A program made the position numbers and the translations under genes. A model generated the notes under the pieces. The model saw only the letters and a program-made list of their open reading frames with translations, did no database searches and had not been told where the DNA came from. 64,000 bases of DNA from Paenibacillus polygoni (lineage in GTDB: Bacteria > Bacillota > Bacilli > Paenibacillales > Paenibacillaceae), in the NCBI RefSeq assembly GCF_030263935.1, contig NZ_CP127162.1:1187501-1251500 (forward strand), in the 5' to 3' direction. Of the stretch, positions 1 to 64,000 are shown in pieces (within the stretch, counting starts at the first letter, position 1; each line of letters starts with the position of its first letter).

Positions 1-582
1 GCTTACCAAGTTCTATCTGAATCCAAATCAAAAAGACATGAGCAATATCAAATTTTGGATGCAGCTGTCATTCAGAAGGAAAATGGGAAAATCGTTTTTA
101 AAGATGGGTTTAGCTCACCAAGTGAAGCAGACACTTCGGCGTTAAAAAGCAGTCTAATTGGTTCCTTGATTGGAATTTTGGGCGGACCGATCGGTATTCT
201 GCTTGGCGGAAGCATTGGTTCGATGATTGGGGCGAGCAAAGTCATAAATCGTCACAAGGAAGGCTTTAGCCTGATTGAGCGAACAGTGGCTGAACTATAT
301 AACGGAGAAACTGCTTTTGTTGCCAATATAAAAGAAAATAATGAGGTCGCTTTTAATTACTTTCTTCAGCAGTATGATCCTACCTTTGTGTACCGAAAAG
401 AAGTATCGATGATGGAACATGAAATGAACAAGGCAAGGGAGATGGAGCAGCAATTAGCTCAGGAGGAGGAAGAACGGAAAAGAAAAGAGCGAGTTGAAGA
501 CATACAAGAAAAGGCAGAGGAAATGAAGGAACGGATTAAGTCGGAGTTTCATCGGATTAAAGAAAAATTAATGGAGAAATAA
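1..582 (+). CDS. DUF1269-like general-stress/membrane-associated protein (5' end outside window)
   Basis: The frame is open back to base 1, so this gene starts upstream of the window; a TTG at 55 is unlikely to be the true start because the residues before it (starting AYQVLSES) look coding. A glycine-rich hydrophobic stretch (about bases 150-240, GILGGPIGILLGGSIG core) resembles the glycine-zipper segment of DUF1269-type proteins. The last 70 residues are rich in E, K and R and should form a long coiled coil. The partner and role are unknown; stress or envelope function is inferred from the family only. A terminator follows at 615. Confidence 0.6.
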   Translation, partial: AYQVLSESKSKRHEQYQILDAAVIQKENGKIVFKDGFSSPSEADTSALKSSLIGSLIGILGGPIGILLGGSIGSMIGASKVINRHKEGFSLIERTVAELYNGETAFVANIKENNEVAFNYFLQQYDPTFVYRKEVSMMEHEMNKAREMEQQLAQEEEERKRKERVEDIQEKAEEMKERIKSEFHRIKEKLMEK

Positions 583-614
583 AAGTAAGAGAGCATTAAG
601 AATGGATAAAGGAA

Positions 615-665
615 GGGCATAAGATGGGAGGATCAAACTTTGATCCTTATCTTATGCCCTTTTTT
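615..665 (+). terminator. Rho-independent terminator after the DUF1269-like gene
   Basis: GGGCATAAGAT pairs with ATCTTATGCCC, with an inner GGATCAAA/TTTGATCC stem, followed by a run of T. It is a strong hairpin placed 30 bases after the stop codon. Confidence 0.85.
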
Positions 666-725
666 GGGTTGAACAAATGTATGTAAGTAAAGTAAGTATG
701 CAAGTATGTATGATTGTATTGTATG

Positions 726-760
726 GATTAGATTAGATTAGATTAGATTAGATTAGATTA
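726..760. repeat. Pentanucleotide microsatellite (GATTA)x7
   Basis: Seven uninterrupted copies of GATTA. The last copy overlaps the stop codon of the small gene on the minus strand, so slippage would change the 3' flank but not the protein. A further run of degenerate GTAAGTA/GTATGTA units lies just before it. Confidence 0.9.
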
Positions 761-874
761 GGAGTCTTCTTCATCCCACTTTTTTGAATAACCTTTTTTG
801 ATTGTATAGAAGAAGGAATACATCAAAAGCGCAGACACGACGACAACAAGTCCAATAAGCAGTCCTGATTCCAA
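758..874 (-). CDS. Small single-pass membrane protein, 38 aa
   Basis: A longer 76-residue reading exists from 988 but has no ribosome site. A TTG at 874 is preceded by AGGGGG at 883-888 with 8 bases spacing, so this start is preferred. The product has one hydrophobic segment (LLIGLVVVVSALLMYSFFY) followed by a basic KKGYSKKW motif and an acidic end. This pattern resembles YtzI-type small membrane proteins of Firmicutes, though the match is by eye and weak. It lies downstream of the HAD gene beyond a terminator. Confidence 0.45.
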   Translation of the reverse strand: MESGLLIGLVVVVSALLMYSFFYTIKKGYSKKWDEEDS

Positions 875-997
875 ATAGATAGCCCCCTGACTTTGTGAAT
901 TAACGTGTACATAACGTATTCCTTTACTATACTCGAAAGGTATATTTTTACAACAGAAACAATGCTCTATATCTGTCGTGTCCTCCATATCACAAAT

Positions 998-1026
998 AAC
1001 CCCGAAACCAAATCGGTTCCGGGGCT
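998..1026 (-). terminator. Hairpin terminator after the HAD phosphatase gene
   Basis: On the minus strand AGCCCCGGAACC pairs with GGTTTCGGGGTT and is followed by a short T-rich stretch. It lies 15 bases after the stop of the phosphatase gene. Confidence 0.6.
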
Positions 1027-1040
1027 AATTTTAAAGGAGC

Positions 1041-1841
1041 TTACGCATTCAGAACAAACTTCTCAATGACGTGCTTGATTCCGTCTTCGTTGTTAGTTAG
1101 CGTAACATAGTCAGCAATTTCCTTCAGTGCAGGAATGGCATTACCCATAGCTACACCTAGACCAGCAGCTTCGAGCATTTCATGGTCATTCCAGGAATCA
1201 CCTACGGCAATGGTATCTTTCAGATCCACACCAAAATGGTTTGAAAGGAAAGTCAGCGCATGGCCTTTGGTACCTTCATGATGCATGATTTCAAGGAAAT
1301 GCGGTTTAGATTTGGTAATATGAACCTCGCTGCCGAGCAGTTCACGAAGCTGTGGTGCGATTTCGTCCAGCAGTTCCGGTGTATCGATGATGAGCAGTTT
1401 CGGTGCAGGCTGCTCAATCATTTTCATGAAATCAGGTTCAATATAATAAGGAGTCTTGTTCAGCTTGCAGTAGTCGATCAGCTTCTGATTCTCTTCACGG
1501 GAGTACAGCTTGTCGTCAATATAAGTTTGAAGGTGAAGATTTCGTTCAAGACAGAACTCGTAAAGCTTGCGAGCTGCATCTTGAGGAACATAACGTTCAT
1601 AAAGAACTTCTTCATCCATCAGGTTTTTGATCAGCGCACCTTGGTACGTAATGATGGGAACATTGAGTCCCGTTTGTCTAGCAATGGCTTGAGCAGAAGC
1701 ATAAGCACGTCCGGTTGCAAGGGTAACAACTACGTCTTTGGCTACGGCTGCTTCGAGTGCACTTTGTGTTGCAGGGGTTACTTCTTTGTCGTCGTTAATG
1801 AGGGTATCGTCAATATCGATTGCGATTAGTTTGTAAGTCAT
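1041..1841 (-). CDS. Cof-type HAD-IIB family phosphatase
   Basis: 266 residues, the usual length of Cof-like sugar-phosphate/FMN phosphatases. Motif I is DIDDTL near residue 9, with the nucleophile and acid/base aspartates present. Motif II is TLATGR, and the C-terminal metal-binding motif GDSWNDHEML is complete. The family dephosphorylates small phosphorylated metabolites in the cytoplasm; the substrate cannot be read from sequence. GAGAGAAACC precedes the ATG. It is transcribed alone, convergent with nothing and downstream of lplA on the same strand with 69 bases between. Confidence 0.9.
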   Translation of the reverse strand: MTYKLIAIDIDDTLINDDKEVTPATQSALEAAVAKDVVVTLATGRAYASAQAIARQTGLNVPIITYQGALIKNLMDEEVLYERYVPQDAARKLYEFCLERNLHLQTYIDDKLYSREENQKLIDYCKLNKTPYYIEPDFMKMIEQPAPKLLIIDTPELLDEIAPQLRELLGSEVHITKSKPHFLEIMHHEGTKGHALTFLSNHFGVDLKDTIAVGDSWNDHEMLEAAGLGVAMGNAIPALKEIADYVTLTNNEDGIKHVIEKFVLNA

Positions 1842-1910
1842 GGTTTCTCTCCTCTATATCTTGTTCTATGATAGGGCTTTATTAGTGCGTAATAACTCTA
1901 AAGGGTAATG

Positions 1911-2912
1911 CTACTCTTCAAGAAACACAAGACCGATAAAGTCTTCCATCTCGAGATTGCCAAAATAATGTTTCACATCAACGTCTTTGAGCGCTTCTCT
2001 AACTTCCGCATCCTCATAACGTTTGCCGCGAAGCAAGTTCTCAATATCAGCGACATCTCCTACACCAAAGAAGTCACCATAGATTTTAATATCATCGATT
2101 CGGCCTTCTTTGATATTCATACGAAGATCAATAATACCGACAGGGAATTTCTTCGAGTGTTTTACGTTACTTTCCGGTGACTGTCCATAGTTCCAATCCC
2201 AATTCTGATAACGTTCTTTGGAAATTTTGTGAATCTTCTTCCAATCTTCTTCTGTTAGATGATACTGAGGAACTTCACTTGCTTCCATGCCAAAAATATG
2301 ACGAAGAAGTTCTTCGCGGAATTCCACAATAGTCATGTCTTTATCCATTAAAGAGCGGATATTCGTTACACGGCTGCGTACAGATTTGGTGCTCTTCGAT
2401 TTGAATTTCTCAGGATTCACTTTTAATGAAGCTTGTACATCCTCGAGGTTCAGATCGAACATGAGGGTACCATGGCTGAACATGCGGCCGCGAGTTGCAA
2501 ACTGGGCATTACCTGAAATTTTTTGTTCGCCGACTTGAAGATCATTACGTCCCGTAAGCTCTGCGTTTACTCCCAGTTGGTGCAGTGCTTCAACAACAGG
2601 CTGGGTAAACTTACGGAAGTTGTGGAATGAATTACCGTCATCTTTTGTAATAAAGCTGAAGTTCAGATTGCCTAAATCATGATATACGGCACCGCCGCCC
2701 GAAAGTCTGCGCACGACTGTGATTCCATTCTGCTGTACATACTCCTGGTTAATTTCTTCGATGGTGTTCTGATGTTTCCCAATGATAATAGAGGGAGCGT
2801 TGATATAAAACAGCAAATAACTCTCGTCCAAAGACAAGTGTTTAAGGGCATATTCCTCGATGGCGAGGTTAATCCGGGGATCTGTAATGCCTTGATTGTC
2901 AATAAACAACAT
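1911..2912 (-). CDS. lplA: Lipoate-protein ligase A family
   Basis: 333 residues. The start at 2912 has GGAGG at 2921-2925 with 8 bases spacing; an upstream in-frame extension to 3038 has no ribosome site. The hallmark RRLSGGGAVYHDLGN motif, the lysine motif KISGNAQF, and a C-terminal accessory domain match LplA/LplJ ligases. These attach free lipoate to lipoyl domains of 2-oxoacid dehydrogenases and the glycine cleavage H protein, using ATP. It is divergent from the cobalamin operon, with no functional link visible. Confidence 0.93.
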   Translation of the reverse strand: MLFIDNQGITDPRINLAIEEYALKHLSLDESYLLFYINAPSIIIGKHQNTIEEINQEYVQQNGITVVRRLSGGGAVYHDLGNLNFSFITKDDGNSFHNFRKFTQPVVEALHQLGVNAELTGRNDLQVGEQKISGNAQFATRGRMFSHGTLMFDLNLEDVQASLKVNPEKFKSKSTKSVRSRVTNIRSLMDKDMTIVEFREELLRHIFGMEASEVPQYHLTEEDWKKIHKISKERYQNWDWNYGQSPESNVKHSKKFPVGIIDLRMNIKEGRIDDIKIYGDFFGVGDVADIENLLRGKRYEDAEVREALKDVDVKHYFGNLEMEDFIGLVFLEE

Positions 2913-3051
2913 GGTGATTTCCTCCGATACCTTATAAAATATGTATTCAAGAATCATAAGCGGGAGACGCCCCGAACAATTCTGATGAAAACAAGAAGAC
3001 TCACCTCTTATTGTAAACCAAGAACGCAAACGATACAAAAGGGAAATCCCA

Positions 3052-3081
3052 TTGACGCTATCTAATTTCTGCCATCATAAT
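3052..3081 (+). promoter_or_regulatory. Candidate sigma-A promoter of cobD operon
   Basis: TTGACG and CATAAT are separated by 18 bases, about 40 bases before the cobD start. No cobalamin-riboswitch element was found in this 200-base gap. Confidence 0.5.
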
Positions 3082-3120
3082 GGGTACGTGATGCTGTAAT
3101 GCAGCAAAGAGAGGAAGGAC

Positions 3121-4224
3121 ATGACTTTGATTGAAATCTATGGACATGGCGGGGATGTAGAAACGGCTGCTCTTAAGTACGGAATGCGTGCTGCTGACTT
3201 TCTTGATTATAGTGCAAATATCAATCCCCTTGGACCACCTGAGGAAGTAATGGCGGCACTGAAAAAAGGCTGGAAAGAAATTATTCGTTACCCCGATCCG
3301 GGACACCGGGCGATAAAACGGAGATTATCTGAACATGTAAAGCTAGAAGAAGACCATATTCTAATCGGTAATGGTGCGGCGGAATGTATGGCCCTTCTGC
3401 TTATGGCATTGTCACCGCAGACAGTTGGAACGATTGAGCCGGGTTTCTCTGAGTACCGCTCACTTGCTCTGCAGTTTGGTGCCAAAGTCGATTCTGTGTA
3501 TGGCCGGCAGGACAATGGATACCGAGCAGACGTAAGCGACATTGCAGCGCTGATGGAGAGGGTGCAGGTTCTATTTATTGGTCAGCCGAATAATCCAAAC
3601 GGGGTTCAGTACTCCTTGATGGATCTTGAGACGCTGGCGAGGAAGGCGCATTTAACCAAAACAAAGCTGGTTATTGATGAAGCTTTTATTGATTTTATCC
3701 CGGAGGAAGACCGCAATTCACTTGCACCTTCATTAGAAAAATATCCAGAAGTCATCATCATTCGTTCGATGACTAAATTTTATGCCATTCCGGGTCTTAG
3801 ACTTGGTTATGCACTCGCATGTCCTGACCTCATTCGTTTTATGGCACAGAAGCAGGTGACCTGGAGTGTGAATGGTCTTGCCCTGCTTGCAGGGGAAGCT
3901 TGTCTTCAGGCGCAGGCGCATTCTTCCTATGAGGAAAATACGATATCGCTGATTACAGCGGAGAGAAAAAGACTTACCGAGGGTCTTAGAAAATATGGGT
4001 TTATTGTATATCCAGGAGAAGCGAATTATCTGCTCGCGGAGGGAAACCCTCCTTGGACTGTTGCTGCACTGCAGGATGCGATGGGACGAAGAGGAATACT
4101 GATTCGCAGCTGCGCGATGTATCCCGGGCTTACGGAGTATGCTTTTCGTATTGCGGTGAAGGGTACAGAACAAAACATACAGTTTTTAGAGACATTTGGG
4201 CAGATCATGGAGGGAGCAAAGTAA
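3121..4224 (+). CDS. cobD: Threonine-phosphate decarboxylase
   Basis: 367 residues of the PLP fold-type I aminotransferase family. The N-terminal YGHGG and YSANINPLGPP motifs are typical of CobD, and the PLP lysine lies in the SMTKFYAIPGLRLGY segment. CobD converts L-threonine O-3-phosphate to (R)-1-aminopropan-2-ol phosphate, the linker of the cobalamin nucleotide loop. GAGAGGAAGGAC supplies the ribosome site. Its stop codon shares one base with the cbiZ start (TAATG), so the genes are translationally coupled. Histidinol-phosphate aminotransferase is the nearest alternative but does not fit the cobalamin context. Confidence 0.93.
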   Translation: MTLIEIYGHGGDVETAALKYGMRAADFLDYSANINPLGPPEEVMAALKKGWKEIIRYPDPGHRAIKRRLSEHVKLEEDHILIGNGAAECMALLLMALSPQTVGTIEPGFSEYRSLALQFGAKVDSVYGRQDNGYRADVSDIAALMERVQVLFIGQPNNPNGVQYSLMDLETLARKAHLTKTKLVIDEAFIDFIPEEDRNSLAPSLEKYPEVIIIRSMTKFYAIPGLRLGYALACPDLIRFMAQKQVTWSVNGLALLAGEACLQAQAHSSYEENTISLITAERKRLTEGLRKYGFIVYPGEANYLLAEGNPPWTVAALQDAMGRRGILIRSCAMYPGLTEYAFRIAVKGTEQNIQFLETFGQIMEGAK

Positions 4225-4994
4225 TGGCGACGCCATTCTTACATACAGATTCTGAATCAAAAGATTTACCGGTCTTGTATTCATCCAGGCAGTGGCCGGG
4301 GTTGACCATTTCCCGATATGAACGCCATCTGCTTCTAGAGTCTCCTCAAATGCTGGATACCATCTCCAGCAGTATTTATGGAGGCGGGATGAATCGTCTT
4401 AGCCGTGCTGTAAATATATACGTGGATCGTCATTATGATTCAAGTGACCCTGTGAGAGATATTCAAGAACTGCTTGAAAAATGGGGACATCCAGCTCAGC
4501 AGACGGCAGGTTTGTTAACCGCAGTGAAATTAGAGCATGCTTCTATTCTGGAAGACGAGACCGATGGAGCAGTTTTATTATGTTGTACCACTGCAGGGGT
4601 ATCAAATGGAGCAAGAGCAGGGTCCAAGCGGACGGTATTTAATGCCGGTTATACGCCGGGTACGATTAATATCATGCTGTTCATTGCCGGTAAATTAACC
4701 CCATATGCGCTTGTGAATGCAGTGCAAACGGCAGTTGAAGCCAAAGTTGCCGCTCTCCAGGATTTAGGTGTAAGAGATGCAGAGAATGGACAATCTGCTA
4801 CGGGAACAACAACAGATGCCATCGTTATTGGAGCGAGCGGGCTTGCTGCAGACGGAACAGAAGCGAGACTAACGCATGCTTATGCGGGCACGGCAACTCG
4901 ACTTGGCGATTGTATTGGCCGGCTTGTCTATCAGTCCGTTACCGAGAGTTTATGTGCTTCAGGTTATACAGCAGAAAGGAGGCAGTTCTCGTGA
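4224..4994 (+). CDS. cbiZ: Adenosylcobinamide amidohydrolase
   Basis: 256 residues from the ATG overlapping the cobD stop. Family motifs TTAGVSNGARAG, GTINIMLF and the SATGTTTDAIV segment are present. CbiZ cleaves the aminopropanol side chain from adenosylcobinamide, giving adenosylcobyric acid that CbiB can rebuild. This is the salvage route first described in archaea and later in bacteria. Its place between cobD and cbiB fits exactly: one enzyme removes the linker, the others make and attach a new phosphorylated one. A longer in-frame reading begins inside cobD but has no ribosome site. Confidence 0.9.
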   Translation: MATPFLHTDSESKDLPVLYSSRQWPGLTISRYERHLLLESPQMLDTISSSIYGGGMNRLSRAVNIYVDRHYDSSDPVRDIQELLEKWGHPAQQTAGLLTAVKLEHASILEDETDGAVLLCCTTAGVSNGARAGSKRTVFNAGYTPGTINIMLFIAGKLTPYALVNAVQTAVEAKVAALQDLGVRDAENGQSATGTTTDAIVIGASGLAADGTEARLTHAYAGTATRLGDCIGRLVYQSVTESLCASGYTAERRQFS

Positions 4995-5968
4995 TTGGAG
5001 CTTGGATTATTCTAGCGGCTTACACCCTGGACCTTATCATCGGTGACCCCAGGTGGATTCCTCATCCGGTTATTGCTATGGGAAAGGCGATTACGGGCCT
5101 TGAGAACATCATTCGCAGAAAAGTGACAACAGACCGAGGTTTGCGCTATGCCGGGTTTCTTTTTCCCATATTCATTGTGACTGGTGCGTTTATTCTGACT
5201 TGGGCATTACTAAAACTACTGTTCTATATCCATCCTGCGCTTGCGATAGCGGGGGAAATTCTGCTGATTGCGACAACAGTTGCGACGAAGGGACTGCGAG
5301 ATGCAGGCATAGAAGTATATAAACATCTTAGAGCCGGCAAATTGCCAGAAGCAAGAGCTGCACTTGGTATGATTGTAGGCAGAGATACCAAACAGCTGGA
5401 ATCCTCTGAAGTAGTGCGAGGTACCGTTGAAACGGTAGCCGAGAATATTGTGGATGCGATTATCTCTCCGCTGTTTTTCGCTTTTCTTGGGGGAGCACCT
5501 CTTGCGATGGCTTACCGCGCGGTAAACACCCTTGACTCCATGGTCGGCTATAAAAATGAAAAATATAAATCGCTGGGTATGGCCTCTGCTAGACTGGATG
5601 ATATTGCAAACTTTATCCCCGCACGGATTACAGCACTTCTGCTATTTGCTTCCGCTGGGGTATTAGGTCTACATGTGAAAAATAGTGTGCGCACGGTGAA
5701 GCGGGATGCCCGCAAGCACCCAAGTCCTAACGGCGGTTATCCAGAATCCGCGGCTGCCGGTGCGCTTGGAATTCGGCTTGGAGGATATAACGTCTACCAC
5801 GGGGTTCGTTCTTTCCGTGCTTATATGGGCGAGCCCTATCATGAGATGGAAGCGGGGCATATACGGACAACGATTGCGATGATGTATATATCATCAAGTC
5901 TATTCGTAGTCATTCTGGTGGTATTGTTATGGCTGCTGTCTATTACAGGAGCGGGGTGGCTGTGGTGA
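4991..5968 (+). CDS. cbiB: Adenosylcobinamide-phosphate synthase
   Basis: 325 residues from a GTG at 4991 that overlaps the cbiZ stop, with AAAGGAGG at 4977-4983. The polytopic membrane protein carries the N-terminal GDPRWIPHPV signature, the YRAVNTLDSMVGY segment and RLDDIANFIPAR loop of CbiB. It joins aminopropanol phosphate (from CobD) to cobyric acid, making cobinamide phosphate at the membrane. The stop overlaps the next gene. Length matches the family. Confidence 0.95.
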   Translation: MIGAWIILAAYTLDLIIGDPRWIPHPVIAMGKAITGLENIIRRKVTTDRGLRYAGFLFPIFIVTGAFILTWALLKLLFYIHPALAIAGEILLIATTVATKGLRDAGIEVYKHLRAGKLPEARAALGMIVGRDTKQLESSEVVRGTVETVAENIVDAIISPLFFAFLGGAPLAMAYRAVNTLDSMVGYKNEKYKSLGMASARLDDIANFIPARITALLLFASAGVLGLHVKNSVRTVKRDARKHPSPNGGYPESAAAGALGIRLGGYNVYHGVRSFRAYMGEPYHEMEAGHIRTTIAMMYISSSLFVVILVVLLWLLSITGAGWLW

Positions 5969-6624
5969 GTACGCCTCAAAACAATATACCTTCTGTCGAT
6001 GTTTATTTAGTCCGGCATGGTCTTACAATCTGGAATCAGCAAAGAAGATATTTGGGACACACCGATCTTCCACTGCTTCCTAAAGCAAAGGAGGAGCTCG
6101 CAGGACTTCGCACATCCCTTAGGCATATTCAGTTTGAACAGATCTATGGAAGTGATCTTATCCGGTGCATAGAGACACTGGATATTATCGTCCCCGAACA
6201 GGCTCATAGAGCTGTCCTTGATGCAAGGCTCAGGGAATACCATTTTGGAGAATATGAAGGACAGACGTATGAGATGCTCCAGCATGATCCGAAGTATCGT
6301 CAGTGGATTGATAATCCTCTTGGTGTGACCCCGCCAGGAGCAGAGACGTTTTCTCATTTTTCCGAAAGAATAGAGAAGTTTGTGGAAGAACGAATGGGGC
6401 CTTATCTATATGGATCTAGACGGAGTAACGATCAGGACAGGGGAGATGATAACGAAGTACCTAAGATGCTTGTGGTAACTCATGGCGGAGTGATCAGGCA
6501 ATGGACTGCTAAATGGCTTGCTGAAGCAGAATTTAATTCGTTTATGCCCCGTCCGGGGGAGTGTCTTGTACTTCGTTTTACTTTGTCAGGCGGAGAGCTT
6601 TCGGTACAAAAAATAGATAATTGA
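5962..6624 (+). CDS. cobC: Histidine phosphatase, probable alpha-ribazole-5'-phosphate phosphatase
   Basis: About 220 residues; GTG starts at 5962 or 5965 both overlap the cbiB stop, and AGGAG at 5947-5951 favours 5962. The phosphohistidine motif VRHGLTIWN and the later THGGVIR motif mark the phosphoglycerate-mutase-like histidine phosphatase fold. CobC removes the 5' phosphate of alpha-ribazole phosphate or of the cobalamin phosphate made by CobS. The role is assigned mainly from its place at the end of the cobD-cbiZ-cbiB operon, since the family has many substrates. Confidence 0.8.
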   Translation: MVSTPQNNIPSVDVYLVRHGLTIWNQQRRYLGHTDLPLLPKAKEELAGLRTSLRHIQFEQIYGSDLIRCIETLDIIVPEQAHRAVLDARLREYHFGEYEGQTYEMLQHDPKYRQWIDNPLGVTPPGAETFSHFSERIEKFVEERMGPYLYGSRRSNDQDRGDDNEVPKMLVVTHGGVIRQWTAKWLAEAEFNSFMPRPGECLVLRFTLSGGELSVQKIDN

Positions 6625-6698
6625 AGCTACGAAAGGGATATGAAAGTAATTTTCTAATACTTAAACCGTTTATTTTGGAATATAAAGGGAAAGTATAG

Positions 6699-6727
6699 TT
6701 GTCGAAAATTCAGCTTTCCCCTATAAT
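6699..6727 (+). promoter_or_regulatory. Predicted sigma-A promoter of the btuFCD transcript
   Basis: TTGTCG and TATAAT with exactly 17 bases between, about 115 bases before the riboswitch core. An inverted repeat (GGGAAAG ... CTTTCCC, 6687-6720) spans the -35 box and could be a protein site. Confidence 0.7.
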
Positions 6728-6839
6728 GGCAAAAGATGTGAAGGCCTGATACGAATTGAAATGAACATCTAAAATACATAAAGACTTCATATGAGTACAT
6801 ATCAAAAGTCGATCATACCGAGCAAGGTCCAGAAGAATA

Positions 6840-7008
6840 AAAGCATTTCATTCTTTTGGTTAAAAGGGAAGCCGGTGCAAATCCGGCACGGTCCCGCCAC
6901 TGTATACCAGGGACAGCTGCAATGAATCCACTGTTTTCGTCTATAGGAAATGGGAAGGGGGCAAGCTGTTACTTCAAACTTGGATAGTCAGGAGACCTGC
7001 CTTGCCCT
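6840..7008 (+). promoter_or_regulatory. Cobalamin (B12) riboswitch
   Basis: The conserved core GCCGGTGCAAATCCGGC followed by ACGGTCCCGCCACTGT lies at 6871-6903, and the B12 box AGTCAGGAGACCTGCC at 6986-7001. Spacing and order match the adenosylcobalamin aptamer class. It precedes a terminator and the corrinoid transporter genes, so high cobalamin should stop transcription of btuFCD. Confidence 0.95.
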
Positions 7009-7014
7009 TTGATA

Positions 7015-7050
7015 AACGTGTAATCCTTCGAGGAAAGGATACGTTTTGCT
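7015..7050 (+). terminator. Riboswitch-controlled terminator (expression platform)
   Basis: AACGTGTAATCCTT pairs with AAGGATACGTT around a CGAGGA loop, followed by TTTTGCTT. It sits directly after the B12 box and before the btuF start, the usual place for transcription attenuation. Confidence 0.8.
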
Positions 7051-7181
7051 TATTTGTTGAGCCTTTCTATTAGAGGGAGCAGCAGCGAGACGTAACCTTG
7101 TTCTTATGATAGGAGCAGGGTTGTTTGGTGTTCATACCTAATAAGGTCGTTGGCTTCACTTATAAAGAGAGGGAGAGAAGA

Positions 7182-8177
7182 ATGAAAAAAATGAATGGTC
7201 GATTTTTATCCATTTTGATGTCACTCATGCTCGCAATCATGCTTGCAGCGTGCGGTAATGAGACCCCATCAGAAGGACAAGGTACAGGTCAGACAACAGA
7301 GCAAGGTACCGGAGCAGAAAACCAAGAAGAGGCTAGTCTCGAGACGGTATATCCTCTGACAATCACGGATGCCACAGGAGAGTCATTTACTTTTGAAAAG
7401 GCGCCTGAAAAAATCGTGTCTGTATCGCCAGCAGAGACCGAATCGCTATACGCGATCGGACTTGCCGAGCAAATTGTGGGAGTATCCGACTATGACGATT
7501 ACCCAGAAGAAGTGAAGGACAAGCCGAAGATGGGCAGCCTGTATACACCTAATGCAGAGGCGATCATTGCGGCTGAGCCGGATATTGTCTTTACAGGTAT
7601 TTCGATGGATGAGGCAGCAGTGCAGAAACTGCGCGATCTTGGCATCGTTATTTTCAAAACAGATCCAAAAACAATTGAAGATGTAATGAAAAATATTGAA
7701 GTATATGGACAAATTACAAATCATCAAGAACAAGCGCAAGAAGTCATCGCAAAAATGAAAGCAGATGTGAAAGAAGTACAAGACAAAGTAGCATCTCTTT
7801 CGGGTGATCAGAAAAAACAAGTATATGTAGAATTTTCTCCAGGCTGGACGGTAGGTAAAGGTGAGTTTATGGATGAAGTCATTACCCTTGCAGGCGGAGT
7901 GAATGTGGCTGGAGATGCAGAAGGCTGGTTTGAAATCAGTGAGGAAAGTATCATTGCGGCAAACCCAGATGTCATTCTGTATGCAAGTGATGTGGTAGAC
8001 AATGACAAAACACTCGATGAGATCATTAAAGCTCGCGATGGCTGGAATGAGATTACGGCAATTAAGAACGAGCAAGTAATCTCGATTAATGCTAATCTGC
8101 TTAGCCGCCCAGGTCCGCGTGTAACGGAAGGACTCAAAGAAGTAGCGAAAGCAGTCTATCCGGATCTGTTCCAATGA
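7182..8177 (+). CDS. btuF: Corrinoid ABC transporter substrate-binding lipoprotein
   Basis: 331 residues from the ATG at 7182 with GAGGGAGAGAAG upstream. A lipoprotein signal peptide ends in LAAC (Cys about residue 23), then a Q/T/G/E-rich linker of low complexity. The body is a class III (helical-backbone) binding protein: PEKIVSVSPAETESLYAIG, then GVSDYDDYPEE. Such proteins bind siderophores or cobalamin; the riboswitch in front makes corrinoid the likely ligand. The stop overlaps btuC (ATGA). Confidence 0.9.
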   Translation: MKKMNGRFLSILMSLMLAIMLAACGNETPSEGQGTGQTTEQGTGAENQEEASLETVYPLTITDATGESFTFEKAPEKIVSVSPAETESLYAIGLAEQIVGVSDYDDYPEEVKDKPKMGSLYTPNAEAIIAAEPDIVFTGISMDEAAVQKLRDLGIVIFKTDPKTIEDVMKNIEVYGQITNHQEQAQEVIAKMKADVKEVQDKVASLSGDQKKQVYVEFSPGWTVGKGEFMDEVITLAGGVNVAGDAEGWFEISEESIIAANPDVILYASDVVDNDKTLDEIIKARDGWNEITAIKNEQVISINANLLSRPGPRVTEGLKEVAKAVYPDLFQ

Positions 8178-9220
8178 AAAAGAAACTGGCAGGATATGGA
8201 TTAATAGGAATCGTCCTGCTTGTACTGACCCTGCTGCTATGTCTTGCGATCGGGTCAGTACATCTTCCGATTCGACATATCGCAGGGATTCTTATAAGTC
8301 ACATTCCAGGGATGGATGGGTTCATTGAACCCATATGGAATACATCGTCAGAACAGATCATTATGAAGGTGCGTTTACCGCGAGTGCTGCTTGGTATCCT
8401 GGTTGGTGCAGCGCTGGCTGTTGCCGGTGCAGGATTTCAGGGTGTACTTCGTAACCCGCTGGCAGATCCTTATACGCTTGGGGTATCGGCGGGTGCTTCT
8501 GTTGGAGCAGCACTCCTCATTTATTTGGGTCTAGAGTATGCTTGGCTTGGCGAATGGATGCTGCCGCTCGTTGCTTTTATAGCAGGTGTCATTACACTAT
8601 GGGGTGTTTTGATGCTGGCTAGAGAAGGCGGGAAAATACCGACGAACAATTTGATTTTGTCCGGTGTTGTGATGAATGCTTTTCTAGGAGCTGTTGTTTC
8701 TTTTCTGACCGCCATGTCAAAGGACACGGTAAACCAAATTTTGTTCTGGACGATGGGAAGCCTAAGTTTACGGGGATGGTCTTACACGGCCATCCTTTTC
8801 CCTTATGTAGGGGTTGGGTTGATCTATCTATGGTGCAGAGGCAGGTCGCTTAATTTGTTGGCACTAGGAGAAAGACAAGCAGCACACCTTGGGGTCAGGG
8901 TAGACTTACTCAAAGTATCTGTACTCTTGGTATCTACGCTGTTAACGGCTGCAGCCGTATCTGTCGCGGGTGTGATTGGTTTTGTGGGGCTTGTTGTTCC
9001 TCATATCATCAGACTCCTTGTCGGACCCGATTACCGATTGATTATTCCTTTATCTGCGCTAGGCGGAGGTATCTTTCTGGCCTGGGCGGATATGGGCGCC
9101 CGGACCATACTCGCTCCTACGGAGATTCCGCTTGGTGTACTGACTGCTTTTGTAGGGGCTCCGTTCTTTGCTTACTTATTACATCGGAATAAAAAACGGC
9201 GAGGAGGCATCAGCGGATGA
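8174..9220 (+). CDS. btuC: Corrinoid ABC transporter permease (FecCD/BtuC family)
   Basis: 348 residues, about ten hydrophobic segments. The motifs RLPRVLLGILVGAALAVAG, GFQGVLRNPLADPYTLG and GVIGFVGLVVPHIIRLLVG are the classic FecCD/BtuC signatures, including the coupling region that touches the ATPase. Overlaps btuF by four bases and btuD by four bases, so the three are translated together. Ligand assignment follows from the riboswitch. Confidence 0.93.
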   Translation: MKKKLAGYGLIGIVLLVLTLLLCLAIGSVHLPIRHIAGILISHIPGMDGFIEPIWNTSSEQIIMKVRLPRVLLGILVGAALAVAGAGFQGVLRNPLADPYTLGVSAGASVGAALLIYLGLEYAWLGEWMLPLVAFIAGVITLWGVLMLAREGGKIPTNNLILSGVVMNAFLGAVVSFLTAMSKDTVNQILFWTMGSLSLRGWSYTAILFPYVGVGLIYLWCRGRSLNLLALGERQAAHLGVRVDLLKVSVLLVSTLLTAAAVSVAGVIGFVGLVVPHIIRLLVGPDYRLIIPLSALGGGIFLAWADMGARTILAPTEIPLGVLTAFVGAPFFAYLLHRNKKRRGGISG

Positions 9221-10044
9221 CAGAAAATTTCGATCATCAGTCTGAAATCTCGTCTACAGTTCCTGTGGTGGAAGCTAGGGCACTCCGAAAAGAGTACAGT
9301 CAGTTCACCGCACTGGATGACATTCATTTCACCGCTGAGGAAGGTGACTGGTGGGGGATTGTTGGGCCGAACGGGAGCGGAAAGTCTACTTTGCTTCATT
9401 TACTATCCGGTATCCTGTCACCAAACCAGGGCACGATCCATATAAAAGGCAAACCAGTTCAAGATTACAGCCGTAAAGAACTCTCGCGAATCATTGCTGT
9501 TCTACAGCAAGATGGATTACCTGAGATTGGTTATTCCGTCAGGGACGTTGTGGCCATGGGGAGATATCCCTACCAAGACTGGCTGGGGAGAGACCAGGGC
9601 TTTGGAGAAGAAAAAATAGAGCAGGTTCTGAAGAAGCTGGATCTTACTTCTCTTGCGGAACGCAGACTTGATGAACTTAGCGGAGGACAAAGGCAGCGGG
9701 TAGCTCTTGCCAAAGTAATGGTGCAAGAACCTGAAATCCTGCTGCTAGACGAACCGACCACTTTTCTTGATGTTCGTTATCAGCTGCAGTTCATGGATCT
9801 TCTGGCACACTGGCAGCAAAGTACAGGGATTACGATTATTGCTGTACTGCATGATTTGAATCTAGCTTCTCTTTATTGTAATTATTTATGTGCACTAAAA
9901 GAGGGCCAGCTTTTCCTTCAGGGTACGCCTGCTGAGGTGCTTACGGAGGAGAATATTAGAGGACTGTTTGAGATCCAGCCTGTAATGGTTCAACATCCGG
10001 ATCATCATATCCCTCAGTTTTTACTGCGTAAACAGCAAGAGTGA
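9217..10044 (+). CDS. btuD: Corrinoid ABC transporter ATP-binding protein
   Basis: 275 residues. Walker A GPNGSGKST near residue 50, signature LSGGQRQRVALAK, Walker B ILLLDEPTTFLD and the H-loop VLHDLNLA are all intact. It powers the BtuC permease in the membrane. An N-terminal stretch of about 20 residues precedes the ABC domain. Last gene of the riboswitch-controlled operon; a terminator follows at 10071. Confidence 0.93.
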   Translation: MTENFDHQSEISSTVPVVEARALRKEYSQFTALDDIHFTAEEGDWWGIVGPNGSGKSTLLHLLSGILSPNQGTIHIKGKPVQDYSRKELSRIIAVLQQDGLPEIGYSVRDVVAMGRYPYQDWLGRDQGFGEEKIEQVLKKLDLTSLAERRLDELSGGQRQRVALAKVMVQEPEILLLDEPTTFLDVRYQLQFMDLLAHWQQSTGITIIAVLHDLNLASLYCNYLCALKEGQLFLQGTPAEVLTEENIRGLFEIQPVMVQHPDHHIPQFLLRKQQE

Positions 10045-10070
10045 GATGATCTTAATATCAGAACAACATA

Positions 10071-10110
10071 GAAGAGGGCCTGACATCCATAAATCAGGTC
10101 TTCTTTTTTT
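10071..10110 (+). terminator. Terminator after btuFCD
   Basis: GAAGA..GCCTGA pairs with TCAGGTCTTC around CATCCATAAA, followed by seven T. It separates the transporter operon from cobTUSQ. Confidence 0.85.
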
Positions 10111-10170
10111 CAGCCAAAGAGAACGACTTGTCTTCTTTTTAAATTCAATATGAAAATTGCATGATTTCTT

Positions 10171-10200
10171 TTGAAGTATTTACTCACTTTTCGTTATAAT
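10171..10200 (+). promoter_or_regulatory. Predicted sigma-A promoter of cobTUSQ
   Basis: TTGAAG and a perfect TATAAT separated by 18 bases, 48 bases before the cobT start. The leader is too short to hold a cobalamin riboswitch. Confidence 0.7.
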
Positions 10201-10247
10201 CGTTATATACAAGCTGTACAACAGCAGCGGATAAGGATGGAGATACC

Positions 10248-11330
10248 ATGGAGAGAGAACAGCAATTAAAAGCATGGGTTCAGCAGATTACTGCATTAGA
10301 TGAGGCAGCGCAGAAGGCGGCTGCAGATCATTTGGATGACTTAACGAAACCCCCAGGGAGTCTGGGTAAGTTAGAAGAGCTCACGATCCGCTTAGCAGGG
10401 ATTACAGGAAAGAAACAGCCAAGCTTTTCTAAAAAAGCCGTTATTGTGATGGCATCAGATCATGGAGTTGTGGAAGAAGGAGTCAGCAGTTTCCCAGCTG
10501 AGGTGACGCAGCAAATGGTTCATAATTTTCTTGCTGGCGGGGCAGCCGTAAATGTACTCGCTCGTCATGCAGGTGCTGAAGTGATATGCGTCGATATTGG
10601 TGTGAATGGTGAACCTGTTCATCCCGACCTTGTATCTCGTTCTGTACGCAAAGGAACGGCAAATATGGCGAAGGGTCCTGCTATGAGCAGAGAAGAAGCG
10701 CTTCAAGCGATTCTTACGGGGATCGACGTTGTTCAAGAATCCGTAAGAAAAGGAACGCAGTTATTCGTTACTGGAGAGATGGGAATTGGCAATACAACAC
10801 CAAGTGCAGCAGTTACCAGTGTGCTTACGGGAGTCAGCGTGCAGGAGGCAACAGGCAAAGGGACGGGTCTTGATCAAGCAGGTGTTCAGCATAAAGCAAA
10901 TGTGATTGCCCGGGCAATACAGCTTAACCAGCCGGCTCCGAATGATCCAATCGACGTACTTGCTAAAGTCGGTGGACTAGATATTGCGGGTCTTGCAGGT
11001 GTCATTATCGGCTCCGCTGCTTTGAAGTGTCCGGTTGTTATTGATGGGTATATTTCTACCGCTGCTGCTTTGGTAGCGAGCCGTATTGCACCGGCATGCC
11101 GAAATTATATGATAGCTTCTCATATGTCAGAAGAAAGAGGACATGCAGCACTTCTGCAAACGTTGGAACTCTCTCCGTTGCTTCAGGTGGGAATGAGACT
11201 CGGTGAGGGAACAGGCGGTGTTCTATGCCTTCATCTGATTGAAGCGGCAGGAAGAATTATGGATGAGATGGCTACATTTAGCAGTGCAGGTGTTTCTGGA
11301 GGTAATGAGAAGGCAGAGGCCGAATTATGA
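10248..11330 (+). CDS. cobT: Nicotinate-nucleotide-dimethylbenzimidazole phosphoribosyltransferase
   Basis: 360 residues, typical length. Signature segments DDLTKPPGSLGKLEEL, ASDHGVVEEGVS and the MRLGEGTGG loop, which carries the catalytic glutamate of the family, are present. CobT moves phosphoribose from nicotinate mononucleotide to dimethylbenzimidazole, giving alpha-ribazole phosphate, the lower ligand precursor. Start has GGAGATACC upstream. Overlaps cobU by four bases (ATGA). Confidence 0.95.
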   Translation: MEREQQLKAWVQQITALDEAAQKAAADHLDDLTKPPGSLGKLEELTIRLAGITGKKQPSFSKKAVIVMASDHGVVEEGVSSFPAEVTQQMVHNFLAGGAAVNVLARHAGAEVICVDIGVNGEPVHPDLVSRSVRKGTANMAKGPAMSREEALQAILTGIDVVQESVRKGTQLFVTGEMGIGNTTPSAAVTSVLTGVSVQEATGKGTGLDQAGVQHKANVIARAIQLNQPAPNDPIDVLAKVGGLDIAGLAGVIIGSAALKCPVVIDGYISTAAALVASRIAPACRNYMIASHMSEERGHAALLQTLELSPLLQVGMRLGEGTGGVLCLHLIEAAGRIMDEMATFSSAGVSGGNEKAEAEL

Positions 11331-11881
11331 TTATTCTCGTAACGGGCGGTGCACGCAGCGGTAAAAGTACATTTGCTGAGAAACTGTGCATGAGCCGGTC
11401 TTCAGAAGCCATCTATATGGCGACAGCGCAAGCTTATGACCAAGAGATGACCGACCGAATTGCTGCACATCGCAGTCAGCGGGAGGACGGTGCATATCTA
11501 TGGCATACGATTGAAGAACCGCTCAAAGTAGCTGAAACATTGAACGGGTTAATGGAAGCAACGCTGCCTGTTCCTACGATATTACTTGACTGTCTTACGT
11601 TATGGCTTTCTAACGTTTTGATGGCCAAAGAAAACGAGGGACCTGAGGCAATAATGGAAGAGATCGACCGTCTTGTTCGCAGTGTTGCTGCTTATCCAGG
11701 TCTAATGATTCTGGTAACCAATGAAGTGGGAGACGGGATTGTTCCTGAATATCGACTGGGCCGGATTTACCGGGATTATGCCGGAATTCTTAATCAGCGT
11801 ATGGCAGCTATCAGCAAGGAGGTATTCCTTGTAACGGCTGGTATTGCCATCGAACTGAAGAGCAAGGAGTATAAAGTATGA
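11327..11881 (+). CDS. cobU: Adenosylcobinamide kinase / guanylyltransferase
   Basis: 184 residues. The P-loop GGARSGKS occupies residues 7-14. The ATAQAYDQEMTDRIAAHRSQR segment, which carries the histidine that is guanylylated in the family, and TNEVGDGIVPEYRLGR match CobU/CobP. It phosphorylates adenosylcobinamide and then transfers GMP to give adenosylcobinamide-GDP for CobS. ATGA overlaps on both sides couple it to cobT and cobS. Confidence 0.95.
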   Translation: MIILVTGGARSGKSTFAEKLCMSRSSEAIYMATAQAYDQEMTDRIAAHRSQREDGAYLWHTIEEPLKVAETLNGLMEATLPVPTILLDCLTLWLSNVLMAKENEGPEAIMEEIDRLVRSVAAYPGLMILVTNEVGDGIVPEYRLGRIYRDYAGILNQRMAAISKEVFLVTAGIAIELKSKEYKV

Positions 11882-12711
11882 GAGAAAATACAAAAGCGGC
11901 TGCGGCCGCTTTTCAGTTTTTATCGCGATTTCCGGTGAAAACTCAGCTTGAATTCACTCCAGAACTGATGACAAGAAGCACTCTGTTCTATCCGGTTGTA
12001 GGCTTATGTATTGGGACTTGTGTCTGGATCGCAGCTTGGCTTAGTGGATTCTTATTGCCTCCGGCTCCATCGGCAGTGCTAGTTCTCACAATTTGGGTTT
12101 GGCTCACAGGAGGGCTTCACTTAGACGGCTGGATGGACTCTGCTGATGCCCTTCTCAGTTACCGAAGCAGAGAACGAATGCTTGAGATTATGAAGGACAG
12201 CAGGGTGGGAGCTATGGGGGTAATTGCCTGTGTTCTTCTGCTGATGCTGAAAGCAACGCTTCTATACAGCTTAATGGGACAAACTTTTCTCATGGGTGCA
12301 GCGGTCTTGCCTTTTCTATGGAGCCGTTTCTTTATGGTGTATGCCATGGGGAAATATCCACGGGCTAGGGCCGGAGAGGGCCTAGCAGGAATGTTTTCAG
12401 GAGTTCAGAATGCGCTGCTTTATAAGGTGGGAGCGGTAACGCTGCTTCTCTCTGCGATCTCATGCGGTTTATTTTTATATGCTGCGTATACTGTAGATGG
12501 GCCGCCGTTTGCATGGAGTCTCCATATGGGTGTTATACTGTCTGCCTTTTTTGTTATTCCTCTATGTATATGGGCTTGCGGGAAATGGGCTGCGGATCGT
12601 ATCAGCAAACGCCTTGGGGGACTAACGGGAGATATTTATGGAGCGCTTAATGAAGGACTTGAAGCAGTAGGACTGCTCCTGCTAGTTATTCTCACTACCA
12701 TCATGCACTAA
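11878..12711 (+). CDS. cobS: Adenosylcobinamide-GDP ribazoletransferase (cobalamin synthase)
   Basis: 277 residues with six or more hydrophobic segments. The diagnostic GGLHLDGWMDSADALLS motif (aspartates binding Mg) and FLSRFPVKT near the start fit CobS. It joins adenosylcobinamide-GDP to alpha-ribazole (phosphate) at the membrane, completing the nucleotide loop. Coupled to cobU by ATGA. A 65-base gap, without a terminator, follows before cobQ. Confidence 0.94.
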   Translation: MRENTKAAAAAFQFLSRFPVKTQLEFTPELMTRSTLFYPVVGLCIGTCVWIAAWLSGFLLPPAPSAVLVLTIWVWLTGGLHLDGWMDSADALLSYRSRERMLEIMKDSRVGAMGVIACVLLLMLKATLLYSLMGQTFLMGAAVLPFLWSRFFMVYAMGKYPRARAGEGLAGMFSGVQNALLYKVGAVTLLLSAISCGLFLYAAYTVDGPPFAWSLHMGVILSAFFVIPLCIWACGKWAADRISKRLGGLTGDIYGALNEGLEAVGLLLLVILTTIMH

Positions 12712-12776
12712 GATTGAGGAATAGCACCCTAAGACGTAATACTAGTAACTCGTGATGAGAGAAAGGGGACAAGTCC

Positions 12777-14504
12777 GTGGAAAATAAAGGTACATATTAC
12801 GTGAACGCTGATATGGGACAGGATGAAAGAAAAACACAGCATAAAGCCGCTGTTCTCATGCTTCAAGGTACTGCATCGGATGTTGGAAAGAGCATTGTGA
12901 CAACGGCGCTGTGCCGCCTTTTTTTACAAGATGGATACCAGCCGGCTCCTTACAAATCGCAAAATATGGCGCTTAATTCGTATGTCACCCTGGATGGGAA
13001 GGAAATTGGAAGAGCGCAAGGAGTACAAGCAGAAGCTTGCGGTTTGCCAGCGACAACCGATATGAATCCAATCTTGATTAAGCCGATTAAAGATATGCAT
13101 TCTCAGATTGTTGTCCATGGAGTGCCGAAGATGCAGATGAGCGCGATGGACTATAGAAACCACTTTTTACCGCAAGCAAAAACCATTGTCCTTGATGCCC
13201 TGGATCGTTTGCGGGAACAATATGATATTGTGCTGATGGAGGGGGCAGGAAGTCCTGCGGAGATAAACCTGAAAGACAGGGATATTGTGAATATGAATTT
13301 GGCAGGCTGGGCTGATGCACCTGTTCTGTTGATATCAGATATTGACCGCGGCGGTGTCTTTGCTTCGCTAGTAGGGACCCTTGAGCTGCTTGAACCCCAC
13401 GAGCGGGCGAGGGTAAAAGGCTTTATTATTAACAAGTTCCGCGGAGATCTTGCGCTTTTGCAGCCAGGGCTGGATTGGCTTACGGAGCGGACCGGAATTC
13501 CTGTACTTGGGGTGCTTCCGTATATTCCAGAACTGCGTATTGAAGCTGAGGATTCGGTTGTACTGGATGAACTGCAGTATCGCAGACAAAAAGAGAAAGA
13601 AATTGATATCGTCGTCATTCGGTATCCAAGGATTTCTAATTTTACTGATTTTGATGCACTGGGCTGGGAGCCTGATGTAGTTGTGCGCTATGTCAGTACT
13701 GCAGATGAACTTGGTGAGCCTGATGTGATTATACTGCCGGGCACTAAGGATACCATCAGCGATCTGAACTTTCTTAGAGAAAGAGGATTAGACCGTGCGA
13801 TTCAAGAGCAATGGCAGGAACGAGAGGTTCAGCTTGTGGGGATTTGCGGTGGATACCAGATGCTGGGTGAAAGATTGTTTGATCCTTTTGCTGTGGAAAG
13901 TGAAATAAAAGAAGCAGAAGGCCTTGGCCTGTTGCCGCTTGTCACTACCTTTGCTAAAGAAAAAAGAACCGTTCGAGTGAAAGGTACGGCTGCGAAGGAG
14001 TGTCCACTCCGAGTGGTTGAGAACAAGGAAACAGAACTTACGATAGAAGCATATGAAATCCATATGGGAATCACAGAAAGTGATGAGTCAGCTGGGTTAC
14101 GAAGTGAAGACTACAGACCGTTATTTGTTCTAAACACAGACACAGTAGAAACAAAAGAAACAGAAGATATAAGAGAAGCAAGAGAAGCAAAAGAAGCAAA
14201 AGAAGCAAAAGAAGCAGGTTCTTCAGCAGAAGAAGTAAACACTCGGCACTTTGAAGGATGCGGAGCTGCAGATGGGAAAGTGTGGGGAACCTATCTGCAC
14301 GGTCTCTTTGATAATGATGAGTTCAGGCGTGCTTGGCTTGATGGACTTCGTTTAGAGAAAGGTCTTTCACCTATTGGAGAAACTTTCCAAGCGGCTGTCT
14401 ACAAAACACAGGAGTTTGATCGTGTAGCGGAAATCGTTCGTAATCATCTAGATCTAGATCAAATATATGAAATAATAGGATTGCGTAATAAACAGATGAC
14501 ATGA
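12777..14504 (+). CDS. cobQ: Cobyric acid synthase
   Basis: 575 residues from a GTG with GAAAGGGG upstream; the family is usually near 500. The N-terminal ATPase half has GTASDVGKS and PYKSQNMALNS. The C-terminal glutamine amidotransferase half has the nucleophile cysteine in VGICGGYQMLG (about residue 356) and the histidine region GTYLHGLFDN. It amidates adenosylcobyrinic a,c-diamide at four carboxyls. The extra length comes partly from a repeat-encoded acidic/basic insert (bases 14147-14217) between the amidotransferase motifs. Having cobQ implies that ring-building genes exist elsewhere, or that diamide is scavenged. Confidence 0.94.
   Translation: MENKGTYYVNADMGQDERKTQHKAAVLMLQGTASDVGKSIVTTALCRLFLQDGYQPAPYKSQNMALNSYVTLDGKEIGRAQGVQAEACGLPATTDMNPILIKPIKDMHSQIVVHGVPKMQMSAMDYRNHFLPQAKTIVLDALDRLREQYDIVLMEGAGSPAEINLKDRDIVNMNLAGWADAPVLLISDIDRGGVFASLVGTLELLEPHERARVKGFIINKFRGDLALLQPGLDWLTERTGIPVLGVLPYIPELRIEAEDSVVLDELQYRRQKEKEIDIVVIRYPRISNFTDFDALGWEPDVVVRYVSTADELGEPDVIILPGTKDTISDLNFLRERGLDRAIQEQWQEREVQLVGICGGYQMLGERLFDPFAVESEIKEAEGLGLLPLVTTFAKEKRTVRVKGTAAKECPLRVVENKETELTIEAYEIHMGITESDESAGLRSEDYRPLFVLNTDTVETKETEDIREAREAKEAKEAKEAGSSAEEVNTRHFEGCGAADGKVWGTYLHGLFDNDEFRRAWLDGLRLEKGLSPIGETFQAAVYKTQEFDRVAEIVRNHLDLDQIYEIIGLRNKQMT
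14172..14216 (+). repeat. 9-bp tandem repeat inside cobQ
   Basis: Five copies of GAAGCA occur at exact 9-base spacing (14175, 14184, 14193, 14202, 14211), encoding EA(K/R) units. The phase keeps the frame, so unit gain or loss would lengthen or shorten the protein by three residues. Confidence 0.85.
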
Positions 14505-14550
14505 AATGAGTTTCTGAAGCGAAGTTTGAAGTTTGGAGAGAACGATGAGA

Positions 14551-14599
14551 AAAGCCCGCGATGATCCAGGATTTTATCTGGTAAACGCGGCTTTTTTTA
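14551..14599 (+). terminator. Terminator after cobQ
   Basis: AAAGCCCGCG pairs with CGCGGCTTT around a 22-base loop, followed by TTTTTTT. It lies about 50 bases after the cobQ stop. Confidence 0.85.
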
Positions 14600-14965
14600 T
14601 GGCTCCCCATCCATAAGCCCTAGATGCGGGTTGAAGCGGTTAAGGAATAGATGGCTTTCCGGAATTATTAGAATGGTATATTGTGGATATTTTGTCACCT
14701 GATAAGCCTAGAATAAATGGGACTGAATCGAGTAAAAATGTGGATTTAGGCTGTTGTAGAGCCGTTTATCCTCTATTTTAATAAAAGTCTACCTGTTTAA
14801 TTGGTTTTATGATATAGTATAAATTATTATATAAAAATTAACCTAGACGCAAAGACCTAGATTATGCAGATGCCATTCTTTTATTTGTTTTCCCTATTGG
14901 ATTAATTGGGTATATAGGATACATGACAGAAGCACTAAACGAGTCTGAACGTTAGAGTTCATTAG
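14600..14965 (+). other. Intergenic region before tcyP with two start-less open frames
   Basis: No complete gene. Two stretches read like protein without a usable start codon: one at about 14641-14781 (containing FPELLEWYIVDILSPDK) and one at 14842-14955 with a hydrophobic segment (ILLFVFPIGLIGYIGYM) and an acidic end. They may be remnants of decayed genes. A promoter for tcyP must lie here but no convincing -35/-10 pair was found. Confidence 0.3.
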
Positions 14966-14989
14966 ATGATGTGGAGGGAAATAGTTATC

Positions 14990-16384
14990 ATGGAAACGTT
15001 GCAGATTATTATCAACGTGGCAGTGATGTTGGTTCTTGTCGGCATCCTGTATCGCATGCAAAAGAAGCATATTTCTTTTACGAAGCGAGTATTCACCGGT
15101 CTCGGACTAGGTCTGGTATTCGGAATTCTGCTTCAAGTTATATATGGGGCTACAACAGGTGTAGTGAAAACGAGTGTTGACTGGTTTAGTATTATTGGGT
15201 CTGGTTATGTAGGCCTCTTGCAGATGATTGTTACTCCGCTGATTATGGTATCCATTATTTCGGCGATCATGAATCTGAAAGGCAATCAGAACATTGGGAA
15301 AATGAGCGGTTCGATCATCGGAACACTCTTGATTACGACTGCGATCGCAGCAACCATCGGTATTGGAGTTACTCAAATGTTTGGTCTTGAGGCTATTAAT
15401 ATCGAAAGTGGTGAAGCGGAACAAGCGAGAGCAGACCGTCTGGAACAACAACTTGGCGATGTTCAGGATTTGTCTATTCCACAGCAGGTACTGGCATTTA
15501 TTCCGACCAATCCTTTTGCTGATATGACAGGTGAACGCCGTACGTCGACCATTGCAGTTGTAATTTTCTCCGCATTTGTAGGTGCAGCTGTACTTGGACT
15601 GGATCGTAAAAAGCCAGAACAAGCAGATACTTTCCGCAAGCTAGTCACTTCGTTATACGCGGTTGTTATGCGTATTGTAACTTTAGTATTAAGACTGACA
15701 CCATACGGAATCCTTGCTTTGATTACCAAGGTCACGGCAACAACGGATGCACAGGAGATTCTAAAGCTTGGAGAATTCGTAATTGCATCCTATGTAGCGC
15801 TGGCTCTAATGTTTATTGTTCATTTGATTCTCGTTACTGTATTCGGATTTAATCCGATTGCTTATGCTAAAAAAGTGATTTCAACTTTGATTTTTGCCTT
15901 TACTTCTCGTTCAAGTGCAGCATCCATTCCACTCAATATTGAAACACAAACGAAAAAGCTTGGCGTGTCTCAAGGGATCGCTAACTTGTCAGCTTCGTTT
16001 GGTGCAACGATCGGTCAGAACGGGTGCGCAGGGATTTATCCTGCCATGCTGGCGGTAATGATTGCTCCTACCGTTGGAGTAACAATGGATTGGCAGTTCT
16101 ACGTAACCCTAGTACTTGTCGTTATGATTAGTTCCTTTGGTGTTGCCGGTGTCGGAGGCGGAGCTACCTTTGCTTCTCTTATCGTACTTTCCACCATGAA
16201 CCTTCCTGTTGGTCTTGCCGGTCTTCTAATTTCGGTAGAGCCACTGATTGATATGGGACGTACAGCCCTTAATGTCAACGGTTCGATGACAGCGGGTCTG
16301 ATATCCAGTAAGATGCTGAAAGAAAACGATCAAGAAATTTTCGACAAAGCGAACTTTGATTTGGATACAGCACACGAAGGATAA
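14990..16384 (+). CDS. tcyP: L-cystine uptake protein, sodium:dicarboxylate symporter family
   Basis: 464 residues from the ATG at 14990, with GGAGGG at 14973-14978. The sequence follows B. subtilis TcyP closely as recalled: start METL, then YRMQKKHISFTKRVF, later FAFTSRSSAASIPLNI, IGQNGCAGIYPAMLA and GVAGVGGGATFA, the last two forming the substrate/ion site of the DAACS fold. It is a secondary carrier of the plasma membrane for L-cystine. It is transcribed alone, with a terminator after it. Confidence 0.92.
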   Translation: METLQIIINVAVMLVLVGILYRMQKKHISFTKRVFTGLGLGLVFGILLQVIYGATTGVVKTSVDWFSIIGSGYVGLLQMIVTPLIMVSIISAIMNLKGNQNIGKMSGSIIGTLLITTAIAATIGIGVTQMFGLEAINIESGEAEQARADRLEQQLGDVQDLSIPQQVLAFIPTNPFADMTGERRTSTIAVVIFSAFVGAAVLGLDRKKPEQADTFRKLVTSLYAVVMRIVTLVLRLTPYGILALITKVTATTDAQEILKLGEFVIASYVALALMFIVHLILVTVFGFNPIAYAKKVISTLIFAFTSRSSAASIPLNIETQTKKLGVSQGIANLSASFGATIGQNGCAGIYPAMLAVMIAPTVGVTMDWQFYVTLVLVVMISSFGVAGVGGGATFASLIVLSTMNLPVGLAGLLISVEPLIDMGRTALNVNGSMTAGLISSKMLKENDQEIFDKANFDLDTAHEG

Positions 16385-16410
16385 GCGGTTTCTAGTAAAA
16401 TAAACCTGAA

Positions 16411-16461
16411 AAGGTGCCTCTTTTTATGAGCATGATACTCGTAAAAAGGGGCACCTTTTTC
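16411..16461 (+). terminator. Terminator after tcyP
   Basis: AAGGTGCCTCTTTTTA pairs with TAAAAAGGGGCACCTT, followed by T run; a long, strong hairpin. It faces the convergent M24 gene and could also serve it. Confidence 0.88.
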
Positions 16462-16508
16462 ATTTTCTATATAGGACAACTGAATATAGCTGAGTATATA
16501 TTTACAGA

Positions 16509-17603
16509 TTAGCCGAGAATCTGCAGTTCTTTCGGGAAGCTTGTTAACAGTTCTACACCATCTGCAGTTACAATAACCTCATCTTCAATCCGGACACCGC
16601 CGAGACCTGGAATATAAATACCGGGTTCAATGGTAAAGGCCATTCCTTCGGTCAACAATTCCTGATTTGCACCATGGACAGAAGGATATTCATGCACATC
16701 TATACCAAGACCATGTCCAAGACGGTGGAGGAACCGGTCCCCATAACCAGCATCAATCGTTACTTGTCTAGCAGCCAAATCAACAGAAGCTAAAGTAGCA
16801 CCTGGTTTCACACTTTCGATTCCTTTTAGATTGGCCTCGAGCACGGTATTATACACCTTTGTCTGTTCAGGAGATAGTTCTCCAAAAGCAAAGGTACGGG
16901 TAATATCAGAAGCATAACCGTTGACATATACGCCCATATCAAACATCAGAAGGTCACCGTAAGCAAGTTTACGAGTGCCAGGTACGCCGTGAGGGAGTGC
17001 CGTATTTGGACCACTGAGAACCATGGTATCAAAAGAAGGACCAGATGCGCCGAGCTTCTTCATCTGATATTCCATTTCAGCAACAAGCTCAACCTCGGTT
17101 ACGCCTTCTTTCACGTGAGTGAGTCCTCTGCGGAGCACTTCTTCAATCATATTCGCTGCAACTTTCATTCGTTCTACTTCATGAGGTGCTTTACGAACAC
17201 GCAGTTCACGAAGAAGCGGGCCGATATCTACAAATTTTTTGGCATCCGCATACTGAACAAGTTCTTCATATCTGGACAAAGATAGATGATCTTTCTCGAT
17301 TCCAAAATTGTTCATCGCACGAGGAAGGTATTTTTTTAAGATATGATAAGGGTTATCTGTATCTTGATGAGTGACGATATTCTTTACCGTAGAAGCCGCT
17401 GAAGCTGCTTCTTCATCGAGGCTCGGTACGATTAAAGTAGGCTCTTCGCCTTGTACCAGAACAAGACCAAGGAAACGTTCATGAGGGTCGCTTGCAAATC
17501 CAGTCAGGTAGTATACATGTTTGGGATCGGTAATGAGAACGCCGTCTAGTGCATGAGTAGTGATTGCTTGATTCAGTAATGAGATAGGTTGTTTTGTCAT
17601 CAT
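16509..17603 (-). CDS. M24 family metallopeptidase (Xaa-Pro aminopeptidase/dipeptidase)
   Basis: 364 residues. The N-terminal creatinase-like domain is followed by a pita-bread catalytic domain. The five metal ligands appear in DMGVYVNGYASDITRTF (two Asp), HRLGHGLGIDVHE (His), FTIEPGIY (Glu) and GVRIEDEV (Glu). It removes residues next to proline from short peptides in the cytoplasm. Two adjacent ATG codons follow AAAGGCGG; the first is used here. B. subtilis YqhT/YkvY-type proteins are the closest recalled relatives. Confidence 0.92.
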   Translation of the reverse strand: MMTKQPISLLNQAITTHALDGVLITDPKHVYYLTGFASDPHERFLGLVLVQGEEPTLIVPSLDEEAASAASTVKNIVTHQDTDNPYHILKKYLPRAMNNFGIEKDHLSLSRYEELVQYADAKKFVDIGPLLRELRVRKAPHEVERMKVAANMIEEVLRRGLTHVKEGVTEVELVAEMEYQMKKLGASGPSFDTMVLSGPNTALPHGVPGTRKLAYGDLLMFDMGVYVNGYASDITRTFAFGELSPEQTKVYNTVLEANLKGIESVKPGATLASVDLAARQVTIDAGYGDRFLHRLGHGLGIDVHEYPSVHGANQELLTEGMAFTIEPGIYIPGLGGVRIEDEVIVTADGVELLTSFPKELQILG

Positions 17604-17820
17604 TCGTTACCGCCTTTTCTTTCAGTATCAATACCTATTATAAAGCTTCTCCACAAAAATCCCAAAAGAGAGAAAAACAAATAAATGAATTCCCTGTGAT
17701 TTTATCATAAACCTCTTGTTATATGACTTTCTTTTGCTTGATCACTTGTTTTCTTTTGTGGTTCGTTTCTTGTATGATAATAGTAAGGCATGTCTGTTTC
17801 CACCCGAAAGGATGAATGGA

Positions 17821-18681
17821 ATGAATACAAAAATAGCAATAGTCACCGGTGCGAATTCAGGAATGGGACTAGCGACCTCCATGGAACTTGCGTTACAGGG
17901 ATACCATGTTGTGATGGCCTGCAGAAATGAGGAAAGAGGACGTATTGCTCTGAAAGAAGCGATCACGGCCACTGGGTCCAAACAGATCGAACTCATGAAG
18001 CTGGATCTAGGTTCTTTACATAGTATAAGGAGTTTTGTGTCGGAGTTTACAGCCATCCACCCAAAGCTCGATGTTCTGATTAATAATGCGGGTGTGATCT
18101 GCTTAAGAAGAGAAGAGACTTCCGATGGATTTGAAATGACACTCGGCGTGAATCATCTAGGACATTATTTATTAACCCGGCTATTGATTCCTTCTCTTAA
18201 GGCAGCGGCAGAAGCCCGGATCATTAACGTTTCTTCAGGCGCTTATAAGGCAGGGAAGATTCACCGGGAAGACCCAAATTTAAAGAAACGATATCATGTA
18301 ATTAAAAGTTATTCACAATCCAAGCTCGCCAACATCTTGTTTACGAGAGAACTTGCTGAGCGTCTTCAAGAGACGAATATAACTGTCAATGCACTTCATC
18401 CGGGGGCGGTTGGAACGAACATTGGAATTAATCGTACAACGGGTTTTGGAACAGCCATTATGGCGATGGTGCGAAAAATCCCTTCATTTCTTACGCCAGA
18501 GGAAGGGGCAAGAACAGCAATTTATCTGGCGGTCCATCCTGAAGTAAAAGGGATCACAGGAGAATATTTTTATGAACAAGAAATTCAGGAACTAAAACCG
18601 AACGCACTGGATAAGGATACGGCCGCTTTTTTATGGAACTGGAGTGCACGGCAGACGGGACTGCCTATTGAGCTAGAGTGA
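17821..18681 (+). CDS. Short-chain dehydrogenase/reductase (retinol-dehydrogenase-like)
   Basis: 286 residues from the ATG at 17821, with AAAGGA 8 bases upstream; an in-frame ATG at 17812 overlaps that site. Cofactor motif TGANSGMGLATS, NNAG at about 85, catalytic Ser in INVSSG and the YSQSKLAN motif (Tyr and Lys) are intact. The NHLGHYLLT segment is typical of the protochlorophyllide-reductase/retinol-dehydrogenase-like branch. It is an NAD(P)-dependent oxidoreductase of unknown substrate, a single gene. Confidence 0.87.
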   Translation: MNTKIAIVTGANSGMGLATSMELALQGYHVVMACRNEERGRIALKEAITATGSKQIELMKLDLGSLHSIRSFVSEFTAIHPKLDVLINNAGVICLRREETSDGFEMTLGVNHLGHYLLTRLLIPSLKAAAEARIINVSSGAYKAGKIHREDPNLKKRYHVIKSYSQSKLANILFTRELAERLQETNITVNALHPGAVGTNIGINRTTGFGTAIMAMVRKIPSFLTPEEGARTAIYLAVHPEVKGITGEYFYEQEIQELKPNALDKDTAAFLWNWSARQTGLPIELE

Positions 18682-18788
18682 AGTGATGAACTAGGATTAT
18701 TCCTAAAGGAATCAAGCCGGTTTTCGCTTAAAAATATAAAATATAAGATGATAAGGTGTAAGATACTAGACCTAGGGGGAGACTGCAC

Positions 18789-19295
18789 TTGGAACCAATG
18801 ATTGAATTTAGTTATGCACAGCGAGATGATCTCCCTGATATTGTTGCCATTTATAACTCTACGATTGCAGGGCGTATGGTGACAGCTGATTTGGAACCGG
18901 TTACGGTAGAGAGCCGCATTCCGTGGTTTGAAGAGCATACTCCTGATAAGCGCCCTCTATGGGTCATGAGAGTCGACGGACAGATGGCAGGCTGGGTGAG
19001 TCTGAGTTCCTTTTATGGAAGACCGGCCTATGATGCTACAGCAGAAGTTAGTGTTTATGTGAGTGAAGCTTATCGGGGAACCGGTGCAGGGAGCAGGCTC
19101 ATGGAAAAAATCATTCAAGATTGTTCACGTATTCAGGTGACGACCTTGCTCGGATTTGTATTCGGACATAACGAGCCCAGTTTGCGGTTATTGAGAAAGT
19201 TTGGGTTTGAACAGTGGGGCTACTATCCCGAAATCGCTGTACTTGATGGAAAAAAACGCGATCTTGCCGTTCTTGGCAAGAAACTGGATGCTTAA
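18789..19295 (+). CDS. GNAT N-acetyltransferase, phosphinothricin-acetyltransferase-like
   Basis: 168 residues from a TTG with AGGGGGAG 8 bases upstream. The acetyl-CoA site reads YRGTGAGSRLME, and the C-terminal half (FGHNEPSLRLLRKFGFEQWG) matches the Pat/YwnH branch of GNAT enzymes, which acetylate amino-acid-like substrates such as methionine sulfoximine or phosphinothricin. The actual substrate is unknown. A terminator follows six bases after the stop. Confidence 0.87.
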   Translation: MEPMIEFSYAQRDDLPDIVAIYNSTIAGRMVTADLEPVTVESRIPWFEEHTPDKRPLWVMRVDGQMAGWVSLSSFYGRPAYDATAEVSVYVSEAYRGTGAGSRLMEKIIQDCSRIQVTTLLGFVFGHNEPSLRLLRKFGFEQWGYYPEIAVLDGKKRDLAVLGKKLDA

Positions 19296-19300
19296 ATAAG

Positions 19301-19338
19301 AAAACTCGCTCTTTCTATTTAGAAAGGCGAGTTTTTTT
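19301..19338 (+). terminator. Terminator between the GNAT gene and the exporter genes
   Basis: AAAACTCGC/GCGAGTTTT with inner CTTTCTATTTAGAAAG and a T run. Symmetric enough to act in both directions, ending the convergent exporter transcript too. Confidence 0.85.
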
Positions 19339-19339
19339 G

Positions 19340-19810
19340 TTATGACTTTACTTTTCTACGGAAAGCTTGGTTCAGCACTTCGGAGAGAACGAGTCCAACA
19401 GCAATGGTACCTGCGAGAATCAGAGCTTTTGCTGCGTGCTCTACTGCGGTTGAATAATCATTCTGTACAAAATAACGCATGGCATTATAAGAAAGACCGC
19501 CGGGGACGAGAGGAATAATGCCCGCTACGCTAAAGATAATGACAGGTTGTTTGTATTTTCGAGCAAAAAGCTGGCTCATCACGCCAATAACTACTGTTGC
19601 AGCGAGCGTGGCGGAAACCGCTTGGTATCCCGGTTCGATTACAAAATAAATGAGCCAGCTCAGCATGCCAACCGTTCCGCATGGAATAAGCATATTTTTG
19701 GGCGCGTTAAAAATCAGGCCGAATAGGAGAGAGGCAATAAAACTGGTAAGCCCCTGTTCAATGATCGGAATAAGCATAACACCGGAAAACCTCATCTTTC
19801 TTTTCATCAC
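19340..19810 (-). CDS. Threonine/serine exporter family, YjjB-type subunit
   Basis: 156 residues with four hydrophobic segments and the GIIPLVPGGLSYNAM motif of the small half of split ThrE exporters (DUF3815). The start is uncertain: GTG at 19810 or the ATG next to it, both with weak ribosome sites; a downstream ATG (MLIPII) follows GATGAGG. It follows the YjjP-type gene by 43 bases, and the two halves together equal one ThrE protein. Family members export threonine/serine or dicarboxylates. Confidence 0.85.
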   Translation of the reverse strand: MMKRKMRFSGVMLIPIIEQGLTSFIASLLFGLIFNAPKNMLIPCGTVGMLSWLIYFVIEPGYQAVSATLAATVVIGVMSQLFARKYKQPVIIFSVAGIIPLVPGGLSYNAMRYFVQNDYSTAVEHAAKALILAGTIAVGLVLSEVLNQAFRRKVKS

Positions 19811-19853
19811 AGATTTATAAAATAATACGAACGATAATCGATCATGTCTTGAT

Positions 19854-20633
19854 TTACATTAAGGTGAATACCACAGCAACCCCCGCCCCAATAGCAAAGG
19901 CGGTTAAGAAAGCATCTGCCCCTTTGGACAATCCCGATACGAGATGGCCGGCCATTAGATCCCGAATGGCATTGGTAATGGCTAGACCCGGAACAAGCGG
20001 CATGACAGAGCCGATAATAATCTTGTCGAGCTCTTTACCTGCTCCGATATAGACGAGAAACAGGGATAACAATCCAATGATAAAGGAGGCAATGAACTCT
20101 GAGAAAAAGCGAACTTGTACAAGCCGCTGAAATAAACTTACGGCAGTATATCCTGCTCCTCCGCACAAAATGGCAGGTAAAAAATCAACCCATTGTCCTT
20201 GAAACATAATCGTGAAGCAGCCGCTGGCTAGTGCAGCCGCAGCCGTCCGCATCGGAACACTAAATTGAACAGAAGAACATTCGATATCTTTTAATTTGTG
20301 ATAAGCTTCAGAAGGATTGAGCTCTTGATTTCCAATCATTCTGGAAACGTTGTTGACAGCTGACACCTTATGAAGATCGGTCGTGCGTTCTGAAATTCGA
20401 ATGATTTTGGCAGGACTGAGTGAATCCGTAGAGAAAAGAATCCCTGTCGGAGTTACATAACTATTTGAACTTGGCATTCCGTACGCGGAAGCAATTCGCA
20501 TCATTGTATCCTCAACTCGGTAGGTTTCTGCCCCGCTTTGAAGCATAATTTTTCCGGCAAGCAAACACACCTCGATAATTTTAGTCGTTATGTCGTTCAT
20601 GTCTGTCGTTATCGATGGTTCCACTTTGTCCAA
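19854..20633 (-). CDS. Threonine/serine exporter family, YjjP-type subunit
   Basis: 259 residues. The soluble N-terminal part has the family pattern GKIMLQSGAETYRVEDTM, and the C-terminal half has about five membrane segments with SVMPLVPGLAITNAIRDL, matching DUF1212/ThrE. TTG at 20633 is the best start, with GTGAGAG upstream. Forms a two-gene unit with the YjjB-type gene downstream. The substrate is inferred from the family only. Confidence 0.87.
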   Translation of the reverse strand: MDKVEPSITTDMNDITTKIIEVCLLAGKIMLQSGAETYRVEDTMMRIASAYGMPSSNSYVTPTGILFSTDSLSPAKIIRISERTTDLHKVSAVNNVSRMIGNQELNPSEAYHKLKDIECSSVQFSVPMRTAAAALASGCFTIMFQGQWVDFLPAILCGGAGYTAVSLFQRLVQVRFFSEFIASFIIGLLSLFLVYIGAGKELDKIIIGSVMPLVPGLAITNAIRDLMAGHLVSGLSKGADAFLTAFAIGAGVAVVFTLM

Positions 20634-20828
20634 AATCGTTCTCTCACTTTCTTTATGTAGGTTTAATTACATATTGTATCATAATTTTTTCAATTTCCAT
20701 AAGAAACCGAAAACTGCCAAAACGCCTGAGTTCTTTGCAATACCGATGGCTGGGTATCGTCAAGAAAGCAGGCGCTATATACGTGCATTCATGGAATTTA
20801 TGAATGTAAATAATCGATCATTTGTGTG

Positions 20829-21746
20829 TTATGAATGATCAATATTATACAGTACACGAGCGAGAATATCCTGACTATAGTTACCAAAATTTTTACCATA
20901 GAGAGTGAGTCCTCGTTTGTTCGTGTTTCCTTCTGTTACAGCAATTCGAAGAAGAATATCGCTCTTGTAATGAAGACCAATATGGCTGAGTGTAACATCA
21001 GATATGCGGCAGCCATCAATAAAACTTCCTTCTTCATTAATTCGAATCAGCTTCAGCATCCCATATTGATTCAGATGCGGCGGCCACCAATCTGGGTTAA
21101 ATGTACCTTTCGTATCTCCGAAATCGCCAGGACTTGTCCAGCAGCCGATCTCTATCCCATTCACATAGAAGTAAATATCAGAAGGGTAGTTATTATTAAA
21201 TCCCGGTGCCTCGGAGCTCAGCTCCATAGAGAATTGAATCTCGCTGAAGGTTTCATTTGATTTCAAGTAGTTCGGAATCCGGTATTCCAAAAATCCTTCT
21301 GACAGCCAGATCAGTTCAGCATCAATTCGCATCGGATCTGCGAAATAACGAGGTTCATCGAAATCACCCACAATGCTGTCCTTTGTAGCTAGGCCGCAAG
21401 TAGGAACCGCATAGTAATTACTGAAATGACCTACTTTAACCTCTACCTCATAGCGATTATGTACTTCTTGACTACGGAGATCCACCATCAGCTTATCTTC
21501 ATTCAGATAACAGATCTTTTGAATTCCGTGTTTACCTACGGCTGTGTTGATATTAATGAGGCCGCTTTCCTCTAGCTTTTTGATATGCATCGTCACTGCA
21601 CCATTCGTAAGCTGAAGCCGATTTGCGATATCGTTAAGGTTAAGGCTTTGATGATGAGATAACATCTCTATAATTTGAACTCGAACTTCCGAACTAAGCG
21701 CTTTGAAGATGGGAACGCCAGACATTAAATCTTTTATATAGATCAT
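20829..21746 (-). CDS. ArsR-type winged-helix transcriptional regulator with large C-terminal domain
   Basis: 305 residues from the ATG at 21746 (AAAGGA six bases upstream). Residues 1-80 form a winged helix: PIFKALSSEVRVQIIEML, then a recognition helix in LTNGAVTMHIKKLEESGL. The remaining 220 residues are unlike metal-sensing ArsR proteins and look like a ligand or carbohydrate-sensing domain rich in aromatic residues. It is divergent from the arabinanase gene, so it probably controls the arabinan genes. That link is inferred from position. Confidence 0.75.
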   Translation of the reverse strand: MIYIKDLMSGVPIFKALSSEVRVQIIEMLSHHQSLNLNDIANRLQLTNGAVTMHIKKLEESGLININTAVGKHGIQKICYLNEDKLMVDLRSQEVHNRYEVEVKVGHFSNYYAVPTCGLATKDSIVGDFDEPRYFADPMRIDAELIWLSEGFLEYRIPNYLKSNETFSEIQFSMELSSEAPGFNNNYPSDIYFYVNGIEIGCWTSPGDFGDTKGTFNPDWWPPHLNQYGMLKLIRINEEGSFIDGCRISDVTLSHIGLHYKSDILLRIAVTEGNTNKRGLTLYGKNFGNYSQDILARVLYNIDHS

Positions 21747-21909
21747 GATAGATTCCTTTCCCGGCAATGAAAAAGACGGCATCTGCAGTCACACATTTCA
21801 CTGCGAGTTTAGTTGAAATAAGTTTAAAAAGGTAGAAAACAGTATCGTACCAGTATAGTAGTAATCATACAATAGATTGCTGCATAAAAGAAATAACGGA
21901 TGGAACGTT

Positions 21910-21923
21910 ATCCCACAAGGGAT
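21910..21923. promoter_or_regulatory. Inverted repeat, possible regulator site
   Basis: ATCCC-ACAA-GGGAT, flanked by AACGTT on the left and GACCGTT on the right, in the 376-base gap between the divergent ArsR-type regulator and arabinanase genes. A site for the regulator is a guess from position and symmetry. Confidence 0.35.
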
Positions 21924-22019
21924 CGACCGTTACAAAGCGGCTTACTTCACCATATTCTAATCGATGAAAATGCTGGGGACAACCATTATCTCAGAAAATA
22001 AAACCAGGAAAATTTACCC

Positions 22020-22048
22020 TTGCCAAGAAATGAAAACGCTTTTATAAT
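22020..22048 (+). promoter_or_regulatory. abnA promoter overlapped by a cre site
   Basis: TTGCCA, 17 bases, TATAAT. Between and overlapping the -10 box lies ATGAAAACGCTTTTAT (22030-22045), one mismatch from the CcpA cre consensus. CcpA bound here would block RNA polymerase, giving carbon catabolite repression of the arabinanase. Confidence 0.75.
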
Positions 22049-22122
22049 CTGGTAAGCCTAAACTATTTTATATAAATGCAAAGTAAAATAGTCTAGTCCA
22101 ATCCTATGAGGGTGGTGTAATT

Positions 22123-23073
22123 ATGAAAAAGGGCAAGAAATGGTTAATTGCAGGTTTACTCGCAGGTTCGTTAGTTGGTCTCAGCTCACCGAGTTTTGCT
22201 GCATTCTGGAATGTAACAGGAGATACGGGTGTTCATGATCCTAGCATTATCAAGGAAGGAAACAGTTGGTATACCTTTTCAACAGGTCAAGGAATTCAGG
22301 TGCTCAAATCAGATAATGGTACACAGTGGTACCGGGTTCCGCAGATTTTCTTAACTCCGCCTGCTTGGTGGAAAACTTATGTTCCAAAACAAACTACGAA
22401 TGACGTATGGGCTCCAGACATTCAGGAATACAACGGCAGAGTATGGCTCTACTATTCCATTTCTTCGTTTGGTTCTAATCAGTCTGCAATCGGACTAGCT
22501 TCCGCATCAAGCATAGGTGCAGGGCAGTGGAGAGATGATGGACTTGTGCTTAGAACAACAACCTCTGACAATTATAACGCAATTGATCCGAATTTGGTTA
22601 TCGATGCTTCTGGTGAACCTTGGCTTGTGTTCGGTTCTTACTGGAGTGGAATTAAGCTGACGAAGATTGACAAGAATACGATGAAACCAACTGGCAGCAT
22701 CACATCCATTGCAGCAAGACCTTCGAACTCTGGAGCGATTGAGGGACCGAGTATGGTATACCGAAACGGATATTATTATCTTTTTGCTTCCATCGACAGC
22801 TGTTGTAAGGGAGTAGATAGTACGTACAAAATTGTATACGGACGTTCCAAGAATATTACCGGTCCTTTTGTTGATAAGAATGGTGTCGATATGCTTAGTG
22901 GCGGTGGAACGATCCTTGATACGGGGAACGATAAATGGAAGGGTCCAGGCGGACAAGACATTTACGGCACGAACATCATTGCAAGACACGCTTACGATGC
23001 AGAAGATAATGGAAATCCTAAACTGCTGATTAGTGATCTGAATTGGGACTCGAGTGGATGGCCGAAATACTAA
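22123..23073 (+). CDS. abnA: Secreted arabinan endo-1,5-alpha-L-arabinanase (GH43)
   Basis: 316 residues. A signal peptide (basic start, hydrophobic core LIAGLLAGSLVGL, cleavage near SFA-AFW) sends it outside the cell. The GH43 five-blade propeller is marked by the catalytic base in VHDPSIIKEG, the pKa-modulating Asp in IDPNLVI and the general acid Glu in GAIEGPSMVY. It cuts internal alpha-1,5 links of arabinan from plant pectin. GAGGGTGGTG is the ribosome site. Slightly shorter than B. subtilis AbnA but all three acidic residues are present. Confidence 0.92.
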   Translation: MKKGKKWLIAGLLAGSLVGLSSPSFAAFWNVTGDTGVHDPSIIKEGNSWYTFSTGQGIQVLKSDNGTQWYRVPQIFLTPPAWWKTYVPKQTTNDVWAPDIQEYNGRVWLYYSISSFGSNQSAIGLASASSIGAGQWRDDGLVLRTTTSDNYNAIDPNLVIDASGEPWLVFGSYWSGIKLTKIDKNTMKPTGSITSIAARPSNSGAIEGPSMVYRNGYYYLFASIDSCCKGVDSTYKIVYGRSKNITGPFVDKNGVDMLSGGGTILDTGNDKWKGPGGQDIYGTNIIARHAYDAEDNGNPKLLISDLNWDSSGWPKY

Positions 23074-23242
23074 AACACACCGTTTTTTAACTTTGTGTTT
23101 AAATTTATTTAAAATGATTTAAAAAAACGTTGAACAGTCTCCCAATATTTGTTACATTATAAAAACAAACAAAGTGATTTACCCATTGTTATTTTTTATA
23201 AAGGAACTAGAAGAGCTAAACCTGCCAGAGACCTTGTAAGTT

Positions 23243-23299
23243 GCCTTCTCCACGAGACCGATGTATACGTTTACAGCAGTTTGGGGAGAAGGCTTTTTT
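23243..23299 (+). terminator. Terminator-like hairpin with long loop
   Basis: GCCTTCTCC pairs perfectly with GGAGAAGGC across a 33-base loop, followed by six T. It ends either the abnA transcript or a short leader RNA. Confidence 0.6.
23262..23275. promoter_or_regulatory. cre-like CcpA site in the hairpin loop
   Basis: TGTATACGTTTACA, one mismatch from the Bacillus cre consensus TGWAANCGNTNWCA. It lies 130 bases before the second GH43 gene, downstream of a possible promoter, where CcpA could act as a roadblock. Confidence 0.55.
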
Positions 23300-23404
23300 A
23301 AGATATGGGGAAGAGTGCTCTATGATTCGTGTCCGCTTCCTTATATCTCAAGAAATACACTTATAAGATGGTATACACAATATTTACGAGGAGAGATATA
23401 ATCT

Positions 23405-24412
23405 ATGAGTTTACAGCAGAATCCTATGCAGTGGAATAATCCAGTCGTGGCCCAGCGTGCAGATCCTTGGGTATATTTGCATGAGGATGGTTATTACTAT
23501 TTTACAGGTTCCGTTCCTTCCTATGACCGAATTGAAGTGCGACGTGCGAGAACACTAGCTGAGCTGGCAGGAGCAGAACCCGTTGTCGCGTGGAGAAAAT
23601 ATGAATCAGGACCGATGAGTAAAAATATCTGGGCACCTGAAATCCATTATATTGATAACAAATGGTATATCTATTTTGCAGCAGGTCAAGCGAGAGAAGG
23701 AGAAGTGGATCACTCTTTCCGTCACCGTATGTACGTTCTTGAGAACGAATCTCCAAATCCACTTGAAGGAACATGGGTAGAGAAGGGGCAGGTTATGACC
23801 GAGTGGGATAGCTTCGCACTGGATGCTACGACGTTTAAACATCGTGGTAAACTATACTACGTATGGGCACAACAAGATCCTAATATTAAAGGGAATTCTA
23901 ACCTCTACATATCTGAAATGGAGAATCCGTGGACGCTTAAAGGCAAGCAAACCATGATTACTACACCGGAATACGACTGGGAAGTTATAGGGTTTCTAGT
24001 AAATGAGGGGGCAGCTGTACTGAAGAAAAATGGTAAAATATTCATCAGTTATTCAGCCAGCGCAACGGATCATAACTACAAAATGGGGCTTCTTACTGCT
24101 TCAGAAGATGCAGACCTGCTCGACCCCGCTTCCTGGATTAAGAGCAAGGAACCTGTATTTGAAACGAGCGAGGAGAATGGACAATATGGCCCAGGCCACA
24201 ATAGCTTCACTACCTCTCCAGATGGAGAGACTGATATTGTGATCTACCATGCAAGAAATTACAAAGAGACTGTTGGAGATCCTCTCTACGATGGAAACCG
24301 TCATGCCAGAGCGCAAGTCTTCGGCTGGAACGAAGACGGTACGCCGAACTTTGGTATTCCGGTAGCAGATGGTCCAATTTCTCTACAACAGAAAGAGCTT
24401 GTTAAAGGGTAA
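23405..24412 (+). CDS. Cytoplasmic GH43 glycoside hydrolase, probable alpha-L-arabinofuranosidase
   Basis: 335 residues without a signal peptide. The GH43 catalytic base is in QRADPWVYLHEDGYYYFTG, the middle Asp in SFALDATTF, and the acid Glu in GFLVNEGAAVLKK. The C-terminal part (GPGHNSFTTSPDGE, RHARAQVFGWNEDG) is typical of intracellular exo-acting GH43 enzymes. It probably degrades arabino-oligosaccharides taken up after AbnA has cut arabinan. The ribosome site is GAGGAGA. Its terminator is split by the IS element downstream. Confidence 0.88.
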   Translation: MSLQQNPMQWNNPVVAQRADPWVYLHEDGYYYFTGSVPSYDRIEVRRARTLAELAGAEPVVAWRKYESGPMSKNIWAPEIHYIDNKWYIYFAAGQAREGEVDHSFRHRMYVLENESPNPLEGTWVEKGQVMTEWDSFALDATTFKHRGKLYYVWAQQDPNIKGNSNLYISEMENPWTLKGKQTMITTPEYDWEVIGFLVNEGAAVLKKNGKIFISYSASATDHNYKMGLLTASEDADLLDPASWIKSKEPVFETSEENGQYGPGHNSFTTSPDGETDIVIYHARNYKETVGDPLYDGNRHARAQVFGWNEDGTPNFGIPVADGPISLQQKELVKG

Positions 24413-24463
24413 TACCGAAGATGCTCTTAATAAAAGAGGACTCTCATCCGGAACTGAACTGAT

Positions 24464-24510
24464 CCCCGAATGGTAGACACTTAAAAAAGTGACTGCCATT
24501 CGGGGTTTTT
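24464..24510 (+). terminator. Terminator just inside the left end of the IS
   Basis: CCCCGAATGG and CCATTCGGGG pair, with an inner CACTT/AAGTG stem, then TTTTTC. It would shield the transposase genes from readthrough and may stand in for the disrupted terminator of the GH43 gene. Confidence 0.85.
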
Positions 24511-24575
24511 CTATTTTCTTTCTAGAAAAGTCCCGTTATACTAACATTACAATTTTTTAGAACGGAGTATTTTTC

Positions 24576-25004
24576 ATGAGTAAGATTATCTTTAATGAAC
24601 ACCAACAAAGACAATTAGAGGCCAATCCAAATGTTAGAATCGTGACAGATCGAACGATTCAATATACTCCTGACTTCAAAGTACTAGCGGTTAAACAAAA
24701 CCAAGCTGGCAAAGGACCGGCAGAAATTTTCACAGAAGCTGGATTTGATTTGAAGGTGATTGGCCTAAGTAAAGCACGAAGTGCTTTAGATCGTTGGCGC
24801 AGAACCTTTCAAACCTATGGAGAAAATGGTTTTTTTGAAGAACGTCGAGGAAAAGGCAGTAAAGGACGTCCTAAGAAAGAAAATGCCTCCGCAGAAAGGA
24901 AATTATCTCAAGCAGAAGCTCGTATTCGATTGCTAGAGGCGGAGTTGTCTTTACTAAAAAAGCTAGACGAGTTAGAAAGGCAGGCGAAGAAGAATCGTCG
25001 TTAA
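24576..25004 (+). CDS. IS3-family transposase OrfA (helix-turn-helix protein)
   Basis: 142 residues. The N-terminal half carries a helix-turn-helix (AGFDLKVIGLSKARSALDRWRR region) that binds the IS ends, and the C-terminal half is a leucine-zipper-like coiled coil rich in Ala/Glu/Leu. It is preceded by a GGAG-type site. Near its end a slippery A6G (24956-24962) allows a -1 shift into orfB to make the OrfAB transposase. Confidence 0.9.
   Translation: MSKIIFNEHQQRQLEANPNVRIVTDRTIQYTPDFKVLAVKQNQAGKGPAEIFTEAGFDLKVIGLSKARSALDRWRRTFQTYGENGFFEERRGKGSKGRPKKENASAERKLSQAEARIRLLEAELSLLKKLDELERQAKKNRR
24956..24962 (+). other. Programmed -1 frameshift site (A AAA AAG)
   Basis: The heptamer is in the correct phase relative to orfA (CTA AAA AAG). 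After a -1 slip the frame reads through without a stop into orfB. This is the standard signal in IS3-family elements. Confidence 0.85.
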
Positions 25005-25063
25005 CAGCTCGAGAGAAATACCAAGCCATCAATGAAACGATTCGACTCTATCAATTAAAAAAC

Positions 25064-25906
25064 ATGGTCCGTTACTTATGTGAAGTAGCTAAAGTAAGTC
25101 CTAGTGGCTATTACAAGTGGCTTCAAAACGGAGAAAAACGAACCCTGAGTGAAGAATCAGATTATCAAGATTATCTCTTTCTAAAAGAAATTTATGATCA
25201 AGCCAATGGGAAAATTGGTTATCGTGGTTTGTATATGAAAGTTGCTGAAAAGGCCGGTCAGCCCATGAATCATAAAAAAATCTTACGTTTAATGCGCAAG
25301 TTTCAGTTCTTTGCCAAAGTACGAAGAGCAAATCCTTATCGTACGCTAGCCAAAGCTACAGAAGCTCACCGCCAGGTACCAAACCACTTAAAACGTCAGT
25401 TCAACCAAGAGGAACCTGGGAAAACATTCGTAACCGACATTACTTACTTGCAAATTCAGGGTGGTAAAACGGCTTATTTGTCTTGTGTAAAAGATGTGGC
25501 GACACGGGAAATTGTCGCTTATGAACTTTCAACGAGTTTACGGATGGAAATTGTCTATCGAACGTTAAGCAAACTAGAAGACTTTATCGGGAATCGACTA
25601 CATCCGGAAGCCATGATTCACTCGGATCAAGGTTTTCATTACACCCATCCGGAGTACCAGTCTCGTGTAAAGAGGATGGGACTCCTACAATCTATGTCGC
25701 GAAGAGGGAACTGCCTAGATAACGCGCCAATGGAATCCTTCTTTGGGCACATGAAAGATGAAATACCTTATAAACAAGCAACCAGTATAGTAGAACTAAG
25801 ACGAATGGTTGATGATTACATGGACCACTATAACAATACAAGAAAGCAATGGACATTAAAAAAGATGACTCCGGCAGCATACCGAAGTCATCTCATTGCC
25901 GCTTAA
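25064..25906 (+). CDS. IS3-family transposase OrfB (DDE catalytic domain)
   Basis: 280 residues from the ATG at 25064; the frame is open back to the slippery site, so the main product is probably the OrfAB fusion. The rve-type integrase core has D in TFVTDITYL, D in MIHSDQGFHYT and E in NAPMESFFGHMK, giving the D-D-35-E triad. An N-terminal HTH_21-like region (LKEIYDQANGKIGYRGL) is present. It cuts and joins the IS ends through a circular intermediate. No internal stops. Confidence 0.93.
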   Translation: MVRYLCEVAKVSPSGYYKWLQNGEKRTLSEESDYQDYLFLKEIYDQANGKIGYRGLYMKVAEKAGQPMNHKKILRLMRKFQFFAKVRRANPYRTLAKATEAHRQVPNHLKRQFNQEEPGKTFVTDITYLQIQGGKTAYLSCVKDVATREIVAYELSTSLRMEIVYRTLSKLEDFIGNRLHPEAMIHSDQGFHYTHPEYQSRVKRMGLLQSMSRRGNCLDNAPMESFFGHMKDEIPYKQATSIVELRRMVDDYMDHYNNTRKQWTLKKMTPAAYRSHLIAA

Positions 25907-26000
25907 ACAGCGGCACATCCTTTTTTTAAAACTGTCTACTTAATAGGGTTCAGTTCAAACATCGGACGAGAGTCCTCTTCTTATTGTTCAGAAGAGCCTT

Positions 26001-26852
26001 TTATAGCCTAGGTATCACAAGATCTGTTCCGTAAACAGCCACCCATTGATTCATGAAATTCCATCGGCCTTCTTTGTAAGTAAGGACATTTTGAACATAT
26101 CCGAACCGATCTGCATTATATTGCCCCATAATTCCTTGGAAGATAAGAAGTTCGTAGACTCCATTCTGATCAAAATCCACAGGATATACCCCGCTTACGG
26201 GTAAGACGTCGCCTTGCAGTGGTTGCTTCAGCTTGCCATTCTCGTTATAAATATCCGATAAGTAGTCACTTCCGCGGGAGGAGATATCAATAAGATACGA
26301 TTGCCGGTTATTTAAGCTCGTTACCCGCATCCGGTAATAATCAAGATACTCTACGGTGTATTTCTGTTCTTCGTTGTATTGATTGGTATCAAAAAGAGTA
26401 CGGAGCACCGCCTCTTGATAAGTATAGAGGAAGTTATTCGTCATTGCTCCTGAACCTCCGGATTGAATGGAGATAAATAGATCCGGTATTCCATCCCCTG
26501 TAAAATCTCCGGCAAAGAGAGTAGGGCTGTAACCGGACTTTTCCGGGAGAGGAAAAGAAGCTTCTGCGCCTGTACTGCCATTTCGAATAAGAAGAGTAAT
26601 ATCCGTTACATATTCGCTGTCAGGTGCGCTTTTATTCCAGGCAAGTCTGGCTGTATCTACAGTACCATCCCCGGTAAAGTCGCCTGTAACGATCGGAGAT
26701 TCATGTTCAAATGGAGCACGCTTGTTACGAAAGTTTTGAAGAACGTAGGTATAGGTGGCATACGGAGAAAATATAGTCTGACTGCGGGGTTGAAGACTTG
26801 CGCGATAGCAATGTGTGGGTGCGTAGAAGTATGGATTAGGATGTATCATCAT
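26001..26852 (-). CDS. FG-GAP/VCBS-like repeat protein
   Basis: 283 residues with GGAGGACTCTCT upstream. Two clear FG-GAP-like repeats carry calcium-loop motifs (GDFTGDGTVDTARLAW and GDFTGDGIPDLFISI), and a third degenerate one reads DFDQNGVYELLIF. No signal peptide is evident; the N terminus is rich in Pro, His and Tyr (NPYFYAPTHC). This architecture resembles spore-coat or surface-associated proteins of Paenibacillus, but no function can be assigned. Confidence 0.7.
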   Translation of the reverse strand: MMIHPNPYFYAPTHCYRASLQPRSQTIFSPYATYTYVLQNFRNKRAPFEHESPIVTGDFTGDGTVDTARLAWNKSAPDSEYVTDITLLIRNGSTGAEASFPLPEKSGYSPTLFAGDFTGDGIPDLFISIQSGGSGAMTNNFLYTYQEAVLRTLFDTNQYNEEQKYTVEYLDYYRMRVTSLNNRQSYLIDISSRGSDYLSDIYNENGKLKQPLQGDVLPVSGVYPVDFDQNGVYELLIFQGIMGQYNADRFGYVQNVLTYKEGRWNFMNQWVAVYGTDLVIPRL

Positions 26853-27022
26853 ATAGAGAGTCCTCCATCTTTTTTACAACAGCGTATGTTCGATCTTCAT
26901 GATGGGTGAATGCCCAGATGAATACTAAAGATTTATTTCAAATCATATTTTTTCATTACCTCAACATAAAATTTTTCGAACTGTTCGGTTTGATCTTCTG
27001 AAGATAAGGATTGTCTTTCGGA

Positions 27023-27598
27023 TTATTCTGCTATTCGTTTTACTTGATTCTCTTTGTAATGAAGACTGAACTTGCCTAGATTTTTATTAATGATGCCATA
27101 ATCTCCAAAGGTGTTTTTCATTAAGAAAAGGACACTTTGATCCCCTTTTTGAATTTCTACGTAACCGTTACTAGTAAACTTCGTTGTACCCGTTACACCA
27201 ACCGGTTCAATGATTATTATCGTTTCTTGATTTTTAGAAAAATCATCAGGTTTTTTAATAATTTTATTGATTTTCATCTCCGTCAAAGTATAAAAGTCTT
27301 GCATTGCTCCATCATTATATTTTGTGATGACATGTTTTCTCGCTTCAAAATTCTCTGTTGGTGTTCCAATAATAATTAAATCAGCATATTGCTCTAGAAT
27401 CTGAACCGTTTCATATCTCATTGAATTTGTGCTAACGGAATACGTATCTGTGTAGGAAGGTTCCTCTACCACTAAGGGAGGGACTGCAGTAAGTGAGTTA
27501 TCTTTAGAATTCATATTAAAAAGGAACCATATCAGTAAAGCTCCAATTAGGAGCGATACAAAAATAAAATGAGCGCCTATTCTTCGATTAGGCTGCAT
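27023..27598 (-). CDS. Membrane-anchored hypothetical protein, 191 aa
   Basis: An N-terminal anchor (HFIFVSLLIGALLIWFLF) is followed by an extracytoplasmic domain of about 160 residues with no motif I recognise. AAGGAGAT lies 8 bases before the ATG. The pattern 'QYADLIIIGTP' and a GDQSVLFL segment suggest a compact beta-rich domain of a kind often seen in lone Firmicute surface proteins. No operon partner; AT-rich compared with the genes left of the IS. Confidence 0.6.
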   Translation of the reverse strand: MQPNRRIGAHFIFVSLLIGALLIWFLFNMNSKDNSLTAVPPLVVEEPSYTDTYSVSTNSMRYETVQILEQYADLIIIGTPTENFEARKHVITKYNDGAMQDFYTLTEMKINKIIKKPDDFSKNQETIIIIEPVGVTGTTKFTSNGYVEIQKGDQSVLFLMKNTFGDYGIINKNLGKFSLHYKENQVKRIAE

Positions 27599-27859
27599 GG
27601 ATAGATCTCCTTTTCTATAAGAAATCGTTTCTCAATCTGTTTGCTGAGATAGAATGATAAGATTCATAATATTCATGTGCTATTCTTCTTGAATCATATT
27701 TTGGTAGTTTGAACACAAACATCAGCAGTATTATTGGTTAAAAATATCGAGATATGGATCGGTATTACTCTTAAATGTTTTATTTGTATTATTTGGTTAT
27801 TTATATTGTAGCACAGTAGCATAATTACCCCGTCATGTTACTCGAACTCAAGTTGTTGA

Positions 27860-27995
27860 GGGACAAGAACATATTCCCATTAAAGTCGCTATTTTAGCGG
27901 CTTTTTTGTTTTATCGGTACAAGTTCGTGTCCCAAGCCAAGGACAAGAACTTGTACCGATTGCCAGAATGGACAAGTACATGGTCCTATTACCGA
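27860..27995. repeat. Cluster of palindromic GGACAAGAAC(T/A)TGTACCGAT repeats
   Basis: A near-perfect inverted repeat has arms at 27913-27926 (ATCGGTACAAGTTC) and 27947-27960 (GAACTTGTACCGAT), extended inward by TGTCC/GGACA. Partial copies occur on both sides: GGGACAAGAACAT at about 27860 and GGACAAGTACATGGTCC...ACCGATTAG at 27970-27997. The layout suits paired binding sites of a tyrosine recombinase or another dimeric DNA-binding protein. Confidence 0.7.
27885..27908 (+). terminator. Hairpin with T run, shared with the recombinase locus at 61036
   Basis: GTCGCTA-TTT-TAGCGGC followed by TTTTTTG. Almost the same hairpin and T run occurs at 61036-61059 beside a tyrosine recombinase fragment. 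Confidence 0.7.
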
Positions 27996-28089
27996 TTAGA
28001 TGGATATCTAAACATCGAGCGCATACACTCAAAACCTTATGAAGTACCATAGTACATGATAATGTTCATATTGTTATGAAACAACCGGA

Positions 28090-29640
28090 CACGATGAGAG
28101 GCTAGGTATCAAAACAGTCTTGTGGGGCGGAATCTAAAGGAAGCCGGAGGCAAACCCTTGGTACGACGAACAGCATTAATATATAAGGCATCGTGGGACG
28201 TACGAGCTTGCTTACCAAAGCAATGTCCAATACTGCCCGAATCCCATGATGTAGATGTGGCAGATAGATGAGGGGAAGGTAATCGTTCTTACCCGGGGAG
28301 ATCTCACAAGACGTGGAGTAGGAAAAAAATACCGAATGACGGAGTAAAGCTTGCTGTGAGAAGTCGGCATAGGCCATAGTACCGGGAGTTTTTTTCTCGG
28401 AAAGGGCTGAATAATTGTAAGTCTTGAATACCTACTCGAAGGAGAATTAGTATGATGAAAGCAGAATACTGATAGAGCTGCCTACAAAGGGATAGTGTGG
28501 AACACGAAGAATGCAGGAGCGCGGAGCATCGATACTCGGAAAAGCAGAGAAAGAGACGGTGCAATGGACTTGCTAGAAAGGATACTAAACAGGGGAAACC
28601 TGGACAAAGCCTACAAGCGAGTCAATAGCAAACATGGAGCGCCAGGGAATGACGGAATGACCGTCGAGCGGCACTTCCGTGGCTGCAAGAAAATAGAGAC
28701 GAACTCCTACAAAGTATCCAGGCTGGGAGATACAAACCGATCCCAGTACGGCGAAAAAAATCCCCAAAACGGATTGGAGTGGCGTGCGAAAGCTCTGTAT
28801 TCCTACGGTGGTGGATCGCATTATCCAGCAAGCCATTGCTCAGCAGCTGAAACCGATGTTCGAACCGCTCTTTTCGAACGGAAGTTATGGTTACCGTCCG
28901 GGACGGAGCACCCAGCAGGCAATTAGGAGGGTGAAAAGCTATGTGGAGCAAGGAAATGGCTAATCTGTAAAAATTGACCTCTCAAAATACTTCGATACGC
29001 TGAACCACGAGCTATTAATGAACCTCCTACACAAACAGGTCACGGATAAAGATGTAACGGACCTGATTAAGAAATACTTTAAAAAAAGTAGGGTCATGGA
29101 AAACGGATTACGACGCGACACGGAAGAAGGATCCCCACAGGGAGGCCCACTGTCGCCACTTCTAGCAATTTGAACGAATTTGATCAGGAGATGGAAAGTC
29201 GAGGAGCTAATGTCATTCGCTATGGGGATGACATCGTGGTGCTAGCGTGAAGCAAACGAGCAGCGGTCCGAATACTGAGACGAGCCAAAGGTACCTAGAG
29301 AACAAACTGAAACTCACAATTAATGCGCAGAAAAGTAAGGTCGTCAGCGTACTAGCCCAGAAGCACTTTAAATTCCTTGGCTATGCTCTAGGGAAGAACG
29401 GGAGCGGAGTCTATATCCGCACCTATAGGCAATCTCTAGCAAAGGCGAAGAAGAAACTGAAAGAGCTAACAAGCCAAAGCCTAGGAAGGAACGCTAGGCA
29501 GGTTATCGAGAACGTAAAGGCTACATACGCGGATGGATCGGATACTTTTACGTAGCCGATATGAAGCGAATCCTGCAAAGCTGGAATCAGCAAGCGCAGT
29601 CTATGCATTAATGCACTCTATAAAAACAGAATTTTAAAAA
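28090..29640 (+). mobile_element. Decayed group II intron (5' RNA domains plus broken reverse transcriptase)
   Basis: The region before the reverse transcriptase is intron-like (structured, including AAGTCGGCATAGGCCATAGTACCGG, a pattern recalled from Firmicute group II introns). The reverse transcriptase reading is broken. No domain V hairpin was recognised after it, so the 3' end appears lost. Both boundaries are approximate. Confidence 0.6.
28564..29611 (+). pseudogene. Group II intron reverse transcriptase/maturase, frameshifted
   Basis: Pieces in changing frames follow the LtrA order: MDLLERILNRGNLDKA with GAPGNDGMTVE; IPTVVDRIIQQAIAQ and NGSYGYRPGRSTQQAIRR; DLSKYFDTLNHE; EEGSPQGGPLSPLL; the catalytic VIRYGDDIVVLA; NAQKSKVV and FKFLGYALG; and the maturase end YVADMKRILQSWN. 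At least one in-frame TAA (after VEQGNG) and several shifts break it, and the C-terminal endonuclease part is missing. It cannot make a full protein. Confidence 0.88.
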
Positions 29641-29753
29641 GGAATAAGAAGGAAAATGTCGAAATTGGTTCTATAGACTTATGGATCTTGTGAAATTAGT
29701 TCTATTTTATCGTATCAAATTTTTGGCCATATATTAATGGGGAGGAACTCATC

Positions 29754-31769
29754 TTGGAAATATCAAAATTAAATTTAAAGAATTTTAGAAGTTTTGGTAA
29801 CGATGGAAAGACTATATATTTGAACAAACTGTCTGGTTTTGTAGGGGAGAATTCCTCGGGTAAGACTGCACTAATACATGGGTTAGTTAAGCTTTTTGGA
29901 GTATCTTCAAATGATCGAACGCTGGAAAAATCAGATTTCCATGTTCCAAAGCAATCAACAGTTGAATCTATAAAGGAGCTTGGATTATCTATTGAAGCCC
30001 GAATTGATTTTCCTGAATTGGCTGATAGTTCTGCGGAGGAACAAAGCAGAACTAGTATTCCGCCATTCTTTAATCAACTTGTAGTACGTTCGACTGCTGA
30101 AGCTCCTTATTTACGTGTAAGATTAGTAGGAACATGGACTGCTGATAATACTCCAGAAGGTGAAATTGAACAAAAGTTGTTCTTTATAACTGTAGCAGAA
30201 GGAATCTCAGAGACTGATGAGGATCTTGTCCCGGTTACACCGCATCAGCGTTCTGCAATACAAGTCTTATACATACCTGCAGTAAGGGAGCCCTCAACAC
30301 AATTACGTAATGCCTCTGGAACAATACTGTGGAGGATTTTAAATAATATTTCTTGGCCTGATGATATTGACGAAACTATAAAGACTAAAATGGAGCCTGT
30401 AAACGAACTATTCAATGGAATTAATGGGGTTTCTCAGATTAGAAGTGTTATTAGTGATGAGTGGAAGAAGTATCACAAGGACACTCGATATCAAGATGCT
30501 AAATTACAGTTTAGCAGCTCAACACTAGCTTCAATTTTAAAAAAAATTGAGGTGTCGTTTTCTCCCACCCATGACTTAGGTGAATATACTGTCGATAAAC
30601 TAGGTGATGGTCTAAGGTCATTGTTCTACTTATCTCTGGTGTCATCACTACTTGAAGCAGAAGTCAAAATTACAGGGAAATCGAATGCTTCTTTAACTCT
30701 CCTTGCTGTAGAAGAGCCAGAGAATCATATATCACCACATTTATTAGGCAGAGTAATGGATAATTTAAAGAATATTTCAAAGAAGAGTAACGCACAGGTT
30801 GTATTGACATCACATAGTGCTTCAATTATCAAACGTGTAGATCCAGAGAATTTAGCTCATTTGAGAATTGACCCAAATAATTATACAACAATTGTGAAGA
30901 AAGTTATTCTACCTGATAAGACATCAGAAGCATACACGTATATTAAAGAAGCTGTCAGAGCATACCCTGAAATCTATTTTTCGAGGTTAGTCATTTTGGG
31001 CGAAGGTGATTCTGAAGAAATTGTTATTCCGAGGGTGTTGGAAGTTAACAATATTTATGCCGATGATTATGGCATATCGATTGTTCCCTTAGGTGGCAGA
31101 CATGTTAATCATTTGTGGAAGCTTCTTAATGAGTTGAATATTCCGCATATTACGCTGTTGGACTTGGACCGTGAACGTGGCGGAGGCGGCTGGAGCCGTA
31201 TTAAATATGCAATCAAGCAGTTATTATTTAATGGGCGAAATCGAGATGAATTATTAAAGGTATGGTATGACAATGGGCAGAGAGAAGTAATTCTAACTGA
31301 TGATGATCTTGAGAAATTTGATGATTATTCTATGAATCCTGACTGGTTGAGATATATGACCGATCTTTGGGTAGCCAGACTAGCAGAAGATAAATACAAT
31401 GTGTTCTTCTCATCACCTATGGATTTAGACTTTCTTATGTTGGAGACGTTTCCGAGAGCATACAAAGAAACAGTACCGAGAGGTCCGAGCATCCCAGATA
31501 AAAGTAAGAATCCAGAGGAGTATGCTAAGAAGATTAACGGGGGAATTGTGTCCACCTTAAAAAACGAAAGTGCAACAGGTTATACCTATACGCCAGAACA
31601 ACATGAACTAATGGTTTGGTACAATACTCTATTTCTCGGCAGAAGTAAACCAAGTACCCATATAGAGGCTCTAATAAAAATAACTGATGAAAACTTGCTA
31701 ACAGATATGCCGGAGGTTTTCAAAAATATTGTGCAGCGAGCGAAAGAAATCCTTGAAAGGAATGCATGA
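29754..31769 (+). CDS. gajA: OLD-family ATP-dependent endonuclease (Gabija GajA-type)
   Basis: 671 residues from a TTG with GGGGAGG 8 bases upstream. The ABC-type ATPase half has Walker A GENSSGKT at residues 31-38, Walker B LLAVEEPENH near 315 and the switch histidine in VVLTSHSASI. The TOPRIM nuclease half has the glutamate motif LVILGEGDSEE near 411 and LLDLDRE near 467. A UvrD-type helicase follows directly, the arrangement of Gabija anti-phage systems, where GajA nicks or degrades DNA when nucleotides fall. It is longer than the first described GajA (about 580), with the extra length near the C terminus. A class 2 OLD/helicase pair outside Gabija is the alternative. Confidence 0.82.
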   Translation: MEISKLNLKNFRSFGNDGKTIYLNKLSGFVGENSSGKTALIHGLVKLFGVSSNDRTLEKSDFHVPKQSTVESIKELGLSIEARIDFPELADSSAEEQSRTSIPPFFNQLVVRSTAEAPYLRVRLVGTWTADNTPEGEIEQKLFFITVAEGISETDEDLVPVTPHQRSAIQVLYIPAVREPSTQLRNASGTILWRILNNISWPDDIDETIKTKMEPVNELFNGINGVSQIRSVISDEWKKYHKDTRYQDAKLQFSSSTLASILKKIEVSFSPTHDLGEYTVDKLGDGLRSLFYLSLVSSLLEAEVKITGKSNASLTLLAVEEPENHISPHLLGRVMDNLKNISKKSNAQVVLTSHSASIIKRVDPENLAHLRIDPNNYTTIVKKVILPDKTSEAYTYIKEAVRAYPEIYFSRLVILGEGDSEEIVIPRVLEVNNIYADDYGISIVPLGGRHVNHLWKLLNELNIPHITLLDLDRERGGGGWSRIKYAIKQLLFNGRNRDELLKVWYDNGQREVILTDDDLEKFDDYSMNPDWLRYMTDLWVARLAEDKYNVFFSSPMDLDFLMLETFPRAYKETVPRGPSIPDKSKNPEEYAKKINGGIVSTLKNESATGYTYTPEQHELMVWYNTLFLGRSKPSTHIEALIKITDENLLTDMPEVFKNIVQRAKEILERNA

Positions 31770-31773
31770 AAAT

Positions 31774-33696
31774 ATGTCATATATTAAACCTGAAGACTGG
31801 ATTCCGGCAGATGGGTTTACATTAGAACCTGCCGCAGAAATCGCCGTAAGAAATGAGATGAATAATCTTATTTTAGCAGGTCCTGGTGCAGGTAAAACGG
31901 AATTACTTGCACAACGTGCTTGTTTTCTTTTGCAAACTAATCTATGTCCTTCGCCTCAAAAAATATTAGCGATCAGCTTTAAAACGGACGCTGCAGAAAA
32001 CCTAAAGAAAAGGGTTGAACTAAGGTGTGGTAAGGAACTAGCAGCGCGTTTTGAATCGAGAACGTTTGATTCATTTGCAAAACAGTTGCTAGATCGTTTT
32101 AGATTGGGCATACCAGAATCGTATCGACCGGAAAAGGAATACAGTTTGGTATTCACTCCTAGAGAAATACGCGATATTGCAACTGGCTATATTAAGGAGC
32201 GACATCCTAACCGACCTAATTGGCAATACGAAATTAATTTTAATATCTTGTATAAACGTTTGTCTGAAGAGAATTTACCTATATTTGAAGACGGACAAGA
32301 CATCTATTCTTGGGTTTTAGTAAGACTCTGGGACATTTTAGTACATGGGACGGGGAAGCTACAAAGCACATTGACGTTTCCTATGATTTCCAAACTTGCT
32401 GATTATTTATTACAAGTTAACCCTTTGATTAAAAGGGCACTTCAACTAACATATAGTCATGTTTTTCTAGATGAGTTCCAAGATACGACCTATCTGCAAT
32501 ACGAGTTGGTAAAGACAATTTTTCAAGGAACTTCCACTATATTGACAAGCGTAGGAGACGATAAACAACGAATCATGGGGTGGGCTGGAGCGCTACCAGA
32601 TTCTTTTGAACAGTTTAAGCGTGATTTTAATGCAGGGCAAATCGAGTTAACGCAGAATCATAGGTCTGCCCCGAGACTCATTGAGATTCAAAATGTCTTA
32701 GCCAAAATAATAAATCAAAATGCAACAGATGCCAGAGTCTCTAATCAGCATAGTGATCAAAAAGGATTGTGCCAGGTTTGGAATTTTCATACTTATTTAG
32801 ATGAAGCAACTTTTGTTGCTACAAGTATAGCAAGCAGAATTCAGCAAGAGAATATATCTCCTCGCGATATTTGTATCCTTGTAAAACAACAAGAACAGAT
32901 TTATGGCAATGCTGTAATTAATGAGTTAGAGAGGCTAGGAATACACGCACGGATAGAAAAGGAATATCAGGATTTAATATCAGAAGAGTGTGTTCAGCTT
33001 ATCATTGATTTTATAAGATTAGCTACAGGAGAGAAGACTCATGATTCTTGGGTTAGAGTATCAGAAGTATTAATATTTGTGAATGGTTATGACTTGGAAC
33101 ATGATCATATTAAGATATTAAACATGGAATCTAACCTGAGTGATCACATTCAAAAATTAAAAATAGAGTTACAACAACTACCGAATGACGAGGACCTATG
33201 CAAACAAGGTATCAGCGAGATGGTAAAGGGAATCTTCAATTTTGTAGGACTAAAAAAAATATTTCGGTTACATCCAAAGTATGCAAGTGGCTCCTATTTT
33301 AAGCAAACAACAACGGAAGCGGTTAAAAAATTAACTATTGCATATTTGAAACATTTAGATTGGAATAGTAGTATTTCGGATTTCTTAGGTTTGTTTAGCA
33401 TACCTATCATGACAATTCATAAGAGTAAAGGGTTAGAGTATGATACGGTTATCTTTTTAGGATTGGAGGACGATGCGTTTTGGAGCTTTAACACTCAGAA
33501 GCTTGAGGATATGTGTGCATTTTTTGTTGCCTTATCGAGAGCGAAGAAACAATGCTTCTTTACCTTTAGTGCTTCGAGAGAAACATCGCGATTCGGTGAT
33601 GTTCAAATAAGGGCTCAGTCAAATAATAGCATTTCAACGCTATATCAGCTATTACAAAATGCTAACGTTGAGGTTCTAGACGTAAGTGTTGTTTAA
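31774..33696 (+). CDS. gajB: UvrD/PcrA-like helicase (Gabija GajB-type)
   Basis: About 640 residues; the ATG at 31774 is preferred (AAAGGA 12 bases upstream), with an in-frame ATG at 31762 as alternative. Superfamily 1A motifs are complete: AGPGAGKTE (35-43), VFLDEFQDT near 229, VGDDKQRIMGWAGA, LTQNHRSAP, and the C-terminal TIHKSKGLEYDTVI and VALSRAKKQ. It starts four bases after gajA ends, so the two are one unit. In Gabija, GajB senses DNA ends and hydrolyses nucleotides to release GajA. Longer than the usual ~500 residues. Confidence 0.82.
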   Translation: MSYIKPEDWIPADGFTLEPAAEIAVRNEMNNLILAGPGAGKTELLAQRACFLLQTNLCPSPQKILAISFKTDAAENLKKRVELRCGKELAARFESRTFDSFAKQLLDRFRLGIPESYRPEKEYSLVFTPREIRDIATGYIKERHPNRPNWQYEINFNILYKRLSEENLPIFEDGQDIYSWVLVRLWDILVHGTGKLQSTLTFPMISKLADYLLQVNPLIKRALQLTYSHVFLDEFQDTTYLQYELVKTIFQGTSTILTSVGDDKQRIMGWAGALPDSFEQFKRDFNAGQIELTQNHRSAPRLIEIQNVLAKIINQNATDARVSNQHSDQKGLCQVWNFHTYLDEATFVATSIASRIQQENISPRDICILVKQQEQIYGNAVINELERLGIHARIEKEYQDLISEECVQLIIDFIRLATGEKTHDSWVRVSEVLIFVNGYDLEHDHIKILNMESNLSDHIQKLKIELQQLPNDEDLCKQGISEMVKGIFNFVGLKKIFRLHPKYASGSYFKQTTTEAVKKLTIAYLKHLDWNSSISDFLGLFSIPIMTIHKSKGLEYDTVIFLGLEDDAFWSFNTQKLEDMCAFFVALSRAKKQCFFTFSASRETSRFGDVQIRAQSNNSISTLYQLLQNANVEVLDVSVV

Positions 33697-33731
33697 GCTT
33701 AATGTTGCATACAGGGGAGCGGGCGAAAGAT

Positions 33732-34478
33732 ATGAAAGTTCTAGGAATTGATCTTTCAGTTATTATCATTGCATTAATAACAGCATATATTGGATATCAA
33801 TTTAATCATACATCTAAAAAAAGAGAAGCATTCCTCAAAGAATTAACCAACAGCTACAATGAGGTCTATTCTCCAATGTTTGAACAGCTATTTTTAATTA
33901 TGGAAACAGAAGAGAAAACGAAGAAATTAGAGCTAATAGATTCTTTTATGGATGAGCACTCGAGTAAGGATTCCTAAATTCGATTTATCGCTTCGTCGTT
34001 CTTATTGGATTACTTTTATAAGTTAAGAGGTGTTTACAAAAAGTATAAGAATGAAAACAACAGGTCAATGAAAAAGAATTATTGGATGAAACAAAAGGGT
34101 TGTTTGTGATGATCGAAATGAATATTTGGGAAGCTCATGACATTATCTACGAAAATCATAAACAGTTTAAAAGTGATAGTTTAATAATCCTTTTCTAGTT
34201 TTTCTCGGAAGTATACTAAGAATTGTTTATCATCTATCAGTGTTTTTATTATGGATCAGTGCCGCTATTGCTTATTTTACAATTTCACATAAAATTAGTC
34301 CTCTTGAATGGGTTTCTGGATGGTGGAACCTTGCTACTGTAGTCTTAATTTTTTTTCTGCAGTCATGTTCTTTAGTATTATGTTGATGTTCAGAGAAATG
34401 ATCGTAAAGAAAGATAGAAGAGATAGTAACGTTGTGAAAAATTTGAAAGCGAAAATAAAAAAAATATTCCATAGATAA
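33732..34478 (+). pseudogene. Membrane protein gene broken by a stop and frame shifts
   Basis: The start has a GAAAGAT site and reads MKVLGIDLSVIIIALITAYIGYQ, then a charged region. An in-frame TAA at 33975 interrupts it; the same frame continues (IRFIASSFLLDYFYKLRG), then shifts to EKELLDETKGLFVMIEMN, then to two hydrophobic segments (FLVFLGSILRIVYHLSVFLLW and LATVVLIFFLQS), and ends with a basic tail at 34478. Intact, it would be a three-pass membrane protein of about 245 residues. It lies between the Gabija and Shedu genes on the same strand, so it may be a lost third component. Family not recognised. Confidence 0.65.
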
Positions 34479-34559
34479 ATTAGTTAGATTTATGCTTAAC
34501 CAAAGATAAAACTACAAACTTGAAGTGTATGATCTTACAAATAGGAGGTTATAGCACAC

Positions 34560-35756
34560 GTGGATGACTTAATAAAAAAGTTTTTGGATACTTTGAACTT
34601 TAACTATTGGAATCTGATTAGGCATACTGTAGAAAATAATAAAGAACTAAAAAAAACTGTTCCAACATTTCTGTTATCGCCGGAAAAATTAATCATTTAT
34701 GTTGGAAGCCAACACATTGCTATTGAATATATAGGAACCTATAACAGACCAATTTCTGATGAAAAGCAAGTTGAATGTGTGCTTTATGATTATTCAGAAG
34801 TAGATAATTTTTTAGAAGAAATAATAGGGGTAACATATGATAAGGGGACATTGACTATTCCGCTAAATGGGTGCGTAGATGATCTGTATATTGCAACTGT
34901 GGAAGCGACGGACTTATTAAGTGAAAACAATTGGAATTTCCTTGCTCAAGAAATGACATTTGTGCTTAACGTTTCTGGATTATTTTTAGGAGAAAACTTC
35001 ACTCGTTTACGTAATTGTTTTTTTTATGAAAAAAACAATGATGGATTAAAAGTTAGAAATATTAAATGGATGGATATATTCCCGATCGAAAGACATGATG
35101 TTGATCAAGATACAGAGGATATTACTGTAACCTTTCCAAATCTTCCATTGCTTGCAAAAGGAGATATTCAATATTCATTACCTGAGAAGCTAAACTTTCA
35201 GTATGACAAATTAATGACAATGAACAGATTTATTGAGCTGTATAATTCAGAAGGTACATCGGAAACAGATATTACGCGTTTTCTAGCTGAGCCAGAAAAT
35301 CAGTTTATTTTAAACATGGCTTTTTTCGGAAGTTCACTACATGCAGAAAAGGAATGCAAATGGATAGACAATGAGGAGAAACCCCCAATCCGACCAGATT
35401 TTTTTGTAATGGGAAGTGATGGTATGGCTGATATTCTTGAATTTAAACTCCCCACTATAAAAACTGAGACAGTGGTTGTAGGAAAAATAAATCGTGAGAC
35501 ATTCTCATCGGAAATTCATTCCTACATTGCTCAGACAAGAGTTTACCGAGAATACTTTGAAGATCCACGCAATCGAGATTTTGTCAAAAGTCACTATGGA
35601 TTAGAAGTTTACTATCCGAAAAGATATCTGGTTGTTGGACGAAGATGGATGTTTGCCCCCCCAGAATGGAGAGCTATTATAAACGAATACAAAGATTTAA
35701 CTATACGTACGTATGATGATATTGTAGATACTGTAATGGGTCACTTGATGTCTTAA
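34560..35756 (+). CDS. sduA: Shedu-type anti-phage nuclease (DUF4263)
   Basis: 398 residues from a GTG at 34560 with AGGAGG about 12 bases upstream. The C-terminal 130 residues carry the PD-(D/E)xK pattern of DUF4263: PDFF near residue 279, LEFKLP with Glu 294 and Lys 296, and AQTRVYREYF with Gln near 325, followed by YLVVGRR. This matches the nuclease domain of SduA, the single protein of the Shedu defence system. The N-terminal 250 residues are a variable sensing region not recognised here. It stands directly after the Gabija genes, as defence systems often cluster. Confidence 0.82.
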   Translation: MDDLIKKFLDTLNFNYWNLIRHTVENNKELKKTVPTFLLSPEKLIIYVGSQHIAIEYIGTYNRPISDEKQVECVLYDYSEVDNFLEEIIGVTYDKGTLTIPLNGCVDDLYIATVEATDLLSENNWNFLAQEMTFVLNVSGLFLGENFTRLRNCFFYEKNNDGLKVRNIKWMDIFPIERHDVDQDTEDITVTFPNLPLLAKGDIQYSLPEKLNFQYDKLMTMNRFIELYNSEGTSETDITRFLAEPENQFILNMAFFGSSLHAEKECKWIDNEEKPPIRPDFFVMGSDGMADILEFKLPTIKTETVVVGKINRETFSSEIHSYIAQTRVYREYFEDPRNRDFVKSHYGLEVYYPKRYLVVGRRWMFAPPEWRAIINEYKDLTIRTYDDIVDTVMGHLMS

Positions 35757-36298
35757 CAAGAAGTCTTACGACATAGCTAACAACGATAAGCATGAAAAGG
35801 ATGTAAACTCCCCCCACCCCTAACCTCATCATGAGAACGCTTAGACAGCTTTTCATTCTAGTTGTATTCAAAATGATTTGTTGCATGTCTGTTCCGCTGC
35901 TTTCCAAAAAGTAGAAGAGGGATTGCTCAAAAGTATATTGCTTGATCATAGACATTGTATTTCTCAGCTAGTTGAACTCAAAAAAGAGGATAGGTTCGCT
36001 GATTTCCCCATCATATGTCCATATGCATATGCTTATGTTTTTTTGGAGAAAGTCTCTGCTTAAGGAAGAATACTTCTACAGTGATAATCTGTGTAGAACG
36101 ATGCGAAATTGAAAAAATGAGGGATTCGAGTTTTCCGAACATTGCCTTTAAATATGCCCAAAAGGAAAATGGCTCCTCAGGTTCCGTTGAATTTTACCAT
36201 TTAGCTTCAGAACAATCAGTTATCCAATACAATTGTTCATATCAGGATAAACCATGAGTTTATTTTTCGTATGAATCCAAATTACAGGAGCTAAGCTC
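35757..36298 (+). other. Remnant or hypothetical short frames after the Shedu gene
   Basis: About 540 bases. Two short frames read like protein: 35878-36063 (61 residues, with FQKVEEGLLKSILLDH) and about 36118-36257 (MRDSSFPNIAFKYAQKENG, ending YQDKP). Neither has a strong ribosome site and neither is recognised; they may be pieces of one broken gene. No terminator is evident after sduA. Confidence 0.3.
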
Positions 36299-36694
36299 AT
36301 GAAGAAATCTTTGCTAATATGCATATGCATATTAATTATCTTAGTCACAGGATGCACGAAAGTGAATCCAGAAAAAGCGACAAGTCATATATTAAAAGAT
36401 CAAGAAAATGGTGTTTCCGTTATCGTTTTCACAAGTAAACCGTTGGAAGACTCTTATAGAGAATTATTACAAAAGAATATAGATTACATCAATAATAATC
36501 TCAAAAAGGATAAACCCATCTTACATGTTTCGTTTATTAATGTTGAACAAGATGAGCGATATGACTACAAAACGATATTTGAATTAAAAACAGATCCCCA
36601 AATCTTACTCTTTGAGAATGATGAAATTAAGCTGAGAACGAATGATCCGGATGAGCTTGTTCCGTATTACGAAAATGAGTCAGTAGGGAAATAA
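36299..36694 (+). CDS. Small lipoprotein of unknown function
   Basis: 131 residues. A lipoprotein signal peptide (KKSLLICICILIILVTGC, lipid-carrying Cys 19) is followed by a charged domain rich in K, D, E and N. AGGAG lies 9 bases before the ATG. The mature part (ENGVSVIVFTSKPLE, DERYDYKTIFELKTDPQILLF) has no motif I recognise. Low GC like the defence genes to its left. A terminator follows. Confidence 0.7.
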   Translation: MKKSLLICICILIILVTGCTKVNPEKATSHILKDQENGVSVIVFTSKPLEDSYRELLQKNIDYINNNLKKDKPILHVSFINVEQDERYDYKTIFELKTDPQILLFENDEIKLRTNDPDELVPYYENESVGK

Positions 36695-36711
36695 GCGGCA
36701 TGTAAAATAAA

Positions 36712-36755
36712 AGAGAGACCTCGAAATTTGAAATTTCCCCGGGTCTCTCTTTTGT
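36712..36755 (+). terminator. Terminator between the lipoprotein gene and uxuB
   Basis: AGAGAGACC pairs with GGTCTCTCT, with an inner GAAATTT/AAATTTC stem, followed by T run. It stands at the junction of convergent genes and may end both. Confidence 0.85.
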
Positions 36756-36779
36756 TATATGGTAGTTTAAATAGAATGA

Positions 36780-37643
36780 TTACACACCTGAATACGCGTT
36801 AAAACCACCGTCTACCGGAATCACGGTTCCTGTTACAAAACCAGCTGCATTCGGATCGGCAAGCCAGAGCAGCGTACCGAGTAAATCTTCAGGTTTACCA
36901 AATCTTCGCATCGGTGTATGGGAGATAATTTTGTTGGAGCGTTCGGTAAGGCTTCCGTCTTCGTTAAGTAACAGTTTCTCGTTCTGTTCGGTGAGATAGA
37001 ATCCGGGTGCGATAGCATTCACACGAATGCCTGCTTCGGCAAGATGAACGGCGAGCCATTCTGTGAAGTTGCTGATTGCCGCTTTGGCAGCGCTGTAGGC
37101 AGGAACTTTTGTCATAGGGGAGTAGGCACTCATAGAAGAAATATTAATTATACTTGTTCCTTCTTTGCCTAGCATGTGTTTGGTGAAAACTTGGGTAGGG
37201 ATCAGGGTCCCCACGATATTGAGGTCAAACACTCCTCGAAATCCTTCTACTTTCATATCAAAAAAAGAAACGATATCTTGCTGGTTTACATCTTCCTGCT
37301 TGAAAATCTCATTCGTAGTAATGGCTGTAGGGCGATTTCCGCCGGCACCATTAATGAGAATATCACAAAGACCGAGCTGTGAAGCGACTTGTTCTGCGGC
37401 TTCTGCTACACTCGCTTCATTCGTTACATCACAAGCGATGGAGATCGCTGTCCCGCCGGCTTCCGTAATAGACTGAACAACTTCTGCTCCTTTTTCGGCA
37501 GTACGATTCAGAATTGCTATTTTTGCTCCTTGTCTTGCTAATTCCTCAGCCATAACACGGCATAATACACCTGAGCCTCCGGTAATGACAACAACTTTAT
37601 CTTGGAGGGCAGTGTGATGGGGTTGCGGATGCATCGTACTCAT
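36780..37643 (-). CDS. uxuB: SDR-type fructuronate reductase (D-mannonate oxidoreductase)
   Basis: 287 residues from the ATG at 37643, which overlaps the uxuA stop by four bases (ATGA). The cofactor motif is [19 protein letters not shown], then NGAGGNRP, catalytic Ser in INISSMSAY and the [11 protein letters not shown] motif. The SDR type replaces the longer UxuB of enterobacteria in many Firmicutes. It interconverts fructuronate and mannonate in hexuronate breakdown, feeding the dehydratase encoded before it. The function rests on the pairing with uxuA. Confidence 0.85.
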
Positions 37644-38737
37644 ACCTTGCTCACCTCTTTTTTGGAAGATTGGTTCTCTTGTACTCGGTTGTAGGCGTCC
37701 CATAGACCCCATAAGTACATAATACCGAGCGCACGATCGTAAAGTCCATATCCGGGGCGGCATTGTTCCTTCCAGATCTGTCTACCATGGTCTGGACGAG
37801 CGTATCCGGTAAAACCGATGTCGTGATAGGCCTGAACAATACCCGTAATATCTACTGTCCCGTCTATTGTACGGTGAGAAGTTTCGATAAAGTCACCATT
37901 ATCAAAGACTTTGATGTTCCGGATATGAGCAAAAGCGATGCGCTCTTTAAACTCATAAATCATAGATACAATGTCATTCGCGGGATTCGCTCCAAGTGAA
38001 CCGCTGCACAGCGTAATACTGTTGGCGGGACTGTCATAGAGGGAGAGAAAACGTCTTATATTAGACTGGCTCGTAATAAGGCGCGGTAAACCAAAGACAG
38101 GCCAAGGCGGATCATCCGGATGAATGGCCATTCGAATTCCATTGGCTTCTGCTACCGGTATAATCTCCTCGAGAAAATAGGAAAGATGATTCCATAGATC
38201 TTCTTCTGTTACGTTTCGGTAAGCTTCGAACAGGTTTGTTAAATGGGCAAGCCGTTCCGGTTCCCATCCAGGCATGGTGAGTGTCGTATCTTGCGTAATC
38301 TGCTGAACGAGATCAAAGGGGTCGAGTCCTTCAATCCTTGCTTTTTCATAGAAAAGAGCGGTGGAACCGTCAGGCCCTGCTTTGAATAAATCCGTTCGCA
38401 GCCAGTCAAAAACGGGCATGAAGTTATAACATATCACTTTCACCCCAACATGAGCGAGCTTTACGATCGTTTTCTTGTAATTCTCAATATAAAGGTCGCG
38501 AGAAGGAAGTCCGAGTTTAATGTCATCATGGATGTTTACGCTTTCAACAACCTCTAAATGAAGTCCGAACTCATCAGCCTGGGCCTTGATTTCCTCGATC
38601 CGTTCTATAGGCCATTCTTCACCAACAGGGATGTCATGCAGGGCCCATACAATACCTTCTACACCAGGAATTTGTCTGATTTGCTCAAGCGATACAGTAT
38701 CATTGCCGAGACCAAAATAACGGAATACCATTTTCAT
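37640..38737 (-). CDS. uxuA: Mannonate dehydratase
   Basis: 365 residues from the ATG at 38737, with AAAGGTGG ten bases upstream; an in-frame extension to 38788 has no site. [20 protein letters not shown], then [15 protein letters not shown] and [17 protein letters not shown], are classic UxuA signatures; the latter holds metal-binding His and Asp. It dehydrates D-mannonate to 2-keto-3-deoxygluconate (Mn-dependent, TIM barrel). Together with uxuB it channels glucuronate from plant polymers. Confidence 0.94.
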
Positions 38738-38810
38738 TCCGAAGCAGCCACCTTTCTTCAAGAGCATGATAGGATGTATATGTATCACATAAAAAATATC
38801 ATTTCTTCAT

Positions 38811-38838
38811 CATACTACCATACTTGTATGGTAGTATG
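38811..38838. promoter_or_regulatory. Perfect inverted repeat between uxuA and gutB, likely repressor operator
   Basis: CATACTACCATAC-TT-GTATGGTAGTATG, 13-bp perfect arms. It lies in the 172-base gap between divergent uxuA and the sorbitol dehydrogenase gene. The form (TGGTAGTATG half-sites) suits a dimeric GntR-family regulator; no such regulator gene is in the window. Confidence 0.75.
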
Positions 38839-38909
38839 AAAGAAGTAATTCCAAATGATATCCAATTATCTAATTACAGTCAGAAAAACAGACAGAGGAG
38901 CGATGAAGT

Positions 38910-40019
38910 ATGCAATTATCTCGAATAAGTAAGGAAATAGATACAAACCGAAGCGTAGAGCAGGATATAGGATCAGTTATGAAAGCTGCTGTGATGAATA
39001 CGCCCGGAAACATAGAGATTAGGGAACTTCCTGTTCCTGAGCTTGGCCCAGATGAAGTATTGGTTAAAATTATGGCGGTTGGTGTATGCGGCTCGGATCT
39101 CCATTACTATGAGCATGGGAGAATTGGGCGTTATGTTGTAGAAAAGCCGATCATTCTTGGCCATGAATGCGCGGGAATCATCGTGAGAACAGGGGAGGAC
39201 GTAACCCGTGTACAAGCTGGGGACCGTGTAGCCATTGAACCTGGAGTAACTTGCGGCCGCTGCCGTTACTGCAAGGAAGGCAGATACAACTTGTGTCCTG
39301 GGGTTCAGTTTCTAGCGACGCCGCCGGTAGATGGCGCTTTTGTACAGTATCTCGCTATTCGTGAAGACTTTGTGTTCCCCATCCCAGATGAGCTTTCGTA
39401 TGAAGAAGCTTCACTTGTGGAGCCATTCTCGGTCGGTATCCATGCTGCCTCGCGCTGTAAACTCAGCCCCGGTTCCACCGTTGCCATTATGGGGATGGGC
39501 CCGGTTGGGTTAATGGCAGTAGCTGCTGCCAAATCGTACGGAGCAAGCCGAATTATCGTTTCTGATCTAGAACAGATTCGTCTAGATGCTGCGATAAGAA
39601 TGGGAGCAACGGATGCGATCCATGCAGGAAAGGAAGATACGGATGCTAGAATTCGTGAGATTACAGAGGGGATCGGCGTAGATGCAGCTTGGGAGACCGC
39701 GGGAAGCCCTCGGGCATTGCAATCAGCACTTCTTTCTCTACGGCGCGGCGGAAAGCTCGTAATTGTAGGACTGCCGGCACAAGATGAGATTCCGCTGAAC
39801 GTACCGTTTATGGCAGATAACGAGATTGATATTTACGGGGTATTCCGTTATGCGAACACGTACCCGGACGGCATTCGTTTTCTTGCCAAAGGAGATATCC
39901 CTGCAAGTACGCTCATAACCGACCGATATCCACTTGAACAGACCCAAGAAGCTTTGGAAAGGGCCATTCATAACAAGAGCGGCAGTTTGAAAGTAGTGGT
40001 CTATCCTAATGGAATGTAG
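38910..40019 (+). CDS. gutB: Zinc-dependent sorbitol/polyol dehydrogenase
   Basis: 369 residues. Zinc-site motifs AVGVCGSDLHYYEHGRIG, GHECAG and the structural four-Cys loop GVTCGRCRYCKEGRYNLC are complete; the NAD-binding motif is GMGPVGLMAVAAAKSYGA. It closely follows B. subtilis GutB as recalled, including NEIDIYGVFRYANTYP. The start at 38910 (GAGGAG nine bases upstream) gives a 23-residue extension before MKAAVMN, where many homologues start. Oxidises sorbitol or a related polyol to a ketose. The shared operator with uxuAB suggests common control by a uronate or polyol signal. Confidence 0.88.
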   Translation: MQLSRISKEIDTNRSVEQDIGSVMKAAVMNTPGNIEIRELPVPELGPDEVLVKIMAVGVCGSDLHYYEHGRIGRYVVEKPIILGHECAGIIVRTGEDVTRVQAGDRVAIEPGVTCGRCRYCKEGRYNLCPGVQFLATPPVDGAFVQYLAIREDFVFPIPDELSYEEASLVEPFSVGIHAASRCKLSPGSTVAIMGMGPVGLMAVAAAKSYGASRIIVSDLEQIRLDAAIRMGATDAIHAGKEDTDARIREITEGIGVDAAWETAGSPRALQSALLSLRRGGKLVIVGLPAQDEIPLNVPFMADNEIDIYGVFRYANTYPDGIRFLAKGDIPASTLITDRYPLEQTQEALERAIHNKSGSLKVVVYPNGM

Positions 40020-40074
40020 AATGTAGACTCGTAAGTAGAATGCAGACTCGTAAGTAGAATGCAGACTTGTTAGT
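40018..40074. repeat. 19-bp tandem repeat, three copies
   Basis: AGAATG(T/C)AGACTCGTAAGT repeated at 40018, 40037 and 40056 with three to four changes in the last copy. The first copy overlaps the gutB stop codon. No hairpin or known role. Confidence 0.85.
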
Positions 40075-40226
40075 GGAGGATGATGATTTTCCAGATGCCG
40101 AAGCCTCTCATGAAGGAGATAATAGCTGTTAACTATTAATTTCATAGGAAACAGGTATTTAATTTCATGTAATCTGCTGTGCCATAATGGCTGTAGGTTC
40201 TTCTATATGAAGGAGATGAGGTCAGG

Positions 40227-41003
40227 ATGGTACAGCGAACAGGTAAAGGACAGTCTTGGGCATCAGAACATTACGATGAGAAACTTTCTTTTGTATCCGA
40301 GATGGGCAGAGGAGTGATCGATTTACTAGAACCCGCAGAGGGGGAACGTATTCTTGATCTTGGCTGTGGAACAGGGGATCTAACACAAGAGATTGCTGCA
40401 AGCAAAGCGCTCGTAACAGGGATGGATCTCTCCCCCTCGATGCTGGAGAAAGCACGGATGAAATATCCGAATCTAAATTTTGTAGAGGGAAATGCGGAGC
40501 ACTTCACGGTACAAGAGCCTATGGATGCGGTCTTCTCTAACGCTGCCTTGCACTGGATGAAGAATGCGGAAGATGTGGTCCAGTGTGTTCATGCTACACT
40601 GCGCCCTGGAGGCAGGTTTGTAGCTGAGTTCGGCGGAAAGAATAATGTAGGGACCGTGGTTCAGGCTATCAGCGAAGTGCTGATGGAGCAGGGAATCGAT
40701 GCGGGAACATTGAACCCTTGGTATTTTCCGAGTATCGGAGAGTACAGCGTTCTTCTTGAAAAACACGGTTTTCGGGTCACGTATGCACTGCATTTCGATA
40801 GACCTACCCCGATGCAAGACGGAGAGGGGGGACTCAGGCACTGGCTGGATGGATTTGCAAGCCCCTTCTTCACAGATGTTTCACCTGAGTTCTTGAACAA
40901 AGCTTATGATGAGATCGCTGAGCGAACAAAATCGGCCCTATATCATGAGGGGACTTGGAACATCGATTACAAACGTCTTCGTATAAGAGCAATCAAAATA
41001 TAA
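40227..41003 (+). CDS. Class I SAM-dependent methyltransferase
   Basis: 258 residues. The SAM site is ILDLGCGTGDLTQEIA (motif I), followed by GMDLSPSMLEKAR and FSNAALHWM, the pattern of trans-aconitate-methyltransferase-like enzymes. The LRPGGRFVAEFGGKNN segment is motif III. The substrate is not readable. AAGGAGATGAGG precedes the ATG. Single gene. Confidence 0.87.
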   Translation: MVQRTGKGQSWASEHYDEKLSFVSEMGRGVIDLLEPAEGERILDLGCGTGDLTQEIAASKALVTGMDLSPSMLEKARMKYPNLNFVEGNAEHFTVQEPMDAVFSNAALHWMKNAEDVVQCVHATLRPGGRFVAEFGGKNNVGTVVQAISEVLMEQGIDAGTLNPWYFPSIGEYSVLLEKHGFRVTYALHFDRPTPMQDGEGGLRHWLDGFASPFFTDVSPEFLNKAYDEIAERTKSALYHEGTWNIDYKRLRIRAIKI

Positions 41004-41137
41004 ATAATCCAGGAAGAATAATGACAAGCTACCTCTACACTGAGTTCCGTGACGAATCTTTGAATCATGCTTCAAGAAGCCGCGGAAAGTGTATAAAAGA
41101 GTAACGGGATATTGTCCCATAGAGAGGAGCTTAGACA

Positions 41138-41431
41138 ATGTATGATATTTTACCTGGAGAAAACGAATTCTATGTGGATCAAAATGGAGAAAAGGCAGCA
41201 AGCATCGGCTTTATCCCTCGCGGTAAGGATTCAGAAGGTTATGAAGTGATCGACGTCGATCATACCTCTGTATCTGAAGAGCTGCAAGGAAAAGGAGTTG
41301 GCGCAGCCTTGGTGAAGAGAATCGTAGAACATGCAAAAGAAAATAATCTGCGTATCGTAGCCACTTGTCCTTTTGCAGAGAGTACAATCAGCAAACATCC
41401 TGAGTATCAAGATGTTCTAGCGAAGCAGTAA
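41138..41431 (+). CDS. Small GNAT-type N-acetyltransferase (YjdJ family)
   Basis: 97 residues, the size of the minimal GNAT-like group (COG2388). The acetyl-CoA loop is LQGKGVGAALVKRIVEHA, followed by LRIVATCPFAESTISKHPEY with the conserved Cys-Pro and final HPEY. GAGAGGAGC lies upstream. The family acetylates unknown small targets. The terminator at 41463 follows. Confidence 0.87.
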   Translation: MYDILPGENEFYVDQNGEKAASIGFIPRGKDSEGYEVIDVDHTSVSEELQGKGVGAALVKRIVEHAKENNLRIVATCPFAESTISKHPEYQDVLAKQ

Positions 41432-41462
41432 TCGTCGCTAATTATAGATGGATATGAAAAAG

Positions 41463-41531
41463 ACCTGGTTAGATTTCCACTGTAGGTAGCCGTGTAAGGT
41501 TACTTGCAGCGGAAAGATTCCAGGTTTTTTT
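41463..41531. terminator. Long hairpin terminator between convergent GNAT genes
   Basis: ACCTGG/CCAGGT at the base, with inner TTTCC/GGAAA and TGTAGGTA/TTACTTGCA stems, then seven T on the plus strand. Confidence 0.75.
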
Positions 41532-41555
41532 GTGCGGTTTTTAAGCTATGTAAGC

Positions 41556-42113
41556 CTAATCTTGTATTTTAGATTCCCATTCATCACGCAGCATACTCAT
41601 CAGAATAAGGTCATAGGCTTTACCTCCGCGAAGCACAGCAGCACGCTTTCTGCCTTCCTCTATAAAACCTGCTTTTTTATATGCATGATAAGCTACTTCG
41701 TTATAAGAGATCACTTCAAGACCAACGCGGTTCAAGTTCAGTTCGTGGAAAGCGTAGCGCAGAATAATCTGCAGTGCATCGCTGCCGTAACCTTTTCCCC
41801 GATCTTTCGCTTTACCGATGCCGATGGAAAGTTTCGCAGCCTGGTTATTCCATTCAATGCTGTGCAGGGCCACAAATCCGATCAGACGATCTTCATCAAT
41901 GGTACGAAGCATGAATTCTACACCGTTCTCCATCTTTGCGCTTTTTGGGCCCGCTTCTGCTACGGTTTGCGGAACGGCATAATCGGTATCTAGGTTACGC
42001 ATATAATCGTAATCTTCTGTATAAGCGGCTAAGGTCTGAGCATCTTGCTGGATTGCGGCTGCGAGGCGAACCTTGCTGCCATGAAACCAGTTGGGATTCG
42101 TTGTTGTTTCCAA
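41556..42113 (-). CDS. GNAT N-acetyltransferase (RimJ/RimL-like)
   Basis: 185 residues from a TTG (METTTNPNW) with GGAGTG upstream. Motifs IGIGKAKDRGKGYGSDALQIILRYAFHELNLNRV and SYNEVAYHAYKKAGFIEEG are the RimJ/RimL-type acetyl-CoA and C-terminal signatures (quoted here in two parts of one domain). Such enzymes acetylate ribosomal proteins, antibiotics or polyamines; the target is unknown. Single gene, convergent with the small GNAT gene. Confidence 0.85.
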   Translation of the reverse strand: METTTNPNWFHGSKVRLAAAIQQDAQTLAAYTEDYDYMRNLDTDYAVPQTVAEAGPKSAKMENGVEFMLRTIDEDRLIGFVALHSIEWNNQAAKLSIGIGKAKDRGKGYGSDALQIILRYAFHELNLNRVGLEVISYNEVAYHAYKKAGFIEEGRKRAAVLRGGKAYDLILMSMLRDEWESKIQD

Positions 42114-42276
42114 GGGGGATGGTACACTCCTTTAATATCAAGTTCGTTTATGTACATTATAGCGGGTATTCATATAAATATCTTCCATATAAAGCTTGTC
42201 AGTTTAAGTCTAAGCCGTTATCGTTATACTAGATTCATTAAAGTACCGTTGATTAAGAAATGAATGGAGATATAAA

Positions 42277-42603
42277 ATGACAAGCATGAACACAAATCAA
42301 GCAGCAAGTTTACTTGAAAAATGGATTGTTTTTCTCGATATGGATAATCCGAAGGCATGGGACAAGGATGAATACAGCTACATCAAAGATAGTTGTAAAA
42401 TGATCCGATCTTCCGTAAGCTGCCTGCGAGGTAAAAGTCAGGGGAAAGGACCTTCCCGTAAGGAATTGTCTGATCTGCTGGAAGAGTTTATTGAAGAGAT
42501 TGCGCTGGATGATCCGAATGAATGGGAAAAGGAAAACAAGGATTTTGTGAGTGAAGTGCTGGAAGCAGCAAGATTTACGGTGAAGTTTCTACGCCAAAAA
42601 TAG
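42277..42603 (+). CDS. Hypothetical protein with internal duplication, 108 aa
   Basis: GGAG lies about nine bases before the ATG. The protein is two similar halves: the first (LLEKWIVFLDMDNPKAWDK ... VSCLR) and the second (LLEEFIEEIALDDPNEWEK ... VKFLR) share spacing and residues across about 40 positions. Both should be two-helix units. No family recognised; cytoplasmic, charged. A strong terminator follows at once. Confidence 0.75.
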   Translation: MTSMNTNQAASLLEKWIVFLDMDNPKAWDKDEYSYIKDSCKMIRSSVSCLRGKSQGKGPSRKELSDLLEEFIEEIALDDPNEWEKENKDFVSEVLEAARFTVKFLRQK

Positions 42604-42616
42604 CGGAATACGTAAA

Positions 42617-42655
42617 GAAAGGGATTGCGTTTATATAAACGTAATCCCTTTTTTA
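42617..42655. terminator. Terminator between the duplicated-repeat gene and speD
   Basis: AAAGGGATTGCGTTT pairs with AAACGTAATCCCTTT around ATAT, with T run on both strands; probably bidirectional for convergent genes. Confidence 0.9.
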
Positions 42656-42676
42656 ATGATAATGGTGATTGATAAG

Positions 42677-43546
42677 TTAGTTTGATTCCGGAGCCCGCTG
42701 ATATACAAAATCCTCTTCTGCTTCTTCATCAATCGATCCTGCATCCATATTCATTCCGTAATAGATTTCATCCATCTCAAGTTTGAGCTGCTCTGAAATG
42801 TCCTTCTGTTCTTCTTCGCTGAGTGTATCCTTTGTATATCCGAACAGGTAGTTGTTCAGGTCAAATTCTTTCAATTTACATTTGGTATGAAAAATATGAT
42901 GCTGATATACATTGATATCAATCATATCAAATTGTTGCTGCACACTCTCCGGAATATAGTTCTGAATGGAACTAATATCATGATCAATAAATAACTTCTT
43001 GCCGTTAATATCCCGCGTAAAGCCGCGGACCCGGTAATCGATCGTCATAATATCCGTATCAAAAGAATGGATTAAATAGTTCAGTGCCTTCAGCGGTGAT
43101 ATCTCTCCGCAAGTGGATACATCAATATCGGCCCGGAACGTACTGATCCCCTCATGAGGATGGAATTCCGGATACGTATGCACGGTGATATGGCTTTTAT
43201 CCAGATGCATGACCACATGATCAGGAAGCGGCCCCGGTGATTCCTCAAAAGATTCCTCCCCTGCACCGTCCACAGGTCCTTCCGATACTAGCAGGGTTAC
43301 GCTGGCTCCTTGGGGAATATAGTCCTGCTTGGCCACATTCAGCACATGGGCTCCAATAATATGGGCAACATTCGTTAAAATTTGAGTTAAACGATCCGCA
43401 TTATATTGTTCATCAATATATTCAAGATAGGCTTCGCGTTCCTCTCTCGTCTTGGTATAACACACATCATACATATTAAAGCTGAGTGATTTCGTCAAAT
43501 TGTTGAAACCGTGCAGCTCGATTCTTTGTTCTGGAGTGAGTGTCAT
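42677..43546 (-). CDS. speD: S-adenosylmethionine decarboxylase proenzyme (E. coli type)
   Basis: 289 residues, slightly longer than the E. coli enzyme (264). [23 protein letters not shown] and the cleavage-site segment [14 protein letters not shown], whose Ser becomes the pyruvoyl group, are conserved, as is [21 protein letters not shown]. It makes decarboxylated SAM for spermidine synthesis. AGGAGGTACTC precedes the ATG. The C-terminal acidic tail ([11 protein letters not shown]) is an extension. No speE is nearby. Confidence 0.95.
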
Positions 43547-43781
43547 ATGAGTACCTCCTGTCCCTAGGGTGACTTGGTATCTGTATGTACCTTTATGTAT
43601 TTACCCACATCGGCATGACCTTAAAGCGTTTTGCCACGATTTAACATGATTTAACTGATTTAATATGTAGTTATTGAGTCTGGGTTTATATGGTAAAGTA
43701 GATTAAGAGAATGGAAATGTATAAAGAGTAAAGTGATTTTACATAGGGCTTTCAAAAAATTCATCCGAATCGAGGTAAGAC

Positions 43782-44573
43782 ATGCGATATAAGAAGTCTA
43801 TGATAAAAAGAACTCCACAGAGTCACAGGATCATCTTGTTTCTTCTGGTGCTCCTGCTTTCTTCGAGTCTGTTTCTAAGTGGTTGTGAGGAAACCATTCC
43901 TGGGCTGACGAAGTCAAAAATACATAGAGACACGATCAACCATAGTACGAGATTCCATAACTATGAGCTGGGTGATACAGAACATGCGATATTCTATAAA
44001 CCTGTCAGTCCAGATTTCCTGCTAGAGAAGTATATGATACTCCGCCCAGGACGCCAAATTCAGTTCAGCAGCAAGGACATGCCTTTTGAGGTGGAGAAAG
44101 AAGAAGCGTTTCTTGTACAGTACGGCAGTAAGGAATCCCCTAGTTATCAGGTTCAACTGAACTATTATGGAAAAGCAGATGACTATGAACGTTACGGAGA
44201 TTTGTTTTATAAGATTAACATGATGGAAGTGAAGGAAGATCCTTTTCAATCGCTTACTCCTTACAAGGATGGAGATCAGGATGATTTGCTGAACCGAGTA
44301 GATGTGAGTACAGACGAAGAAGGGACAACGTTTTATCACTTCATTCAGACGACAGACAGCTCATATGCGTACAGTTCTTATGTAGAAAATGAGATGGGGG
44401 ACGTCGGTGTAATGACAACGGCGGCGGATGAAATTATGTTTTACAAAGATGGATTTATGGTCGAGATCGGCTATCTCACCCCTTCAAGGTATAACGGTAC
44501 GGAACGAGTTCCAAATGAAACGGTAATTGCCGAGATGCTTGCAACCGCTCAGAAGCTTGCGAAGCAGCTTTGA
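43782..44573 (+). CDS. Lipoprotein of unknown function, 263 aa
   Basis: A signal peptide with hydrophobic core (IILFLLVLLLSSSLFLSGC) ends in a lipobox; the Cys is near residue 35, giving an unusually long basic N-region (an internal ATG at the seventh codon, MIKRTP, could be the start). The mature part has no recognised domain, many aromatic and acidic residues, and ends KLAKQL. GAGGTAAGAC is upstream. Single gene. Confidence 0.75.
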   Translation: MRYKKSMIKRTPQSHRIILFLLVLLLSSSLFLSGCEETIPGLTKSKIHRDTINHSTRFHNYELGDTEHAIFYKPVSPDFLLEKYMILRPGRQIQFSSKDMPFEVEKEEAFLVQYGSKESPSYQVQLNYYGKADDYERYGDLFYKINMMEVKEDPFQSLTPYKDGDQDDLLNRVDVSTDEEGTTFYHFIQTTDSSYAYSSYVENEMGDVGVMTTAADEIMFYKDGFMVEIGYLTPSRYNGTERVPNETVIAEMLATAQKLAKQL

Positions 44574-44699
44574 TAAGAATAGTAAGATACCGAAGCAGAT
44601 ATAAGAAATATAATATTAAAATATGATATATCAACATGATATAACAATGTTGTTTGGCGGTTTCATATACAGATGAAATTCCTTATCCTTAGAAAAAAT

Positions 44700-44738
44700 A
44701 AAAACTCGGATTTCGCATGGAGCGAAGCCCGAGTTTTT
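44700..44738. terminator. Bidirectional terminator between lipoprotein and rluA-type genes
   Basis: AAAAACTCGG-TTTCGC pairs with GCGAA-CCCGAGTTTTT around ATGGA; T runs on both strands. Confidence 0.9.
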
Positions 44739-44743
44739 AACGT

Positions 44744-45775
44744 TTATTTTGGCTGATTCTTCTGGAAAGGTCTTAGGAACCCTTTAGGTACAGGACTCTC
44801 AAACCGCATGAGTTCGCCTGTTCTCGGATGAGTGAAAGCGAGCACTTTCGCATGCAGTCCAAGTCTGCCGATGCCGCGGCTGCGCGCACCATATTTCTTA
44901 TCTCCGGCCACCGGATGTCCCATTTCCTCCATATGAACACGGATCTGATTCTTGCGCCCGGTTTCGAGCTGAACTTCCAGTAAGGAATATTCACTTTCCG
45001 CCTCCAGCGTTTTGAAATGGGTAATGGCTTTTTGGCCGTTATTAGGGTAAGGCGAAGAGTACATTTTGAGCGTTTTACTCTCTTTTAAGTAGGATGTGAT
45101 GGTACCTTGGCTTTGTTTTACTTTACCTTCAACAAGGGCAATGTACGTACGTTCCTCTACGGTATCACGCCAAGTATCTTGGAGTGCCTTCTGAATCTCT
45201 TCACGCTTCGCAAATAGCATTACGCCTGATGTATCCCGGTCCAGACGATGAACGATAAAAATACGATTGCTTGGATGTTCTACACGTACATGCGTCATTA
45301 ATTGACGATAAGCCGTTACTTCTTGCTCCTTATCCGAGGCAACGGACAGTAGTCCGGAATCTTTATGAACGACAATAATGTCTTCATCTTCGTATAGAAT
45401 GGCAAGTCCCAGAAGGGGAGGGGCTTCTTCTTTTTTCTCACTGATTATGGAAATGGTCATTCCAGGTTTCAGTGCGTAGTTGTATGCTGTTACTGCTTTG
45501 CCGTTTACGAGAATTTGTCCTCTCGCCAGCATGGATTTGATCGCATTACGACTCTTAGAGAGATGAGTAAGCAAGTAAGCAAGCAGCTCACCGCTTTCTT
45601 CTACAACATAAGATTTAGGTGAATCTGCGGAAAATCCTGTTCTTTTGCTATTTGGACGAGGAGCAGAGTAGGTGCTCCCTTTCGATTTTTTATGTGATTT
45701 TGCATGACTTGGCGCCTGGGGACGAGTACTGTAACCATCCTCTGTGCTAAGATGCGGGGCTTGTTTTTTTCGCAT
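44744..45775 (-). CDS. RluA-family pseudouridine synthase with S4 domain
   Basis: 343 residues. A basic, low-complexity N-terminus of about 50 residues precedes an S4 RNA-binding domain (LSKSRNAIKSMLARGQILVNGK). The catalytic Asp is in FIVHRLDRDTSGVMLF, and the HQIR-like KNQIRVHMEEMGHPVAGDKKYG region is intact. It isomerises uridine in rRNA, as RluD-like enzymes do; the position modified is not predictable. AGGAGG precedes the ATG. Single gene. Confidence 0.9.
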   Translation of the reverse strand: MRKKQAPHLSTEDGYSTRPQAPSHAKSHKKSKGSTYSAPRPNSKRTGFSADSPKSYVVEESGELLAYLLTHLSKSRNAIKSMLARGQILVNGKAVTAYNYALKPGMTISIISEKKEEAPPLLGLAILYEDEDIIVVHKDSGLLSVASDKEQEVTAYRQLMTHVRVEHPSNRIFIVHRLDRDTSGVMLFAKREEIQKALQDTWRDTVEERTYIALVEGKVKQSQGTITSYLKESKTLKMYSSPYPNNGQKAITHFKTLEAESEYSLLEVQLETGRKNQIRVHMEEMGHPVAGDKKYGARSRGIGRLGLHAKVLAFTHPRTGELMRFESPVPKGFLRPFQKNQPK

Positions 45776-45961
45776 GCCTTATGGCCTCCTGATTGGGTAA
45801 AAAGATTGTCCGGTTTAGTTCCGATTGTCTTGGTTAATATACCACGTAGAGGGCGGAAATGCACGAATACAGCCCGTTAGCAATTCGCATTCGTTAGATC
45901 GATCATGGTAAGCTACTTGTATATAGAATAGAAAAACATCTATAGAGGGAGAATACACAAC

Positions 45962-46801
45962 ATGAAGATGAAAAAAATGTGGTTTAAATGGATGGCAGGA
46001 ATGACTTTAGTCAGCGTATTACTCGCAGGATGCAGTACAACAACGGTAGATAATAACGGAGATGGTTTGAAAGACCAAGATGAACCTCAAGTCATAAAAG
46101 TCGGGGTACCTGCCGGTTCCGCGAAGGAAATGGTAGAGAAGACGATGAAAGATCTCGTTGAAAAACAAGGCTCCAAATTGGAAGTTGTCGAGATCAGTAA
46201 CCCGGATGAATCTTTATCGGAACTGACGAAAGGTTCGATTGATGCTTTTCTAAATACATTTACCAATAACAGTGATAATGCTGTGACATCCATTATTGCC
46301 GTGCCGACAGAGCCGCTTGCACTTTATTCGAAAACGGTTGCTGACGAGGATGCTATTGCGAAGAACAGCACGATCTTTCTTCCAGAAGAACCGATTCTGC
46401 TGACTCGCTCATTATTAATGCTTGAAGATGAAGGGGTAATTGGGATTCGTACCGGCGCTTCTTACACGGACATGTCAATTGATACGGCGGTAGAGGAGAA
46501 TCCAAAGAACATTACGCTAAAAACCATGCCCGTAAGCGAATTGGGACAAGCAGTAACAGACGAGAGTACAGAACTCGTGTTGATGCCTGTTACGATGGCA
46601 GCAGAAGCTGGATTTACGGATAAAGATGAGCTCGATACAGAGGATATTCCTGAGAATCTGAGCAATCGACTCGTTGTACGTGCAGCAGATCAGAATGCTA
46701 CCTTTGCCCGTACGCTTAAAGAAGTCGTTCAATCTGCAGAATACAAGAAGCTGCTTGATCAGAACTTCCCAGAATATGACGAGCCAGAGTGGATGGATTA
46801 A
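45962..46801 (+). CDS. NlpA/MetQ-family substrate-binding lipoprotein (orphan)
   Basis: 279 residues with a lipoprotein signal ending VLLAGC (Cys about 24). The mature region VIKVGVPAGSAKEMVEKT, LEVVEISNPDE and the SIDAFLNTFTNN region follow NlpA/MetQ proteins that bind methionine for MetNI ABC transporters. No ATPase or permease gene is beside it, so it must serve components elsewhere or has another ligand. Acidic and rather divergent. Terminator at 46909. Confidence 0.7.
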   Translation: MKMKKMWFKWMAGMTLVSVLLAGCSTTTVDNNGDGLKDQDEPQVIKVGVPAGSAKEMVEKTMKDLVEKQGSKLEVVEISNPDESLSELTKGSIDAFLNTFTNNSDNAVTSIIAVPTEPLALYSKTVADEDAIAKNSTIFLPEEPILLTRSLLMLEDEGVIGIRTGASYTDMSIDTAVEENPKNITLKTMPVSELGQAVTDESTELVLMPVTMAAEAGFTDKDELDTEDIPENLSNRLVVRAADQNATFARTLKEVVQSAEYKKLLDQNFPEYDEPEWMD

Positions 46802-46908
46802 ACAACAGTTCGAATGAATCCATAATTAACTAAATCAATCTCTTACTACAATTAAAATAAAAAGGTACTCCCTTATCGTTCGTACGTGAACGCAAAAAGA
46901 AGTACCGA

Positions 46909-46955
46909 GACTGCAGACAAACTAGCTTACACTAGTCTATCTGCAGTCTTTTTAA
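46909..46955 (+). terminator. Terminator between the NlpA-type gene and phoA
   Basis: GACTGCAGA pairs with TCTGCAGTC, with an inner ACTAG/CTAGT stem, then TTTTT. Both sides suit convergent genes. Confidence 0.88.
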
Positions 46956-46981
46956 TTTTTAGCAAATCTCAATCGATCTGA

Positions 46982-48358
46982 TTACTTGTGCTTATTCAAG
47001 ATATCGAAAATAATGCGTGCGTTATCTGTGTTATCGATCAGTCCCGCAAACCGATCTTTCCCTGGTCCATATGCGTACACAGGAACATCATCGCCTGTAT
47101 GTCCGCCCGTTGTCCAGCCGGTAAAAGAACGGTTATTAAAGATGGCTTCAATCGCGTTATCAATATCGGTTACCTTTTTCTCTTTCGCTGCATCTTGTAC
47201 AGACTTGATCTCTTCTGCGGTCAGTTCAAGCTCAATATATTTCTTAAGTGTATCTTCCACAGAACTTCCTGCTGCAATTTGTGCGGCCATAAAATCAGGC
47301 GTGCGTTTCGCTGCTTTAATTGGTGCTGCAAGGAAATTGTATTCGCCGTCTTTTCCAAGCGTAAGTCCGCCGGTGGAATGATCGGCTGTAGCAACGACCA
47401 GCGTTTCACCATCTTCTTTTGCAAAATCAATAGCGGTCCTAAAAGCCTTCGCAAAGTCTTCCATCTCACTCATCGAACCCACGATATCATTATCATGACC
47501 TGCCCAGTCAATCTGGCTGCCTTCGATCATAAGGAAAAATCCATTCTCACTTGTATTCAATCGATTAATCGCCGCATTTGTCATTTCTGCGAGAGAAGGA
47601 GTCTCACTCGTACGGTCGATCATTTTATCAAGACCGCCATCGGCAAACAAACCCAGAATTTGGTTGTTGTTATCTTTCAGTAAAGCACTGCGATCCGTAA
47701 CGTAGCTAAATCCCGCACGTTGGAATTCTTTCGTCAAATCACGATCTTCTCTTACGAAATTGGATTTCCCGCCCCCAAGCAAGACATCCACTTTATGTTT
47801 TCCATTCACAAGTTCATCGAAGTAATCATCTGCGATCGCATCCATGTTTTTACGGCTGATATCATGTGCACCAAAGGCAGCAGGAGTGGCATGTGTAATT
47901 TCAGAAGTAGCGACAAGGCCGGTTGCTTTTCCGTTTTCTTTGGCCCTCTCGAGCACCGTTTTTACTTCGCTATGATCGTTATCTACCGCAATGGCTGCGT
48001 TATACGTTTTGACTCCAGCTGACATCGCCGTTGCCGCAGATGCAGAGTCCGTTACATTCTGGTGCTCATCTTCAGGATACGTCATTTGTGCGCCTATGAG
48101 GTATGGATCGAACTCGGTTTTCTCCATGAGGGGAGTAGAAGGGTTATCTTTCATATAGCGGTAAGCTGTCGTGTAAGGAGTCCCCATCCCATCACCAATC
48201 AGAAAAATAATGTTCTTAATTTTCTTCGTCTCTACACTGATTGCATTCACCCTGTCTACAGCATGTGATTGTCCTGCAGAAAGAAGCGTCGAAGCCGCAA
48301 GCGTGATCCCGAGAATGGCGGGCACCAGTTTTTTTGTTTTTTTATGTAACATGTTCAT
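46982..48358 (-). CDS. phoA: Secreted alkaline phosphatase
   Basis: 458 residues. The signal peptide (core LVPAILGITLAASTLL, cleavage after SHA) exports it. Active-site motifs are complete: metal-binding Asp 56 in FLIGDGMGTPYT, nucleophile Ser 105 in VTDSASAAT, TADHSTGGL and the final metal His in GWTTGGHTGDDVP. It releases phosphate from organic esters outside the cell. GAGGAGGAAAT precedes the ATG. PhoP control is expected from the family; repeated TTAACA/TTTACA-like hexamers upstream are suggestive but irregular. Confidence 0.93.
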   Translation of the reverse strand: MNMLHKKTKKLVPAILGITLAASTLLSAGQSHAVDRVNAISVETKKIKNIIFLIGDGMGTPYTTAYRYMKDNPSTPLMEKTEFDPYLIGAQMTYPEDEHQNVTDSASAATAMSAGVKTYNAAIAVDNDHSEVKTVLERAKENGKATGLVATSEITHATPAAFGAHDISRKNMDAIADDYFDELVNGKHKVDVLLGGGKSNFVREDRDLTKEFQRAGFSYVTDRSALLKDNNNQILGLFADGGLDKMIDRTSETPSLAEMTNAAINRLNTSENGFFLMIEGSQIDWAGHDNDIVGSMSEMEDFAKAFRTAIDFAKEDGETLVVATADHSTGGLTLGKDGEYNFLAAPIKAAKRTPDFMAAQIAAGSSVEDTLKKYIELELTAEEIKSVQDAAKEKKVTDIDNAIEAIFNNRSFTGWTTGGHTGDDVPVYAYGPGKDRFAGLIDNTDNARIIFDILNKHK

Positions 48359-48413
48359 ATTTCCTCCTCTTCATCAATTGGGAAAAGATTGTAGTTATGT
48401 ATTGATTAATTGA

Positions 48414-48706
48414 ACAATAACACTGGAATGTAAAAACAAAACCCCATCTTAATCAGCAGAATATTAATATTATTTATTTTTGTTAAAACGGGGACGAAAT
48501 CTGAGAAACTTCCAAGATCTATGCTTGCACAGTGTATTATCTTGTTAAATCTGCTGTTTATTCTCTATTCAACACCTTGATGTAAGTGTGTGTTATTCGG
48601 TACACTTAATAGAATGAACGGATGAAAGTACGAATGGTCATACGAATGGATAAGATGAAGTTTTCTTTTCCTGAAAATACAGGAGAAGGTGAGGAGTTTT
48701 TGAAAG
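48414..48706. other. Gap between divergent phoA and recQ
   Basis: About 290 bases, AT-rich, must hold both promoters. Several TTAACA/TTTACA-like hexamers on the phoA side could be PhoP boxes, but the 11-base spacing is not regular. GGTGAGGAG lies before the recQ start. Confidence 0.4.
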
Positions 48707-50584
48707 ATGAGTATTCAGACAAAAACAATGGCAGAAGCGCAGGAGATGCTGCAAACTTATTTTGGATATCCTGATTTTCGGGAGGGTCAGAAAAAGATTG
48801 TAGAAAGCCTGCTTCAACATAACGACACACTCGGCATTATGCCGACAGGCGGCGGGAAATCGATCTGTTACCAGATTCCGGCTTTGCTGTATCCGGGTCT
48901 GACTTTGGTTGTGTCACCGCTGATTTCATTAATGAAGGATCAGGTCGATGCACTGCTTGCCATGGGCATTCCTGCTGCTTATATCAATAGTACGCTGAGC
49001 GGACGTGAAGTGAATGACCGGATCAGAGCTGCTCGCAGCGGTGAACTGAAGATGCTGTATGTTGCACCGGAGCGGCTTGAACTGGACTGGTTCCGTGATG
49101 AAATGGCAGAACTTCCGATTTCTTGTGTAGCAGTGGATGAGGCTCACTGTGTATCGCAGTGGGGGCATGATTTTCGGACGAGTTATCTATCGGTAGCTCC
49201 TTTTGTGGAATATTTGCCGGAGCGCCCGATTGTAGCCGCCTTTACTGCAACCGCAACTCCGGCAGTAATGGAAGATATCCTAAGACTGCTGCGTTTACGT
49301 AATCCGGAGACGTTTGTCACAGGACTAGGGCGAGATAATCTTGCGATGCAGGTCCTGCGCGGGGAGAACAAAAAAGAATATGTAATGGACTATGCCCGTG
49401 AACATGCGGACGAAGCGGGGATTATCTATGCTGCGACACGTAAGGATGTAGATGATCTGTACAGCCGTTTGCAAGAGGCCGGAATAGCGGCAGGGCGTTA
49501 TCATGCAGGAATGACAGATGAAGAGCGCGCAGCAAGTCAGGAAGCTTTCTTGTTCGATGATCTAAGAGTGATTGTGGCAACGAATGCATTTGGGATGGGT
49601 ATCGATAAAAGTAACGTGAGATATGTGATCCATTATAATATGCCGAAAAATATGGAAGCCTACGTTCAGGAGGCAGGACGTGCAGGTCGGGACGGCGAAC
49701 CGAGTCAGTGTATCCTGCTGTTCAGCGCGCAAGATATCATGACTCAGAAGTTCCTGCTGGAGCAGGGGGATGCAGATCCTGAGCGCAAGCGCAACGATTA
49801 TCGTAAGCTTCAGCAGATGATTGATTATTGTTATACGACGAAGTGTCTGCGCAGTGCGCAACTGGACTATTTTGGAGAGGCTCATGATGATACGGGCTGC
49901 GGAATTTGCAGTTCTTGTACGGATGATCGGGAACTCATTGATATGACCGTTGATGCCCAAAAGATTTTCTCCTGTATTCACCGGATGAGAGAGCGTTTTG
50001 GCGTGTCGCTTGTGTCGATGGTACTCAAAGGTTCGAGAAACAAAAAAGTGCTGGAATATGGTTTTGACAGTTTGCCTACGTATGGAGTGATGTCGAATCG
50101 TACGGAAAAAGAAATCTCTGAAATCATTAACGTACTCGCCTCTGAAGGATATCTTGCTTTGTCGGAAGGACAGTACCCCGTGCTGAGACTTCAGCCGCTT
50201 GCGGTCGAAGTACTGAAAGGACAGCGCGAAGTGATGCAGCGAGTGGCGAGAGTAAGTGTGGCTTCTTCAAGAAGCAGCAGATCTTCTAGAACAAGTAAAC
50301 GAGATATGTCTCCATCTGCGGTGAACGAGACAATATTCGAACAGCTGAGACTGATTCGCCGTGAAATGGCAGAGCGGGAGCATGTACCGTCCTATATTAT
50401 TTTTAATGATGCAACGCTTCGAGAGATGAGTGTGGTATGTCCGCAGAGCGAACGTGACATGCTGAAGATTAAAGGGGTCGGAGAAGTGAAGTACCGGAAA
50501 TACGGACAACCTTTTCTCGATTTCTTCTTGAACCAAGGAAGTAGTGAAGTAGAAGCACCAGCTTATGATCCTTTTGAATTCTAA
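48707..50584 (+). CDS. recQ: RecQ-family ATP-dependent DNA helicase
   Basis: 625 residues, full length. Motif 0 YFGYPDFREGQ, Walker A MPTGGGKS (residues 45-52), DEAH box AVDEAHCVSQWGHDFR near 142, motif VI EAGRAGRDG, a zinc site with Cys in YCYTTKCLR...CGICSSC, the RQC region and an HRDC domain at the C-terminus (REHVPSYIIFNDATL) are all present. A serine/arginine-rich linker (SRSSRSSRTSKR) joins RQC and HRDC. Unwinds 3'-5' DNA for repair and recombination. Confidence 0.94.
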   Translation: MSIQTKTMAEAQEMLQTYFGYPDFREGQKKIVESLLQHNDTLGIMPTGGGKSICYQIPALLYPGLTLVVSPLISLMKDQVDALLAMGIPAAYINSTLSGREVNDRIRAARSGELKMLYVAPERLELDWFRDEMAELPISCVAVDEAHCVSQWGHDFRTSYLSVAPFVEYLPERPIVAAFTATATPAVMEDILRLLRLRNPETFVTGLGRDNLAMQVLRGENKKEYVMDYAREHADEAGIIYAATRKDVDDLYSRLQEAGIAAGRYHAGMTDEERAASQEAFLFDDLRVIVATNAFGMGIDKSNVRYVIHYNMPKNMEAYVQEAGRAGRDGEPSQCILLFSAQDIMTQKFLLEQGDADPERKRNDYRKLQQMIDYCYTTKCLRSAQLDYFGEAHDDTGCGICSSCTDDRELIDMTVDAQKIFSCIHRMRERFGVSLVSMVLKGSRNKKVLEYGFDSLPTYGVMSNRTEKEISEIINVLASEGYLALSEGQYPVLRLQPLAVEVLKGQREVMQRVARVSVASSRSSRSSRTSKRDMSPSAVNETIFEQLRLIRREMAEREHVPSYIIFNDATLREMSVVCPQSERDMLKIKGVGEVKYRKYGQPFLDFFLNQGSSEVEAPAYDPFEF

Positions 50585-50657
50585 TGGCAATAGAAGATAA
50601 GTGATAAATACAGGGCACTATGATGAGTAATTCCACTACGGTAAAGGTTGTGCGCAT

Positions 50658-52427
50658 ATGAAAGTAATTTTATCGACGCTGAATGCGAAGTACATTCATA
50701 CTTCTCTTGCAATTCGTTGCTTGAAGGCTTATAGCGAAAAAGATTTTGATATTGAGCTTGCGGAATATACGATCAAAGACCCGGTGATGAACATCGTGTC
50801 AGATCTGTATCAACGCGGAGCCGATGTGATTGGATTCTCTTGTTATATCTGGAACATTGAAGAGACGATCAAAGTAATTAATATTCTAAAAAGGGTTATG
50901 CCTGAGGTGAAAATCATCCTTGGCGGACCTGAGGTATCCTATGATGTGGAGCACTGGATGAATCGTCTTCCGAACGTTGATTTCATCGTGGTCGGTGAAG
51001 GAGAAGAGACATTCCATCAGCTTTTGCAGGAGATTGAAGGGAAGCAGAAATACCACTTTGTATATGGACTCGCCTACCGTAAAGGGGAAGAGGTGATCGT
51101 GATGCCAGGCAGGCCGAAAGCCGACCTGAACGAACTGCCTTCTCCGTATCGTTTTCCTGAAGATGTTCCGGATCTCGGAAAACGAGTGGTTTATTTTGAG
51201 ACAAGCCGCGGTTGTCCGTTTAACTGTCAGTTCTGTCTATCGAGTATTGAAGTTGGGGTAAGGTACTTTGATATTGAACGGACGAAAGCAGATATTCTGT
51301 ATCTGATCGAAAATGGTGCGAAACTCATCAAATTCGTGGATCGGACGTTTAATATTAAGCGGGATTATGCACTAGAGATGTTCGAATTCCTAATTCAAAA
51401 TCACGGGGGCTGCGTGTTCCAGTTCGAAATTACAGCAGACATTATGCGTCCGGAAGTGCTGGACTATCTGGCGGAGAATGCACCTCCTGGGGTGTTTCGT
51501 TTTGAGATTGGGGTTCAGTCCACGAATGACCCGACGAATGAACTTGTAAAACGCCGTCAGAACTTTACGAAGCTTAGCCGGACGGTAAGCAAGATTAAAG
51601 CCAGCGGAAAAATTGATCAGCATTTGGACCTCATTGCCGGTCTGCCGCTCGAAGATTACGATACATTCCGTAAAACGTTCAACGATGTATTTGCACTGGG
51701 ACCAGAAGAACTCCAGCTTGGTTTCCTTAAAATGCTGCGCGGAACGGGGCTTCGTCTTGACGCAGACAAATACAACTACACGTACATGGATCAGGCACCG
51801 TATGAAATTTTGGGCAGTGATGTGCTTCCTTTTAGTGATATTGTGAGATTGAAACGTCTTGAGGATGTACTTGAGAAGTACTGGAATGCACACCGTATGG
51901 ACCATACGCTTAAATATCTGATGGAGCAGGAATTCCCGTCTCCGTTCGACTTCTTCCAAGCCTTCGGCGACTACTGGGAAGGACAAGGATGGCAAAAGAT
52001 CGGTCATCAGCTTGAGGATCTATTTACCCGTCTTCGTTCATTCCTAGAGCAGCGGGGGACGAAACAAATGGATCTCATCCTGGGTCTGATGAAGCTCGAC
52101 TACTTCCTTGGTCACAAGTACAAGCCGCGTAAAATCTGGTGGGATTTTACGATGGAGAAGAGCGACTGGGCGTCGTATATCAAACGTCTCGCGGAGCATC
52201 CGGAAGACGTATCGCCTGAATTTGCTAAGCTTTCACTAAGTGAACGAGATCTTCAGAAACATGCGGTTCTGGAAGTGTTGCCGTTCCACTTGGAACGTGT
52301 ACTCGCTGGTGTAACACCAGAGGATGCAAAAGGGCAGACCCTTCTCGTTACGATCTATCAGCAGAATGAAGATCAGAAGCCGGTGTATTTTACCTTGCCG
52401 CTGGGAGCGGTAGCGAAGTTGATTTAA
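50658..52427 (+). CDS. B12-binding domain radical SAM protein (DUF4080)
   Basis: 589 residues. An N-terminal cobalamin-binding Rossmann domain (residues 1-140, with GADVIGFSCYIWN and ILGGPEVSYD) is followed by the radical SAM core whose cluster motif CxxxCxxC is in SRGCPFNCQFC near residue 185, then a C-terminal DUF4080 region. The enzyme class performs radical methylation or rearrangement using cobalamin; the substrate is unknown. It lacks the DxHxxG histidine of base-on B12 proteins, as usual for this class. Starts 73 bases after recQ on the same strand. Confidence 0.9.
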   Translation: MKVILSTLNAKYIHTSLAIRCLKAYSEKDFDIELAEYTIKDPVMNIVSDLYQRGADVIGFSCYIWNIEETIKVINILKRVMPEVKIILGGPEVSYDVEHWMNRLPNVDFIVVGEGEETFHQLLQEIEGKQKYHFVYGLAYRKGEEVIVMPGRPKADLNELPSPYRFPEDVPDLGKRVVYFETSRGCPFNCQFCLSSIEVGVRYFDIERTKADILYLIENGAKLIKFVDRTFNIKRDYALEMFEFLIQNHGGCVFQFEITADIMRPEVLDYLAENAPPGVFRFEIGVQSTNDPTNELVKRRQNFTKLSRTVSKIKASGKIDQHLDLIAGLPLEDYDTFRKTFNDVFALGPEELQLGFLKMLRGTGLRLDADKYNYTYMDQAPYEILGSDVLPFSDIVRLKRLEDVLEKYWNAHRMDHTLKYLMEQEFPSPFDFFQAFGDYWEGQGWQKIGHQLEDLFTRLRSFLEQRGTKQMDLILGLMKLDYFLGHKYKPRKIWWDFTMEKSDWASYIKRLAEHPEDVSPEFAKLSLSERDLQKHAVLEVLPFHLERVLAGVTPEDAKGQTLLVTIYQQNEDQKPVYFTLPLGAVAKLI

Positions 52428-52528
52428 TGATGGAATGATGTAGGAAATAGATATGGATATTAATATCGATATTGATATCGATCTTGAATTTTGATATCCA
52501 TTAAGGATAATTGATTAAAAGTAAAAAG

Positions 52529-52584
52529 TCCCTAACCATAGAATGAATGTTGTTGTTGTCGTTTGTATGGTTAGGGAATTTTTT
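52529..52584 (+). terminator. Terminator after the radical SAM gene
   Basis: TCCCTAACCATA pairs perfectly with TATGGTTAGGGA across a 23-base loop, then TTTTTT. Confidence 0.88.
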
Positions 52585-52667
52585 AGTAGTGACCTGCCTT
52601 AGATAATAAAAAGATATGAAGCATTTAATTGTTTATTTGCTGTCAATTCAGTCAGAGAGGTGTATTT

Positions 52668-52946
52668 TTGAAAGGGTTTCTAGTTTTTATTGGACTTATT
52701 ATTATTAATGGTGTTTTAATTCTGTTTGTAAATTTTGGCGGTCTATTACTGATCGACTTAGCTTTCATCATGACCCTTCTTGTGCTTATGTATGATAATC
52801 AGAAGATAATCTTGCGGAAATTAAATCGTAAAAAAGATACTCCGGAACAAAAGAGCTTGCTCGCCCAAAGGGAAACAGCTGAGCAGAATTTTGATCAAAA
52901 TGATCTTCCGAGTATCGATGAAGTAAAAGAGTTGAATGAGCGATAA
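52668..52946 (+). CDS. Small two-pass membrane protein, 92 aa
   Basis: A TTG at 52668 follows GAGAGG with seven bases spacing; the longer frame from 52629 has no site. Two hydrophobic segments (FLVFIGLIIINGVLILFV and LLLIDLAFIMTLLVLM) are followed by a charged tail of about 40 residues (KLNRKKDTPEQKS ... DEVKELNER). No family recognised. Own terminator at 52976. Confidence 0.65.
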   Translation: MKGFLVFIGLIIINGVLILFVNFGGLLLIDLAFIMTLLVLMYDNQKIILRKLNRKKDTPEQKSLLAQRETAEQNFDQNDLPSIDEVKELNER

Positions 52947-52975
52947 TATACTTACTAAGATGTACAGACCCTAGA

Positions 52976-53010
52976 CCACTGCCTTTTTTATTAGGATAGT
53001 GGTTTTTTGT
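52976..53010 (+). terminator. Terminator after the small membrane protein gene
   Basis: CCACT pairs with AGTGG around a T-rich loop, followed by TTTTTTG. Confidence 0.75.
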
Positions 53011-53374
53011 TGTTACGCACGTATTAATGACCTTTCTTTCTTGTTTGAAGCGGGTGCCGTATTACCTCTTATTGGGCTGGATCTAACCCACCTGAGGAGG
53101 TACATTATGTCCGTTCTCCAAGCATAACGTTAAAAAGAAAAGTAAGGAAAGAGCAAACCAGAGCAAACAAGAGAAAACAAGGAAGAGCAAACAAACCAGA
53201 GAAAACAAAGAAGAGGCCGCCTGTACTTCTAAACAGTGACCTCTTCTTTAATGTTCAATTCGTTATGGGATGCGTGATGGTTGACTCTACTAGGTGCGGG
53301 TGTACTTTGGTATACACTGAAAGCTACTCGAAGTTACTTGAAGCTGCTTTATAAGGGCTGAACAAGGGCTGAAG
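53011..53374. other. Gap with purine-rich degenerate repeats and a hairpin
   Basis: No gene. 53140-53215 is a run of AGAGCAAAC/AGAGAAAACAA units (degenerate tandem repeats). AAGAAGAGG/CCTCTTCTT (53208-53253) forms a hairpin that on the minus strand ends in T-rich sequence and probably terminates the SNF2 transcript. Confidence 0.5.
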
Positions 53375-56353
53375 TTAACCGGTGATATCACGCCGTAACG
53401 TGAACAGATCTTTAAGCGCCTCGGTTGACAGTTCGGTAATCCAGTTCTCCGTACTGGATATGACATTGTCGCTGAGTTGCTGTTTGCTCTCAAGCATTTC
53501 ATCAATGTGCTCCTCAAGCGTACCTAGCGCGATGAACTTGTGTACCTGTACGTCCTTAGTCTGACCCATACGATAAGCACGGTCGGTCGCTTGATTCTCT
53601 ACGGCTGGATTCCACCAGCGGTCAAAGTGGAACACATGATTGGCTGCTGTCAGGTTAAGCCCTACGCCTCCCGCTTTAATGGAAAGAATAAATACGTTCG
53701 GTTGTTCAGCAGGCGGCAGGGTACGGGATTGAAACTGTTCAATCATCCGGTCGCGAGCCATTTTGGAAGTACTCCCATTTAGGTAAAGTACAGGCTCTTG
53801 CAGTTCCTGCTGAAGCGTCTGCTTCAGAATCTCTCCCATACCAATATACTGTGTGAAAATAAGGCAACGTTCGCCTTCTTCACGAAGCTCTCTGACCATC
53901 TCAAGCAAGCGCTCAAGTTTGGACGAACGGCTGATTAACATGTCCGTGTTAAACGGACTGTCCGGATCGTCCTGAATACCAGGGATAGACTCTTTTGTTA
54001 ACAATACTGGATGATCACAGAGCCGCTTCAAATGGGTAAGGGTTGAAAGTATTGCCCCTTTTCTTTCGATCCCCTCCAGCTCTTTCATTTTGTTCATTAA
54101 GTCGTTAACGGCCTGGTCATAGAGAGCGCTCTGCTCGGCAGTCAGTTTAATATAGGTTTTCATCTCATTCTTATCCGGTAGATCGAGCTGAATTGCAGGA
54201 TCCTTCTTCTTCCGGCGGAGCATAAACGGTTTGACGAGCTTTTGCAGTTGGATTGTCTTTTGCTCATCTTGGTCTTTCTCAATCGGCTGAATGAACCGAG
54301 CACTAAATGCTCGTGCTGTTCCCAAATAACCTGGGTTTATGAAATCATAGAGAGACCATAGCTCTGAGAGCCGATTTTCTATAGGCGTTCCCGTAAGCGC
54401 GATCCGATGTTTCGCTTGGAAGCTGCGGACAGCAGTGGACTGTTTCGTTTGTGCGTTTTTGATATTTTGAGCTTCGTCCAAACAGAGCGATTCCCACGTA
54501 ACTGTACTCAGTAATTCTTGATCAAGCGTTGCTGTGGCAAAGGAGGTAATAATGACGTCCGCTTGCCCGAGAAGCGCCTGAAAATCATCCCCGCTTGCGC
54601 GATTACTCCCATAATGAAGCTTGACCCGAAGGGACGGAGCGAAACGGCTTATTTCTTTCTGCCAGTTGCCGAGTACCGATGTTGGACATATTAAAAGGGA
54701 AGGATTTACGGGATCTACAGCTGCGTTGGTCTCTTTTAAATGTAATAAATAGGTGATAAACTGCAGCGTTTTACCGAGACCCATGTCATCTGCCAGACAA
54801 GCCCCTAGACCGTAGTTACGCAGGAAGACAAGCCACGAAAACCCATCATATTGATACGTTCGCAGTTCCGCCTGAAGACTATTTGGAACGCTGAGCTTCG
54901 GCCACTCCGATTGTCGCCCTAATTGGTTGATAAGCCTTGTCAGATGTTCATTTAGCTCGACACCAATCTGAATGCGCTCATTGTCCTCATCATCCTCTTG
55001 ATCTGCTTTTTTCGGGGCACGCCCGCTATAGGAAACTTGACTGTTCTCGAGTAGATGCAGATGTAATATATCTTGGAAAGATAACCCCTGGGAGCTGTCT
55101 ACCCCTGCCATCGCTTGGGAAATCTGTGCTAAGAGAGCCGGGTCAAGCGGAATCCATTGTCCTCGAAACTGCACTAATCTCTCATTGCGAGCCACAAGTT
55201 CAGCAAACTCCGCTTCGGTGAACTGAGCGTCACCAATGGCAATACGCCAATCAAATTGAATGATGGAATTTAGTCCGAAAAATGACTTCCCTTTGCCTGC
55301 TTGTCCTTCGCTATCCCCTTCATCTGCTCGAACCTTAGCCCGAAGTTTAGGACGTCTGCGACTAGCCGCTTCCCACCAAGCAGGAAGGAGTACCTGCCAG
55401 CCTGCTTCTAATAAACGACGGCTGTCTACCGTTAGAAATTTCCAAGCGGCCTCATCGGACAGCGGTTTACTAAGGACATCTCCGCTATGTTCGGCCCATT
55501 GTTCCTTAGGCAGACTTGCACGTAAATGCTCCAGCCATCCAGATGAGCGTTCAATAATGTGGCTTGACCAAGAATCCGGCCACCCGCCAGAGACATGTCC
55601 ATCTTCAGCAAGGCGCACAGGAATAAGAATCACGGGATCGATTTTATCTTGTAATACAAGCTTAAGTCGCCATGTAGGGTCATCATCGTCTGGTTCCAGT
55701 AACTGTAGTAAGAGACGGAAAGGAGCAGCATCTGCTCTCCAGCCAATCGAAACGAGCCAGGCTTGTTCATTTATACCAGCTACCGCACGATCTTTGGTGA
55801 AGAGTAATGGATACTCCGTGCGTAGATCGGAAGCAGTAACTTCGGTTCCATAATAGCGATAAAACACGGCAGACGAGAAAGCTGCGTTTAATCCGGCATA
55901 ATCGCTTGGATGATTGTCTTTTAATTGCTTTAATGCAGCGGTGGCTGCTGTAGGTAATGTTTTTATGTCCCAGGTCCAGGCGAGTTTTCCTTGCCGGAAG
56001 GCAGTAAAGCTAGGAATATATTGTCTTTCTTCAATACATACATTCAAAATCGAGGCAAACTCAATCCACTGCGCAGCTTCTTCATCCCACTGCCATTCGA
56101 TATGCTGCAGCAGCCTGCGTTCGGCTAAGAAGGGGAGAACATGCTCTGCTGGGAGAATAATAAGTTCAACCTCATTGACCTGCGTTATTTCGAGTTCCGT
56201 ACCATACATCGTTGGCTCGTGCCAGGCAAATAGACGATGTTTTAAATCCATTCCTGGTACATATCTATTTGCTGCGGTCAAACCGTAAATCAGAGCATCT
56301 CCATAGGTGCTGAGACTGATATGGACGGTAATGGTTTCTGTGTATTGACTCAT
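53375..56353 (-). CDS. SNF2/RapA-like DEAD-box helicase
   Basis: 992 residues. An N-terminal 450-residue bacterial SNF2-associated region precedes the ATPase: Walker A DDMGLGKTLQ near residue 525, DEAQ box in LCLDEAQNIKN near 620, LTGTPIENRLSELWSL, and the C-terminal helicase lobe FTQYIGMGEIL and RWWNPAVENQATDRAYRMGQ. Translocates on DNA and may remodel protein-DNA complexes. Its ATG overlaps the stop of the SWIM-domain gene (ATGA), a pairing common in Firmicutes, suggesting one complex. Confidence 0.93.
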   Translation of the reverse strand: MSQYTETITVHISLSTYGDALIYGLTAANRYVPGMDLKHRLFAWHEPTMYGTELEITQVNEVELIILPAEHVLPFLAERRLLQHIEWQWDEEAAQWIEFASILNVCIEERQYIPSFTAFRQGKLAWTWDIKTLPTAATAALKQLKDNHPSDYAGLNAAFSSAVFYRYYGTEVTASDLRTEYPLLFTKDRAVAGINEQAWLVSIGWRADAAPFRLLLQLLEPDDDDPTWRLKLVLQDKIDPVILIPVRLAEDGHVSGGWPDSWSSHIIERSSGWLEHLRASLPKEQWAEHSGDVLSKPLSDEAAWKFLTVDSRRLLEAGWQVLLPAWWEAASRRRPKLRAKVRADEGDSEGQAGKGKSFFGLNSIIQFDWRIAIGDAQFTEAEFAELVARNERLVQFRGQWIPLDPALLAQISQAMAGVDSSQGLSFQDILHLHLLENSQVSYSGRAPKKADQEDDEDNERIQIGVELNEHLTRLINQLGRQSEWPKLSVPNSLQAELRTYQYDGFSWLVFLRNYGLGACLADDMGLGKTLQFITYLLHLKETNAAVDPVNPSLLICPTSVLGNWQKEISRFAPSLRVKLHYGSNRASGDDFQALLGQADVIITSFATATLDQELLSTVTWESLCLDEAQNIKNAQTKQSTAVRSFQAKHRIALTGTPIENRLSELWSLYDFINPGYLGTARAFSARFIQPIEKDQDEQKTIQLQKLVKPFMLRRKKKDPAIQLDLPDKNEMKTYIKLTAEQSALYDQAVNDLMNKMKELEGIERKGAILSTLTHLKRLCDHPVLLTKESIPGIQDDPDSPFNTDMLISRSSKLERLLEMVRELREEGERCLIFTQYIGMGEILKQTLQQELQEPVLYLNGSTSKMARDRMIEQFQSRTLPPAEQPNVFILSIKAGGVGLNLTAANHVFHFDRWWNPAVENQATDRAYRMGQTKDVQVHKFIALGTLEEHIDEMLESKQQLSDNVISSTENWITELSTEALKDLFTLRRDITG

Positions 56354-58092
56354 GGTATCAGTTTCCCCTTTCGAAGCTCCTCTTGCAGTGCACGCAGACG
56401 ACTATGACGGTTAGCAAAAGTAGTGATAAACTCTTCCCATCGTGTTTCTTGTTTCATTTTTAGATACAGCTTGGATAATCGTTTTAGTAGTTTCACGGCT
56501 GCTTTATAGCCATCTCTATTTTTAAGCAGAATATATCTTTCAACCGCTTGATGATAGAAAGGCAATAGCAGTTCGGGTGCATTTTTCTCTATCGGTTTTA
56601 GGACGGTGACACGGAAATCCAGAGGCTCTGTACCGCTGCTTAGCTGAAAATCCATCCACTGCTGCCATTTGCTATGAGCGAGCAGGGTTTCTTCATATAT
56701 CTTCCTTGAAAAAGGAAGCATGCGGACAAGGCTGTCCCACAAATGCTGCTCAGAATCGGAACTTGAGGAATGCTGAATAACCTGTTCCCACAGGTTCACA
56801 TATGCCTCAATATGCTGCTCCCGAGGTCTGCTAAGCATCATCGGACCGATGGCAAGTAGCCAGTCTTGCAGCCGTGACCACTGCTCTTTTCCAGATAGAA
56901 TCTGCAGAAAAAGAAAGAAGCGCTCAGGAGGAATAACTCCTTTGTCATTGGCCTGCCGAAGCAGGTCCAAAGCAGGTTCATCCTGATCTAAAAAGAAGTG
57001 GATTTGGCTTTGAGCTAACAACCAAGGCAGCTTGGCAAGCGAGGTTTTAAGCTCATTTTCTGCGGATTTTAACTGATCTAGTTCCTCTTCGTACATTGAC
57101 TTGTTTTTAAGGTTAGGATGAATCCAGTGCAACCAGAGCAGATCATAAGTGGCGGAAAAATAACGGAGGTTATTTGATTCCACCAGCATACGGCTCCGTA
57201 AGTAGTCAGAAGTTTCTGACACACGAGACCAATGCACCGGTTCGTCCCCGATCATAAGCGGCTCAGCCAATATCCGTGTAATTTCTTTTTGTACATCATC
57301 CGCAGCCACCTGTGTGTGAAAGCCGATGAACACATTTCGGTGCATTTTTGGATTCTGCAGGGGCCTTACCAGTTTATCAAGCACAAACACTTGGGCATGG
57401 AGCTTATACAGCTGGTCCAAGACAGGTGAAAGCTCAGGTTGCTGCTTATAGATGGAAGCTAGAGCTTCCTGTGCATATTGAACGTTAGGGCTGTCAGTTC
57501 CTACGGAGGAGGTGCACAGCTTGAAAAAAGCATGCCAATCTTGGATGGGCATGGACGGTAACTTACCTGCTAGCTCCTGCAATTGTAACTGTTCAGCGGT
57601 GTTTCTTTTGCGAACACTATTCTTTGGTTCTACACCTATTTCTACATCTAGTTCTGCATTTAGTTCTGTATTTGGCCTTGCATTTGAAGGTTGTTGGTTA
57701 GATGTTTTAGCAGGACTCGTAAGATAGGTAGATCTATCTTGCTGGGTAAGCGTCGCTACTGAATGGCTATTTACAATTGCATGAACCGATCGTCCATATT
57801 GATTCACATAAGCAAGAAGTACGGCAACCATATGTTTACAATAGGATGGAACGGAACAGGTACAATGACTCTCGGATAAATTATCTAGATTGAGCGTAAC
57901 TTGGTACCGCTCCTCATCCTTGCCTTCAACAAAGCCTTCTATATGTTCGGGATTGGATATTTTCATAAGATGGGCAAGCTCTTGTTTATACTGTTCAAAG
58001 CCACGTTTTATCGTAATATCATTGAAGCTTCCCCGAATCCTTTGAATGAGCGTTTGCCACTCTGTTTCATCAAGCATATATTTTAAGTTCAT
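56350..58092 (-). CDS. SWIM zinc-finger domain protein
   Basis: 580 residues. The SWIM motif is C77, C79, C85, H87 in SHCTCSVPSYCKHM. A low-complexity linker of N/T/E/L repeats (NTELNAELDVEIGVEP) follows, then a long helical region with TPR-like patterns. It is the first gene of a two-gene unit with the SNF2 helicase and probably guides it to DNA or protein targets; that role is inferred. AGGAG precedes the ATG. Confidence 0.88.
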   Translation of the reverse strand: MNLKYMLDETEWQTLIQRIRGSFNDITIKRGFEQYKQELAHLMKISNPEHIEGFVEGKDEERYQVTLNLDNLSESHCTCSVPSYCKHMVAVLLAYVNQYGRSVHAIVNSHSVATLTQQDRSTYLTSPAKTSNQQPSNARPNTELNAELDVEIGVEPKNSVRKRNTAEQLQLQELAGKLPSMPIQDWHAFFKLCTSSVGTDSPNVQYAQEALASIYKQQPELSPVLDQLYKLHAQVFVLDKLVRPLQNPKMHRNVFIGFHTQVAADDVQKEITRILAEPLMIGDEPVHWSRVSETSDYLRSRMLVESNNLRYFSATYDLLWLHWIHPNLKNKSMYEEELDQLKSAENELKTSLAKLPWLLAQSQIHFFLDQDEPALDLLRQANDKGVIPPERFFLFLQILSGKEQWSRLQDWLLAIGPMMLSRPREQHIEAYVNLWEQVIQHSSSSDSEQHLWDSLVRMLPFSRKIYEETLLAHSKWQQWMDFQLSSGTEPLDFRVTVLKPIEKNAPELLLPFYHQAVERYILLKNRDGYKAAVKLLKRLSKLYLKMKQETRWEEFITTFANRHSRLRALQEELRKGKLIP

Positions 58093-58119
58093 TATTAATC
58101 TCCTATGGGAGTGTAGTGT

Positions 58120-58419
58120 TTATCTATTATAATCAAATTCGTATATTTGAGAAATTTCCTCTAATGAAAAAATGGGGCTGATATTTAGGATAACGGTATG
58201 AGTTCGTAAGGGCAACTTTGATAGCGTGTAGAAGAACAATTTATAAGAGTGAATGAGCGCATCGTCTAGAATAATAGACTCGGGATGAAATAGATAAATG
58301 AAATTGGTGAAGCCAATGCCGAAATGAATGTCGAAGTGAATGATCAAGCCAATGCTAAAGCTAAAGCCTAAGTGAGCAACGGACTCAGTAAACAATTCTC
58401 TTTGAGTTCGAACCACCAT
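58120..58419 (-). pseudogene. C-terminal remnant of a ROK-family sugar kinase/repressor
   Basis: A 99-residue frame without N-terminal domain. GIGFTNFIYLFHPESIILDDAL followed by a helix fits the end of ROK proteins (G(I/L)AN-L-LFNPE-I--GG), but the GG is lost (DD) and a repetitive insert (SFSIGLIIHFDIHFG), encoded by degenerate GCCAATGC/GAAATGAATG units, interrupts it. The sugar-kinase N-terminal half and zinc motif are absent. Probably a decayed gene tail. Confidence 0.4.
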
Positions 58420-58495
58420 CCCTAAATCGTTCGAAGCTATATAATGACATATAATAATAGAGGCAAGATCATAGGAATTAGGAGGACATTAAAGG

Positions 58496-59065
58496 ATGCA
58501 CACACATAACTATTTACAGTATCAAGATGAGTTACAGCAGCTTGCCACACTATCAGACGTAATATGTTGGGGAACCGTTACGGCGAGATTTTGCCTAAAT
58601 GGAGTTCAAAATGAAGACCTGATCAGTAACATCAGCATAATTCCCGTTGTGGGAGATCAGTATGTAGTCATGCAGCTGGAAGATGGCAGGTGGGAACTGA
58701 TTGGCGGAACACTCGAGCCGAAAGAGGCTTACATGGACGGACTACGAAGAGAATTAATGGAGGAGATTGGAGCGGAACTACTAAGCTACCATCCATTTGG
58801 TCATTTTCAGTGTACATCAACTTTGGAAGCCCCTTATCGTGCACATATTCCGCATCCGCATTTTGTAAGGCTGCTCGGATATGGAGAGGTGAAATTAGTA
58901 AGTAAACCTTTGAATCCAGAAGATGGGGAACAGGTATCATTGGTAGAGCTCGTAGATATTGATGAGGCCGTACGTAGGTTTGAGGAGATAGGTAGATATG
59001 ATATCGCAGAGATGTACCAGCTGGCACATCGGGTTAGAATGAGCTATGAGAGTATGGGGGAATAA
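58496..59065 (+). CDS. Nudix hydrolase
   Basis: 189 residues. The Nudix box is GGTLEPKEAYMDGLRRELMEEIGAE (given here as its key pattern: Gly at the start, REL, EE and G near residue 65-88), matching Gx5Ex7REUxEExGU. It hydrolyses nucleoside diphosphate-linked compounds; the substrate is unknown. TAGGAGGACATTAAAGG supplies the ribosome site. Confidence 0.88.
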   Translation: MHTHNYLQYQDELQQLATLSDVICWGTVTARFCLNGVQNEDLISNISIIPVVGDQYVVMQLEDGRWELIGGTLEPKEAYMDGLRRELMEEIGAELLSYHPFGHFQCTSTLEAPYRAHIPHPHFVRLLGYGEVKLVSKPLNPEDGEQVSLVELVDIDEAVRRFEEIGRYDIAEMYQLAHRVRMSYESMGE

Positions 59066-59080
59066 GAGAATAGAACAGAT

Positions 59081-59124
59081 GCATAGAGATACATAGAGAG
59101 AGATAGATAGAGATAGATAGAGAG
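59081..59124. repeat. GATA-type simple repeat
   Basis: CATAGAGATACATAGAGAGAGATAGATAG... a run of degenerate AGATAGAT units after the Nudix stop codon, similar in kind to the GATTA run at 726. Confidence 0.8.
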
Positions 59125-59242
59125 TGAGTCCTCTGCCTGACTTTTTAGAGGGAACGTGGGAGTTCACTGATTGGGCAGGAAGAGATTCGATCACCGATTA
59201 GAAGGAATTAATTTGAAAGCGACTAAAAGCAGGTATCTGTCG

Positions 59243-59425
59243 TTAATGCATACGCCAGTAGTAGATCCCAACGATCACGGCGAGAACAATGGCAGCAACC
59301 ATGAATGACATTAGCAGATTGCTTCCAACCGAGTAATGCTTGGAAATTTCCTGGTCTTTTTCTTCTGCTTTTCTCTTGGCTACCTCTTCGTCATTAGGAG
59401 TTAAATGGTGATTAGGAAAAGGCAT
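59243..59425 (-). CDS. Small single-pass membrane protein, 60 aa
   Basis: The ATG at 59425 has AAGGAG seven bases upstream. The N-terminal 30 residues are charged (DEEVAKRKAEEKDQEISKHY) and the C-terminal part is one membrane helix (LLMSFMVAAIVLAVIVGIYYW). The topology is N-in or N-out uncertain. No known family. Confidence 0.65.
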   Translation of the reverse strand: MPFPNHHLTPNDEEVAKRKAEEKDQEISKHYSVGSNLLMSFMVAAIVLAVIVGIYYWRMH

Positions 59426-59757
59426 AAGACTCACTCCTTACTCTTATATAGTATTGTTTCATCAAACTTCTTAATCCTTGTAATGAACCAGAGGTATCAT
59501 ACATCAGATGGATTATTAACCATTTAATCTCATTTGTAAACAAAGGATTTGTCGCCTTTTCATATGTAATATGTAAGGTACCTGCTTCCAAGTAGATCCC
59601 CTAAATGTGCTTGTGAGTCAGCCGGGTACCATTTGATATTAATTATATTTATTCGGGTCGTAAGGACATATCTTACAAGAGGGGAATGCATAATAAGAGA
59701 TGGTGTATTCATAACAAAAGAGAAAGTACTCACAAGTAAAGAGGAAGTACTCATAAC

Positions 59758-59841
59758 AAAAGAGCCTTATTTCTCGGGCTGCTCCCTGTCTCAAAAACAG
59801 GAAGTAGTCCCCTCCGAATGGAGTGTGAAAAAGGCTCTTTT
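59758..59841. repeat. Multi-branched inverted repeat (possible ncRNA or terminator for msrA)
   Basis: AAAAGAGCCTT pairs with AAGGCTCTTTT over 62 bases that contain two more perfect hairpins (CCTGT/ACAGG and CTCC/GGAG). The region before it has direct repeats of ATAACAAAAGAG and GTACTCA (59709-59765). On the minus strand it follows msrA and ends in a short T-run. Confidence 0.55.
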
Positions 59842-59901
59842 GCATTATATATTACAAGTGTACTCTAACCATTTCTTAGTATGGGGATTTTATTATAAAT
59901 T

Positions 59902-60420
59902 TTAATTCTCCCAATGTTCTGAGATATATTCATCCCGACCTGATTTCTCGCGGTCTTCTTTATAGTGCTTCTGATTCTTCTTATGATAGTTCTGATGATA
60001 ATCCTCGGCAGGATAGAAAGTTTCCGCAGGCAAAATCTCCGTTACAATCGGCTTATCAAATCGTCCGCTGTCTGCTACTTCCTTTTTCGATTGAAGGGCA
60101 AGCTCCTGCTGTTGCTCGTTATGATAGAAGATGGCGGTTCTGTACTGACTGCCCCGGTCATGGAATTGACCGTCAGGATCAGTTGGATCGGTCTGCGGCC
60201 AGTAGAGTTCGAGTAGTTTTTCAAAAGGGAAAAGTTCTGGGTCAAACGTAATTTGTACAACCTCGTAGTGTCCGGTGGTTCCTTTTTTCACTTCTTCATA
60301 GGTCGGATTCGTTACCGATCCTCCCATGTATCCTGATACAATGCCATGAATGCCGGGTAGCTCCTCGAAGGGAGTGACCATACACCAGAAGCATCCTCCT
60401 GCAAAAGTAGCTTTTTCCAT
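59902..60420 (-). CDS. msrA: Peptide-methionine (S)-S-oxide reductase
   Basis: 172 residues. The active-site motif GGCFWCM lies at residues 8-14, with the usual TFAGGCFWCM start; YMGGSVTNPTYEEVKKGTTGHYEVVQITFDP and the YRTAIFY segment follow (each part of the single MsrA domain). The C-terminal resolving Cys is absent, as in other Firmicute MsrA lacking it. Repairs oxidised methionine in the cytoplasm. Confidence 0.94.
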   Translation of the reverse strand: MEKATFAGGCFWCMVTPFEELPGIHGIVSGYMGGSVTNPTYEEVKKGTTGHYEVVQITFDPELFPFEKLLELYWPQTDPTDPDGQFHDRGSQYRTAIFYHNEQQQELALQSKKEVADSGRFDKPIVTEILPAETFYPAEDYHQNYHKKNQKHYKEDREKSGRDEYISEHWEN

Positions 60421-60684
60421 AGGTTCTACCTCTTTCGATATGTCGTAGTTGGTTTAGCTTAAAGATAATAGAGTTCAGTATACCAAAAACGGGAGTTGGT
60501 ACAAAGTGTAAATGAATTATAGAGATTCAAATCTCCTATTTTGCATTATAAGTAATTTATTGACTTTAAAATGAGTATAAAGAGGTTACCTTGAAAAATT
60601 TATTATAGGTTAAGTTATTTGTAGAACAGTAGTTGACTATTGTAATTTACCTGACTGCTTGTATTTTCATGGGGAGTGATCAAA
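60421..60684. other. Gap before the accessory region
   Basis: About 260 bases, AT-rich, no gene seen. Confidence 0.5.
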
Positions 60685-60960
60685 TTGTATTCCAATAAAC
60701 ATAAAGTATTTTATGGTGTCTCTATAGGTGTGGGGGTCTTACTAGTTTTGATAGGGTTACTGCTTTGGATTCCCCGATCAACAAGGTCAGACACTACAGA
60801 AGCTTACTATTATACTATCTATTGTTTACGTATCCTTTTACCTCTGGTTGGTATTCTCCTTATGTTTATTGGTTCATCGGTAAATGCTTCTTATAACACG
60901 CTTAAAAAGGAAATTGATATTCTAAAAGAAAGATATAGAGCATTGGAAAGAAAGCTATAA
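60685..60960 (+). CDS. Small two-pass membrane protein, 91 aa
   Basis: TTG at 60685 with GGGGAG eight bases upstream; a GTG nine bases earlier overlaps the site. Two hydrophobic segments (YGVSIGVGVLLVLIGLLLW and ILLPLVGILLMFIGSSV) and a C-terminal coiled coil (KKEIDILKERYRALERKL). No family recognised. Confidence 0.65.
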   Translation: MYSNKHKVFYGVSIGVGVLLVLIGLLLWIPRSTRSDTTEAYYYTIYCLRILLPLVGILLMFIGSSVNASYNTLKKEIDILKERYRALERKL

Positions 60961-61017
60961 AATTAGCATTAATAAGATAATCTTACACTTTGTGATTTAG
61001 TGCAGTATTGGTCTAAG

Positions 61018-61059
61018 GGTACATGTACCATAAAAAGTCGCTATATAGCGGCTTTTTTT
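61018..61059 (+). repeat. Perfect palindrome and hairpin block next to recombinase fragment
   Basis: GGTACATGTACC (61018-61029) is a 12-bp perfect palindrome. Six bases on, GTCGCTATATAGCGGC is a hairpin followed by seven T and GTTTT. The same order (ACA-rich palindrome, AAAGTCGCTA...TAGCGGC, T run, GTTTT) occurs at 27860-27912. Confidence 0.75.
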
Positions 61060-61098
61060 GTTTTGAATTTATAACTTAACTTGGGATTTCTAATAATC

Positions 61099-61322
61099 TG
61101 GGATACGAAGGAAGTTGGGATTCATGATTGAGGCACTCTTACGCTACACATTTAATTGAGGGAGGTAAGGATCTCAGGTACATTCAAGAGTTGCTTTTGC
61201 ATACCCGTTCCACTACGACAGAAGGATATACGCATGTAAGCAGGAAGAATCTAAAGAAGATTCAAAGTCCGTTGGATCGAATGGAGGAAGATATTGGAGA
61301 AGGGTGGGTTACAATATATTAA
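61099..61322 (+). pseudogene. C-terminal fragment of a tyrosine recombinase, frameshifted
   Basis: [10 protein letters not shown] in one frame joins [20 protein letters not shown] in the next, at about 61125, by a one-base shift. The second piece keeps the RH catalytic pair, the HxxR-type region ([14 protein letters not shown]) and the nucleophile Tyr in [19 protein letters not shown]. The SPLD tail resembles the C-terminus of integron-type and XerC/D-like integrases. The N-terminal domain and the first catalytic Arg region are lost, so it is inactive. Confidence 0.8.
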
Positions 61323-61577
61323 TATCAGTTATAATTTAACAGTTTATTGTTATTGAGGTTCGTGAATATATAATGAATGTGGGGTATACGTAGTATAGAA
61401 ATATACGCCTAGAAGAAGATATTTACGACTTACAGAGATAAAGAAGTTATTAGAAATTAGCGCAAAGACTGAACCAATAAAAAGAACATTTTGATAGGAT
61501 GATTCTACTGTCAAATTTTATGGAAATTTGTTGAATAATACAATATTCTTTAATAAGAACTTAATGGAGGGATTACG
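61323..61577. other. Gap with a partial repeat
   Basis: AT-rich, no gene. GAGGTTCGTGAATATA at 61355-61370 resembles the right part of the 62868 repeat (GGGTTTGTGAATGCAA). Confidence 0.35.
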
Positions 61578-61898
61578 ATGTATACAATGGAAGAAGAAAT
61601 TAAAACAAGGATCAGACAATTAAAACAAGTTATTTCTAGTTATGAAATTATTCGTTGTTTAAGTAACGACTTGCTAGATACATCATATGATCATACTATA
61701 TACAGTGATGACCTTTACTTGTATCGAAAAGAAGATGATAAATTTGTTTATCTTCATGATAATGAGGACGAAACTGAAGGCAGGGTATCTGTTGAAGATT
61801 TAAAGATAATTCTTAAGAACATTGCTACACGTGATATAATTGACAAATATGAACTAAAAGAATTAGATCAATTTTTGAATACGGAAGATGATGAATAG
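61578..61898 (+). CDS. Hypothetical protein, 106 aa, paired with a DUF2971 gene
   Basis: GGAGGG lies eight bases before the ATG. Acidic, helical, no recognised motif (TMEEEIKTRIRQLKQVISSYE at the start, tail NTEDDE). Its stop is three bases before the DUF2971 start, so they are translated together and the product may be a partner or antidote of that protein. This is a positional guess. Confidence 0.6.
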   Translation: MYTMEEEIKTRIRQLKQVISSYEIIRCLSNDLLDTSYDHTIYSDDLYLYRKEDDKFVYLHDNEDETEGRVSVEDLKIILKNIATRDIIDKYELKELDQFLNTEDDE

Positions 61899-61901
61899 AC
61901 A

Positions 61902-62726
61902 ATGAGTAATTTAATTTATCATTACACTGGTGCAGAAGCACTAAAGAGTATAGTGTTAAATCAATCGTTTTGGATTACCAAAAGTGATTATTTGAATGAC
62001 ACTTCCGAACAAATAATGATTATGGATCTTTTGAAAGGTTTTTTCAAAGAACAAAAAATGGATAAGAATGTCCAAAAATATATTATGGATCAATTATCTA
62101 AATATCTAAATGAATATAATCATTATATACTGTCATTTTCAAAAACAGACGATTCGTTACCGCTTTGGAATTATTATTCTGAGAATGAAGGATATAGTAT
62201 TGGAATTGATAAAGAAGAGTTTATTGAGCAGCTTCGTAAGTATTTTAAAGAGATAGATTGTAATTCGAGAGTAATAATTACTGAAGTGATGTATTCGAAT
62301 GAAGTTGGGGACGAAAAAGCAGTTAGGGATGAATTACTTCCTTTTATACATTTCAATTCTGATGATATAAATACTAAGAAGGATAGATTTGATCAACTTG
62401 CATTAAAATTAGCAAATATGTCTTACTCTATAAAACATTCAGCGTACTCTTCAGAAATGGAAGAACGAATTGTAATTATATGTGAGAAAAACAGTGAGAT
62501 TTCGAAGTGTGAAGAATTTAGAGTATTAAGGGGATCATTTATACCATATATTATATTTAATAAAGATAAAAGAAAAGACATTGAAATCCCCATAAAAAAA
62601 GTAAAATTAAGTCCCTATCACACAATGGATGTAACAGAAAAAAGTTTATTCTATTTATTAAAGAGAAAATATCCAGGTCTTGTAGAACGTGATATTTCTC
62701 AGTCACGAATCCCATCACGTTACTAG
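61902..62726 (+). CDS. DUF2971-family protein
   Basis: 274 residues. The family start IYHYTGAEALKSIVLNQSFWITKSDYLNDTSE (its YxYT, W-T and LND patterns, residues 4-35) and YSIGIDKEEF near 100 match DUF2971, often found in accessory and defence regions and distantly like ADP-ribosyltransferase folds. The function is unknown. Much more AT-rich than core genes. Terminator at 62728. Confidence 0.8.
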   Translation: MSNLIYHYTGAEALKSIVLNQSFWITKSDYLNDTSEQIMIMDLLKGFFKEQKMDKNVQKYIMDQLSKYLNEYNHYILSFSKTDDSLPLWNYYSENEGYSIGIDKEEFIEQLRKYFKEIDCNSRVIITEVMYSNEVGDEKAVRDELLPFIHFNSDDINTKKDRFDQLALKLANMSYSIKHSAYSSEMEERIVIICEKNSEISKCEEFRVLRGSFIPYIIFNKDKRKDIEIPIKKVKLSPYHTMDVTEKSLFYLLKRKYPGLVERDISQSRIPSRY

Positions 62727-62727
62727 G

Positions 62728-62767
62728 AGATGGAGAGACAATTAATCAATTGCCTCTCCATCTTTTT
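62728..62767 (+). terminator. Terminator after the DUF2971 gene
   Basis: AGATGGAGAG pairs with CTCTCCATCT, with an inner CAATTAATTG stem, followed by TTTTTT. Confidence 0.9.
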
Positions 62768-62867
62768 TCATAAAGGGAAATTAAAATTTTTTCTGTTTTG
62801 GACAATGAGGGAGATGTTAGAATTTGAAGGAGACACTTATATCTTATAACAAATCATTCAAGCTTTG

Positions 62868-62957
62868 GACTAACGCCCTCGGTCTACAAGAGGCATTTTT
62901 AAGAAGAGGGAGCAGCGGACAACTCCTACGGGGTTTGTGAATGCAACAACGTTAGGC
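62868..62957 (+). repeat. Cassette-type repeat copy 1 (attC-like)
   Basis: Ends form the pair CTAACG (62870-62875) / CGTTAG (62950-62955); the right end GTTAGGC fits the attC R' box GTTRRRY. Inside are CGCCCTCGGTC...AGAGG...ATTTTT and AACTCC/GGGGTTTGT hairpins. About half the bases agree with copy 2 at 63821, in the same order. No database test was possible. Confidence 0.5.
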
Positions 62958-62981
62958 GAAATTATTCTTAAGGAGAAGAGT

Positions 62982-63788
62982 ATGAAAAGAAAAAAGAGAA
63001 AAAAACAAAAGATAAAAGAAATAAGATTTTTAGATGGCAGAATACATGAAGGTAACTTTCTTGGGGCTGTAGTTGATAATGTTAACAATCAAATTCGTGT
63101 ATATTCCAATGATATGCTTCAAAAAAGAATTCAAAGAGACTCAAATACTATAGGAAAATCTTTTGATAAACTTTGTAGTGATGAATTAGTTCAAATGGGA
63201 GAACTATTTAGCAAAGCCAATTATCTAATAAGCAATGCTTTTTTTAGGGCAAATCATAAAGAAGATGAAATGAAAGTAACGAGTAGTAAGTTATTGATGA
63301 ACGCTGCAAGTACAATTCAAGCTGCAGTTGAATTATTGCGAATAGGATATACTTTGCAACCATGTATGTTGCTTCGATCTGTTATTGAAACTATAAGTAC
63401 AGTTGCTTACTTCATGATGGAACCGGGTGGTCATCAAGTTTACTTGGATGGAAAACTTGATGTAAACAAAACTATTAAATATGGGAAGCAATTAATACCG
63501 AATTTAGGGCAACTACAGGGAATACTAAGTAATCATTTTGTACATATTAGTTCTTTGCATTCCGATCTTAATGGAATAACAAAACACATAGAAATCACAC
63601 CTCCACTAAGGATAAATCTAAATATGATAAAGGTTTGTACTTGGTGCTTATTTGTAACAAGCGAAGTAACCTTTTATGATTATTTTGATGATCATAAATA
63701 TTGGATTAAAGTTGCTGAGGGCCAATATAAATTTATACAAAGTGATGATGATAAAAAATGGATGAGTGAGTTTTTTAAGGATGAATAA
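62982..63788 (+). CDS. Hypothetical protein, 268 aa, DUF5677-like
   Basis: The ATG at 62982 has AAGGAG about six bases upstream. A very basic start (KRKKRKKQKIKE) precedes a mainly helical body. The middle (LLMNAASTIQAAVELLRIGYTLQP, then MLLRSVIETISTVAYFM; one helical hairpin) resembles DUF5677-type proteins with their (L)LRxxxE motif. The function is unknown. It lies between two similar repeats, as a gene cassette would. AT-rich. Confidence 0.6.
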   Translation: MKRKKRKKQKIKEIRFLDGRIHEGNFLGAVVDNVNNQIRVYSNDMLQKRIQRDSNTIGKSFDKLCSDELVQMGELFSKANYLISNAFFRANHKEDEMKVTSSKLLMNAASTIQAAVELLRIGYTLQPCMLLRSVIETISTVAYFMMEPGGHQVYLDGKLDVNKTIKYGKQLIPNLGQLQGILSNHFVHISSLHSDLNGITKHIEITPPLRINLNMIKVCTWCLFVTSEVTFYDYFDDHKYWIKVAEGQYKFIQSDDDKKWMSEFFKDE

Positions 63789-63820
63789 TAACTTCACCTA
63801 GCATAGAATTCACGCAACAG

Positions 63821-63905
63821 GCACGCGCCCTCGGTCCAGCAGAGGGATTTTGGGGGAGAAGGAGCTACCGGACACATACACTAGGTTGGTCATCGTAAAT
63901 ACGTG
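63821..63905 (+). repeat. Cassette-type repeat copy 2 (attC-like, diverged)
   Basis: Shares CGCCCTCGGTC, AGAGG, ATTTT, GAGAAGGAGC and CGGACA in order with copy 1. The terminal pair is CACG/CGTG instead of CTAACG/CGTTAG, so pairing of the ends is kept with different bases; four pairs could be chance. The GTTRRRY box is not recognisable. Confidence 0.45.
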
Positions 63906-63940
63906 AAAGCCAGATGGAATCTATTAATGGGTGATGAGAG

Positions 63941-64000
63941 ATGTTTCAAAACTATTATGAAGGGAATGGACAAAGTAAAGAATGTTATTCTTATTTGGGA
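63941..64000 (+). CDS. Start of an open frame running off the window
   Basis: GGTGATGAGAG then ATG (MFQNYYEGNGQSKECYSYLG) open to the last base. It follows repeat copy 2 by 36 bases as the 62982 gene follows copy 1 by 25. Too short to identify. Confidence 0.4.
   Translation, partial: MFQNYYEGNGQSKECYSYLG

Follow-up and report, generated by a model that had tools for sequence, protein, structure and literature searches.

In classical integrons the boxes of neighbouring sites are complementary, and SOS (LexA) control of the integrase is common without being universal. An additional domain specific to IntI is named in the available part of PMC9668308 as a defining characteristic of the integron integrase, and the available part of PMC8138268, which deals with tyrosine recombinases of an 'integron-like' subgroup, regards the insertion as indispensable for the function of integrons and does not describe cassette arrays without it. 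For the Firmicutes, the accessible text on IntegronFinder 2.0 (PMC9024848) gives a single complete integron besides a few CALINs and terms the absence of integrons from such clades intriguing. Searches of the open-licence PMC literature, mostly at the level of title and abstract, turned up neither Paenibacillus integrons of this kind nor arrays driven by insert-less integrases.

The window, i.e., the whole stretch of 64,000 nucleotides from Paenibacillus polygoni analysed here, carries at its end what is, judged from the sequence, very probably the head, now decayed, of an integron-like platform for cassettes on the chromosome. The platform resembles sedentary chromosomal integrons (Vibrio superintegron; IntI4, 2A3V) in having a recombinase, an attI site and co-oriented attC cassettes, AAC/GTT boxes with a G^TT crossover, variable content at a fixed site, and complementary neighbouring boxes. 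It differs from IntI integrons in that the Paenibacillales recombinase has about 95 additional residues forming an N-terminal domain and no IntI-specific insert, in that its gene is co-directional with the cassettes, in the three predicted hairpins of the short, well-preserved Paenibacillales attC sites, and in the host order.

Recombinase remnant, attI-like site and cassettes in the window

Besides the recombinase remnant the window contains an attI-like site and two cassettes with an attC-like site each, the second of these sites being degenerate (Table 1). The initial annotation had recognized a C-terminal tyrosine recombinase fragment and considered the integrase broken, and both points were borne out: the remnant, which includes RHSYATHL...SPLDRM and is 77% and 70% identical to frames in two genomes of the same genus (G018 and G043, respectively), lacks the N-terminal part, which in relatives comprises about 300 residues, and longer versions are present in relatives. 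When the own genome was searched for a longer recombinase of the remnant's family, this fragment was the sole match, and for this reason the own-genome arrays look orphaned. Without an intact linked recombinase they are like a CALIN, but unlike in a CALIN the site family and the recombinases of relatives differ from the IntI type. The left flank is the ortholog of the DNA that in related species lies immediately 5' of the recombinase gene. Positions 50640-52218 match three of them (G071, G026 and G060) in blastn with 79% identity up to 0.7-0.8 kb 5' of the recombinase ORF, and a shorter match reaching 52407 stops 0.2-0.3 kb 5' of it; in the own genome this flank is separated from the remnant by other genes spanning about 8.7 kb.

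Table 1. Positions of the features of the integron-like locus in the window
Feature	Position	Strand	Evidence or remark
Integron locus, conserved left flank	50020..52427	+	50020-50536 plus gene 50658-52427
Tyrosine recombinase, C-terminal remnant	61128..61322	+	64 codons; matches profile positions 132-170 of PF00589 (35.7 bits)
attI-like site, remnant	about 61355..61455	+	by-eye alignment with DNA 3' of the recombinase ORF in G043 and G018
Cassette 1, two genes	61447..62951	+	attI crossover to attC1 crossover; G^TT boxes used to infer the limits
Cassette 1 gene a, 106 aa	61578..61898	+	Pfam: no family
Cassette 1 gene b, 274 aa	61902..62726	+	DUF2971 (PF11185), 33.2 bits, cut-off 22
attC-like site 1 (copy 1)	62842..62960	+	covariance model R1 93.7 bits, E 4.1e-16; part of training set
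Cassette 2 gene	62982..63788	+	weak DUF5677, 19.1 bits, under cut-off 27.1
attC-like site 2 (copy 2), right end degenerate	63794..63918	+	covariance model R1 62.7 bits, E 1.8e-9; outside training set

The attI-like site between the remnant and the first gene is absent from the initial annotation; its G^TT crossover would lie between 61446 and 61447 (GATAAAGAAG^TTATTAGAAATTAG). The two homologous repeats described there are real, lie on the same strand and are each followed by a gene, but their true starts lie earlier than had been claimed. Site 1 has its left box, TCTTATAAC, at 62842-62850, and its right box, GTTAGGCG, begins at 62951; the CTAACG at 62870, which had been taken together with CGTTAG for paired end boxes, is therefore internal to the site. 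The ATG of the cassette 2 gene follows AAGGAGAAG. In site 2 the left box CACCTAGC is similar to the complement of the preceding right box (CGCCTAAC), and the right end is largely lost (3' matrix score of 9.5 versus 30.8 for copy 1). With the barcode defined as three bases in the end boxes (R'', left box; R', right box), two of the three bases fit between the attI barcode and the left box of copy 1, and the same holds for the single testable neighbouring pair of the window array. The hairpins that had been assigned to the two repeats fold no better than chance: the two strands of 62866-62960 give z of −0.61 and −0.26, copy 2 gives 0.68 and 0.41, and the bottom strand of full-length copy 1, which folds no better than its shuffles, gives 0.02. 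The sites of the window itself are degraded.

Site family and complementarity of the end boxes

A covariance model (R1) built from 33 copies, copy 1 of the window included, found 40 sites in the own genome at E ≤ 0.01. All are on the forward strand, 34 form one array at 2.26-2.31 Mb, and 39 fall in two stretches. In the cassettes of this genome the longest ORF is on the forward strand in 29 of 33. A search with a repeat-based model had been proposed in the initial annotation, in the expectation of many copies between unrelated genes and with variable presence between strains. Copies are indeed many: within Paenibacillales, sites are present in 193 of 296 genomes and 27 of 48 genera, as compared with only seven genomes outside the order (class sample of 299), and the genes they separate are unrelated (GNAT, NUDIX, histidine phosphatase, APH-like, SMI1/KNR4, HAD and DinB). 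Content varies at a conserved location, as seen in a comparison across species: in eight species the upstream flank is common to all (coverage 63-97%, identity 85-97%), whereas of 12 kb of cassettes no more than 3-42% is shared. At 2.156 Mb one site matched by the model lies outside both own-genome arrays.

AAC/GTT boxes with complementary ends are present in these attC-like sites. The complementarity joins neighbouring sites, as in integrons, which is the decisive support for the reading as cassettes: R'' of a site exactly complements R' of the site before it, on the other side of the gene, in 96 of 151 neighbouring pairs (shuffled mean 10.3, maximum 22 in 5000 shuffles), the other 55 pairs being inexact, whereas R'' fits the site's own R' in 20 of 154, slightly above chance (11.2; 20 was reached in 27 of 5000 shuffles). 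Barcode-neutral scanning gave a fit to the previous site in 95 of 153 and to the own box in 19 of 153. The fit to the previous site is, for example, 19/19 in G114 and 13/27 in the own genome's main array. This pairing of site i with site i−1 is the complementarity expected between the two ends of a circular cassette.

Well-preserved short sites are predicted to fold into a cloverleaf of three hairpins. The consensus of 17 chosen short sites has three hairpins with 26 pairs, 9 of which show compensatory changes, and of five other sites that were folded four have z of −4.5 to −6.0 and one has −1.97. In 25 sites of the own genome double-sided pair changes number 10 versus 5.3 in shuffles (10 was reached in 1 of 500) and at most 6 in a slid alignment. 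It should be noted that 2 of the 7 positions of the L''/L' stem have no excess pairing over shuffles, and that the bottom strand is the more stable one in no more than 92 of 154 sites, a proportion uninformative on strand preference.

Recombinase loci in Paenibacillales and Bacteroidota

Among 30 best-matching recombinase loci (the window's own, 28 from genomes of the same genus and one from another genus of the family), the integrase gene adjoins a cassette array in 26, with same-strand attC ends within the roughly 1.5 kb examined downstream; in the other four no attC end is present in that stretch, the first attC of the window lying just beyond it. An ORF of at least 330 codons is found at only 14 of the 30 loci, 11 of them with attC. 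An attI core, situated at most about 230 bp 3' of the recombinase stop codon, is present in 28 of 30. In 22 of 23 testable relatives the attI barcode fits the attC that comes first (mean 2.3 and highest value 8 in 5000 shuffles). No LexA box was found near the recombinase genes, the exact matches to GAACN4GTTC at 2 of 78 loci both lying away from the recombinase start.

Five loci in Bacteroidota clearly have the same recombinase-attI-array layout, with chains of 7 or more. The generic chain detector behind these numbers (exact 5-base boxes) was applied outside Paenibacillales only; its strictness makes it unsuitable for arrays in decay, and several regions in Paenibacillales score no higher than their shuffles. 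Outside the order shuffled chains reached 5 in L173, L091 and L092 (in L092 in 5 of 200 shuffles, in L143 in 0 of 200), and chains of exactly 5 are therefore no proof. The Bacteroidota plasmids L173-L176, which carry related recombinases, have chains of 3, 2, 4 and 3 against shuffled maxima of 5, 4, 3 and 3.

Proposed mechanism, alternative explanations and significance

In the intact form the first gene encodes a tyrosine recombinase that carries an additional N-terminal domain, and attI and co-oriented gene cassettes, each with an attC-like site at its end, follow. A cassette would leave as a circle when two sites recombine at G^TT, and the circle would insert at attI or at another site, so that complementary boxes, GTTANNN at the start and NNNTAAC at the end, would be kept at both cassette ends; insertion of circular cassettes at G^TT would also account for the cross-gene barcode pattern. 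The adjacent recombinase probably carries out these reactions and may act on a folded single strand.

It is highly unlikely that the locus is a classical IntI-type integron, or a CALIN of classical attC sites, acquired from Proteobacteria, although the attI/attC architecture and the G^TT boxes would fit, the best PDB match of the predicted recombinase structure is IntI4 (2A3V), which equally favours the integron-like reading, and a few CALINs are listed for Firmicutes genera in the text seen of PMC9024848. The system differs from a classical integron because the recombinase of the relatives lacks the IntI-specific insert: residues 180-238 of IntI4 correspond to 17 residues in the Paenibacillales recombinase, and the GKG-to-LRH span is 68-69 residues in 8 of 8 measured Paenibacillales proteins versus 108-109 in 7 of 7 IntI, which were picked for their longer match and afterwards confirmed as IntI. 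Against TIGR02249 (cut-off 265) the Paenibacillales recombinases score 209, 213.3 and, for a 248-aa fragment, 186.2 bits, as compared with 412-489 bits for the 7 IntI controls. In a tree of 61 rows (53 chosen from 80 loci plus 11 other proteins, minus L115, L143 and L153, which were left out as frame-broken or atypical) the recombinase falls outside the IntI clade, with SH-aLRT values of 100 for IntI and 97 for the 46-row group holding the recombinase. The restriction of the sites largely to one order also speaks against such an acquisition. The catalytic domain is in common with XerA/XerC/XerD (NF040815, cut-off 220; L032 224.9 bits, L055 216.2), from which the Paenibacillales recombinase differs in its linkage to attI and cassette arrays and in its N-terminal domain. 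For the latter the assignment to HARP is weak: a match at E ≤ 0.1 was obtained for 19 of the 57 proteins, the lowest E being 1.9e-4.

REP elements are intergenic and have internal hairpins, as do the repeats considered here; that these are a scattered non-autonomous transposon, REP-like element or attenuator family unrelated to cassette recombination is nevertheless extremely improbable, since all own copies are on one strand and all but one in two stretches, barcode complementarity connects a site with the one before it beyond the intervening gene, a recombinase and attI head the arrays in relatives, and Rfam at gathering thresholds has no match for the repeats of the window, L012 and L072. 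That real cassettes are moved in trans by XerC/XerD or another full-length tyrosine recombinase, the linked gene being a passenger, could be argued from the five tyrosine recombinase frames (307-370 codons) kept in the own genome and from its large array without a linked recombinase. We regard this as very unlikely in view of the order gene-attI-array, which is conserved in 26 of 30 loci and recurs in the five Bacteroidota loci, and of the own array, which grows sparser and weaker downstream, fitting loss of the enzyme.

From the integron-like architecture and a recombinase without insert outside the IntI clade it follows that the system is integron-like with a non-IntI integrase. We give an even chance to the wider proposal that it represents a second integron class across Paenibacillales and Bacteroidota, missed by surveys with IntI profiles, with a recombinase clade separate from IntI, a HARP-like N-terminal domain that replaces the insert in the recognition of folded attC, and sites that in Paenibacillales are cloverleaves. 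About two thirds of the sampled genomes in one Gram-positive order have such sites. If this reading holds, the near-absence of integrons from Firmicutes would partly be an artefact of IntI-based searching, integron recombination would be possible without a domain thought to be necessary, and many cassette arrays would be opened to study.

Cassette arrays of P. polygoni and a probable decayed platform in the window

The 3′ end of the repeat, TTCGTGAATACAANAACGTTA, occurs with at most three mismatches 26 times in forward and once in reverse orientation in the genome of P. polygoni, and the backward control of this search gave 1 and 2 matches. The attC-like sites, each of which ends a gene cassette, are 73–217 bases long (median 129; 154 sites, 14 regions) and consist of NNNTAAC, a spacer, ATTCACG, a variable middle, CGTGAAT, another spacer and GTTANNNGAAA. 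A covariance model of the site (R1; 33 sequences, 4 from P. polygoni) found 40 sites in this genome (E ≤ 0.01; 150 of 602 candidates scored), all on the plus strand: 5 at 1.250–1.266 Mb, which is the window end plus the DNA past it, 1 at 2.156 Mb and 34 at 2.262–2.309 Mb. Further site ends, their density falling with distance, were placed by a matrix scan up to about 2.345 Mb. In the main array (2.26–2.31 Mb) the plus strand carries the longest open reading frame (ORF) in 29 of 33 delimited cassettes, and 15 of 20 cassette proteins matched Pfam families at E ≤ 0.001, 13 of them above the curated cut-off (GNAT, histidine phosphatase, PLD, SMI1/KNR4, alpha/beta hydrolase, APH-like phosphotransferase, AAA, DinB, NUDIX, HAD and LprI). 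At its head (locus L012, 5650–5745) the box GTTAGGCGAAA pairs with the left box of the first site, CGCCTAAC (L012, 6940); no recombinase adjoins GTTAGGCGAAA, and the array seems to be a platform that has lost its enzyme.

Features of the window (G000:C1:1187501-1251500; genome of 4.94 Mb, single contig)
Feature	Position	Remark
Cobalamin riboswitch	6808-7018	RF00174, 99 bits
Partial group II intron domains, two matches	28118-28407	RF02001, RF01998
Tyrosine recombinase remnant, last 64 codons	61128-61322	PF00589
First two genes after attI-like DNA		106 aa; 274 aa, DUF2971
attC-like repeat 1	62842-62960	
Gene between both repeats	62982-63788	
attC-like repeat 2	63794-63918	degenerate

The DNA 3′ of the stop codon of the remnant resembles, in a match by eye, the attI-like DNA (head insertion site) behind a 433-codon ORF of the relative G043. 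Window positions 50020–52407 match the DNA directly upstream of the recombinase in three relatives (G071, G026 and G060), and therefore the window is probably an orthologous platform, now decayed, in which 8.7 kb part the remnant from its old neighbour. For the comparison of flanks 14 relatives were given, 13 with a usable ORF. Eight of the 13 have the 6.5 kb ahead of the recombinase in common (63–97% covered, 85–97% identity, 28 pairs) but only 3–42% of the 12 kb downstream, and three others have a second common flank (47–65%). G012, where the location is different, shares 24–28% of the 12-kb cassettes with G070 and G026 at 92–94% identity.

With the 64-residue remnant as query, 113 of 149 relatives gave matches at E ≤ 1e-9, the weaker of which may represent other Xer-like sequences. 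Among named proteins, those of Paenibacillus are nearest to a recombinase from the same genus. In the 30 best-matching loci, from P. polygoni, 28 genomes of the same genus and 1 of another genus of the family, the ORF has 330 codons or more in 14 and is shorter in 16. Within the approximately 1.5 kb examined, an attC-like end lies 3′ of the recombinase on the same strand in 26 loci and is absent in L029, L046, L049 and L055; L029 is that of P. polygoni, whose first attC falls just beyond this stretch. A conserved attI core (GTATTTACGAAGTACATAAATTAGATGTTA and variants) follows the stop codon in 28 of the 30. Two copies of the family recombinase, about 37–41 kb apart on one strand, were seen in G071 and G067 (L059–L064), as tandem platforms or a duplication; the second copy in G071 is merely a short frame. 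Within the order Paenibacillales, 193 of 296 genomes, representing 27 of 48 genera, had an R1 match at E ≤ 1e-4, and in a sample of the class 28 of 299 genomes were matched, 7 of these outside the order, both scans having stricter filters and at most 10 candidates scored per genome.

Barcodes and structure of the sites

Cassette ends follow the logic of a circle. On insertion of a circle at G^TT, the two ends of one cassette come to lie in neighbouring sites, so a left box should match the right box of the site that precedes it. The three variable bases of the end boxes (GTTANNN at the start, NNNTAAC at the end; the barcode) were compared in 16 regions, 3 from P. polygoni and 13 from relatives, of which G102 and G043 yielded no pair. 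Agreement between neighbours was exact in 96 of 151 pairs (shuffles within the pool: mean 10.3, maximum 22, n = 5000), and within one site in only 20 of 154 (shuffles: mean 11.2; 27 of 5000 reach 20). Barcode-blind matrix scanning gave 95/153 for neighbours versus 19/153 for the same site, the main array of P. polygoni 13/27 versus 5/23, and G114, from another family of the order, 19/19 versus 2/20; individually weak regions are G012 (3/7), G020 (3/10), G007 (4/5) and two of P. polygoni (own_A and own_C, 0/1 each). The attI barcode fits the left box of the first attC, where this could be read, in 22 of 23 cases (shuffles: mean 2.3, maximum 8, n = 5000).

Across 25 sites of P. polygoni, 88.7% of the cells in the stems R″/R′, L″/L′ and the inner stem are paired versus 84.2% in shuffles, and 10 pairs are changed on both sides versus 5.3 (1 of 500 shuffles reached 10), with at most 6 when the sites are slid out of register. 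Over all 154 sites, five of the seven L positions pair above shuffles and two do not. The consensus fold of 17 short, length-selected sites (2 from P. polygoni) has 26 pairs, with a closing stem enclosing three hairpins and compensatory change in 9 pairs. Among six sites whose bottom strand was folded as DNA, z was −4.5 to −6.0 in four and −1.97 in one; for repeat 1 of the window it was 0.02.

The recombinase, its relatives and IntI

The closest solved relative of the recombinase by sequence is IntI4 (2A3V), which is likewise the top fold match of its AlphaFold model (pLDDT 86.4); the model shows an additional N-terminal domain made up of strands and helices, and in 19 of 57 relatives this domain has a weak match to Pfam HARP (best E 1.9e-4). 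In place of IntI4 residues 180–238, where the IntI insert lies, the Paenibacillales recombinase has 17 residues. The classical integron integrases have the insert and a GKG-to-LRH span of 108–109 residues (7 IntI, chosen by their longer match and afterwards confirmed by TIGR02249 with 412–489 bits; cut-off 265), whereas the Paenibacillales recombinases are without insert, span 68–69 residues (8 proteins) and stay below this cut-off (L032 209, L055 213, fragment L030 186 bits). The Bacteroidota proteins span 67–72 residues and also score below it (L091 211, L098 206, L113 191). With NF040815 (cut-off 220), L032 is above at 224.9 and L055 below at 216.2. A quick, midpoint-rooted tree of 61 rows, with 24 of 58 inner branches open, places IntI in a single group (SH-aLRT 100) and the Paenibacillales recombinases in another, of 46 rows, that also holds Bacteroidota and further proteins (SH-aLRT 97).

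The same arrangement, an insert-less recombinase followed by box-linked cassette arrays, is seen in loci of a second phylum, Bacteroidota. A search of genome contigs for related recombinases yielded at least 591 matches, of which the best 80 were retained; of 34 loci inspected, 18 extend 3 kb or more past the recombinase, and 16 of the 18 are from Bacteroidota. Chains of 7–14 box-linked cassettes were found in 5 of the 16 (L091, L098, L103, L104 and L113; maximum in 200 shuffles each, 5), and chains of 5 in L092 (matched by 5/200 shuffles) and L143 (0/200); no chain of 5 lies upstream of the recombinase in the Bacteroidota loci. The boxes of L091, L098, L103 and L113 co-vary, for example GTTGTAGGC with GCCTACAAC.

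In two other loci, a mobilizable-typed plasmid of Pontibacter kalidii (L175, 13226–17412) carries a related recombinase and, behind it, small genes of the same orientation with four units linked by their boxes, possibly a mobile form, where the chain of 4 barely exceeds 20 shuffles (maximum 3), and the Firmicutes MAG HGW-Firmicutes-8 (L108, 599–4750) has attC-like repeats (CGTTTAGCCTGTTGTTA) upstream of the recombinase, with a chain of 6.

Relation to known integrons

Firmicutes have been counted among the integron-bearing phyla in one statement (PMC8618304), and the count given with IntegronFinder 2.0 is one complete integron (Limnochorda) and a few CALINs, attC clusters lacking an integrase (PMC9024848). 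The additional domain is named as a defining feature of IntI in a passage of an archaeal integron paper citing Messier and Roy, 2001 (PMC9668308), and the insertion is elsewhere described as essential to integron function, yet as incompletely conserved in that paper's own subgroup (PMC8138268). In the literature searched, mainly titles and abstract openings of open-licence papers, no description of such a system was found. That the adjacent enzyme would act on the cassettes, with a folded strand as substrate, and that its N-terminal domain would have a role therein are steps that we infer. The system is not classed as an IntI integron, since its recombinases, when tested for the IntI domain, proved to lack it; judged from the sequences, a cassette system of the window type would work like an integron.
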